A DNA stretch of 43,624 nt from contig JAJZJB010000004.1 in the NCBI GenBank assembly GCA_021810375.1, positions 1 to 43,624 of the forward strand. Direction: 5' to 3'. The stretch's first letter is position 1. Each line of letters starts with the position of its first letter. The notes below the pieces were generated by a model. The model saw nothing but the letters and a program-made list of their open reading frames with translations. It did not search any database and was not told where the DNA came from. Of the stretch, positions 1-43,624 are shown one piece after another. This stretch comes from Microcaldota archaeon (lineage in GTDB: Archaea; Micrarchaeota; Micrarchaeia; Micrarchaeales; CABMGC01). The translations under genes and the position numbers were made by a program.

Positions 1-885
1 AGATGGATGGCTCCGGCTATAGACGTGCCAGACATTGCTAGGACATCGAATTGCGAAGGCAAGGACGAAGAGTCGTTGAGCACATACATATAACCGTTGC
101 TAGGATCGTATATCATAGGATTGGTTGGACTTGAATAATAGCTACCAGAAGACAGAACTATATGCGTTAACTGAGATGTACCTGATATAATAGAGAGATT
201 GCCTTCGAATGTGATTGCATATATGTATCCGTTCTTCGGATCGTATGAGAGGTACTCGGGATTGAATCCGGAGATTGATACATTAGCAACGAATGAGGTT
301 CCAGACAGTATTGTTACATCGTTCGTATTATCCTGTGCAACGTATACATAGCCGTTGCTGGCATCATAAGCTAGCTGGTAGGAGTATAGATAGACGTTAT
401 AAGTTGATACAACGCTGGTGCCAGAGATTATTGCGACATTCTTGTAGTCTGCCACATACACATAGCCATCGCTAGGATCATAGACAGACCAGTGCGGACT
501 GTTATGGGAGAGTGCTATGGTAGCTACCACGGATGTGCCGGATATGACTGAAACATTAGAACCGCCGTTGTTAGATACATATACATAACCATTTCCAGAG
601 TCATATGACGCCCATATAGGATCTGAGCCCACAGTTATAGTTGCAACTACTGACGTGCCTGAGAGGACCGTTACCGTATCCGAATTGGAGTTTAGTATGT
701 AAATATAGCCATTTCCTGAGTCATAGACCCCGTATTCGGGGCTAGAACCCACGCTTACATTCGCAATCACTGAATTGCCAGATAGCACCGTTACCTGGTT
801 GGTGTTTGTATCCAGTACATAGACATATCCGTTTGCAGAATCGTTTAAGGCATAATCAGGATATGATTTCGCAGGGAGCGGAATT
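1..885 (-). repeat. Beta-propeller repeat block 2 (at least 7 approx. 40-aa YVTN-like repeats, continues past window edge)
   Basis: Translated repeats of the form xxYDSGNGYVYVxNxxxxxVxVxSGTSVVAxIxVGSxP about every 120-126 nt. Confidence 0.8.
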
Positions 886-3575
886 GACTGGCCAGAGACA
901 AACGAACATTCTGTAGAGGTTGAAGCCGATCCGCAGAGGGCATTGCCCCACTGAGCCGAGAAGGTATTGCTGCCTGGCATCTTTGCAAGCCATTGATACG
1001 AATATGGAGATGTGCCACCATAAGCGCCGTTTGAAGACATATATGCAGTCTGACCCGAGGTAATGGCATTTGTAGCCGGATATGCAGGATATACCAATAA
1101 TGGCGGCACTGTTACAATAATATTTGCAGACGCAGAGTTGGCAGTAGCAGGCGTAGATTCTGAGTCGGTGGCCTGGAGCTTAAAGTTGTATACTCCCGTA
1201 GGTATGGCCAACGGACTTGTTGCCTGGAGTATAGATACCGTTCCTGAGCCGTAATTCTCTACGTATACGAGGCCGTTGTTCGCAATCGAGAAGATGGGCT
1301 CGGATCCAACAGATATCTGTGCAGCGGCTGAAGAACCGCTTATGGCAGTGACAGTACCTGAACCATAGTTAGTCACATATACGTAACCGGAATATGGGTC
1401 GCCATTGAGGCTTATCGAAGTAGGATTATTGCCTACGGGAATTGTAGCTCCAAGGCTAGTGCCGAGTACATAGAGTGGAACTTGCACTACGGCACCGGAT
1501 CCTGCATCGAGGACATCTATGCCTCCATCATAAGGACCTAATGTTCCTGCAATAGGCTCGCTGCCTACGGATAAGGTAAGTTCAATTGTTGTTCCAGATA
1601 TCTCCGTGACTGTGCCAGAACCATAATTAAGGATGTCTATTACACTCTGGTCTTGCAGTGCGTAATCAGGCTCGCTGCCTACGGAGATTGTCGATGTAAC
1701 GCTAGTACCGGAGATAACCGAGACAGTACCGGAGCCGTAGTTAGGTATGTATACATAATTGTTAGTATCATATGCGCCGAACTCAGGCTGACTACCTACA
1801 GATATAGTAGCTATTACTGATGTCCCGGATATTACCGACACTGTTCCTGAGCCATAGTTTTCAACGTACACGTACCCGTCATAAGGATCGTATACTTCAG
1901 ATTTTGGATTATTGCCTACAGATACCGTGGCTATTACAACAGTATTGGAGATAACAGAGACAGTTCCTGAGCCCTTGTTAGCAACATAGACATATCCGTT
2001 TCCCGAGTCATATACAGCATATGCAGGGTCCGAACCCACAAGCATGTTTGCTATAACTGATGTTCCAGAGAACACCATTACGTTGCTGGTAGCATAATCA
2101 AGCACATATACATAACCATTGCCGGAGTCATTGACCGCATAGTAGGGGGTCTGGCCTATAGGCACTGCGCCAAATGCCGTGCTGGCAGCGCACTGTGGCG
2201 TCTGCGCTGTGCTTCCGCACAATGCATTTGCCTCTGTCGCAGTATATGTAACGCTGTTTGGAGTAGTGGCAAGCCACTGGTATGCGTATGGCAGTTCTCC
2301 ACCATAAGCGCCGTTGGATGTCACATATGCAACTTGCTCCTGGGCTACAGAGTTGCTTACAGGATATGGGGCATATACCGCCAGTGGGAAATATGGTACA
2401 AGTGTTACTGTAACAGCATTGGTTGTTTTGGTGACTGGCAATGGTTCTGAGTCAATGACTTGGAGCTTGAACATGTAGTTGCCTGGAGGTGTAAGCGTAT
2501 TGGCAGCGAACTTGCAAGTGGTTGTGGTAGCAGATGAACCGCAGAGAGTGTTTGCCTGGGTTGCTGAGAACGAAACGCCGTTAGCGGTAGTTGCAAGCCA
2601 TTGGTAGTTATATGGGGCTATGCCACCAGTTGCACCGCTATCTGACACATATGCGGTCTGGCCAAACGCTATCTCGTTAGTGGCAGGGTAGGGATCTGGA
2701 ATCTCTAGCGTGTATAGCGTCTGCACGGTTATTGCTGACGATCCAGAGGATATCTGCGTGTTTGCAGGCGCTTCGGAGTCGGTTACCTGGAACTCGAATT
2801 TGTATGTTCCAGTAGTAGTTGATGTGGTAGTGGAGAAGGCGCATGTTAGCGTCTGTGCAGAAGAGCCGCAGAGAGTGTTTGCCTCTGAAGCAGTATATGT
2901 ATTGCCTCCGACAACAGTAGCGAGCCATTGGTAATGATACGGTGTCAGGCCGCCAGATACAGTATCCGTTATGTATTGAGTCTGGGTCTGGGTTATGGTA
3001 TTCACCTGCGGTGTAGGCTGATACACGACAAGTCCAGTTGGGGCAGTTATGAATGAGGTAAGTGCTACTGGCAGGGAGGATATCTTAGTCTCAAGGGAAC
3101 CGTATAGAGTATGCTGGTACCCGGTAAACACATCAGCATACCTGATCGCCACGGTGCCTTTAAATGGCGTTCCAATAGATGACGAATAGGGACCATTAGG
3201 CCCATAGCATTGGGCAGTATATGTGTGGGAGGAGCCGGAATTCTGCAGGTAACTGGTGGCCTGGAACGTTGCAGAAGCATTGTTAACACTACACGATATC
3301 CCGGTCACATTTACCTGTTTGCCCGTTGTCTGAAGTATGGTTACGGACAGGATGCCGTTTGAGCTTACATACGCATTCTGGCAATAGAAATCGGCTCCAA
3401 GATTGCATGTAGTAACTGAAGAGTTGAAGAATCCGAAGCTGTAAAGGGCAATAAGCACTATGACAATTATTATTATTGCCCAGCCATAAGTCGTCAGGTA
3501 CTCTATTGCACTCTGCGGCCTTGACGTCCTTTTGCGTTTTATTGCGCTACTGCTCTGCCTCGGCTTCCTGGGCAT
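1..3575 (-). CDS. Giant surface protein (partial, runs off left edge): class III/type IV pilin-like signal peptide, Ig/PKD-like 'PYxYQWLAT' modules and YVTN-type beta-propeller repeats
   Basis: Manual minus-strand translation from ATG at 3575: MPRKPRQSSSAIKRKRTSRPQSAIEYLTTYGWAIIIIVIVLIALYSFGFF..., then repeats such as VGSDPIWASYDSGNGYVYVSNNGGSNVSVISGTSVVATI; no stop noticed to position 1 (about 1191 codons). Absent from the ORF track, probably because it has no stop in the window. Confidence 0.85.
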   Translation of the reverse strand, partial: MPRKPRQSSSAIKRKRTSRPQSAIEYLTTYGWAIIIIVIVLIALYSFGFFNSSVTTCNLGADFYCQNAYVSSNGILSVTILQTTGKQVNVTGISCSVNNASATFQATSYLQNSGSSHTYTAQCYGPNGPYSSSIGTPFKGTVAIRYADVFTGYQHTLYGSLETKISSLPVALTSFITAPTGLVVYQPTPQVNTITQTQTQYITDTVSGGLTPYHYQWLATVVGGNTYTASEANTLCGSSAQTLTCAFSTTTSTTTGTYKFEFQVTDSEAPANTQISSGSSAITVQTLYTLEIPDPYPATNEIAFGQTAYVSDSGATGGIAPYNYQWLATTANGVSFSATQANTLCGSSATTTTCKFAANTLTPPGNYMFKLQVIDSEPLPVTKTTNAVTVTLVPYFPLAVYAPYPVSNSVAQEQVAYVTSNGAYGGELPYAYQWLATTPNSVTYTATEANALCGSTAQTPQCAASTAFGAVPIGQTPYYAVNDSGNGYVYVLDYATSNVMVFSGTSVIANMLVGSDPAYAVYDSGNGYVYVANKGSGTVSVISNTVVIATVSVGNNPKSEVYDPYDGYVYVENYGSGTVSVISGTSVIATISVGSQPEFGAYDTNNYVYIPNYGSGTVSVISGTSVTSTISVGSEPDYALQDQSVIDILNYGSGTVTEISGTTIELTLSVGSEPIAGTLGPYDGGIDVLDAGSGAVVQVPLYVLGTSLGATIPVGNNPTSISLNGDPYSGYVYVTNYGSGTVTAISGSSAAAQISVGSEPIFSIANNGLVYVENYGSGTVSILQATSPLAIPTGVYNFKLQATDSESTPATANSASANIIVTVPPLLVYPAYPATNAITSGQTAYMSSNGAYGGTSPYSYQWLAKMPGSNTFSAQWGNALCGSASTSTECSFVSGQSIPLPAKSYPDYALNDSANGYVYVLDTNTNQVTVLSGNSVIANVSVGSSPEYGVYDSGNGYIYILNSNSDTVTVLSGTSVVATITVGSDPIWASYDSGNGYVYVSNNGGSNVSVISGTSVVATIALSHNSPHWSVYDPSDGYVYVADYKNVAIISGTSVVSTYNVYLYSYQLAYDASNGYVYVAQDNTNDVTILSGTSFVANVSISGFNPEYLSYDPKNGYIYAITFEGNLSIISGTSQLTHIVLSSGSYYSSPTNPMIYDPSNGYMYVLNDSSSLPSQFDVLAMSGTSIAGAIH
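1240..2165 (-). repeat. Beta-propeller repeat block 1 (about 8 YVTN-like repeats)
   Basis: Translated repeats (e.g. VGNNPKSEVYDPYDGYVYVENYGSGTVSVISGTSVIATIS). Confidence 0.8.
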
Positions 3576-3613
3576 GGATATGCCTGCCCAGTATATAAAT
3601 AAAAGGTTTGTGG

Positions 3614-4288
3614 TCAGGCCTTGGGCTTCTGCAGTGCCTCTATGTTCTTTAGTTCGTAGAGCTTGGCCAGTGCCTTATACGTTGCCAATGACATATTATA
3701 TACGTCCCTTGTCCTGCCCCTTGAGAAGGTCCAGACGTCTTTCACTCCTGCAAGCTCCAGTACCGATCTCACGGTATCGCTTGCGACTATGCCAACCCCT
3801 TTCGGTGCAGGCTTGAGTATCACTTCTGCGCTCCCGCACTTGGCGCTCAGCCTGAGCGGGAGGCTGTGCGGCGTGTTGCATTCGCACTCCTGCGAGCCGC
3901 AGCCAAGGTTTACAGAGATTATGTGCTTTTTTGCATCCCTTATGCCAGTATCTATGGCAGGTTTTGCCTCGGTGTCTTTTCCGACGCCTATGCCTATGTG
4001 GCCGTTTCTGTCCCCTACCACGACTGTTGCCCTGAACTTCTGCTTCCTGTTGTTCTTGGTCATTCTCTGGACAGATGCTATCTCGAGAACCTTGTCCTCC
4101 ATGCCGGGAAGCAGCGTGTCAACTACTTCGGTCTCCTTTATCGGCTTTCCGGTTGCGAAGATCTGCTCTAGTGAGGTTATTGTGCCTGCCTTGACCTGCT
4201 GGCCTATTTTTGTCTTTGGCTCCCATGTGCCAAGCGTATTCTCCTCTTCGTCGAAGTCTCTTCTCCTTTCTCTCCTATCACTTTCCAT
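3614..4288 (-). CDS. rps5: Ribosomal protein uS5
   Basis: ORF with S5 motifs (FRATVVVGDRNGHIGIGVGK...; LKPAPKGVGIVASDTVRSVLELAG); operon context. Confidence 0.96.
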   Translation of the reverse strand: MESDRRERRRDFDEEENTLGTWEPKTKIGQQVKAGTITSLEQIFATGKPIKETEVVDTLLPGMEDKVLEIASVQRMTKNNRKQKFRATVVVGDRNGHIGIGVGKDTEAKPAIDTGIRDAKKHIISVNLGCGSQECECNTPHSLPLRLSAKCGSAEVILKPAPKGVGIVASDTVRSVLELAGVKDVWTFSRGRTRDVYNMSLATYKALAKLYELKNIEALQKPKA

Positions 4289-4868
4289 TCAATATCTCCT
4301 CCCTTACCTTGTTGAAAAGGCTTGCCAGTGTCTCTGGCTCCTTTCCCTCCTTTATGTAGCTGCCGTACTGCTTCTGGTACTTCTCAGGGCTCTTCTCTTT
4401 AAGCTCCTTCACATATTTAACGTCAGAGTAGTTATATACCTTGGCATCTACCTGTGCCCCACTCCTTACCTTTAGCCCTGCATCTATGCACCCTCTTGCA
4501 AATGCAAACGGTATGGAATTCTTCACAGGAGAGCTTATGCCTATGTCAAGCACAAGTTCCTGGTCCTTGAGCTCCTTGTTTGCAACAGCCTTCTTTGCAA
4601 GCAGCGCTCCGACAAGATATGCGGTTGGACGGTTTGCCCTTGATGGCCAGCCGCGCTTTGAGAGCTCATTCGAGTCGGCATATGCAAGGGTAAGATCCCC
4701 AGTCTCCGTGTACTTAGATATGTGGCCGATAATCCTCTTGTTCGTCTTCCTGACCACTACGCGGTTCATTCCGCCCTTTACTGCGGCGAACCTCTTTTTA
4801 TAGTTGGTCTTGGCTTCCCGCCTCCTCCTGAACTGGAGCTGCCGTATCGTCTTGCGCATAAATATCAC
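4278..4868 (-). CDS. rpl18: Ribosomal protein uL18
   Basis: Archaeal L18-like sequence (FRRRREAKTNYKKRFAAVKGGMNRVVVRKTNKRI); operon position. Confidence 0.95.
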   Translation of the reverse strand: MIFMRKTIRQLQFRRRREAKTNYKKRFAAVKGGMNRVVVRKTNKRIIGHISKYTETGDLTLAYADSNELSKRGWPSRANRPTAYLVGALLAKKAVANKELKDQELVLDIGISSPVKNSIPFAFARGCIDAGLKVRSGAQVDAKVYNYSDVKYVKELKEKSPEKYQKQYGSYIKEGKEPETLASLFNKVREEILNGK

Positions 4869-5362
4869 CGGTACTGTTTGCTTATTTCCTCATTTATCTT
4901 CTTGATTTCCTCGTCGGTTATCACGATTCCCTGATCCCTAAGGTGTATAACCAGGGCTGCTTTGTTGGCATATACATTTCCCTTGACCTGACCGTAGAGC
5001 GTATTGAATGTTGCCGTATCAAGTTTCTGAAGCTCCTTGAGCTTCTTCAGGAATGTTCTCTGCGACCTTACTTTCTTCTCCCAGGAGATGCCACGGCGTG
5101 CTTGCCTTGTTCCGCGCCTTCTGCCTATTCCCCTCCTTCTTCCTTCGGCCCTCTTTTCCTTAAGGATCTTTGACCTTGAGCTTGCGTTATGCTTTGCCTT
5201 GAGCGCAAATATGCCTCCGGATTTTATGAGCCTTCTTACATCGTCGCGCGTTATTGCCTTCTCAGCGTCCTCTAGAGAGGCACTGCTTATCCGTATGGAG
5301 CTGGATCCCCTGTGCAGCAGGTCGCTTGCGACCCTCTTTGCGAATTTTATTGTCATATACAT
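4865..5362 (-). CDS. rpl19e: Ribosomal protein eL19
   Basis: L19e motifs (GRRRGIGRRRGTRQARRGISWEKKVRSQRTFLKKL). Confidence 0.95.
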   Translation of the reverse strand: MYMTIKFAKRVASDLLHRGSSSIRISSASLEDAEKAITRDDVRRLIKSGGIFALKAKHNASSRSKILKEKRAEGRRRGIGRRRGTRQARRGISWEKKVRSQRTFLKKLKELQKLDTATFNTLYGQVKGNVYANKAALVIHLRDQGIVITDEEIKKINEEISKQYR

Positions 5363-5724
5363 CAGGCCTTGTTCACTATCCTCACATTGTTCTTGTCCGC
5401 TATCCCGCGCAGCACTGACCTCTTCCTTGATGATAGGTCATGTGCAAACCTTACTACCCTAGAGCCATTGCCTTGTATCACGGCCATGAGCTCATTCTGG
5501 TTGTGGATTAGGACCTCGAATGAGCCATCGGGCCTTGCATAGCGTGTCTTCTCGCTGTTCTTGTATCCTATACTCGGTGTTGCGCCAAGCTCCTTCTTCT
5601 TGACCCGTTTCTTGCTGTCTATTCCGCGCTGGCTTCTCCATCTCTCCTTGACCCTCTTCCTATTTGGTGCACCGAAGTTCGGAACATAGAATTTTGGATG
5701 CTTTCTCTTTGCTATCATAATCAT
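5362..5724 (-). CDS. rpl32e: Ribosomal protein eL32
   Basis: L32e-like (RKHPKFYVPNFGAPNRKRVKERWRSQRGIDSKKR). Likely start MIMIAKRK at 5724, in an ATGA overlap with the uL6 stop and a GGAGGA upstream, rather than the ORF-track start at 5787. Confidence 0.9.
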   Translation of the reverse strand: MIMIAKRKHPKFYVPNFGAPNRKRVKERWRSQRGIDSKKRVKKKELGATPSIGYKNSEKTRYARPDGSFEVLIHNQNELMAVIQGNGSRVVRFAHDLSSRKRSVLRGIADKNNVRIVNKA

Positions 5725-6266
5725 TCCTCCTTTGCCGGGTATATGCCGTCCTGAAAGACGCGGGTGTCCTGACCGCGTGCATGGCACGCATGCATTATGT
5801 TGGTCATTGTCTGGCCGACATCGTACTTGTCCGCGCCAGTTATCTTAACGTCCTGGCCCTTTACCTCAACCTTGGTATCCCCGACTATCCTTGCGCGCCT
5901 TGGTATTTTCTCGCCGAAGATGTTCTTTATGAAGAAATCCTTCCCCTTTATCTCGGTTGACATGGGGAAGTGGGCGAATATTATGGTCATCTTCTTCTCT
6001 ATACCGTCATTGACTGTGGTGATGGAGCCCTTTACCTCTGTTGTCAGGGCCATCGAGGCGAGCTTTGCCTTTTCCTGCAGCTTCTTGTTCTTGGTAAGGC
6101 TTATTGATATCTTATTCCCTTCGACCTTCACATCAAGGAGTCGCAGGTCGACCCTCTTTACAGTAGACCCGCGTTTTCCCTGTATTGTCATCGCGCTGCC
6201 TTCCAGCTTAACGTTGACTCCTGACGGAATCTCTATCTGTGAAATCTCTGCCATGGGAACCATCAA
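5721..6266 (-). CDS. rpl6: Ribosomal protein uL6
   Basis: Archaeal L6-like sequence; operon position. Confidence 0.95.
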   Translation of the reverse strand: MMVPMAEISQIEIPSGVNVKLEGSAMTIQGKRGSTVKRVDLRLLDVKVEGNKISISLTKNKKLQEKAKLASMALTTEVKGSITTVNDGIEKKMTIIFAHFPMSTEIKGKDFFIKNIFGEKIPRRARIVGDTKVEVKGQDVKITGADKYDVGQTMTNIMHACHARGQDTRVFQDGIYPAKEE

Positions 6267-6646
6267 TATACGTATGCGAGAAGCCTTCCTCCTAGGCGCT
6301 TAGCCTTTGCCTCGTTGTTTGTCATTATGCCTTTCGAAGTTGATACTATGAGTATGCCGAAGTGCACGCTTGGTATGTAACGCTCCTCGAACTTCTGGAA
6401 CATTCCCGTAGTTACCGGATACCTAGGCTTTATTACTCCTATGTCATTTATTTTCTTCGAGAGCGTTATCCTGAGCTTCTTGAACCTGCCTTCCTTGACC
6501 TCTTCAAGATTGCCTATGTAATCATTGGCCTTCATGAGCTCAAGCACCGAGCGTATGAGTTTCGTGGACGGTACATCGCACTCGTAAAATCCCTTTGCCT
6601 CATAGACTTTTATCTTGTTTATAGTATCTGCGAAAAGATCTACCAT
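6263..6646 (-). CDS. rps8: Ribosomal protein uS8
   Basis: S8-like with C-terminal FGILIVSTSKGIMTNNEAKAKRLGGRLLAYVY. Confidence 0.95.
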   Translation of the reverse strand: MVDLFADTINKIKVYEAKGFYECDVPSTKLIRSVLELMKANDYIGNLEEVKEGRFKKLRITLSKKINDIGVIKPRYPVTTGMFQKFEERYIPSVHFGILIVSTSKGIMTNNEAKAKRLGGRLLAYVY

Positions 6647-6650
6647 TATC

Positions 6651-6809
6651 TCACCTGAATTTGTCGAAGCCTATCTCCGGAGCCACTTCCCTGAAACATC
6701 TCCTGCAGACATAAAGGCTGTATGAACGTATGAGAGCGCGGGAGCTTCCGCATATCCTGCACTTTCTCATATTCTTACCTTTGTATCTGAGCTCATAGCT
6801 TATCTTCAT
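6651..6809 (-). CDS. rps14: Ribosomal protein uS14 (zinc-binding form, 52 aa)
   Basis: Not in ORF track. Manual translation: MKISYELRYKGKNMRKCRICGSSRALIRSYSLYVCRRCFREVAPEIGFDKFR*, with CxxC...CxxC and the expected position between uL5 and uS8. Confidence 0.93.
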   Translation of the reverse strand: MKISYELRYKGKNMRKCRICGSSRALIRSYSLYVCRRCFREVAPEIGFDKFR

Positions 6810-6813
6810 ATCA

Positions 6814-7350
6814 TCATCTCTCTTTCCCCATTATCTTGGCACCGAACCTTGTTTCTATGAATCCCTGCAGCTCCTCCTTAGGTATGTTCCTGTGCCATAC
6901 GCCTACCCGGCTTGCCTTTCTCCGCCTGAGCTCGACCCTCTTGCCGCGCCTGCCAAATGCGGCATTGATGTTCATTCCAAGCATGCCTATCTTTGGGTCG
7001 TACTTGACCCCTGAGAAGTATATGTACTCGCTTATGCCGAAGTTGAGGGAGTTGTTAGCTATGGCATTCTCCTGCACGGTATTGTTATTTGCCTCCAGAG
7101 CCCTCTTTAGCAGCGAATATGCATCATCGCCGCGCAGTGTGACCATTGCGCCTATTACCTGTCCTTTCCTTATCTTTAGTTCAGGTTCCCTGCGTTTAGC
7201 TGTTGTAGCAACGGCAGACCTCCCGGTCAGCTTCTCGAGCAGAGCCCTGGCTCCGGAATAGGTGTCTTCCTTGTCACCTATGCCTATGTTCACGACAAGC
7301 TTCTCGAGCCTGATTTCCCTCATAGGATTCTCTTTTCCGTTCATGTTCAT
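6814..7350 (-). CDS. rpl5: Ribosomal protein uL5
   Basis: L5-like (NPMREIRLEKLVVNIGIGD...); operon position. Confidence 0.95.
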   Translation of the reverse strand: MNMNGKENPMREIRLEKLVVNIGIGDKEDTYSGARALLEKLTGRSAVATTAKRREPELKIRKGQVIGAMVTLRGDDAYSLLKRALEANNNTVQENAIANNSLNFGISEYIYFSGVKYDPKIGMLGMNINAAFGRRGKRVELRRRKASRVGVWHRNIPKEELQGFIETRFGAKIMGKER

Positions 7351-8024
7351 TCTCCTATTACCATCACATTGTCAACAAGCGTCAGGAATGTCCCTTTTCC
7401 GCTGTCAACCTCAACCGTAGATGCCCTGGTGGCCGTTCCTGTGTTTATCCCTTTTATGGTGCCGCTCTCCGAAGCATGGGTGCCCTTTATCACATAACAC
7501 CTGGCGCCGCTGGAGAATTTAACTATGGATTTCACTGCATTGTCTTTTACTGCTACGGAATCATTGACCTTGACCTCGTTCTTCCCTTCAAGGACAGAGC
7601 CGTCGTAAAGCCTGAGCATGACTTTGTTCTTCTTGCCGAGGTATTTGCCGATTACCTTTACATACCTGTCGGTTGTTGGCTTGTCGTCCACCCTTATGGC
7701 GCCCTTTTTAGCCACGTCTATCCTGTACGAAGCCCCGGTTGGCTTGAGCGTTATCATATCACCGAAACCTACAGGATATCGCTTGTCCCTGACCTGCTTG
7801 CCGTTTATTAGGACGTTGCCATTCTTTATGAGTATGCCTGCCTCTCTCGAATCTGCTGCTACGCCCATCTTCTCCTTGAGCAGCGTGACCAGGGCTATGC
7901 TGTTCTCTAACGTATGCCTTCCCGGGTTCTGCTTCGTTACATAGGTAGAGACCTTGCGGTCTATGCGCATGTACTTGCTTGCAGCGAACCGATTCATGTG
8001 CCTGCTGTTTCCTTTCCTTGCCAT
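7347..8024 (-). CDS. rps4e: Ribosomal protein eS4
   Basis: S4e-like (MNRFAASKYMRIDRKVSTYVTKQNPGRHTLENSIALVTLLKE). Confidence 0.95.
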   Translation of the reverse strand: MARKGNSRHMNRFAASKYMRIDRKVSTYVTKQNPGRHTLENSIALVTLLKEKMGVAADSREAGILIKNGNVLINGKQVRDKRYPVGFGDMITLKPTGASYRIDVAKKGAIRVDDKPTTDRYVKVIGKYLGKKNKVMLRLYDGSVLEGKNEVKVNDSVAVKDNAVKSIVKFSSGARCYVIKGTHASESGTIKGINTGTATRASTVEVDSGKGTFLTLVDNVMVIGE

Positions 8025-8446
8025 TATGCCACCTTTGTAACCTCTTTTACAGCTGCCTTTGATGGATTGTTGCCCTTGAGCCTCTCGATCTTTGTGCTCC
8101 GCGTCTTGTCAGTGAGGTCTATATCCATAAGGTAAACGTTTGACGAATAGATGGGCAGCGGAAGCTCCTTTCCCTTTGCATCCTTCCGGTTTATGCCTTC
8201 TATGAAAATGCGCCCTGTCCTTAAGTTTACCACGCTGACCTTTCCGCTCTTTCCGCGGTGCGAGCCAGACTGGACCTTGACTGTATCGCCTTTCCTGAGG
8301 CTTATGCTCCTGGACTTTATGCCAAGCTTCTTGGCCAGCTCGTCGGATACGTGGGCGTGCATGAACTTCTGCCTCTCGTGCAGCGGTGCGTTGAACCGGA
8401 ATTTCCTTTCCTTCCTAGGCTGGCTGCTTTTTATCATATTATACAA
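8024..8446 (-). CDS. rpl24: Ribosomal protein uL24
   Basis: KOW-type L24 (RKGDTVKVQSGSHRGKSGKVSVVNLRTGRIFIEGINR). Confidence 0.95.
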   Translation of the reverse strand: MYNMIKSSQPRKERKFRFNAPLHERQKFMHAHVSDELAKKLGIKSRSISLRKGDTVKVQSGSHRGKSGKVSVVNLRTGRIFIEGINRKDAKGKELPLPIYSSNVYLMDIDLTDKTRSTKIERLKGNNPSKAAVKEVTKVA

Positions 8447-8849
8447 TCCTCGATGCTACGCCCGCAACCTTGACGAATCTCTCGACTACTTCCCTGGCCA
8501 TGGCACCCTTAACCTCAGTACCTATGGGCAGATTGTCATCGCTTATCATTATCCCTGCATTGTCCTCGAAACGAAGCCTCATGCCATTGGCTCGCCTTAT
8601 CAGGGCCTTCTGCCTTATTATCACTACGCGAACGGGCTTTTTCAGGTATGTTGCAGTGCCTTTCGTCACGCTGGCGGAGATTATGTCTCCGACTCCGGCA
8701 GAGGACAGCCTTCCGTGTTCGCCGCCGGTCTTGCCTATTATGTGGATCATCTTGAACTCATATGCCCCGCTGTTGTCGGCGCATTGTATTATAGACATGG
8801 GAACGAATGCTTTCGTAATCTTTGATGAAACACCTTTCATAGAAAACAA
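8439..8849 (-). CDS. rpl14: Ribosomal protein uL14
   Basis: L14-like (IIQCADNSGAYEFKMIHIIG...). Confidence 0.95.
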   Translation of the reverse strand: MFSMKGVSSKITKAFVPMSIIQCADNSGAYEFKMIHIIGKTGGEHGRLSSAGVGDIISASVTKGTATYLKKPVRVVIIRQKALIRRANGMRLRFEDNAGIMISDDNLPIGTEVKGAMAREVVERFVKVAGVASRIV

Positions 8850-8850
8850 C

Positions 8851-9138
8851 TCACTTGACTATCCCTGTTACAACGAATGACTTGGTCTTGCTAAGTCTCC
8901 GTGTCTCGGCTATGTTAACCACATTGCCCGCCTTTGCATTTATGCATTCGGGGTTGTGTGCCGGCACCCGTGATCTCTTTCTAAGGAATCTCTCGTACTT
9001 GTACATATACCTTGCAAAATCCGTCTCTACGATAACTGTGCGCTTGGCCTTGTCGCTAACAACCCTTCCGGTTATCTGGATTCCTCTAGGCGCAAGGCCA
9101 TGGTGTACTGCGCATCTCGGATCTGTGCACTCTGCCAA
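8851..9138 (-). CDS. rps17: Ribosomal protein uS17
   Basis: S17-like (ITGRVVSDKAKRTVIVETDFARYMYKYERFLRKRSRVPAHNPECINAKAGNVVNIAETRRLSKTKSFVV). Confidence 0.95.
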   Translation of the reverse strand: MAECTDPRCAVHHGLAPRGIQITGRVVSDKAKRTVIVETDFARYMYKYERFLRKRSRVPAHNPECINAKAGNVVNIAETRRLSKTKSFVVTGIVK

Positions 9139-9142
9139 ATTA

Positions 9143-9436
9143 TCACTTCGTTCTCTTTTTGTAGTACTTGATTGCCTTCTCTGTCCTTTCTACAGGACGG
9201 AAGGCTATCTCATTGCCGTCGACATCGAAATGCGCGTCTTGGAAATAGAACCTAAACGATGACGACTTCTTGACCACACGTTTGGACCCTTTCAAGGTAT
9301 CCATCACGAGCGTGTTCTTGGTCTCGTCTATCACAATTCCTGATAGACCTCGTTGTTTCTTATCCAGTGACTTTAGCACTCGTGCCTTAAGCCCGATGAG
9401 CTCATTAAGCACTATGTTCTTGTTATCATAACCCAT
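9143..9436 (-). CDS. rnp1: RNase P protein component 1 (p29/Pop4)
   Basis: Rnp1-like (LIGLKARVLKSLDKKQRGLSGIVIDETKNTLVM); canonical position before uS17. Confidence 0.9.
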   Translation of the reverse strand: MGYDNKNIVLNELIGLKARVLKSLDKKQRGLSGIVIDETKNTLVMDTLKGSKRVVKKSSSFRFYFQDAHFDVDGNEIAFRPVERTEKAIKYYKKRTK

Positions 9437-9478
9437 AAGGGTAATATGATTACAGGAGATTTATATCAATGTACCTTT

Positions 9479-10249
9479 TTAACCCTTTCGCTCGTTGCCT
9501 TCTACACTATAACCTTGCCCAGTGATGCTTCCATACGCATCCCTGATCCTATCTGTTACGAGCGCCCACATGGATGACCCGGTAACCCATATGCCCATAG
9601 CTGACGCAGATACAATCTCGGTTATGCCCGTGAGGATATGCCCGTCGAAGAGTCCTGATGCTACCGAACCTGCAGCGACTATTGCAGCGGCAATTGATGC
9701 GATGCCGAATGCCTTTTCTCCTTTTATTGCCATGTCTACCCCAATGGCACCAATCGAGGCTGGGGAAGCTCCGAATGTTATGCCTGCAGCTATGTCATGC
9801 ATATACGTGTGGGGCTGCGTTATGCCTGTAACGGAAAGTCCTATTCCAGCGATGCCTAGCCCTATGCTGCTTATGTTATATACTGTAGAATGCGGCAGAG
9901 ATTTCCTGAACCCATACGTAAATGAGAATTCCAGTAGCCCTGATGCAAAGAATGCAGCTCTTAGTAAAGGGTCTCCTGGCAGATATTCGCTTATTTGAGT
10001 AAGCCAGTTGATGTGCTGGGACGATTCTACCGCACCCAGGGCAGAGCCCACAGTCAGTGGCGGTGCCACCATGCCTGCCACGAGAGTGGCTTTCTCAGCC
10101 ATTGTAAGCTCCTTGAAGTGCTTTCCGGACACGGCCTTTATCGGATGCCTTACCATGGCCTTTAGGCCCATGTCACGCTCTTGAGATCCGTCCCCGTCTC
10201 TTGGCCTTGGCAATCCACGAATATCATTTGCATTGCGCCTTCCCAACAT
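9479..10249 (-). CDS. Multi-pass membrane protein, unknown function
   Basis: 256-aa ORF with several hydrophobic segments; no family recognised. Confidence 0.6.
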   Translation of the reverse strand: MLGRRNANDIRGLPRPRDGDGSQERDMGLKAMVRHPIKAVSGKHFKELTMAEKATLVAGMVAPPLTVGSALGAVESSQHINWLTQISEYLPGDPLLRAAFFASGLLEFSFTYGFRKSLPHSTVYNISSIGLGIAGIGLSVTGITQPHTYMHDIAAGITFGASPASIGAIGVDMAIKGEKAFGIASIAAAIVAAGSVASGLFDGHILTGITEIVSASAMGIWVTGSSMWALVTDRIRDAYGSITGQGYSVEGNERKG

Positions 10250-10342
10250 ATCAGTAGTCTGATTCTCGACACATCATAAATCTTTGCTAAGGAAGCGCGA
10301 ATCTCCCTGCGGCGGAACCTTGCTCTATGCTTATGGAATATT

Positions 10343-10470
10343 CGCCAGGGGAGGGATTTGAACCCCCAATCCCCGAAGGGACCGGTTTGCTTGTCGCATC
10401 ATCTGTAAATCAGCTCTTGATATTCTAACGAATTCAAGACCGGCGCATTACCGGATTGTGCTACCCTGGC
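10343..10470 (-). tRNA. tRNA-Ser(UGA), intron-containing, type II variable arm
   Basis: Acceptor GCCAGGG/CCCTGGC; anticodon stem CCGGT/ACCGG; anticodon TGA; variable arm CCC-TTCG-GGG; T arm GGGGG TTCAAAT CCCTC; discriminator G. An approx. 45-nt intron (10388-10432) lies after position 37 and contains TCAAG complementary to CTTGA in the anticodon loop. Confidence 0.9.
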
Positions 10471-10599
10471 ATTTTTTAAACGTAGTATTATTCCAGAGCA
10501 CCAATAAATACATTTGCAATATGAAGTCTGCCGCCTGAGACGTCTTAAACCGTATAGTTTACTAAGGGTTATAAAACATAACTTATCCAATAGATCCAT

Positions 10600-11850
10600 A
10601 TGGCTAGCAGTGTGCTCAGGCTCAAGGACAAGGAGCAGAGGATATTGGTCCTTGCCGCGGATATAGACAATGACCTTTACCAGAAGACCAAGATTAGCGG
10701 GCCATTGCTGGGCAAGGTCCAGAACATTAACGGGGCAACCCAGCTTGCGCTTGCAGATCCGGAGGACACAGACTCAAACACCATGTTTGAAGCGGTAAAG
10801 CTATATGATCAGCTCGTAGAAGACGGGTACATGGTAAATGTGGCCACCATAACGGGGTCGGAGAAGGAAGGTTACAATGCAGATATGGAGATTGCACGGC
10901 AGCTTGAGCTTGTGCTTGAGCAGTACAAGGCAGATTCATGCGTCTTCGTGAGCGACGGCGCGAGTGACGACCGTGTCATACCGATAATACAGTCGAGAAT
11001 CAAGATAAGCAGCGTGAAGATGGTCACGATAAAGCAGGCAAAGGGACTTGAGAATACCTATTTCACCATACTTGAGAAACTTAAGGAGCCGCACTACGCC
11101 AGGATAGTATTCGGATTGCCTGCAGTACTCATCCTGCTCTTTGCAAGCAGTTACATACTTGGTGGCGGATGGGAACCGCCGGCAGCGCTGATAGGTCTGT
11201 ACCTGCTAATCAAGGGATTCGGCCTTGAGGAAGGATTCATCAACTCGTTCAGGGGATTTGGGTTCAGCATAGACAGGATGAGCTTTGTATTCTACCTGGC
11301 TTCCATGATCTTTGTAATTGCGGCAATATTCATAGGGTATGGCAGCTATCTGAGTGCCTACCAGTCTTCTGGAAGCCAGATAAGCTCGTATGCATACGGC
11401 ATAGAAGGATTTCTGATACTTATGCCGGTGATATTGATATTGTATCTTATAGGCAGGATAATAGACACACGTGGAAGCCGATATGTATTCAGAAATTTCA
11501 AGTATGGCATATACATAGGCTCTTCCATTATCTTCTGGGTGCTCTCGCTCTCTTTCGTTGCGTGGATTGTCGGCCAGATCTACTTCAGCCAATTCATAAA
11601 TTTTACCGTCCTGGCCATAATTATAGGAATTGGCATATCTACAGTGGCAAGCCTGCTGCGCAGGAGGACCCTTCAGCAGAAGAAGCTCAAGGACAAATTA
11701 GTAGTAAACGAGCTTGGAGCACTAATAGGCAAGGTTGCGGGGCTTAACATAAAATCCGGAAGGTTCATAGTGAACACCAGCTTCGGGAACCCCGTATCGT
11801 ATAGCGTGGACAGGATAATAGACATTTCGGACAAGGTAGTGATAAAGTAG
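10600..11850 (+). CDS. DUF373-family archaeal membrane protein
   Basis: N-terminal ILVLAADIDNDL...GPLLG...LALADPEDTDSNTMFEAVKLYDQL typical of DUF373, followed by multiple TM segments. Confidence 0.85.
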   Translation: MASSVLRLKDKEQRILVLAADIDNDLYQKTKISGPLLGKVQNINGATQLALADPEDTDSNTMFEAVKLYDQLVEDGYMVNVATITGSEKEGYNADMEIARQLELVLEQYKADSCVFVSDGASDDRVIPIIQSRIKISSVKMVTIKQAKGLENTYFTILEKLKEPHYARIVFGLPAVLILLFASSYILGGGWEPPAALIGLYLLIKGFGLEEGFINSFRGFGFSIDRMSFVFYLASMIFVIAAIFIGYGSYLSAYQSSGSQISSYAYGIEGFLILMPVILILYLIGRIIDTRGSRYVFRNFKYGIYIGSSIIFWVLSLSFVAWIVGQIYFSQFINFTVLAIIIGIGISTVASLLRRRTLQQKKLKDKLVVNELGALIGKVAGLNIKSGRFIVNTSFGNPVSYSVDRIIDISDKVVIK

Positions 11851-12239
11851 TAGCTATCAGATATATTTCAGCGTATACTTACTACCTGCTCGCATCCCTC
11901 GCAGTTGCAGCCAGCACTCTTACTGCAACCGCGGAATTGTTGCTCATAGCAGTCTATTTGCGGAGCATGACGCAACCTGCACGTTAGTTACTGCGGTCGC
12001 TATGCCATTGACCTCTGCCAGCGCGGGCATATAATTCCCACATGCTTGCAAGCACCTGCATTTCAACTATCGAGAGCTTGCGGAACTTTGCTGCGGAGCA
12101 TATTATCCGTGATTGTATTATCGGTATAATCTCCGCATATTGATCTTGAATGCAATATTAATGTCGCAATCTTTGAGAGAGGTAGGAATGTCCTCAGGAA
12201 CGCTATGAACCAGTATAGAAGAATGTGAAGATTCAGGCG

Positions 12240-12830
12240 CTACCCAAATAGCTCTCTTTCTACTATTATGGAGATTAGGTGACATACGGTAAGATGGCCT
12301 TCTTGCATTATTGATGTCTTACCAGTATTAATGATTATTGCAGTATCTGAGATATCCTTGAGTTGGCCTTTGGGGCCAGTGAGCCCTATAACATATATAC
12401 CCAGATCCTTTGCCTTTTTAACTGCGGCGATAACGTTTTTTGAGTTTCCTGAAGTGGATATTGCAAGGGCTACGTCACCTCTTTTTCCTATACCTTCAAG
12501 TTGCCGTGCAAATATCTCGTCGTACCCGTAATCGTTTGCTATAGCAGTTATGTTTGAGGTATTTGAAGTTAAAGCTATTGCAGCTATAGGTTTCCGTGGG
12601 TTTCTGGTATCCTCGTTTTCTCTAGTATTTACATGTATGCCTATGAATTCTCCCACTATGTGCTGTGCGTCTGCAGCTGAGCCGCCATTGCCAAACGCTA
12701 TAAGCTTATTTCCGTTCCTTAGAGCCTTGCATATGATATTGACCGCGTCAATTATTGTTTTCTGATCTATTGCCTTACGTACATCAGCTCCTTCCGTAAT
12801 ATAGTCGTTTATTAGTTTTGTGTGGTCCAT
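12240..12830 (-). CDS. gmhA: SIS-domain phosphoheptose isomerase (GmhA-like)
   Basis: LIAFGNGGSAADAQHIVGEF...; ISTSGNSKNVIAAVKKAK. Confidence 0.85.
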   Translation of the reverse strand: MDHTKLINDYITEGADVRKAIDQKTIIDAVNIICKALRNGNKLIAFGNGGSAADAQHIVGEFIGIHVNTRENEDTRNPRKPIAAIALTSNTSNITAIANDYGYDEIFARQLEGIGKRGDVALAISTSGNSKNVIAAVKKAKDLGIYVIGLTGPKGQLKDISDTAIIINTGKTSIMQEGHLTVCHLISIIVERELFG

Positions 12831-12896
12831 TAATCTCTATATTTTTATACAATTCTGTTGTTTATAAATGTTTGTTGCATTTAGTTAATTGGTATC

Positions 12897-13631
12897 TTGA
12901 TGTCTAATAAAGAAGTGCCAGAGATAGCCATAATAATTGCAGGTGGAGAAGGCACACGACTTCGGCCGATCACTTATGATACGCCAAAACCATTGGTTCC
13001 AATACTAGGTAAACCGTTGGTTGAGTACACAATAGATGAAATTTATCGAAATGGAATACGAGAGGCAATTTTGGCCATAGGGTATAAGGCGGAGAAGATC
13101 GAAAGGTACTTTGAGAAGACTAAAGGGTCTACTAATGTAAAGTTAAATTACAGTGTGGAAAGGGAGAAGCTCGGCACCGGAGGGGCGATAAAACTTGCAA
13201 TGAGTATAGCCGATGGGCATAAAGACCTCGCGGTAATAAACGGCGACAATCTTTTCAGGCTTGATTTTGCAGCCATGTATAAGAGACACCTTGCCAACAA
13301 GGCACTCGTGACAATTGCCATAATAAGAGTCGATAACGTTAAGGGTTCCGGAGTAGTCGTCCTTGACGGTGAGAGGGTAACGCAGTTTGTTGAGAAGCCT
13401 GATCCGGATAAGGCGCCCAGCCATTTCATAAGCTGCGGCATTTACATAATCAGCAGTAGGATAGCCAAGGCCTTCCCTGACGCAGACGCCTTCTCGTTTG
13501 AGAAGGACGTACTGGAGAAGCTTGCCGCAAAGGGGCAGATCTATGCCTATCCCGCAGAGGTTTTCTATACCGTCAATGACCACGAGCAATACAGGAAGGC
13601 TGAGGAAGCGTTAAAACAGCATAAGGTATAA
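12897..13631 (+). CDS. Sugar-phosphate nucleotidyltransferase
   Basis: IIIAGGEGTRLRPITYDTPKPLVPILGKPLVEYTID and downstream nucleotidyltransferase signatures. Confidence 0.9.
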   Translation: MMSNKEVPEIAIIIAGGEGTRLRPITYDTPKPLVPILGKPLVEYTIDEIYRNGIREAILAIGYKAEKIERYFEKTKGSTNVKLNYSVEREKLGTGGAIKLAMSIADGHKDLAVINGDNLFRLDFAAMYKRHLANKALVTIAIIRVDNVKGSGVVVLDGERVTQFVEKPDPDKAPSHFISCGIYIISSRIAKAFPDADAFSFEKDVLEKLAAKGQIYAYPAEVFYTVNDHEQYRKAEEALKQHKV

Positions 13632-13644
13632 TGGTATCGATAAG

Positions 13645-14706
13645 ATGAGTGTGAAGGTGGCGCTTCTCGGGCAGTCGGAAAACTTCAGCAGAAGCATCGG
13701 GTCGGGCATACCGTCGTATATGTATGAACTTGCCAGGCACTTTAAGAAACTTGCAAAAGAATCAGGATTTGATGTCTCTGTAGTTCCATACAAGCGGACT
13801 TCTTCGGAGCTTGCCGACTTCCTAGGCATGGCTGCAGGTAGCCTGGTAAAGGATTACCGCGGATTTGACATAGTCCACAATCTTGACGTAAAGCCGTTGC
13901 TTCCGCTAAACAGGGGCAAGGCTCTCTTTGTAGCTACTGCGCATGATTACCAGCCATTGCTTGCCCCAGAGCTTGATGCGGATATGCTTAATAGCGTTAA
14001 GGAAAGGCTAAGGCTTGCGCTTGAGATAAGATACAGCCTAAGGCTTACGCTTGCCGCAGACTACATAATTGCAAGGTCCACTCTGACCAGAGATGATGCA
14101 GTCCGACTCGGGTTTGGAAGGAAGAGAGTCTTTGTTGTAGGAGGTGCTGTAGATGAGAGATACCGCAGACGGTTGCCCAGCAAGGAAGGCAGGAACACGT
14201 ATACTGTTGGATACATAGGCGCGTTTAGGACGAGGAAGAATGTTGCCTTTGCGGTGAGGGCATTCAACAGGGTAAAAGACAACGGGATAAGATTTGACTT
14301 GTGGGGCAGGCCTGCATATGAATATGAGATGCTCAGGCAGGAAGCCGTCAATCCGAATATATCATTCAGGGGATTCGCTCCGGAAAAGAGACTCGTGCAG
14401 GTATACGACTCATTCGACGCTTTTGTCTTCCCTAGCCTTTATGAAGGTCTCTGCCTTCCGATACTTGAGGCTCAGGCGCGTGGATTGCCGGTAATAATAT
14501 GCAGCGCGGGAATGATACCAGAAGAGACTAGCAAGTACTGCTTTAAGGTAAGGAGCGAGGATGAGATGGCAGAGACCATAGAGCATCTGAAGAACAATGG
14601 ATACAATGAAAAACAGAGGAAACGGGCCATGTCCTATGCAAGGAGCTTCACCTGGGAGAAGACTGCCGAGGATACGCTTGACGTGTACAATAAGATACTA
14701 AAGTGA
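13645..14706 (+). CDS. Glycosyltransferase family 1/4-like
   Basis: VYDSFDAFVFPSLYEGLCLPILEAQARGLPVIICSAGMIPEE is a GT4-type C-terminal motif. Confidence 0.88.
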   Translation: MSVKVALLGQSENFSRSIGSGIPSYMYELARHFKKLAKESGFDVSVVPYKRTSSELADFLGMAAGSLVKDYRGFDIVHNLDVKPLLPLNRGKALFVATAHDYQPLLAPELDADMLNSVKERLRLALEIRYSLRLTLAADYIIARSTLTRDDAVRLGFGRKRVFVVGGAVDERYRRRLPSKEGRNTYTVGYIGAFRTRKNVAFAVRAFNRVKDNGIRFDLWGRPAYEYEMLRQEAVNPNISFRGFAPEKRLVQVYDSFDAFVFPSLYEGLCLPILEAQARGLPVIICSAGMIPEETSKYCFKVRSEDEMAETIEHLKNNGYNEKQRKRAMSYARSFTWEKTAEDTLDVYNKILK

Positions 14707-16212
14707 GAGAAGGCTTCTGCCCTTTGTGCCGCTCTTTATCCCGAAATAGGCTAGCATAGTCGGGGCTATGTCAAGCACAGATGCATGGCCGATATTCAGC
14801 TTGACCGGGCCAGAGTAGCCTATTATACCGTTCCTTATGTGGTCTCCGCTCTTTGCGTGCTCAGGCTTCATGAACAACGTCTTTGGTGAATAGTTGAATA
14901 TGTCCATTGTGTATCCTTTCCTTATCTCTATGAAGAGGTCAGGCGGTATGAATGTCTTTGCACCCCTGTAGTAATCTGCAGCATCCTCAAACCCAGCAAT
15001 CAGCTTCTCTCCGTCCTTGCTCCTGGCTTCACCAAGCTTTCTTTTTATGTCTGAGATGACTTTCCCTCTCTCGGAGTCCTTTACTATGCCGGATGAGAAG
15101 CGCTTATCGTTTATCCATAGTGTGGCGAATGGCCCATTCGATACCTCGGCGAATGCCATTGACTTCTTCATGTCGAAGTCAAAGATATGCAGCCTTGTGT
15201 ACTCTCCCGAGGATGCGTTGGCGAGAAACTTGCCAACAAACCCTGTTGTGACCTTCTTGACCTGATACGGCATCTTGTCATAAGTCTTCCTGAGGCCGCT
15301 TCTCATAAGCTTCTCCCGTAATTCATAGCTTGCCGGAGCGCCTGGCTTCGATGCTGCGCCTATGCTCTTAGCCACAGATTCCTTCAAGACAAGGAAGCCG
15401 TTCTCTATAAGCCATCCGTTTAATAGGAATTTCTCCCTCATGGGCTGCGCGCCGTGGTCTGAGACGATAACCATAAGCGCATTCTCCTTCCTCGCCCTTT
15501 CCTCTATGTATGCGATGAACTTCGCTATCTCTGCATAGACCGGCAGTATGTAGTCCCATTTTTCCCTTGTGCCGAGCGTAAAATGCTGTATCCTGTCCGT
15601 CTCGGTGAAGCAGACATAGACAAAGTCGTAATCGTTCTCCTCGATCATCTCCTTTGCCATCCCGCTCCTATTTGCGACGCTTTTAACGTAGGCCTGAGAC
15701 GCTGCGGAATTGCTTATCTTCCCCTCTGCCATTCCCTTCTCTATTTCAGGTTCACCGTCAAAACCATGCTTTGACATCAGCTTCCTCAGCCTCTCGCTGT
15801 TTGCGCGTGACCTGAGTGGAAAGCCGCTTATAAAGTCTATATTTCCGAATTCAGGCAAGGTAATGTTAGTCGCAGGGGTTATGACCAGGGATTTCAAGCC
15901 CCGGTCGGCAAATGCCTTCCAGAAAGGGGGATGGGCGTTAGAATTATAGTATACTACATCCTTTACATAGTCCTTCTTTATGACGAAAAAGTCAGGGGTT
16001 CCGTGTTCAGCAGGGCTCAGTCCGGTGTATATGGTGGGCCAGGCAGATCCGGTCATAGGGGGCAGGGTTGACTCCAGATTTCCTATCTGGCCACGCAGCA
16101 GCAGCTTGCTGAAAGGCTCCATGCCTTTCTTGTCCTTTAGTTCTTCAAGCAGCCAGAGCGGAGCTGCGTCTATCCCTATAAGGTAAAGCTTCTTTCTTGT
16201 TGACCTTGCCAT
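14698..16212 (-). CDS. Alkaline phosphatase superfamily / type I phosphodiesterase-nucleotide pyrophosphatase-like protein
   Basis: LIGIDAAPLWLLEEL...PPMTGSAWPTIYTGLSPAEHGTPDFF; VIVSDHGAQPM. Confidence 0.85.
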   Translation of the reverse strand: MARSTRKKLYLIGIDAAPLWLLEELKDKKGMEPFSKLLLRGQIGNLESTLPPMTGSAWPTIYTGLSPAEHGTPDFFVIKKDYVKDVVYYNSNAHPPFWKAFADRGLKSLVITPATNITLPEFGNIDFISGFPLRSRANSERLRKLMSKHGFDGEPEIEKGMAEGKISNSAASQAYVKSVANRSGMAKEMIEENDYDFVYVCFTETDRIQHFTLGTREKWDYILPVYAEIAKFIAYIEERARKENALMVIVSDHGAQPMREKFLLNGWLIENGFLVLKESVAKSIGAASKPGAPASYELREKLMRSGLRKTYDKMPYQVKKVTTGFVGKFLANASSGEYTRLHIFDFDMKKSMAFAEVSNGPFATLWINDKRFSSGIVKDSERGKVISDIKRKLGEARSKDGEKLIAGFEDAADYYRGAKTFIPPDLFIEIRKGYTMDIFNYSPKTLFMKPEHAKSGDHIRNGIIGYSGPVKLNIGHASVLDIAPTMLAYFGIKSGTKGRSLLSL

Positions 16213-16213
16213 G

Positions 16214-17437
16214 CTATTCCTTTATAATGCCTATTCCTGCAAACTCCCTGTTGCTGTAAAGCACAAATCTTCCAAGCTCCATTGTCTTCGAGAACGGTTC
16301 TGCGGCGATGCTTTCTCCTAGGGAGAGCCTGACATTAGCCGCATTCAGCGTTTTTATCTTCTTGCTCCTTTCAGTCTTTCCTGTAACCACATCGACAGCA
16401 GCGAGTACGTCTATCTTTGCAGGGATTTCTATGCCATTGAATCTTATTGTGGTATTCCCGCCTATCACCGATGTGAAGAAGACAAGCGCATCGATATCGT
16501 CTGTTGCAGTGAGGTTGTCATTTTCGCTGCAAAGAATGTGGCCTCTCGCGTCTTCTGTTATCTTTTTGTCCAGTGTAATTGCAATATTCTCATTCGTCTT
16601 GGCAGACCTTGCCTTAGCCCCTTTTACAAACAGCGCTTTTACCCTATAGTGCGCGTTCCCGGGGACGAGCTTTACTTTTTCATTTGTCCTTACTGTACCG
16701 CAGATTACCTTTCCAATAAGCGTTTTCTCCTTTTTGTCAGGCAGCTCTCCCTGCATGACTATTCTCAGCTTGTTTCTTTCCCTTTCTGTTGAAGATCCCT
16801 TTGCAAACCTGTACATGGTATCGAGAAGGCTTCCTCCCAGATACCACTTGATGCTGCTGGTCTTTTCCACAAGGTTCTCTGTGTTGTATGCAGAAATAGG
16901 GATGAAGTCAAGATCTTCATTGCCAAAGCCTATTCTCTCAAGGAATTCCGAGAGTTCACTCTTTATCTCCTTGAACCTCTTCTCGTTGTATTTGACGGTG
17001 TCCATCTTGTTTACAGCTACGACGATCTTCTTTATCCCCATCATCTTCGCAAGGAAGAGATGCCTTTTTGTCTGATCCTTTATGCCCTCGTCGGGCTTCG
17101 CCGAGACGAGGAGGAGTGCGAAGTCTGCATATGATGCACCGCTCATCATGTTCTTTATCAACTCCTCGTGGCCCGGAACGTCTATGAATTCAAAAGCCGC
17201 ATCCTTGTACTTTATCTGCGCCCTTGTGGTATCTATGGTCATCTCGTTTTCCCGTTCCTCCTGGAAGCTGTCGAGTATGTAACCGGGCTCAAATTGCCTG
17301 CCGAGCTGCCTGCTTGTCTTGCGTGCCTCGTTTATCCTCTGCTCAGTGACAGATCTGGTTGCTATGAGAAGGCTTCCCAGCAGTGTTGACTTGCCATGGT
17401 CCTTGTGGCCCAATAAGGTTACCTTGTTTATCATCAT
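16214..17437 (-). CDS. CysN-like translation-factor-type GTPase (ATP sulfurylase large subunit-like)
   Basis: GHKDHGKST (G1), DVPGHEE (G3), NKMD (G4); directly follows a CysD-like gene. Confidence 0.8.
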   Translation of the reverse strand: MMINKVTLLGHKDHGKSTLLGSLLIATRSVTEQRINEARKTSRQLGRQFEPGYILDSFQEERENEMTIDTTRAQIKYKDAAFEFIDVPGHEELIKNMMSGASYADFALLLVSAKPDEGIKDQTKRHLFLAKMMGIKKIVVAVNKMDTVKYNEKRFKEIKSELSEFLERIGFGNEDLDFIPISAYNTENLVEKTSSIKWYLGGSLLDTMYRFAKGSSTERERNKLRIVMQGELPDKKEKTLIGKVICGTVRTNEKVKLVPGNAHYRVKALFVKGAKARSAKTNENIAITLDKKITEDARGHILCSENDNLTATDDIDALVFFTSVIGGNTTIRFNGIEIPAKIDVLAAVDVVTGKTERSKKIKTLNAANVRLSLGESIAAEPFSKTMELGRFVLYSNREFAGIGIIKE

Positions 17438-17446
17438 GAAATCCGC

Positions 17447-18235
17447 TCACATGTAGCCCAGCGACCTTAAGCGCTCCATCACATAGGCTTTTTCCTTGTC
17501 CTGGTCACGTCCAGCCCTCTCTTCCGTTTCTGTTGTCTCCAACTCGCTTATTATGTCGTCGATAGACTTTGCGCTTGATCTTACCTTTGACGTGCAGTGG
17601 GTGCATCCAAGGCTTCTGTACCTGTACCCGTTTCTTGAGTAGTATAACGGGTTTATTGGCACTTTCTCTTTCTTTATATAAGACCAGATATCTATCTCAT
17701 TGAAGTCGAGCAGCGGGTGAACCCTTACATGACCTTTCGTGTCCCCTTTTGAGGCATAGTCGTCCCACATCTCCGCGCGCTGGTTCTTGTAGTCCCACTT
17801 GAAGTCGGTATCCCGCGGTGAGACATACCTCTCCTTTGCCCTTATCCCGTGCTCGTCCCTCCTTATCGAGACTATTAAGGCATCGAAGCCGCGCTCTGCC
17901 ATGAGTTTCTTTAGTGCAACCGTCTTGTTTTCTCCGCAGCAGGCGAAACCAGACATCTCCGGCTTTATCTGGCTCTTTGCGACGATAAGGTCAAGATTCC
18001 ATTTCTTGGCAAGGTATTCCCTGAATGCGTATGTTTCAGGAAAGTCAATCCCGTTGTCGATATGGATTACTGGGAAAGGAACCTTGCCCAGGAACGCTTT
18101 TCTGGCTAACGCAAGCATTGTAGTGCTGTCCTTTCCCATGCTCCAGAGCGCTGCCACATTCTTGAACTTGGACTTAGCCTCGCGCATTATGAATATGCTC
18201 CTCTCTTCCAACTCGTTTAGGTCTTGCTTTATCAT
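17447..18235 (-). CDS. cysD: CysD-like sulfate adenylyltransferase small subunit (PP-loop ATPase)
   Basis: WSMGKDSTTMLALARKAFLGKVPFPVIHIDNGIDFPETYAFRE; C-terminal TEERAGRDQDKEKAYVMERLRSLGYM. Confidence 0.85.
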   Translation of the reverse strand: MIKQDLNELEERSIFIMREAKSKFKNVAALWSMGKDSTTMLALARKAFLGKVPFPVIHIDNGIDFPETYAFREYLAKKWNLDLIVAKSQIKPEMSGFACCGENKTVALKKLMAERGFDALIVSIRRDEHGIRAKERYVSPRDTDFKWDYKNQRAEMWDDYASKGDTKGHVRVHPLLDFNEIDIWSYIKKEKVPINPLYYSRNGYRYRSLGCTHCTSKVRSSAKSIDDIISELETTETEERAGRDQDKEKAYVMERLRSLGYM

Positions 18236-18239
18236 GCTC

Positions 18240-18527
18240 TCACTTGTTTATGTTCAACAGGCCCTTGAGAAATATTGTAGTGCCTTCAACCTTCCTGCCC
18301 TTCTCCATGAATACAGGCACCCTTGCCAGCTCTTTGCCTTTTGCGTCGTACAACCCGGCATACGCCTTTCTCAAGTCGTCCTTGTTGGCCAGCTTTCCCT
18401 TTGCAAATACAACATTATAGTATTTTGCCCTGCTTCTCTTCAGCATCAGGCCAAAGCTCTTCCAGTTCTTCTCTGTTGGTTCTTTCCATAGCTTACCTGA
18501 CATCTCTTCAAGTTTATCTTTTACCAT
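18240..18527 (-). CDS. 95-aa protein of unknown function in the CysDN operon
   Basis: ORF between RHH and cysD on the same strand with about 5-10 bp gaps; no family recognised. Confidence 0.65.
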   Translation of the reverse strand: MVKDKLEEMSGKLWKEPTEKNWKSFGLMLKRSRAKYYNVVFAKGKLANKDDLRKAYAGLYDAKGKELARVPVFMEKGRKVEGTTIFLKGLLNINK

Positions 18528-18536
18528 CAGATCACT

Positions 18537-18752
18537 TCAAGCATAACCCAATGCCTTGAGCTTCTCTATGACACTGCCCTTCTCCCCCCTCTTGTTGCTA
18601 TCCAGTTCTGCCATTGTCTCCCTGAGCACATATGTGACGTAGTCCGATACAGACGAGAAGCCGGTAGGCTCGATTTTCTTTTTTATCTTGTCGAATAGGG
18701 GTTGCGGTATTGTTATCGTCGTATATTTTCTCTGTGAGGCTTTTCTATCCAT
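18537..18752 (-). CDS. Ribbon-helix-helix (CopG/MetJ-like) DNA-binding protein
   Basis: YTTITIPQPLFDKIKKKIEPTGFSSVSDYVTYVLRETMAEL fits an RHH fold; preferred start is MDRKASQ at 18752. Confidence 0.8.
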   Translation of the reverse strand: MDRKASQRKYTTITIPQPLFDKIKKKIEPTGFSSVSDYVTYVLRETMAELDSNKRGEKGSVIEKLKALGYA

Positions 18753-18759
18753 TTCATCA

Positions 18760-18793
18760 CATGTATTGTAATGTAGTAACATTAATATACATG
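18760..18793. promoter_or_regulatory. 34-bp near-perfect palindrome, candidate RHH operator
   Basis: CATGTATTGTAATGT-AGTA-ACATTAATATACATG: 13 of 15 arm positions complementary. It lies just upstream of the RHH start, with TATA-like ATATATAT at about 18798-18807 on the minus-strand 5' side. Confidence 0.6.
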
Positions 18794-18982
18794 ATAAGAT
18801 ATATATGCCTTGTGGTGTGTTGAATTTAGTAGTTTAGATGCCAATAAGATTACAAGGCTGGTGTGTTGGGTAAGCGCATATAAGGCATCTGCAGGAGAGG
18901 CGTCACTGACGCAAGGTTGCGGTTTACTATACTCGCTATGTAATAGGGCTTATGCGACGATATAATGAGATATCGCATTGCG

Positions 18983-20365
18983 CTAGAGCACTCCCTGCTC
19001 CTTAGTGTAAAGGATTATGTCCTTCTCTTTCTTCTGGAATGGATTTGCCCTGTTGCCGTAGATTGCCTTTATGCCCTTCTGGAGCGCCAGTTCGACCAGC
19101 CTCTGCGTTATCACTCCATCGAGTACTATGGCGTATGCTCCCTCCGAGTCCTGCACTTCTACCAACAGTTCCCTGATAGGCACTTCCTTTACGACATTGC
19201 CTGCAGGATCATATATTCTGCTCCTAAGCGTGCCAGAAAGCTCATCAAGCCCGCTCGAGAGCTGCGTGAGTATTACGGATTGCAGGGCAGGCTGTGCCGC
19301 AGGAGAGGCGGAGCCTTCCTTCAGGCTCTGGGGCTCGATTGCAGGTATGCCTTTGTCATCTTCGGAAGATATGGACTTTATTATTGAAGGCGCTGGCTTG
19401 AGGGTACTCTCGCGGGAAGGCTCCTTGAGTTGCGATGGCGGTTTTATGCCGCTGCTATTTGACGGCATTGGCCTTGCCTGTGCAGGCTGCTGGGTCCGCT
19501 GATACGACTGGCCCTGGCGCTGCCGTCTCAGCTCGTCCGAGGCGGCCTGATCCACAGGGGTCTTCGCCCTTAGCGACTTTATTATCTCCTTCCGGGTTAG
19601 GTCTTCCACCTCCTTGCCGTCGGGGGCCTTTGTTACGTAGTCTATCTCGGCAGCATTCATGAGCGACCTTATGATCAGGTCTCCGCCCCTGTCACCATCG
19701 GCGAAGATTGTGGCTTCCTTCTGGTTGCACAGGTCTATTATTGTCTTTGGTATGTTGTTCGTGGCTCCTCCAACCGCTACAGCATTGGTTATATCGTTCC
19801 TAAGCAGGTTGAGCACATCGGCCCTGCCCTCAACTATTATGACTTCGTCGCTCTTGCCAACGTCTGGCCCCGCAGGCAGGTTTTCCGGCCCGTATGACGC
19901 GATCTCGCTTGCCCTGACATCAGACTGCACAAGTTCTGCAATCTCCCTGCTGTCCGGTATCTCCGTATTCAATAGTATCCTTACAAGGTCCTTTGCCCTT
20001 GCAAGTATCTTCCTCCGTTTCTCCGACCTTGTGTCCTCCACCTTCTTTATGGCGAACTGAGCCTCGTACGGGCCAACCCTGTCTACAGCCTCTACGGCCG
20101 CTGCAAGTATGCAGGTCTCTATCCTGTCGAGCGATGCTGGAAGGTAGAGCTTGCCATGGGTCCTGTTGCCCTGGGGCTGAAGCTCTATCTCTATCCTGCC
20201 TATCTTCCCGTTTTTCTGTAATTCCCTTAGGTCTAGCTCGTTTCCGAGAAGCCCTTCTGTTTGGCCGAAGACCGCGCCTATTATGTCAGGCTTGTCCACC
20301 ATGCCGTCTATGGTGAACTCCGACTCTACCATGTATTTTACGATTTCCAGATAAGTTTTTGCCAT
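18983..20365 (-). CDS. dnaG: Archaeal DnaG-type primase (toprim)
   Basis: DEVIIVEGRADVLNLLRNDITNAVAVGGATNNIPKTIIDLC...ATIFADGDRGGDLI is a DnaG toprim motif. Confidence 0.92.
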   Translation of the reverse strand: MAKTYLEIVKYMVESEFTIDGMVDKPDIIGAVFGQTEGLLGNELDLRELQKNGKIGRIEIELQPQGNRTHGKLYLPASLDRIETCILAAAVEAVDRVGPYEAQFAIKKVEDTRSEKRRKILARAKDLVRILLNTEIPDSREIAELVQSDVRASEIASYGPENLPAGPDVGKSDEVIIVEGRADVLNLLRNDITNAVAVGGATNNIPKTIIDLCNQKEATIFADGDRGGDLIIRSLMNAAEIDYVTKAPDGKEVEDLTRKEIIKSLRAKTPVDQAASDELRRQRQGQSYQRTQQPAQARPMPSNSSGIKPPSQLKEPSRESTLKPAPSIIKSISSEDDKGIPAIEPQSLKEGSASPAAQPALQSVILTQLSSGLDELSGTLRSRIYDPAGNVVKEVPIRELLVEVQDSEGAYAIVLDGVITQRLVELALQKGIKAIYGNRANPFQKKEKDIILYTKEQGVL

Positions 20366-20740
20366 TTATACCACTTCTATAATTTCTTTTGCTGGGCCGC
20401 AGATCTGCTCCACGGACTTAGCATTTAGCATTCTCAGTATTGATTTAGGAAGGTCCATGTTTATCGCATAGCCTTTGTATTCGGACAGGAGCCTTGAGAT
20501 GAGCTTGGTTGCTTTCTCCTCGCCGCCCTTGTCCATGTCCATCGCTATGTAAACTGTTTTCCTGTGATCCGGGACCACATTGCCCTTCTCTACAGACGTA
20601 TAGGTTATCGAATCGATGCCGAGCTCGCCCAGTGCCTTCTTGTCATGCTTGCCTTCCACTATGACCGTCCCGTCCGCCAGGAAACCCAGCATCTTGAGCA
20701 GCCTTGCGCGAGCGCTCTCTTCTCTAACCTGCTTCCGCAC
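20366..20740 (-). CDS. Small toprim-domain protein (UPF0292-like)
   Basis: GTVIVEGKHDKKALGELGI...VYIAMDMDKGGEEKATKLI; immediately upstream of dnaG. Confidence 0.8.
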   Translation of the reverse strand: MRKQVREESARARLLKMLGFLADGTVIVEGKHDKKALGELGIDSITYTSVEKGNVVPDHRKTVYIAMDMDKGGEEKATKLISRLLSEYKGYAINMDLPKSILRMLNAKSVEQICGPAKEIIEVV

Positions 20741-20980
20741 AGTATCAACTTAGGATAAGCTGCATCTAAACTAATCTTTCCTTGGCCCTTTCTTCTATGC
20801 CGAGCTTTAATACACAAATGAGCATAATCCTACCTCTTATACTAGCTGAAATGCGACTTTATCCTAATGCTTTTATGCATGCAAAGGTTAATAAATATTA
20901 TATCGTACCCGACGACAAGCGATTTCCTGGGCAGGATTTGCTTTATATTACTGCTGTGCTTATGCATATCTGGCGGCTTT

Positions 20981-21433
20981 ATGCACAGGTATGTCAAGGG
21001 TGCCAGGAGCGAGAGGGAGCTTCTGAACACGTTTTATGAACTGGGCTATTCGGTTATACGCTCTGCGGGCAGCGGAGTCAATGCCCTTGGGCCGGACATA
21101 ATAGCGCTAAGGGATAGGCAGGCAATATGCATCGAGTGCAAGGCCTGGGACCGCGGGAGCCTGAGCCTTGACCCGGATCAGTTCCTGAAGCTTCTTGAAT
21201 GGGAGAGGAATACTTCTTTTCCAACGTTTGTTGCATGGCGCATGAACGGAAAGGGCTGGTATTTCGTCAAGCTTGGCGAATTTAAGAAGAATGAGAAGAA
21301 TTACACCGTGACCATGAGGAAAACACTTGAGATAAACAGGCGCCTTGAGGCAGTGCTCGGCGCAACTGCCGGTGGGGCAACAAGTGCGCAAGGCCTGCCA
21401 GTAGCTCCAGTAGGCACGCTGAGCCAGGCATGA
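20981..21433 (+). CDS. hjc: Holliday junction resolvase Hjc
   Basis: KGARSERELLNTFYELGYSVIRSAGSG...GPDIIALRDRQAICIECKAWDRG; start MHRYVKG at 20981 instead of the ORF-track start. Confidence 0.9.
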   Translation: MHRYVKGARSERELLNTFYELGYSVIRSAGSGVNALGPDIIALRDRQAICIECKAWDRGSLSLDPDQFLKLLEWERNTSFPTFVAWRMNGKGWYFVKLGEFKKNEKNYTVTMRKTLEINRRLEAVLGATAGGATSAQGLPVAPVGTLSQA

Positions 21434-21471
21434 GTGGCTGCTTTCGCGTTTAGATAGCTTTTTATGCATCA

Positions 21472-21780
21472 TTGGGCATTTCTTTATGTGATCTTATGTC
21501 ATTCGGACTGGGTTCGGGCATAGTCTCTGCCTTATTGCTCCTGATAGGCATAGTGCTAGTCGTATTTATTGTATTCAAGCTAGGCAAGTTCATCCTTGGC
21601 CTTATAGTCAATATAATACTTGGATTCATAGCAATACTGCTTCTTAATTCCATCTTTGGCCTGGGCATACCATGGAACTGGCTGGTCATAGTAATAACGG
21701 CAATATTGGGCCTTCCCGGAGTGCTACTTATAGTGATACTTAAGTTCCTTGGAGTAGTGCTGTTCGGCATGCCTGTCTGA
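21472..21780 (+). CDS. BofA-like (sigma-K processing regulator family) small membrane protein
   Basis: Hydrophobic ORF ending ...FGLGIPWNWLVIVITAILGLPGVLLIVILKFLG, resembling the BofA family; start may be MSFGLGSG at about 21496. Confidence 0.6.
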   Translation: MGISLCDLMSFGLGSGIVSALLLLIGIVLVVFIVFKLGKFILGLIVNIILGFIAILLLNSIFGLGIPWNWLVIVITAILGLPGVLLIVILKFLGVVLFGMPV

Positions 21781-22380
21781 TCATCCGAACTCTGCTGCGA
21801 TAGGGCAGCTTGCGAAGTAATTGCCATTCGCACTGAGGTATAGGTGGCTCTGCGTTATCTTGGTAGAATTATGGGTGCTGTAGTTTATGAGGATCGCAGG
21901 CTCGCTGTTGGCTATTTCTATGCACGAGCTCGCGTTGACCGTCTTGAAGCTTGCAGAGGCTCCAAGGCCCGTCGGCGAGTATTGGCATTTGGTCTGGTTG
22001 ATCAGCAGGAAGTCTATGGTACTCGCCTGCCTGGTCCTTCCGAGGATCTCGAGAAGCGTGGTGTAGCACGGAACCTCCGCGGAGAACTGCGTCTGATTTA
22101 AGTATGTGACTGCAAGCGCCACGCGCGGAGACGACTGGAATCCGGTCTTGAATGTTGAGAACGAGACTCCAGTAACTGCAGGCACAGCGTAATAGAACAG
22201 TATTGCAGCTACCGCTATAACAATTATGACTGCCAGAGCAAGCAGGTATGTTGAAATTGGCTGTTTCTCCTGTGCATCAACCTTGTGCTCCTTGACTGCC
22301 TTGGTTGCCTGCGCATGCTGGGCCTGCCTTGGCGCCTTCGCCGGGGCTTGCTGCTTCTTAGTGTCTTTCTGTTCTGCCAT
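21781..22380 (-). CDS. Single-TM membrane-anchored extracytoplasmic protein, unknown
   Basis: Charged N-terminus, one TM (YLLALAVIIVIAVAAILFYYAVPAV), Asn/Thr-rich outer domain with several cysteines. Confidence 0.7.
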   Translation of the reverse strand: MAEQKDTKKQQAPAKAPRQAQHAQATKAVKEHKVDAQEKQPISTYLLALAVIIVIAVAAILFYYAVPAVTGVSFSTFKTGFQSSPRVALAVTYLNQTQFSAEVPCYTTLLEILGRTRQASTIDFLLINQTKCQYSPTGLGASASFKTVNASSCIEIANSEPAILINYSTHNSTKITQSHLYLSANGNYFASCPIAAEFG

Positions 22381-22409
22381 GATTACCAGTTATATTTCGG
22401 CACAAGGGC

Positions 22410-24560
22410 TTATATTACTTGGGCTGCTGTGCATCTGGCAAGGTCTGCCGAGTTGCCGCTTTCCGTGAGCATGGACCCATAGAAAGAGTACGCACTGATA
22501 CCGCTAACTGAAGAGTTTGTAAGTGTTATTATCGGAACGCCCTTTGATGCGTACGCATTTAGGCATGAACCAGATGTCAGTGTTGTGTTGGAGACAGTGC
22601 ACATTGCGCCATTGATATTTGCATTGATTATGCCCTTTCCGAGAAGCTTGAGCCTTGCCTGGACCTGCGAGTAGCATGTTAGCATGCCGCTAGTGTGGGT
22701 GCCGTTCAGGACGAGCACGACATCGCTTGATGAGGCTAGTGCCTTGTTGAATGAGCTTATCGGGGCGCTGGCGTTGTTCAGGAAGGAAAGCCCCACGGAT
22801 ATGGCGATGTAGAGCACCAGCAGCACGGCTATGGCTATCAGGAGCTTGCCGTTCATTATGTGTTTCTGTAAATGCTTCTGCACAGGATGCATGTTGTGCT
22901 GCGCAGGAAGCACATTCTGCTTCTTAGGCTTGATCACAGACCATGCAACTCCTACGAGCGCTAGCCCGATTATGCCTATTATCAGCGCGGGTATCGATGC
23001 GGTTACCGGAGCTAGGGAGACTGCGGCGTTGTAAGGGAGCCCAAGCATGGGACTCAATGCCATTGCAGAAGAGCTTCCGAGAGACCTGGAAAACGAGATG
23101 AGAGGGTTCTCGCCGCTGCTCAGGCTTCCTAGGCCAGACTTGACCGAATCAAGCTGGGTCTTTATTGCTATTGTGTTGGAGACCCTGCCGGAGAGCTGGG
23201 AATTAAGCCTGAGCTGCATGAATGCGAGCGAGCTGAGACTCGGGTTGTTTGCATTGCCATCAAGTTCCAGGGTTATGATCCTGCCAGTGTTATTGTCCGA
23301 TTCTGATACAAGCGAGGAATACGAGGCATTTGCGGCCTTGTATACAGAAGTCACAACAGCAAGCTGGTTGGCAACAATGGCGCCCTGCTTGGTTATGTTC
23401 AGGTTAAGATATTGCGATGTTAGTATAGAATAGTTTGCCTGTAGTGCAGCCAGCGAGGCCGCGAGAGAGGCGTTGCTTATATGTGTTAACAGCGTTGCAG
23501 ACGCGTTTGCCGTGGCGCCGTAGCCCTTTAGCGACGTATTGAGCAGGGAATCGAGTTCGCCGGTCTTCTGCCTGGACAGGACAGGCTCTATGTACTGGGT
23601 CGTTACGCTGTTTGCGCTAGCTGCAATTGCCTCAACCTGCGAGTTGGAGACGGGTAACGATTCTATGTTTCTGAGCTCGTATTGCATCTCGTTAAGCACG
23701 GAGAAGTTGAATCCCTGGTTCCTGTATATGGGTTCGTTCAGGCTGTCCTTGACAGTAAGGTAAGGGCAGAAGCCCACAGAGTTGCAGTACCATGGCGCGT
23801 TGGGCAGTGAGCTGTTAAGCGTCGTGCCTCCTGGCCCGGTAAAGCATTGGGAGACTTGTGACTGCGTTATGTTGGCATTTGGAGGGAAGATTGGGTTCTT
23901 CCAGATCGTTGTAGTTATTGAATAGATGCTGTTGAATGACGAGCTTATTTCAGGTAAGGATGCCGCGAAGTTGGATGATGTTGTAGTGTTTACGGTATCG
24001 AAGAATGTGAGCAGGCTGGCCTCAAGGTCTGTGTAATTGACGTCGAAATTGATGAATCCTTCTCCTACAGGCGTATCAGGACCTCCGACTGAGAGGAGGA
24101 CCTTGCTGCAGTATGAGACCGTATGGCAGGACTGGCAATTGTTCTGCAGGGTGCAGCTTGCCCCGGGGTTGGAGAGACCGGTCTCTGCAACGCAGTCGGC
24201 GAGGGGGGCAGAAGCAGTCTGCATGTATTTGTGCATAGTGCCGGAGAGCCCGGACATGTTAGCATCGGAGAAGCTGCTGCTGACCGTGTAATTCCTTATT
24301 ATGGAGAATATCTGCTGCTGGCTTACGACGAAGGAGTTGGTAGCAGTATCAACAACGAAGTTGAGCTGGCCGGAGTCGTAGAGTGCCGCATAGCCCGTTC
24401 CGTTATAGGTTATGTTTACTTGAACAAGATTGCTTATTAGCGAGTTGGGCACCGAGTAGGACCTAAGCAGTGCTGTCACTCCTGCAGATGTAGCTCCTGC
24501 AGGCATAGCCATGGCAATCAGTATCAGCAACGGCGCAAGCAGTATGATCAGAGGTCGCAT
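22410..24560 (-). CDS. Large secreted/membrane protein, unknown
   Basis: Signal peptide-like N-terminus, cysteine cluster (CTLQNNCQSCHTVSYC), two C-terminal TM segments and an outer C-terminal domain. Confidence 0.75.
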   Translation of the reverse strand: MRPLIILLAPLLILIAMAMPAGATSAGVTALLRSYSVPNSLISNLVQVNITYNGTGYAALYDSGQLNFVVDTATNSFVVSQQQIFSIIRNYTVSSSFSDANMSGLSGTMHKYMQTASAPLADCVAETGLSNPGASCTLQNNCQSCHTVSYCSKVLLSVGGPDTPVGEGFINFDVNYTDLEASLLTFFDTVNTTTSSNFAASLPEISSSFNSIYSITTTIWKNPIFPPNANITQSQVSQCFTGPGGTTLNSSLPNAPWYCNSVGFCPYLTVKDSLNEPIYRNQGFNFSVLNEMQYELRNIESLPVSNSQVEAIAASANSVTTQYIEPVLSRQKTGELDSLLNTSLKGYGATANASATLLTHISNASLAASLAALQANYSILTSQYLNLNITKQGAIVANQLAVVTSVYKAANASYSSLVSESDNNTGRIITLELDGNANNPSLSSLAFMQLRLNSQLSGRVSNTIAIKTQLDSVKSGLGSLSSGENPLISFSRSLGSSSAMALSPMLGLPYNAAVSLAPVTASIPALIIGIIGLALVGVAWSVIKPKKQNVLPAQHNMHPVQKHLQKHIMNGKLLIAIAVLLVLYIAISVGLSFLNNASAPISSFNKALASSSDVVLVLNGTHTSGMLTCYSQVQARLKLLGKGIINANINGAMCTVSNTTLTSGSCLNAYASKGVPIITLTNSSVSGISAYSFYGSMLTESGNSADLARCTAAQVI

Positions 24561-24701
24561 CCAATCACTCTCTATTCGTCAGGAATATATAAAAAGGTAT
24601 CTGGACATTCTATGACATTTTTGGGTAAAATACCGACGTATACGGCTATGCTGGAAGATAAGTGCTCACGCTGGATGGTTGTTAAATATAAAAGAAAAAA
24701 G

Positions 24702-24719
24702 AGGGGCCCCGAAGGGCCC
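24702..24719 (-). terminator. Hairpin terminator-like element downstream of the S-layer-like gene
   Basis: On minus strand: GGGGCCC-TTCG-GGGCCCC followed by CTCTTTTTTCTTTT; about 35-50 bp past the stop at 24752. Confidence 0.75.
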
Positions 24720-24751
24720 CAGTTTGCTTAATCGCTGTTTGTAGCTACTGT

Positions 24752-27685
24752 TTAGGCTTTGCCTGCAGCTGCAAGGAGCTGGGTTATGAACTGGTTTCCT
24801 GCAGTTACGGTCTGGTTGGCCGTGTATCCTGCTACCAGTATCTTGTTCCCAAATGCCTGCACTGTTACTGCGTTAGGCCCGCTCGCGCCGCCATTGTCGA
24901 AGCTCGATGCGAACTGAGGGTTGGCTGCGAAGATCTGTCCTGCGACAGAGTTCACGTATGCGCTTCCCACTACGACCAACGATGAGGCGTTGTTCGCGTT
25001 CGTGTCAAGTACTGCGATTGGCGTGTTCACGGTGTTCAGGTGGCTTGAGACAACTGCCTGCGTGACTGAAGGTGTTGCTACAAGTGCGTTCGTTCCTACC
25101 ACTGTGCAAGTGGTGCTTGAGAACGTGCAGCTTGCGTTCACCTGCGCTATTGTCACGTTTGCTATGTTGGTTGTCTGCCCGACAGTGTATGGACCATAGT
25201 TAGTCGTTGTCGAGAGTGCCGTGTTGCTCGATGTGACAGGTCCTACCACGAACTGCAATGTGTCTACAGTCTTAGCCAGATCGAATGTATCGGTCGTTGG
25301 CGTGATTGATGCCACAGTGCTTCCGCGTTCTGTTCTGAAGCCTGACCTCACTGCAAATGAGCCTGCGCCAGTTGAGCTGGTGTACGTCACGTTGTTGTGT
25401 TGCGCACCTGCTGCCGTGTAGTTCACCTGGAAGAGCGGCTCCGCAGTGTTCCCTCCAGTGTTGTTGAAGAGACCAAAGCTTAGCTGATCCTCTGCAAGCG
25501 AGTTTGTTGGCACAGCAAGTTCGTTCACAGTATATGTGAAGTACTGCCCTACGCCCACGTTAGGCTGCGTTCCTGTGGCATTAGCCGCGACAGTGAATGG
25601 CTGGCTTGGCTGCCCAGGCTGGTTGTAGTTCACAGTGTTGCCCGATGCAAGTTCCTCGTAAGGATAGTTCTTGCCTGAGACCGAGTAGAGCACCGTAGGT
25701 CCTGCTGCGTTTATCAGCTTTGCCAGATTCACCAGCGAGTTTGAAGCTCCTTCAACCGTCACACTCAACCCTCCTGGAGGGAGCGGACCCGAAGGGATCA
25801 GCTTTATTCCAGTTACGTTGTACATGCCGGTCGTTGCAAGGTTCTCAGTCGCGCTGTTCGAGGTGAACGTTACCGTTCCCTGTACGCCAGAGCCCGTATT
25901 GGTTGTACCGAGTACCTGAACCTGGAGCTGGTGGGTCGGTGTAATGTAGTTGCCTGCAATTCCATTGCCAGCTGTATACGCGAGCACCACCGTTAGAGCA
26001 TTGCCTCCGGTAAGCCCGTTTGCAACCTGGCTGAAGACATATGGAGTCAGGTCATATGTTACGCTGCTGCTCGACGTTCCAGCGAACGTGAATGCGTTCG
26101 GTATCTGGCTTGTCACTGTTAGCAGCTGTGCAGGTTCTGTTACGTTTGTTGCGCCTGCAGCTGTTGCGCCAACATAGGTTGCAGTTGAGCCGAGGTTGTC
26201 AGTGTACTGCTCGGTTGCCTGGTAGCTCGTCGAGAATGTCACAGGGTCGTAGTTGTTGCCCAGCGTGTCACCAACGAATGTTACCTTGTACCTTGCAGGG
26301 TTCGGTATGAAGGTGAAACCCTGTCCAGGAGACAATGTCGTAGGGGAAGTGTTGTATATCACTATGCCCTGAAGTGCGTCACCATATCCGCTCGTTGATG
26401 TGTTTGTCCAGAGCAGGTTTACGTCCCATCCCTTGTCTCCAGTCTGGTTGAAGGCTGAACCATCCCTTACCTGAACCAGGTTGGAGTAGAGCTGAACCTT
26501 GGCCCACTTCTGGTATGCATACAATCCGGCAAATGTCTGGTTCACGTGCACATAGAGTACATGTCCAGTGACATTGAACTTCTGTGTCGTGAATGGAGCC
26601 ATTTGCGTCACGTTAGTGAGAACGCCGTCGTAGTAGACGTTGAGGGCCGCATTGGACAAGCCATTCGAGTTAGGCTGACCCAAGTCAGTAACCTGGACGT
26701 TGAATCCACCAACGCTTGAGTTGGATACGTTCTGGCCCACATATACTGTGTGGAGAGGCGTCAGTGAAGATGCCAGCCACATGGATCCGCCATGTTCTAC
26801 GTTCTGGTTAGCTACGGTTGTCTTACTGCCGGTTGCATTGACTATTGTCCAGTTCTCTCCGAGCAGCTGGATTGGCACATTTATGTTTGTTGCGCCGTTA
26901 GTCGAGGTGTTCTGTATAGGCTTTGAGAACGTTGCCTCATATGCACCGCCAGTGTTTAGGAGCTGGAAGTTGTTCACTCCGGATTGCTGGTTGAATACAG
27001 GGAATCCTGTCAGCCAGAGTTCCTCGCTCTCTCCGTTTCCCCCAAAGTTGCTCGCAAGAGCAGGGAGCTGCGTGCTCGTTATCTGAAGCAGGTTGTCGCT
27101 GCTGCTCTGTGTGAATGAACTAAACGTGACTCCGCCACCATTGTAGTTATATACTACTGATGTTGATGTAGGCACGCTTCCCGCACTTGTGTACGGGCTT
27201 GCAGCAGGAGATGCTGTCAATGATGTTGACTCTGGATATGCGTATTGCGCCGAAGATGTCTGCAATGACTTTGTGTATTGCAGAGCGTTCAGCTGGACTG
27301 CCCTGTTGAGGACAGAACCTATCAGCGCTTGGAATCCATACGATCCGCTAGGCGCAGACAAGCCCTTCTCTCCGAGCCAGACCTGCTGGTTTGTTATCTT
27401 GCACGTAGGTGTTCCGCCGCAGCTCAGAACGCTATTCGCGTTTGTAACTGTTGCGGTGACATTCTGCGTAGTCAGCGCGAGGTTTCCTATGACTGCAGCT
27501 ATGTTAGCCGCAACCACTCCGTCGGAAGGCGCTGCCGCATGTCCCACGACAATCTGCACTACTGGTTGCCCTTGGTTGTTTATTATTGGCACGTTACCAA
27601 ACGTAACGCCCTGTCCTGCAACAGCAAGACCCATTACCAAACTGGCCGCTACCGCGGCTATTCTCTTCGCGTTTAGACTTTTCAT
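24752..27685 (-). CDS. S-layer-like surface protein
   Basis: 977 aa, signal peptide (KSLNAKRIAAVAASLVMGLAVAGQG), very Ser/Thr/Asn/Val-rich, few Lys, many N-x-S/T sites. Confidence 0.75.
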   Translation of the reverse strand: MKSLNAKRIAAVAASLVMGLAVAGQGVTFGNVPIINNQGQPVVQIVVGHAAAPSDGVVAANIAAVIGNLALTTQNVTATVTNANSVLSCGGTPTCKITNQQVWLGEKGLSAPSGSYGFQALIGSVLNRAVQLNALQYTKSLQTSSAQYAYPESTSLTASPAASPYTSAGSVPTSTSVVYNYNGGGVTFSSFTQSSSDNLLQITSTQLPALASNFGGNGESEELWLTGFPVFNQQSGVNNFQLLNTGGAYEATFSKPIQNTSTNGATNINVPIQLLGENWTIVNATGSKTTVANQNVEHGGSMWLASSLTPLHTVYVGQNVSNSSVGGFNVQVTDLGQPNSNGLSNAALNVYYDGVLTNVTQMAPFTTQKFNVTGHVLYVHVNQTFAGLYAYQKWAKVQLYSNLVQVRDGSAFNQTGDKGWDVNLLWTNTSTSGYGDALQGIVIYNTSPTTLSPGQGFTFIPNPARYKVTFVGDTLGNNYDPVTFSTSYQATEQYTDNLGSTATYVGATAAGATNVTEPAQLLTVTSQIPNAFTFAGTSSSSVTYDLTPYVFSQVANGLTGGNALTVVLAYTAGNGIAGNYITPTHQLQVQVLGTTNTGSGVQGTVTFTSNSATENLATTGMYNVTGIKLIPSGPLPPGGLSVTVEGASNSLVNLAKLINAAGPTVLYSVSGKNYPYEELASGNTVNYNQPGQPSQPFTVAANATGTQPNVGVGQYFTYTVNELAVPTNSLAEDQLSFGLFNNTGGNTAEPLFQVNYTAAGAQHNNVTYTSSTGAGSFAVRSGFRTERGSTVASITPTTDTFDLAKTVDTLQFVVGPVTSSNTALSTTTNYGPYTVGQTTNIANVTIAQVNASCTFSSTTCTVVGTNALVATPSVTQAVVSSHLNTVNTPIAVLDTNANNASSLVVVGSAYVNSVAGQIFAANPQFASSFDNGGASGPNAVTVQAFGNKILVAGYTANQTVTAGNQFITQLLAAAGKA

Positions 27686-27766
27686 TCTATCACTTAATAT
27701 TCGGTTTTAATAAGGAAATGTAAGGTTTTTAAATCCTCCGCAATGTTTAACTTTTTGTTAACATAT

Positions 27767-27880
27767 TGTTCGTCAATTGTTCCATGACTGTTCACTAGAC
27801 AGCGTAGAAAACGCGTAATTTGGCTTGTTATCCCGGTTGCAGAGGACCTTAATTGCAGCCAGTACAGCGATTGACGAACA
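27767..27880 (+). ncRNA. Candidate structured RNA (tentative)
   Basis: 11-bp exact inverted repeat TGTTCGTCAAT (27767-27777) / ATTGACGAACA (27870-27880) encloses GGTTGCA...TGCAGCC (with G-U) and GCGT...ACGC hairpins. Confidence 0.3.
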
Positions 27881-28008
27881 GGAGTGGTTAGACGATTCAC
27901 GTTGCTTATGCCCATTGCATCATATATTGCTACAATTGATATATAAGCATGTCAGCATGCGCAAGGAGTCTGCAAAAGGTTAAATAGATTCCTTTGGAAA
28001 GGCTAACC

Positions 28009-28374
28009 ATGGAGAGAGGAGAGGAACTCAAGCAAGTCATAATCATAAGGAAGGATCTCAATATGGGACTGGGAAAGACAGTCGCACAGGGATCCCATGC
28101 CTCGCTGATGAGCTACCTTGAAGCTGTAAAGACTGACGGAAAGATTGCAAGTGCCTGGATAGCTGCAGGAGAGAAGAAGATAGTGCTTAAGGTGGAGAGC
28201 GAAGAGGCATTGAAGAGACTCTCGGACGCGTTCAAGTATAAGAAGATACCGTGCGCCCTGGTCACAGATGCGGGCCTTACTGAACTGCCTCCTGGCACGG
28301 TTACCGCGCTTGGGATAGGGCCTTGGAGAAGCAGTGAGATAGACGTGTTCACTTCGGGGCTGAAGCTGCTCTAG
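28009..28374 (+). CDS. pth2: Peptidyl-tRNA hydrolase, Pth2 family
   Basis: KQVIIIRKDLNMGLGKTVAQGSHASL...; VTDAGLTELPPGTVTALGIGP. Start may be 27994 or 28009. Confidence 0.93.
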   Translation: MERGEELKQVIIIRKDLNMGLGKTVAQGSHASLMSYLEAVKTDGKIASAWIAAGEKKIVLKVESEEALKRLSDAFKYKKIPCALVTDAGLTELPPGTVTALGIGPWRSSEIDVFTSGLKLL

Positions 28375-28798
28375 GCTTTTCAGGAGAGAACGTTTTGTTC
28401 ATAGCATCCTCTACAGAGTTAACACGCAAGAGATCCCTGCCCTCTTTGCGCACTGCAGCTTCAATCATTCTCTTCCTCTCGCTTATCTTCTTGAGCTCTT
28501 CTGCCAGCACGTACAGGCCGCGTATCTTAGGGCCGAACTTGAGGCTGGCTTTCAATTCCGCGTGCTCGTCGTTTGGACGTCTCTCGGCATACTCGGCTCG
28601 GTCAGCGATCAGGTCGGTAAGGTACCTGAATTCCCTCGGAGGGAGGTACTTCCTGGCAGTATCGATCTCTTCCATGGTTAGAGGAGCCTCCCAGGACCTT
28701 GCTCCAGGAGCGGCTTCAACCCTGGGCGCAGGCAGCGCATCTTCGGGAGCCCTCGAAACTTTCCCAGTGCCAATTGCTCGCGTTACTGTACCAGCCAT
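28349..28798 (-). CDS. Hypothetical protein (149 aa)
   Basis: Charged, alpha-helical ORF; 3' end overlaps pth2 by 26 bp. Confidence 0.5.
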   Translation of the reverse strand: MAGTVTRAIGTGKVSRAPEDALPAPRVEAAPGARSWEAPLTMEEIDTARKYLPPREFRYLTDLIADRAEYAERRPNDEHAELKASLKFGPKIRGLYVLAEELKKISERKRMIEAAVRKEGRDLLRVNSVEDAMNKTFSPEKPRAASAPK

Positions 28799-28860
28799 AT
28801 CAATCTACTGATAGTTGCTTGGATATGGCTCTTTATAAGAATTTTCTGCGAATGCCTGGT

Positions 28861-29784
28861 TCACACGTAGGTGAGCCACTGTGCATATTCGCTCTCCTTG
28901 CCATGCACTATTCCGGAGAATTTGTCCGCAAGCATCTTCGTTATCGGGCCCTGCTTTCCATTGCCAATCTTCCTCGAGTCCACTGACACTATCGGGGTTA
29001 TCTCCGCAGCAGTTCCGGTGAAGAATGCCTCATCGCATGTGTAGAGTTCCTCCCTGTGGATCATGCGCTCCTCGGTCTCCAGGCCCATCGATTCCGCTAT
29101 CTTCAGCATGGAGTCGCGTGTTATGCCTAGCAGTATGTCGGAATCCTTGGACGGGGTCAGCACCCTGCCATCCTCTACAAGGAAGATGTTCTCGCCCGGG
29201 CCTTCTGCCACATATCCGTCTGGGGAGAGAAGTATTGCCTCATCGCTTCCGGAGAGCTTTGCCTCAAGCGATGCGAGTATCGAGTTTGCATAGTTTCCAG
29301 AGAGTTTGGCTTCTGGCGGCAGCACATACGAGTTCATCCTCTGCCATGACGAGATCTTGCACCTTATTCCTTTATCCTTGTCAGTGAAATAGTTCCCGAA
29401 TTCGAGAGCGGCAATGGCGACGCTCACCTTCTTTCCCAGGACGGAGAGCCCTATCCTGTTGTCATTGTAGAAAGCGAACGGCCGTATATAGCAGCTCTGG
29501 AGCCTGTTCTTCTTTACTATAGATATTATCGCTTCCTCGATCCTGCGTTGGCCCATGCCCAGGTCCATGCCAACTATCTTGGCGCTGCGCATGAATCTTC
29601 TTGAGTGCTCGCCAAGCCTGAAGATTGCAGGACCCTTGTCTGTAGAGTAGGCACGTATTCCCTCAAAGACCCCGCTGCCATACTGCAGCGAGTGCGTAAG
29701 AAGATGCACATTGGCCTTTCCGAACTCAATGAACTTGTTATCCATCCAGACATACTGCTTGTTTGCCATGCTTCCATCTCCCAA
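28861..29784 (-). CDS. ilvE: Branched-chain amino acid aminotransferase
   Basis: VHLLTHSLQYGSGVFEGIRAY; LSGNYANSILASLEAKLSGSDEAILLSPDGYVAEGPGENIFLV. Start may be internal at 29769. Confidence 0.93.
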   Translation of the reverse strand: MGDGSMANKQYVWMDNKFIEFGKANVHLLTHSLQYGSGVFEGIRAYSTDKGPAIFRLGEHSRRFMRSAKIVGMDLGMGQRRIEEAIISIVKKNRLQSCYIRPFAFYNDNRIGLSVLGKKVSVAIAALEFGNYFTDKDKGIRCKISSWQRMNSYVLPPEAKLSGNYANSILASLEAKLSGSDEAILLSPDGYVAEGPGENIFLVEDGRVLTPSKDSDILLGITRDSMLKIAESMGLETEERMIHREELYTCDEAFFTGTAAEITPIVSVDSRKIGNGKQGPITKMLADKFSGIVHGKESEYAQWLTYV

Positions 29785-29892
29785 ACAAAGGATAAAAGGC
29801 TTTCTGCGCGCATGCTGCCCTTCTCCTACAGTTTAATATTTCTTGTTATTGATATACTACACAAGTCTACACAAGTACAGCGTGGTGTATTA

Positions 29893-30543
29893 ATGGAAGA
29901 CATAGAATGGATAGGGCACGCATCATTCCTGCTCAGGATAAAGGGAAAGAACGTGTACATAGACCCGTTTAAGCTTGACAGCGTCAGGGATCATGCCGAT
30001 ATTATCCTTGTAACGCATCCGCATTTCGACCATTTCGACGTAGAGAGCATAAGGAAAGTGGCTGACAAGAATACGCTAGTGTTTGTTCCGAAAGAGATAG
30101 TGGATAAGGTGCCTGTCGGAAAGGCCACAGGGGTTGAGCCTAACAAGAAGTATAGTGCATTGGGCATAGAATTCAGGACGGTGCCCGCATACAATGTAGT
30201 GAAGGAGAGGCTGGACAAGCATCCAAGACAGAACGATTGGGTAGGTTACATAATAAATGTGAATGGAAAGTTGCTTTACCATCCTGGCGACACTGACTTC
30301 ATAGAGGAGATGAAGGGCCTAAAAGTAGACATTGCGCTTTTGCCGATGAGCGGTACTTATACAATGGATGTAAACCAGGCGATAGATGCTGCAAAAGCCA
30401 TCGAGGCTGCACAATACATACCCATGCATTACAAGATGGTCCTTGGTAAGGACGGGTCGAGGAAGGCCGAGAAACTTTTTAAGGAAAAGGTGAGTAAAGC
30501 GGTCTTCTTGGAAGAGGTGCAGGAGGCCAAGTACTCTTTCTGA
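29893..30543 (+). CDS. Metallo-beta-lactamase superfamily hydrolase (UPF0173-like)
   Basis: EWIGHASFLLRI...YIDPF...ILVTHPHFDHFD; LLYHPGDTDF. Start MEDIEW at 29893. Confidence 0.88.
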   Translation: MEDIEWIGHASFLLRIKGKNVYIDPFKLDSVRDHADIILVTHPHFDHFDVESIRKVADKNTLVFVPKEIVDKVPVGKATGVEPNKKYSALGIEFRTVPAYNVVKERLDKHPRQNDWVGYIINVNGKLLYHPGDTDFIEEMKGLKVDIALLPMSGTYTMDVNQAIDAAKAIEAAQYIPMHYKMVLGKDGSRKAEKLFKEKVSKAVFLEEVQEAKYSF

Positions 30544-30552
30544 ATGCGATAT

Positions 30553-30693
30553 CTAGAGATATCTTATCTTCTCGTCTTTGAGGCAGCTGAAGTCGTTATC
30601 CCTTGTCATTAGGAGCTCGCCATCCTTTAGTCTTGATAAGTCTTCATATACGTCATCTGAGTTAGATATTTGCCTGTACGTTTTCTCGTGCAT
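30553..30693 (-). CDS. Short ORF resembling the C-terminal end of a PIN domain (possible remnant)
   Basis: Manual translation MHEKTYRQISNSDDVYEDLSRLKDGELLMTRDNDFSCLKDEKIRYL*; the frame stays open upstream into the ksgA 3' end. Confidence 0.35.
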   Translation of the reverse strand: MHEKTYRQISNSDDVYEDLSRLKDGELLMTRDNDFSCLKDEKIRYL

Positions 30694-30725
30694 GTATACA
30701 TGAGTGTTTATATATTCAGGCAGGA

Positions 30726-31499
30726 TCAGATTCTGGAGGCGATCTCGGTTGAGAGTTCGGATAGCTGATTCGGCCGGAGCTTGAAGACCCGCTGGTCCTT
30801 CATGCTTATCGTCTCCATTATTCTTGACATCTCATCTTTTGTCTTCCCGAAGGAGCCCCTGCCGTCTATCATCGCACTCCTTATGGTCTTCTTCTTGTGC
30901 TGCATGAGCGCACTGATGACTGACATGGCTTTCCCGTCGATAGCTGTGCCTAAAGGCTTGATGTATATTATAGAAGAATCGACTAGTGGAATAGGCCTGA
31001 AATTGCCCCTCGGCACGTCGAGTATCTTGGTAACGCGGAATGAGAGCGCAGTTATTACGCTGAGTCTCGAATATTCGCGGGTGTCCTCCTTTGCCAGCAT
31101 GTGGTTCACAAATTCCTTCTGCAGGCAGAGCACGGCCTGCATCCGCTTCTTGGAGAGCCATTCGATGACGTTGCTGGAGAGCTGGTATGGAATGTTAGCT
31201 ATCATGATGTCTATCTGGCCAGGGCCGAGATCTTCTTCTGATATGTCAAGGAAGTCTTTGTTGATCAGCTTGAGTTTCTTGGACCTTATTCTTGCTTCAA
31301 GCGAATTATAGAGCATCCTGTCCTTCTCAACCGCTATGACTTTCTTTGCTTTCTTCAGCAGTGCCCTTGTAAGCATGCCAGGGCCCGGGCCTATCTCAAG
31401 CACTGTCTTCCCTATCGCATGCTCGGCCTCTATCTCAGCTATGTGCTGGTTAGTGAGAAAGACCTGGCCGGTGCGGTGAACCCTTCTGCTCCTCATCAT
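30726..31499 (-). CDS. rsmA: rRNA adenine dimethyltransferase (KsgA/Dim1)
   Basis: RTGQVFLTNQHIAEIEAEHAIGKTVLEIGPGPGMLTRALLKKAKKVIAVEKD; MIANIPYQLSS. Confidence 0.92.
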   Translation of the reverse strand: MMRSRRVHRTGQVFLTNQHIAEIEAEHAIGKTVLEIGPGPGMLTRALLKKAKKVIAVEKDRMLYNSLEARIRSKKLKLINKDFLDISEEDLGPGQIDIMIANIPYQLSSNVIEWLSKKRMQAVLCLQKEFVNHMLAKEDTREYSRLSVITALSFRVTKILDVPRGNFRPIPLVDSSIIYIKPLGTAIDGKAMSVISALMQHKKKTIRSAMIDGRGSFGKTKDEMSRIMETISMKDQRVFKLRPNQLSELSTEIASRI

Positions 31500-31501
31500 T
31501 T

Positions 31502-32185
31502 CTATTTTATGTAAGTTAGTATATATGTTATTCCAAAAAAGAACTCGCTGCTCCTTGCCTTATGGAAGCGCTTTGCCGAGAGAACCTTGAGGAATTTACT
31601 TTTGTCGAATGAGTTGGTGCTTCCCGGGAGCCACTTGTAGAGCTTCTTTCCGGTGAGCCATCCGAACAGGCTCATGTATCCCAGGTATATGCGGAACATT
31701 GCCCTGTTGAGCAGGCCTTGGGGCGCAGAGATGTCTGCTATGACCAGTATGCCATTTTTCCTCAGCACGCGGTAGGACTCGCTTGCGAATCTCTCAATGT
31801 CAAGGTTCTTAAGCGCGAAGGTGCACACCACCGCATCGAATGAGCCGTCTGGATATCTTAGGCTTGAGGAGTCGCCTTCTTCGAAATGCACGTTGACAAG
31901 GCCTTCTTTCCGGGCCTTGGCCCTGGCAGTGGAGAGCATGCGAATATTTGCATCCATCGCTGTTACAGCAACCTTCTGGCCTCTTGCTTGCGCGGCCTTA
32001 GCCACGAGCATTGCAGTATCGCCAGTACCTGTTGCTATGTCAAGCACCTTTCCGGGCCTCGTCTTCAGAACCTCATTTGCGGCTCTCTTCCTCACTGACG
32101 AATCGGTGAAGAAGCTTAGGAGATGGTTCGTGAGGTCATAGCTCTCGTGAGCCTCGGAATACATGGCCATGTTTTCCTTGTCCAA
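31502..32185 (-). CDS. UbiE/COQ5-family methyltransferase (paralogue 1)
   Basis: VLDIATGTGDTAMLVAKAA...TAMDANIRML...LRYPDGSFDAVVCTFALKNLDI. Confidence 0.85.
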   Translation of the reverse strand: MDKENMAMYSEAHESYDLTNHLLSFFTDSSVRKRAANEVLKTRPGKVLDIATGTGDTAMLVAKAAQARGQKVAVTAMDANIRMLSTARAKARKEGLVNVHFEEGDSSSLRYPDGSFDAVVCTFALKNLDIERFASESYRVLRKNGILVIADISAPQGLLNRAMFRIYLGYMSLFGWLTGKKLYKWLPGSTNSFDKSKFLKVLSAKRFHKARSSEFFFGITYILTYIK

Positions 32186-32193
32186 CAGCGCAC

Positions 32194-32889
32194 CTACTTG
32201 TTTCCGGTAACAATGAATGCGGCTCCGGTTATTTCTTTACCAAGCCTCACGTTCCTGAACCCAGCTCCCTTTAGTACCCTCACGAAGTTGGCTTTGTCGA
32301 ACCTGCTGGTGCTATACACAAGCCAGTCGAATGCATTCTTATCCTCGAGAGCGCCTATCCAGCTGATTGCGCCCCAGTATGCGCGAATGACTGCCCTGTT
32401 CAGCGGAGTGTCGGGCCTGCCCATATCCATGAAGACGAACTTACCTCCGGGTTTGAGCACGCGCCTTGCCTCGCTGGCAAACTTCTCCAGGCTGTCCACG
32501 TTGCGCAGAGCAAACGTAGAGGTGACTACATCAAAACTGTTGTCCGGATAGCGAAGCTTCATGGCATCGCCGCGCTCTATTGCGATGTCAAGGCCCAGCC
32601 GCCTGGCCTTTCTCTCTGCAACCGAGAGCATGCCCTTGTTGAAGTCCATCGCTGTTATGCTTATGTCCTTGCCCCTCTTCCCGGCTAGCCTTAATATTTC
32701 CAGGGGAAGCTCCCCCGTGCCGGTTGCTATGTCGAGCAGTTTGTAGCTCTGCTTGCCTATCATTGCCTGCGAAGCTGCATCCTTGCGCCAGAGCTTGATG
32801 ATGCCCAGGCTCGAGACCGTATTGACACGGTCATAACCCTTTGCCACGTCTGTGAATATTTTGTCTATTCTTTTGCTCATGCGAGTCAC
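32194..32889 (-). CDS. ubiE: UbiE/COQ5-family methyltransferase (paralogue 2)
   Basis: IDKIFTDVAKGYDRVNTVSSLGIIKLWRKDAA...LLDIATGTGELPLEILRLAG. Confidence 0.88.
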   Translation of the reverse strand: MTRMSKRIDKIFTDVAKGYDRVNTVSSLGIIKLWRKDAASQAMIGKQSYKLLDIATGTGELPLEILRLAGKRGKDISITAMDFNKGMLSVAERKARRLGLDIAIERGDAMKLRYPDNSFDVVTSTFALRNVDSLEKFASEARRVLKPGGKFVFMDMGRPDTPLNRAVIRAYWGAISWIGALEDKNAFDWLVYSTSRFDKANFVRVLKGAGFRNVRLGKEITGAAFIVTGNK

Positions 32890-32890
32890 T

Positions 32891-33787
32891 TCATATTGCC
32901 AATAAGTATGATGCTGATAAGATTATGGCAAGGGCAAACGACGCAAGCGTATGCGCGCTGAGATATGCCCCGTACTTCTTTGAATTGCCCTTGTACAGGC
33001 CGTTGAACACATAGTATGTTACCGGCACTGCAATGAAGCATGCGACTGCCAGGAAAGGCACAGCGCCTATGTATATTCCTGCAAGAAGGATCATGAATGC
33101 GATTGATTGCATAACAAGGTAGTAAAGTCCTATGTTCTTGCTTGTCTTCAGCATTATCGCAGTGTGCCTTGCACCGTACTTCCTGTCTATGTCCTTGTCA
33201 GGCACGGAATTCACGAACAGGGCGTTCCCGCCGAGCATTACGCCTGCAGGGATAAACGAGAAGAGGAGCCCATATGTCAGGGATGATGCAGCGGCAAGAA
33301 CGATAAAGCTGCCGAATGAGATGAGTATGTAGTTGAATGAGCAGAGAACCTCGGAGAGATACGGCACTCTTTTAATGTATCGCGCGTACATGAAGATCGA
33401 GAGCGCAGCTATTATAATTATTGGCAGGATGTAGGCCCTTGCAAGCAAGAGGTATATGCCTATTAAAGCTGCTACAGCAAGCGTGGCAAGGCCCGCGGCA
33501 AGCGTAGTGCCGGGCCTGATAAGCCCTTTTGCTATGAGGGAACTTCCGCCGCTGAGTTCGTCTGATTTCCTCTTCGCCAGCTCTTTGTCCAGGCCGCTGG
33601 CATAATCGAAATAGTCGCTTATGACGTTAACAGAGATCTGCGCTAGTACCACGCCGACTATGACCAACACTGCATAAAGTAAGGAGAAGTGGCCGTAATA
33701 ATAAGCGGCAGAGACGCCAAGCACCGCAAGGGAGAGTCCGTACAGGAGCGTGGGCTCGAACATCTCTATGAGATAGTATTTGTTCAT
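32891..33787 (-). CDS. UbiA/MenA-family prenyltransferase
   Basis: VNVISDYFDYASGLDKE and NSVPDKDIDRKYGARHTAI in a multi-TM protein. Confidence 0.85.
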   Translation of the reverse strand: MNKYYLIEMFEPTLLYGLSLAVLGVSAAYYYGHFSLLYAVLVIVGVVLAQISVNVISDYFDYASGLDKELAKRKSDELSGGSSLIAKGLIRPGTTLAAGLATLAVAALIGIYLLLARAYILPIIIIAALSIFMYARYIKRVPYLSEVLCSFNYILISFGSFIVLAAASSLTYGLLFSFIPAGVMLGGNALFVNSVPDKDIDRKYGARHTAIMLKTSKNIGLYYLVMQSIAFMILLAGIYIGAVPFLAVACFIAVPVTYYVFNGLYKGNSKKYGAYLSAHTLASFALAIILSASYLLAI

Positions 33788-33848
33788 TGCTAATGAAATG
33801 ACATATTAGACTTATATTTATATCTTAGCCATAAATCCTATTGCTGTT

Positions 33849-34301
33849 GTGGTGCAGATGAGCAGGATAGTCGTGTATATAGGCAGCGACCATAGGGGAT
33901 TCCTGCTGAAGTCAGCCATAAAGGAGCACCTCGCAGGCAGGGGATGCGAGACCCTTGACGTAGGCCCTTTTGGCTATGACAAGGATGACGATTTTATAGA
34001 CTATGCCGGAGAGGTATGCAAGGAAACGCTGAAAGGGAAAGGCATGGGCATACTGATCTGCGGCTCGGGACACGGCATGTGCATAGCTGCAAATAAGATG
34101 AAGGGAATTCGCGCTGCCCTCTGCTGGAATGAGAAGTCCGGGAGATGGGCCAGGGAACACCAGGATGCAAATGTGCTCTGCCTGGCAGGGCAGATAAGCA
34201 GCGTATCAGAAGCAACGAGCGCTGTTGATGCATGGCTTGACTCGAAATTCAGCGGCGAGGAACGGCATGCAAGAAGGATAAACAGGCTAAACGAAATGTA
34301 G
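33849..34301 (+). CDS. rpiB: Ribose-5-phosphate isomerase B
   Basis: IGSDHRGFLLKSAIKEHL...; GILICGSGHGMCIAANKMKGIRAALC. Confidence 0.92.
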   Translation: MVQMSRIVVYIGSDHRGFLLKSAIKEHLAGRGCETLDVGPFGYDKDDDFIDYAGEVCKETLKGKGMGILICGSGHGMCIAANKMKGIRAALCWNEKSGRWAREHQDANVLCLAGQISSVSEATSAVDAWLDSKFSGEERHARRINRLNEM

Positions 34302-34309
34302 GTTTTCTA

Positions 34310-35188
34310 ATGAGGGTTCTTGGAGGATCGGCTGCAGGCAGCATGGGCAGGGCCATTGCTGGCCTGCTCGGCGTAGAGTATTCGGCCATAGAGCTTAAGA
34401 AATTCCCGGACGGCGAGTTCGCGGCAAAGGTGCCGTTCAATGCATATGGAGAGGACATAGTTGTAGTGCAGTCCACCTATGCGCCGCAGGACCGGCACAT
34501 CATGGAGCTTTTATTCATTGCGGATGCGCTGAAGGAGATGAAGGTGAAAAGCATAAAGGCCGTGATACCTTACCTTGCGTATATGCGCCAGAACAAGAGC
34601 TTCACAGAGGGCGAGTCTGTAAACGCCAAGATAGTAATGAGGATGCTGGGCCAGTCCGGCATTGATGCGATAATGACAGTGCAGCCTCATAAGACAGACC
34701 CGCTTTCTGCATTCAAGGGCAGGGCGGTAGCTATCAGCCCGGTTAGGACGCTGATAGAGGCTGCTGCGAAGAACCTGAAAGATCCGTATGTGCTTGCTCC
34801 GGATAGGGGTGGCCTTGAGCTGGCGAAGAGCGCAGCCGCGATACTGGGATGCGGGTATACGCATGTGGACAAGGAGCGTGACCAGATAACCGGTGCGGCG
34901 CACATAAGGAACGTGCCTTCCGAGCGCTTCGACGGCAAGCAGGTAATCATAGTCGATGATGTGATAAGCACTGGTGGCACCATAGCGCTTTCTTCCCATT
35001 TCGCATATTCCCGCGGTGCAGAGTCAGTAATAGCAGCTGCAGTGCACCTTGTAATGTCAGACGATGCGCACCACAGGATGAGCGAGGAGGGCGTAAGGAA
35101 GATCTACGGCACCAATACGATACCTTGCGAGAACGCAGAACTTGTTGACATATCTAAGGACATAGCGGAAGGAATAACTAGGCTATGA
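34310..35188 (+). CDS. prs: Ribose-phosphate pyrophosphokinase
   Basis: FPDGEFAAKVPFNAYGEDIVVVQST; VIIVDDVISTGGTIALSS PRPP-binding motif. Confidence 0.93.
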   Translation: MRVLGGSAAGSMGRAIAGLLGVEYSAIELKKFPDGEFAAKVPFNAYGEDIVVVQSTYAPQDRHIMELLFIADALKEMKVKSIKAVIPYLAYMRQNKSFTEGESVNAKIVMRMLGQSGIDAIMTVQPHKTDPLSAFKGRAVAISPVRTLIEAAAKNLKDPYVLAPDRGGLELAKSAAAILGCGYTHVDKERDQITGAAHIRNVPSERFDGKQVIIVDDVISTGGTIALSSHFAYSRGAESVIAAAVHLVMSDDAHHRMSEEGVRKIYGTNTIPCENAELVDISKDIAEGITRL

Positions 35189-35854
35189 GCCTGCCTTTGA
35201 CTTCTCCCTGACTTTCTGGAGCAAGTAGGAATACCTATCGGCCCTGGTCTCGAACTTGCGTATCCTTGAGGATCTTATTTCTATAACCCGCTTGAGCGAG
35301 GTAATCTTACTCTTCCTGAAGAACCGGAAGATGCTGGAGCTATGAAGTATCAGCCTTGCAGATGCGTTCTGCATAGATTCGCCTTCCTTGGAGATCCTTA
35401 CGCGGTAGTGGTTCTGCCTCTTCTCAAGCCTCTTGAGCAGCAGCGAGGTATAGCGCGATGCGGAGTGATGGTCCCTTGCCTTCTTGGGCATGCCAAGCAT
35501 CATTACGCTCGCGAACTCCGGTCCGAAAAGATGGGTGCTGCCCAGTGCTATGGCCTCCAGGTGCGCAAGATATTGCTTCCTCTCTTCCCGTGACATTCGG
35601 GCAGTGTTGGCCACAACTATCGGCATGCTTGCAATCTCATACTCATACGAGCTGAGTATCCTTCGCATGTTCATTGCATGCTCATCGAGCTCGTAGACTG
35701 CCTCTTTGCTCTTCTCCTTGCCGTCCTTCTCCTTTGACGGGAAGCCTTCTTTCCATGCTTCCCTTATGACATTCTTGAGTATGTTCCCCTCAAACGTATC
35801 ATGCTTCGTGTCGGCAGAGGGTTTCTCGCTATTAATCAAGAGATTGGACAACAT
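35183..35854 (-). CDS. Hypothetical protein, basic, 223 aa
   Basis: Long ORF filling the gap between prs and gltX; no family recognised. Confidence 0.6.
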   Translation of the reverse strand: MLSNLLINSEKPSADTKHDTFEGNILKNVIREAWKEGFPSKEKDGKEKSKEAVYELDEHAMNMRRILSSYEYEIASMPIVVANTARMSREERKQYLAHLEAIALGSTHLFGPEFASVMMLGMPKKARDHHSASRYTSLLLKRLEKRQNHYRVRISKEGESMQNASARLILHSSSIFRFFRKSKITSLKRVIEIRSSRIRKFETRADRYSYLLQKVREKSKAGS

Positions 35855-35859
35855 AACAC

Positions 35860-37584
35860 CTACAATGATATGAACGCCATCTTTTCCTTGTCATCAAGCC
35901 TGAAGTAGCCAAGCTTCTCGAACTGCACTATGTCTCCGCGCCTTAGCCCAGATGAATAGCCTTCAGCGTAGCCGCTGATGCGCTTTATGCTCTCCCTGTC
36001 GAACTCCTCCCCCTTCAGGAGGTTGCCTATTATCAATAGCTCGCATTTCACTGCATCATCTCTTGTAATCCATTGAATGCGTGACAGCTTGCCCGGATTG
36101 TCGCCCTTGTATCCTGCCGTTACCCTTTTTCCGACGTCATATACTTCAACGTCGAATGCATCCTTGAGCCTTACTGTGTCGCCTTTATGAAGTACCTTTC
36201 CGTCCATAGCATTTATAAATAGTTCTCCCTTCACCGTGTAATTCCTGTAATCGTTGCCGCTGCCCGGATATAGCTTCATGGAGACCGTAACGCCCCCTGT
36301 ATTCGAGACATCCATTTCCATTGGATCCTCTATGAAGAACAGGCGCTTTGCCGTTGCGTCTATAAGCTTCCTGTTCATGCTGAGCAGCGATTCCATTTCA
36401 GCTGTGCTCTCGGACTTGCCCATTCCGGAGCTCAGCGCGAATTCCCTTATCGCCTGGGCGGTTATGCCCCTTCTCCTTAGCGCGCGTATGGTAACCAATC
36501 TGGGATCATCCCATCCGGTTATCAATCCATCTGCTATCATGGACCTTATCTTCCTCTTGGAGGTGACGTTGTTTGCTATCTCAAGCCGGGATATGCTCGT
36601 TATCCGCGGTTTCCTGAGCCCCAGGAGGTCAAGGATGGCAAGATGCAGCTCATCACGCATCTCATACTCCTTGCTTCTTATTACGTCTGTTATGCCGTTG
36701 ACAGAGTCAATGACAGGTGTACAGAAGTCGTAATTTGGCCAGACGAAATACTTTTCCCCCTGGCGGTAGTGCACGGCGTGCTTTATCCTGAAGAGCGTCG
36801 GATCCCTCATGGATGTGTTTGCAGCCTTCATCTCACCGTTCCACCTCAGTATTGCCTCGCCATCTCCGAAAGATCCTTCAAGCATTTTCTTCCATAGCCC
36901 CTCGTTCTCGCTTACTTGCTGTGACTTGTGCCTGCACGCAATGCCGGAGAGCCGGCCCTTCTTGATCTCTTCGCCGCCGCAGGTGCATACATATGCGCCT
37001 TTGCGCTTTATCGCTTCGAGGGCATACCCATACAGCATTTCCAGATTATCGCTGGCATAATATTCCCTGTCGAAAGAAAGTCCCAGCCATTTCAGGTCTT
37101 CAATGAATGCATCGACGAATTCCTGCTTCTCGTTGTCAGGGTTGGTATCGTCGAAATAGAGAAAGAGCTTTCCGTCGTAGGCGCGTCTCAGCTCGTCTTC
37201 TATGAACAGGGGTTTCGCATGGCCTATGTGCATGTAGCCGCTGGGTTCCGGAGGAAACCGGGTCACAAGCTTGCCTTTCTCCGCGCCCTCAATGCCGAAC
37301 CTGTGCCTAGAGGACTTCTCTGCTTTCTCCCTCTCCAGGCTCTCGAACTCTCCAGCATACCTCGAGTACTCGGACTCCAGCACCTTCCTGTCCATCAGAT
37401 TTATCTCGGAGACTACAGCCTTAACAGCCTGGGAGAGTTCCCCCATGTAGGGCTTCAGTTCGGGGTGCCTCGCAAGCACCTTAGAGATTATTGCGCCTTC
37501 CTTTGCGCTTCCGTAATCGATGGCGTTCTTAAGCGCAAGTTTCCTTGCCAGGCCAATCGTCTCCTCGCTTATCGCCACGGCCAC
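35860..37584 (-). CDS. gltX: Glutamyl-tRNA synthetase (archaeal type)
   Basis: TRFPPEPSGYMHIGHAKPLFIEDELRRAYDGKLFLYFDDTNPDNEKQEFVDAF. Confidence 0.95.
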   Translation of the reverse strand: MAVAISEETIGLARKLALKNAIDYGSAKEGAIISKVLARHPELKPYMGELSQAVKAVVSEINLMDRKVLESEYSRYAGEFESLEREKAEKSSRHRFGIEGAEKGKLVTRFPPEPSGYMHIGHAKPLFIEDELRRAYDGKLFLYFDDTNPDNEKQEFVDAFIEDLKWLGLSFDREYYASDNLEMLYGYALEAIKRKGAYVCTCGGEEIKKGRLSGIACRHKSQQVSENEGLWKKMLEGSFGDGEAILRWNGEMKAANTSMRDPTLFRIKHAVHYRQGEKYFVWPNYDFCTPVIDSVNGITDVIRSKEYEMRDELHLAILDLLGLRKPRITSISRLEIANNVTSKRKIRSMIADGLITGWDDPRLVTIRALRRRGITAQAIREFALSSGMGKSESTAEMESLLSMNRKLIDATAKRLFFIEDPMEMDVSNTGGVTVSMKLYPGSGNDYRNYTVKGELFINAMDGKVLHKGDTVRLKDAFDVEVYDVGKRVTAGYKGDNPGKLSRIQWITRDDAVKCELLIIGNLLKGEEFDRESIKRISGYAEGYSSGLRRGDIVQFEKLGYFRLDDKEKMAFISL

Positions 37585-37586
37585 AC

Positions 37587-38192
37587 CTAGGTTCTACTCA
37601 CGCTGAGGTTCCCGTATATTGATCCGTTCTGAGTCAGTAGCGCAGATACCTTTACTGGTATGGACATGCTCAGGTTCTGCGAGAGAGTAACCGGCAGCGT
37701 GTAATACCTGCTGCTGTTCTGCAGTATCACAGGTACCTTCTGAGTCCCAACTGTGAAAGTCATCGTGGATGGCAGCTGCACTATTTCCCCAGTATAGAAA
37801 GCGGCACAGGCAGAGGCGCTTGCATTAAGCTTTGAGTGTTCGTACAAATATATCTGCAGCGTGTTGGCATTGCCCGATTCTATGGAGATGTTGTGCTGTA
37901 TAGGGAAAAATATCGATACGGAGTTGTTTGCCTCGAGGAGCGCAAGGCTGTTGGACATGTAGGAAAAGACTGATGACGCAAGCGTGGAGTTCTTGCACGC
38001 AACAGTTATGTTGAGTGAGGGGGAGAACCCGGTGACGACTGCGTTTGCATCAGACGTCGCAAATGCCGTTGGCTGCACCTTTACCGTTGTTGTGCTCGTT
38101 GTCTGGCCTATGTTTAACCCTATAGAGGAATAAGACACTATGAATATAGCTGCCAGAAAGATCGATATTATTACCATTGTCAGCTTGTTCAC
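37587..38192 (-). CDS. Single-TM secreted/anchored protein, unknown
   Basis: N-terminal TM MNKLTMVIISIFLAAIFIVSYSSIGL followed by an N-glycosylation-rich outer domain. Confidence 0.65.
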   Translation of the reverse strand: MNKLTMVIISIFLAAIFIVSYSSIGLNIGQTTSTTTVKVQPTAFATSDANAVVTGFSPSLNITVACKNSTLASSVFSYMSNSLALLEANNSVSIFFPIQHNISIESGNANTLQIYLYEHSKLNASASACAAFYTGEIVQLPSTMTFTVGTQKVPVILQNSSRYYTLPVTLSQNLSMSIPVKVSALLTQNGSIYGNLSVSRT

Positions 38193-38330
38193 ATAACCAC
38201 TTTGTGGTGCGCTTCAGCAGAAGGGAGCTCGCTGGATGTGGCACCATTTTTATACTTTATGTTGCACAATTAATATGCTTTCGGTTGGCATATCGTAGCG
38301 CGCTTTAGGCACGGTTGCATCGTTTGCGGC

Positions 38331-39032
38331 ATGATTGGTGATATTGTGAGCTTCAATAATGGAGATTTCATAAAGGTCGAGTATAGCGCATGGAGGGCTT
38401 CTGATGGGGCAATGGTTTACACCACGCAGAAGGATGTTGCGGAGAAGAATGACATTTATAACAAAGACAGGGCATATGGGCCTAGCCTTGTCATAATAGG
38501 CAAGCACACTGTGATAAAGGGCCTTGAAAAGGCCATCAGGGAGATGGGGATCAACGAGAGCAGGAAGATTGAAGTCTCAGCAGAGGAGGCGTTTGGGGAG
38601 AGGAACCCGGAGCTTGTGCGAGTGATGCATGCATCTGATTTCAAGAAGAGGGATATAGACCCTAGGCCTGGCATGCAGATAGACCTTGACGGAACTGTTG
38701 CCGTAATAACAGCTGTCAACTCTGGCAGAGTTACAGTAGACGCAAATCATCCCCTCGCGGGAGAGAGACTGACATATGAGGTAAAGGTTGTCTCTAAAGT
38801 AGATAAGGAGGAGGAGCGCATAGCCGCATTGGCTGAGATGAGCGGACTGAGAGCAGACTCGGTAAAGACGGAGAATGATACAGCAGAGCTCCTATTCAAG
38901 GATAGTATAGAAAAGAATGCGGACTATTTTGTCAACAAGACAGCAACCGTAAACGCAATCCTTGAGTACATGCCAGGGATCCGCATGGTTGTCATAAGGG
39001 AAGAGTACGCAAGGAAAGAAGAGAAGAAGTAA
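38331..39032 (+). CDS. FKBP-type peptidyl-prolyl isomerase (SlyD-like)
   Basis: GDFIKVEYSAWRASDGAMVYTT...KGLEKAIREMGINESRKIEVSAEEAFGERNPELV. Confidence 0.9.
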   Translation: MIGDIVSFNNGDFIKVEYSAWRASDGAMVYTTQKDVAEKNDIYNKDRAYGPSLVIIGKHTVIKGLEKAIREMGINESRKIEVSAEEAFGERNPELVRVMHASDFKKRDIDPRPGMQIDLDGTVAVITAVNSGRVTVDANHPLAGERLTYEVKVVSKVDKEEERIAALAEMSGLRADSVKTENDTAELLFKDSIEKNADYFVNKTATVNAILEYMPGIRMVVIREEYARKEEKK

Positions 39033-39086
39033 ACAGGAGAAAAGCGTATATATTCAGCGGTACAATAGGTATTGTTCTCTTTCTAG

Positions 39087-39308
39087 GTGCGCAGTAAAGC
39101 TCGGCAAGGAATCTTGATGTTTTGGGTATCGGGTCTTGCCGAAGCTGCGATAAATGCGAGCGCAATAGGCTCAGCGATTCTTATAGACGCCACAATAGTA
39201 AGCAGGCTTGTAGGAAGAACCAGGGAAGCAGACTTGCTGGCAGCGAAAGGCATATCTCTGCTGGCCCTGCTGCTCATATCCGTATCGGTAAGGGTGGTGA
39301 TTGGATGA
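39087..39308 (+). CDS. Small membrane protein (73 aa)
   Basis: Two hydrophobic segments; stop overlaps the next start (ATGA 39305-39308). Start uncertain (GTG 39087 or ATG 39117). Confidence 0.65.
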   Translation: MRSKARQGILMFWVSGLAEAAINASAIGSAILIDATIVSRLVGRTREADLLAAKGISLLALLLISVSVRVVIG

Positions 39309-39580
39309 ACCTTGACAGGAGCATATATGCAGGCTCTTCGCGCAGGAGGCATGCGCTCTTTGCGTCTTCCGTAATAGGAGTTACGTCTTCTGTTTTGTCT
39401 GTGGGTCTCATCCTGAACCTTGGCACAGTAATCCAGGCGCTTGCCATAGTATTGGCTGTTGCGCTTATTTCGGCGGTTTTGTTTAAAGGAAGGAGCATTG
39501 ACAAGGTAGATCCTGTTCGTGTCTTCGTGCTCGCCTCACTCAACGTGCTGATACTGGTCCTGATAGTTATGCTTGGCTGA
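39305..39580 (+). CDS. Small membrane protein (91 aa)
   Basis: MNLDRSIYAGSSRRRHALFASSVIGVTSS...; about 3 TM segments. Start ATG 39305 preferred over the ORF-track start 39122. Confidence 0.75.
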   Translation: MNLDRSIYAGSSRRRHALFASSVIGVTSSVLSVGLILNLGTVIQALAIVLAVALISAVLFKGRSIDKVDPVRVFVLASLNVLILVLIVMLG

Positions 39581-41789
39581 TTTTATGGTATTGCACACCT
39601 ACGAGATAGATTCGCTTCCTACAGAGATGGACCTTGAAGCTTTCCTCGGAGCCATGCTCGGCTCGCAGTTCATGCTCTGCCATGACTTCAAGGAAAGCAA
39701 GACATATGTGGCATTTGAGGATGCTGATGCGCATGTACGCATAAAGCACGCAGTGGCAGGTATAGGCATGCATGAGGAAAACATTGCATGGCGCAGGCTC
39801 AGTCTTCCACGCTATGCAGTAGGATATTCTGCTACGCGCATGGACAGGGACGGAAGGGTCTTGGAGACTTTTAGGGAGCTTTACAGCATACTCTCGCATT
39901 CTGGCGCAATGTTTCTTGTCTCATTCGTGCCGGCCTCTGCAGAGCAGGTAGACGCCGCAAGGCTGAGGGTCGAGGAAATGGCCAGCAGGAAAAGCATACG
40001 GCTTACCAGGAACCTCGGCAGCAGGAATGGATCGCCATCTGCTACGGATTCGATGCAGATGGAGCTTTTCTACGAATCTGATGAGAGAAGAATGCTGCTC
40101 TCTCTTCTCGAGTCGTTGAATGCGGCATCGATGAGGAACGGAGTTGCGTATAGGGTAAGCATCATCTTTGAGAACAATGCGCAGGTCAACGAGTATATTA
40201 AGGCAAATCTTTTCGTTTTCGAGAATCGCGGGATAAATGTTGGCTCGGTTAATGAAGCGTATGAGTTCGCAAAGCATGCGGATGCGCTTCCGCTCTCCCA
40301 TGCATGCGCCGCAGGGTATCTCTCTTTCTCGGAACGGATAACCAGGCATGGCACTATCACGACAAGATATGGCTGCGGTGGCGGCAACATTGAGTTGGGA
40401 GAATACCTGCATGGATCGGTTACAGGAAGGGGCGAGACCCTGCACTTGGACTATAGAACCTTCAACCTCGGAGCCATAATATCTGGGCTTCCCGGAACGG
40501 GCAAGACTGCCACTGCAATGAACTTGATAAGGCAGCTTTCCAGGGAATCGGATGCGAGTATTGTGGTGTTATCCCCGACTGGCGAGTGGAACGCCTTTGG
40601 GAGGAGCGTGGGCGCCAGGGTAATCAAGCTTTATGACGGAACTGTGAGGCTGAATTTCTTCAAGTGCGATTCTGGAATAAACATTGAACGGTTTTACGAA
40701 AACCTAGCTATGCTCATATCCTCAGCATCTAATGCAGGCCCATATAAGAATTCACTGGAGAAAAGCCTGCTTTCTGCATTCAGGAAGTCTTATGCGGCTA
40801 CAGTATCCCCTGATCCTGCTGAAGTCTACGCGTGCATTGAGAATGCAGTAATAGAGCAGCATGGCAAAAGGAGCAATGTTGGTGTTAAACTCACAAAGCA
40901 CGGCGAGAATGTAATGGCAGCGCTGCAGAACCTCAGGCTGCTGTTGATGAATCCGCAGTTTGCCTATTGCGATGGAGAGGACTTTTCGGGCCTGCTGAGA
41001 ACAGGGGTAGTATTTGACCTATCACTGGTTAGCAACAGCATGAAGCCGTTCTTCTATGCGCTGATACTGAACCAGGCATACGGTTTTGCTGATATGCTAG
41101 ACACCAACGGCAATGATGAGCTCAGGATGTTGATGTGCATCGAAGAGGCACAGCTGATGCTGGACAGGGAGGGTGAATCGGCAGCGACCCTTGACCTTGA
41201 GCAGCGAATACAGGACTTCAGGAAAAAGGGGATAGGGCTGATGCTCATAGCGCACAGCGTAACTGACATAAGCCCAGGAATAAGGCGGCTCTGCCAGACA
41301 AAGGTATATTTCAGGCAGAGTGCAGATGTGGCGAAGTACGCGTGCGGCGATCTTGTCTTCGGCGAGGAGGAAGGCAGGCTGGTTACTGACAAGTTGAAGG
41401 GTCTGCCCCAGGGGAGATGCGCTGTTAGCTACATTGCCATAGAAGACGGGATGCGTGTACCAAAGGGATCGGTATTCGTAGAGGTGATGTTTTCCCAAGG
41501 TCATGTCGAAGCGCAGCCAGAGGCAAAGGTGGGCAAAAGGCATGCCAAGGCAACTGTTATAACAGTGATTGAGAATGCAGCTCCGAAAGCAGGCGCGGCA
41601 GTACGCATGATTTATGTTGGCGAGACGGTATTTGAAGGGGTGACTGATGCAAAAGGGCGCGTCGTTGCGGAAGGGCTTCTGGAAGGCAAGATGTACAAAA
41701 TGCTTGTGCTTAGCGCAAAGAAACGCGAGACCAGGGAATTCTCCATAATTGGAGGCGTTGATACGGAACTGCAATGCATGGAACCTTAG
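39573..41789 (+). CDS. VirB4/HerA-like P-loop ATPase with C-terminal beta-sandwich-like extension
   Basis: Walker A GLPGTGKTATAMNLIRQL; Walker B-like LRMLMCIEEAQLML; C-terminal VRMIYVGETVFEGVTDAKGRVVAEGLLEGKMYKMLV resembles a CarboxypepD_reg/Cna-B repeat. Start TTG 39573 or ATG 39585. Confidence 0.75.
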   Translation: MADFMVLHTYEIDSLPTEMDLEAFLGAMLGSQFMLCHDFKESKTYVAFEDADAHVRIKHAVAGIGMHEENIAWRRLSLPRYAVGYSATRMDRDGRVLETFRELYSILSHSGAMFLVSFVPASAEQVDAARLRVEEMASRKSIRLTRNLGSRNGSPSATDSMQMELFYESDERRMLLSLLESLNAASMRNGVAYRVSIIFENNAQVNEYIKANLFVFENRGINVGSVNEAYEFAKHADALPLSHACAAGYLSFSERITRHGTITTRYGCGGGNIELGEYLHGSVTGRGETLHLDYRTFNLGAIISGLPGTGKTATAMNLIRQLSRESDASIVVLSPTGEWNAFGRSVGARVIKLYDGTVRLNFFKCDSGINIERFYENLAMLISSASNAGPYKNSLEKSLLSAFRKSYAATVSPDPAEVYACIENAVIEQHGKRSNVGVKLTKHGENVMAALQNLRLLLMNPQFAYCDGEDFSGLLRTGVVFDLSLVSNSMKPFFYALILNQAYGFADMLDTNGNDELRMLMCIEEAQLMLDREGESAATLDLEQRIQDFRKKGIGLMLIAHSVTDISPGIRRLCQTKVYFRQSADVAKYACGDLVFGEEEGRLVTDKLKGLPQGRCAVSYIAIEDGMRVPKGSVFVEVMFSQGHVEAQPEAKVGKRHAKATVITVIENAAPKAGAAVRMIYVGETVFEGVTDAKGRVVAEGLLEGKMYKMLVLSAKKRETREFSIIGGVDTELQCMEP

Positions 41790-43003
41790 CCATTGGCAAG
41801 CAAGGATTTCTGGAAGAGTGCCCTTCGCAGCAGGGTGCTGTTCTTTATCCATGAGCTAACAGGTATGTCCATCTTCGCAGATACAAACATCAGCGCCTGA
41901 TGCAGGTTCTCAAGCGATACTGGCTCGGTCTTTAGCGTCGCTCTAACATGCTCCCTCACATTCCACACGCCGACAGGCATTATATAGCCAGGGTGTGCCT
42001 CCCTGAGTATCACCACCTTGGCCTGGCCCTTCACCTTGTCCAGCAGTTCCGATGATGCAAGCCTTGCAGCATAATAGCATCCGCCGATCTCGGCGTACTT
42101 TGTCCTTCCTTCGAATGGCTCGTACGACGAGTAGATAGCTATGTCTGGGTTCTCCTTATTCCAGGTGGTGTTTGGATACCACGCTTCTACCAGCTCATAC
42201 TCCCAGGATCCAGGCAGCATCACTATTGCCCATCTATTGTCCAGGGCCTCGCTGTAGTATACCTTGACAGATTCTATGGCCTCGTACTGCTTCACTTCCT
42301 TGAGCCGGTGCTTTCCCAAAGTATCGTCAACTGCAGTTATGCTCCAACGCGTAGGCACAAACTTCCTGCGCTTTGATGTTCCCAATATACCCGCAGAGAG
42401 GGATTTCTGGATCTTGGAGACCATTATGCCGCGCTCGTACAGCTCTATTATCGCATCCTTTGCAGGCAGAGCAGTATCGCTGTACGCTTTCTCTATCTGC
42501 TGGTTTGCCTTCACGTTGCCCAGGCTCATGTCTATCATCTTTGCGCTGGGTCCGTACGGCTGGCTGTTCTCGTCGAAGCTGACCCCGAGCTTTGGCCTGT
42601 GGAAGAGCTTCTCCTCCACGCCGCCATAATTGTCCGCCAGCGCAAGCTCCTTAAGCATCTCTTCTATCCTTCCATTGTCCGCATTGGTTACTTTGGTTCG
42701 GTACATGCCGCGTATTAGCATGGAGCGCATCTCCACTATCTTTGGTATTGACATGCCGATCCAGCGCTCTGGCTCGCTCATTATTGAAGTGTCGCCGAAC
42801 TGCGGAGGCACAAGAGGCCCGACATAGACGTGGGGATAGCCATGCCTTCCAACAAATATGTCTGGCGGAGAGGAGCCATAGACCTCATTGCTCTGCAACT
42901 TCTCGAGTGTCTTGAAGTTATAGTAGGCCTTGAGCATGTACGGATTCTGCATGTTCTGGTATACCAGATTTGTTCTCCGTATTGCAATGGTTTCTGCGGC
43001 CAT
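41786..43003 (-). CDS. Archaeal Nre-family DNA repair protein
   Basis: IFVGRHGYPHVYVGPLVPP and long Nre-like sequence. Confidence 0.85.
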   Translation of the reverse strand: MAAETIAIRRTNLVYQNMQNPYMLKAYYNFKTLEKLQSNEVYGSSPPDIFVGRHGYPHVYVGPLVPPQFGDTSIMSEPERWIGMSIPKIVEMRSMLIRGMYRTKVTNADNGRIEEMLKELALADNYGGVEEKLFHRPKLGVSFDENSQPYGPSAKMIDMSLGNVKANQQIEKAYSDTALPAKDAIIELYERGIMVSKIQKSLSAGILGTSKRRKFVPTRWSITAVDDTLGKHRLKEVKQYEAIESVKVYYSEALDNRWAIVMLPGSWEYELVEAWYPNTTWNKENPDIAIYSSYEPFEGRTKYAEIGGCYYAARLASSELLDKVKGQAKVVILREAHPGYIMPVGVWNVREHVRATLKTEPVSLENLHQALMFVSAKMDIPVSSWIKNSTLLRRALFQKSLLANG

Positions 43004-43074
43004 GGTTTCCCGAATTGCTTGTCCTTTAATAGTATATAAACCCGCACGGATTAATGCTTACTGCTGGTACTGCT

Positions 43075-43527
43075 ATGGAAAGGCATTTGTATAGGATAAT
43101 CAAGGCAGACGGCATTGCCGCAATAATAGTAAATGGGAGGAAGGTGCTGCTCTTCAAGAGGCGATCTCTTCCATTCCTGAAGAATGCCGGGGCATGGAGC
43201 TTTATCCTAGGGCATAAGGAACATGGAGAAAGCTATCTTGAGACGGCATACCGCGAGATAGAAGAGGAAGCCGGAATTGGCAGGGAACACCTTGACTTGC
43301 TTGGTAAGGGTTTTGCCGTAACCCTGTTTGATGAGAAGAGAGGCATAGCATGGCGCAACATTATGTTTATCTTTAGATCTGACACTGCACGCGTAAAGAA
43401 GGATATTGAGAATGCGGCATTCAGGTGGGCTACGACTGAAGATATCAGAAGACGGGAAAGGTATACCAACATTTTTATGGCTGAAGAGCGGATTCTTAAG
43501 AGGCTAAGCGTGCATGTAGATGGATAG
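43075..43527 (+). CDS. NUDIX hydrolase
   Basis: GHKEHGESYLETAYREIEEEAGI is a Nudix box; start MERHLYR at 43075 (or 43054). Confidence 0.85.
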   Translation: MERHLYRIIKADGIAAIIVNGRKVLLFKRRSLPFLKNAGAWSFILGHKEHGESYLETAYREIEEEAGIGREHLDLLGKGFAVTLFDEKRGIAWRNIMFIFRSDTARVKKDIENAAFRWATTEDIRRRERYTNIFMAEERILKRLSVHVDG

Positions 43528-43624
43528 CAAGGCAATGAAGGATAGGGCAGCAAGAGTGCTTGATGCAGCCGAGGTTGACAGGATACTGATTGTCAACACA
43601 AACTCTGAAGATCCCAACTTTGTT
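43520..43624 (+). CDS. Partial ORF, possibly M24/Xaa-Pro aminopeptidase-like N-terminus
   Basis: MDSKAMKDRAARVLDAAEVDRILIVNTNSEDPNFV..., open to the window edge; ATG overlaps the NUDIX stop region. Confidence 0.4.
   Translation, partial: MDSKAMKDRAARVLDAAEVDRILIVNTNSEDPNFV

Follow-up and report, generated by a model that had tools for sequence, protein, structure and literature searches.

Organization of the gene and its product

The window, by which is meant the whole stretch of DNA analysed, takes up the initial 43.6 kb of contig C1 (window base 1 being the contig's first base), in an assembly of 601 kb and 33 contigs that is 64% complete. At its very beginning is an open reading frame on the minus strand, positions 3-3575, whose translation of 1191 amino acids is still open at the contig end. 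These are the first residues of a Micrarchaeota surface protein, the C-terminal rest of which lies beyond the contig. The gene is outside any pilus locus and adjoins ribosomal protein genes, coming after a run of them that ends in S5 (3614-8849, minus strand). The 38-base gap between this run and the gene holds a TATA-like stretch, TTTTATTTATATA (3592-3604), about 17-29 bases before the ATG and conserved in the sister genome described below, possibly the surface-protein gene's own, leaderless promoter. In the sister genome, the next genes downstream are convergent, some of them ribosomal protein-like.

The pilin-like N-terminal part (3051-3575; this and all further features of the gene are on the minus strand) consists of a basic leader, a class-III-type pilin signal, and a small pilin-like domain. 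The signal, RPQSAIEYL with a hydrophobic helix (about 3426-3515), was recognized by eye in the translation, where basic leader, QxSxE-like motif, and hydrophobic helix are all present (KRKRTSRPQSAIEYLTTYGWAIIIIVIVLIALYSFG); Pfam gives no match for a pilin signal. The entire part resembles many free-standing ORFs of about 160-200 amino acids found in relatives. It is followed by two intact Ig/PKD-like modules, module 1 (2721-3035) and module 2 (2397-2717). Module 3 then begins (...PYAYQWLATT...ANALCGSTAQTPQCAAS, 2181-2390), is split by eight YVTN-type repeats (propeller 1, 1206-2180), and is completed on the far side (IPTGVYNFKLQATDSES...NIIVTV, 1104-1205). Module 4 begins (894-1100) and is split by propeller 2, of which the first seven of eight blades, assigned from HMM matches and the complete ortholog, are present (3-893) before the sequence runs off the contig. 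The original prediction placed these elements correctly to within a few dozen bases, save that module 1 begins earlier than supposed. Pfam offers no match to the modules above its cut-off (K319L-like_PKD, with an E value of 0.059, and Y_Y_Y, with 24.1 bits, are both below it), and for this reason they are called Ig/PKD-like only.

Since the contig starts at window base 1, the closing half of module 4 was sought in a sister genome of the same genus (G003:C4). It carries the complete gene (L080/L038), 95% identical and with the same start. There the remainder of propeller 2, which in the window is past the contig end, is followed by the closing half-module GTYRFELQATDSE (GLPAGTYRFELQATDSESPAAVNVSSVANVIISV), just the GxYxFxLQxTDSE half-module that had been predicted, and then by a C-terminal domain of about 185 residues (its CUB-like match is weak and below cut-off). 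The same ortholog disposes of the notion of a giant string of propellers, as the protein has 1448 residues and two propellers only.

Comparison of the two genes over the whole known length gives a dS of 0.34, an overall dN/dS of 0.08, and one 2-residue indel. By part, dN/dS is 0.06 for the pilin-like region, 0.06 for propeller 1, 0.15 for the known stretch of propeller 2, and 0.00-0.08 for modules and half-modules. Purifying selection thus acts across pilin, intact modules, half-modules, and propellers. There is next to no chance that an error of assembly or reading frame fused a propeller gene to an Ig gene: although the window's contig does end within propeller 2, the independently assembled sister genome, at that divergence and with that single indel, has the same architecture in one continuous frame, which already refutes such a joining.

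A scan of genome contigs for relatives returned only the sister species (JAJZKP010000010.1, Candidatus Micrarchaeota archaeon MAS1.bin34), together with two remote hits in bacteria; the latter are by eye SprB-like repeats and were of no use for alignment. When 164 genomes of the order were searched for the exit junction, strong junction-spanning matches appeared only in the window and sister genomes, so this nested type looks confined, as far as sampled, to two species. In viral contigs, searches with propeller 1 and with the Ig module found no relatives. Two other proteins deserve mention. The window's own genome encodes a second pilin-Ig protein (L039, G000:C13:2805-4385), whose third module, most like module 3 of the window protein, is cut off by a contig end; it may be another nested unit. 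A pilin-type protein of another genome (L040, G004:C84) has a long glycine-rich stretch between Ig-like modules (residues about 480-700), and its C-terminal domain is similar to the one in the ortholog.

Propellers within Ig/PKD-like modules

The division of the modules was measured against a profile of 138 Ig-module domains from other proteins, the window protein and its ortholog having been left out of training. The two intact modules score 113 bits each. Taken alone, the first halves of modules 3 and 4 score 64 and 68 bits (profile positions 1-66 and 2-68 of 103), and second halves score 30-38 bits (positions 74-103; 38 bits for module 3). Joined, the halves give 98-99 bits from profile position 1 or 2 to 103 (92-99 bits being the full range of joined scores), with module 3 reaching 99 bits over positions 1-103. 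The matches confirm the main elements of the original prediction: the presence of two intact modules, the interruption and resumption of module 3 around about eight YVTN repeats, and the cutting of module 4 at the same place by a second propeller that leaves the window.

The insertion falls in the loop between the TxxCxF strand and the GxYxFxLQxTDS strand. In intact modules elsewhere, 11 residues separate the cysteine strand from the GxY strand (31 of 33 instances), so the site taken up or enlarged by the propellers is a single short loop. At the level of sequence profiles, then, both propellers are shown to be inserted as complete rings in the same loop of an Ig/PKD-like module, and each to be tethered by both of its ends to one Ig module. 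The two half-modules would presumably pair physically across the propeller. A search of the literature found no propeller nested in PKD or Ig domains, an absence that is weak evidence.

Propeller 1 itself is readily recognized. The YVTN repeat TIGR02276 matches with 105 bits against a cut-off of 27.85, in six stretches with repeats of about 40 residues. In the AlphaFold model of window module 3, residues 74-391 form eight blades (block mean pLDDT 70-96 from residue 81). An additional strand (74-79) lies ahead of blade 1, and the final blade is left with three strands of its own, the usual Velcro closure, so that the chain is predicted to enter and exit at the same blade. The model predicts propeller 1 to be a closed ring of eight four-stranded blades. 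Foldseek finds 1L0Q as its best PDB match (E 1e-15), and the designed eight-bladed proteins Tako8 and Cake8 match with a target TM of about 0.81.

Structure prediction had been proposed as a check on the nesting, and, applied to single nested modules, it yielded the eight-bladed ring while leaving the Ig halves mostly below pLDDT 50 in both AlphaFold runs. The first job, on module 4 of the ortholog with 4 alignment rows, gave a moderate propeller and no Ig domain. Full-length intact modules, tried as alignment rows, were misaligned into the propeller, and half-module rows were therefore used instead; with split rows, the second job gave a better propeller and unimproved Ig halves.

That AlphaFold does not build the Ig halves is what one might expect if they were independent linkers, or decayed remnants of Ig domains, on either side of a propeller in an ordinary linear chain. 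Linear Ig-propeller-Ig chains do occur in the same order (L086, L090, L095). However, the halves are exactly complementary in the two nested units here as well as in 13 cases of a second type (see below), the cut falls at nearly one point, and purifying selection on the halves is the same as on intact modules. The linear reading is on these grounds highly improbable.

The origin of the two nested units is less plain. Compared blade by blade, propellers 1 and 2 align most closely when kept in register, blades 1 and 2 scoring highest against their own counterparts and other registers coming close behind, which hints that one nested unit was duplicated to give both. A tree of 15 propeller rows neither groups nor separates them (they are together in 28% of bootstrap trees). 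Of the idea of a fixed loop used twice, the common point within the module is borne out, and the second occurrence may come either from another insertion or from duplication of a nested unit. Free-standing propellers of eight repeats in the same order, with 40-51% identity to propeller 1, are a plausible source of the nested ones; some of them are joined to a pilin part through a Ser/Thr-rich linker.

A second nested type in the order

A survey of the order's proteins that combine propellers with Ig modules brought to light a second nested type, in which the propeller splits a different but related module. On a profile of 122 positions made from nine intact copies of that module, the upstream flanks cover positions 1 to about 44-57 and the downstream flanks about 52-58 to 122. 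The joined flanks score 75-118 bits in 13 cases from 12 ORFs (L083, twice, and L145, L153, L182, L154, L085, L094, L146, L101, L128, L049, and L151), belonging to 11 genomes (G019, G026, G036, G053, G058, G081, G088, G093, G101, G150, and G159). Others (L144, L152, L148, L149, L147, L124, and L174) have both halves around blades but fall outside the strict joining rule; a looser rule adds G039 and G082, for 13 genomes. The genomes come from two families of the order. Among the 301 genomes of the phylum that were searched, second-type matches were found in this order only, and none in the ten searched genomes of the window's genus.

The propellers of the second type are mostly seven-bladed. The module profiles of the two types are homologous (hhalign probability 95%), and inspection of the hhalign alignment by eye places the cut of the second type before the LCGSxAxTxxCxF strand; in the window type the cut follows that strand, some 15 residues further on; exact loop names for the two cut sites can be given only presumptively. 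The insertion point that was to be looked for in homologues is kept in the sister species; other genomes split the related module at the earlier position.

The two types also differ in how they are anchored. According to a simple hydropathy scan of the second-type proteins whose 3' end is complete, 10 of 11 finish in a hydrophobic helix and basic tail (L174 is the exception), and most have a signal-like stretch at the start with the nested module directly after it. The window type has its anchor at the N-terminus and its propellers toward the C-terminus. With both anchor and propeller at opposite ends in the two designs, the propeller looks to be membrane-distal in each, and this is the main argument for regarding it as a binding head on a stalk. 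The evidence leaves evenly poised the broader proposal that a convergent solution arose at least twice in Micrarchaeota, with propeller heads set into membrane-distal Ig modules of a stalk. The loops used would differ, as would the polarity of the chain (pilin anchor at the N-terminus or membrane helix at the C-terminus), and in each case the doubly tethered adhesin head would serve contact with host archaea.

Some proteins of the survey depart from the common pattern. L148 (G082:C6) has fourteen blades between the halves of one Ig-type module (residues about 91-678), perhaps two propellers in a single insertion. L087 and L088 (G119:C107 and G126:C27) have about five YVTN repeats, then several hundred other residues, then about three to four repeats, as if in the inverse arrangement other domains had been inserted into a propeller. 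The open frame of L049 (G026:C5) is 5658 residues long; it contains many Ig-like modules and a single nested propeller.

Proposed function and comparison with known systems

The architecture is well supported; as to function, we infer, and think it rather probable, that the gene product is a surface adhesin of modular build, anchored by its pilin part and bearing propeller heads tethered at both ends. According to this model, the pilin-like N-terminus would hold the protein either in the membrane or within a type IV pilus, a stalk would be built of the intact Ig modules, and the nested propellers would serve as binding heads toward the membrane-distal end. Since both ends of a propeller connect to a single Ig loop, tension could be carried by the Ig stalk without running through the ring, and a ring so by-passed could be exchanged or diversified with the stalk unbroken. 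The putative ligand is likely a surface structure of a host archaeon or of neighbouring cells. Micrarchaeota are a lineage likely dependent on host interactions (PMC8975820), and the source archaeon is tiny and probably host-dependent.

The main alternative accepts the same nesting but makes the protein an accessory of the envelope, perhaps a decoration of the S-layer, held in the membrane by a pilin N-terminus that is only an anchor and never part of a pilus. Pilin-type N-termini do occur on many large surface ORFs of these genomes, and in Mia14 (Ca. Mancarchaeum acidiphilum) PKD/YVTN proteins have been described as surface-layer components (PMC5498576). An S-layer gene (PF05124, S_layer_C) lies in the same window (24752-27685, minus strand), though, being separate, it also makes it improbable that the nested protein forms the lattice itself. 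Against a mere anchor, the genome encodes a prepilin peptidase (Peptidase_A24, G000:C28:2418-2723), and conservation extends beyond the helix to the globular pilin-like domain, which a bare anchor would not need. We therefore consider an envelope accessory less likely. The gene for the pilus platform, T2SSF, is present in genus mates and was not found in the window's own (64% complete) or the sister (74% complete) assembly. Its absence from these two incomplete assemblies speaks against a pilus role, as does the placement of the gene beside ribosomal protein genes. The prepilin peptidase, the platform of the genus mates, and the precedents of Mia14 and modular pilins together favour the pilin-anchored adhesin.

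Propellers and PKD domains have been known in archaeal surface proteins since 2002, as tandem chains. The only PDB sequence match and top fold match, 1L0Q, a surface layer protein of Methanosarcina mazei, likewise combines a YVTN propeller with a PKD/Ig-like domain in an archaeal surface protein. By its title, however, its arrangement is tandem, whereas the window protein begins with a pilin-type N-terminus, and its propeller, predicted to have eight blades, sits inside the module. The integrin beta subunit, with an I-like domain inserted in an Ig-like hybrid domain, offers a parallel (homology is not claimed) in that a ligand-binding domain sits in a loop of an Ig-fold module, but it is an animal receptor with another insert fold, part of a signalling heterodimer.

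The second type (e.g., L083, L094, L145, L154) also has its propeller set into one Ig-like module, in large surface proteins from the window's own order; it differs in its mostly seven blades, its earlier loop, and its signal peptide and C-terminal membrane helix in place of a pilin N-terminus. Mia14, a related archaeon, has the same domain types in PKD and Kelch/YVTN surface proteins proposed for cell-cell contact; compared by description only, these differ in their fusion to a CARDB-like adhesion module, and that description mentions no nesting (PMC5498576). Bacterial modular pilins carrying grafted adhesive domains are established, and PilB and PilC of Streptococcus sanguinis similarly bear an adhesive domain on a pilin with a class III signal, but that domain is a vWA or lectin module, without Ig stalk or nested propeller (PMC9934059).

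What the window protein adds is a new arrangement of known domain types, apparently reached more than once in one archaeal order: complete rings inside an Ig module, in two independent-looking versions. If the halves fold together, nesting would be a natural means for a load-bearing stalk to carry a binding head that can be exchanged, and the proteins identified here would be concrete candidates for how host-dependent archaea hold their hosts.
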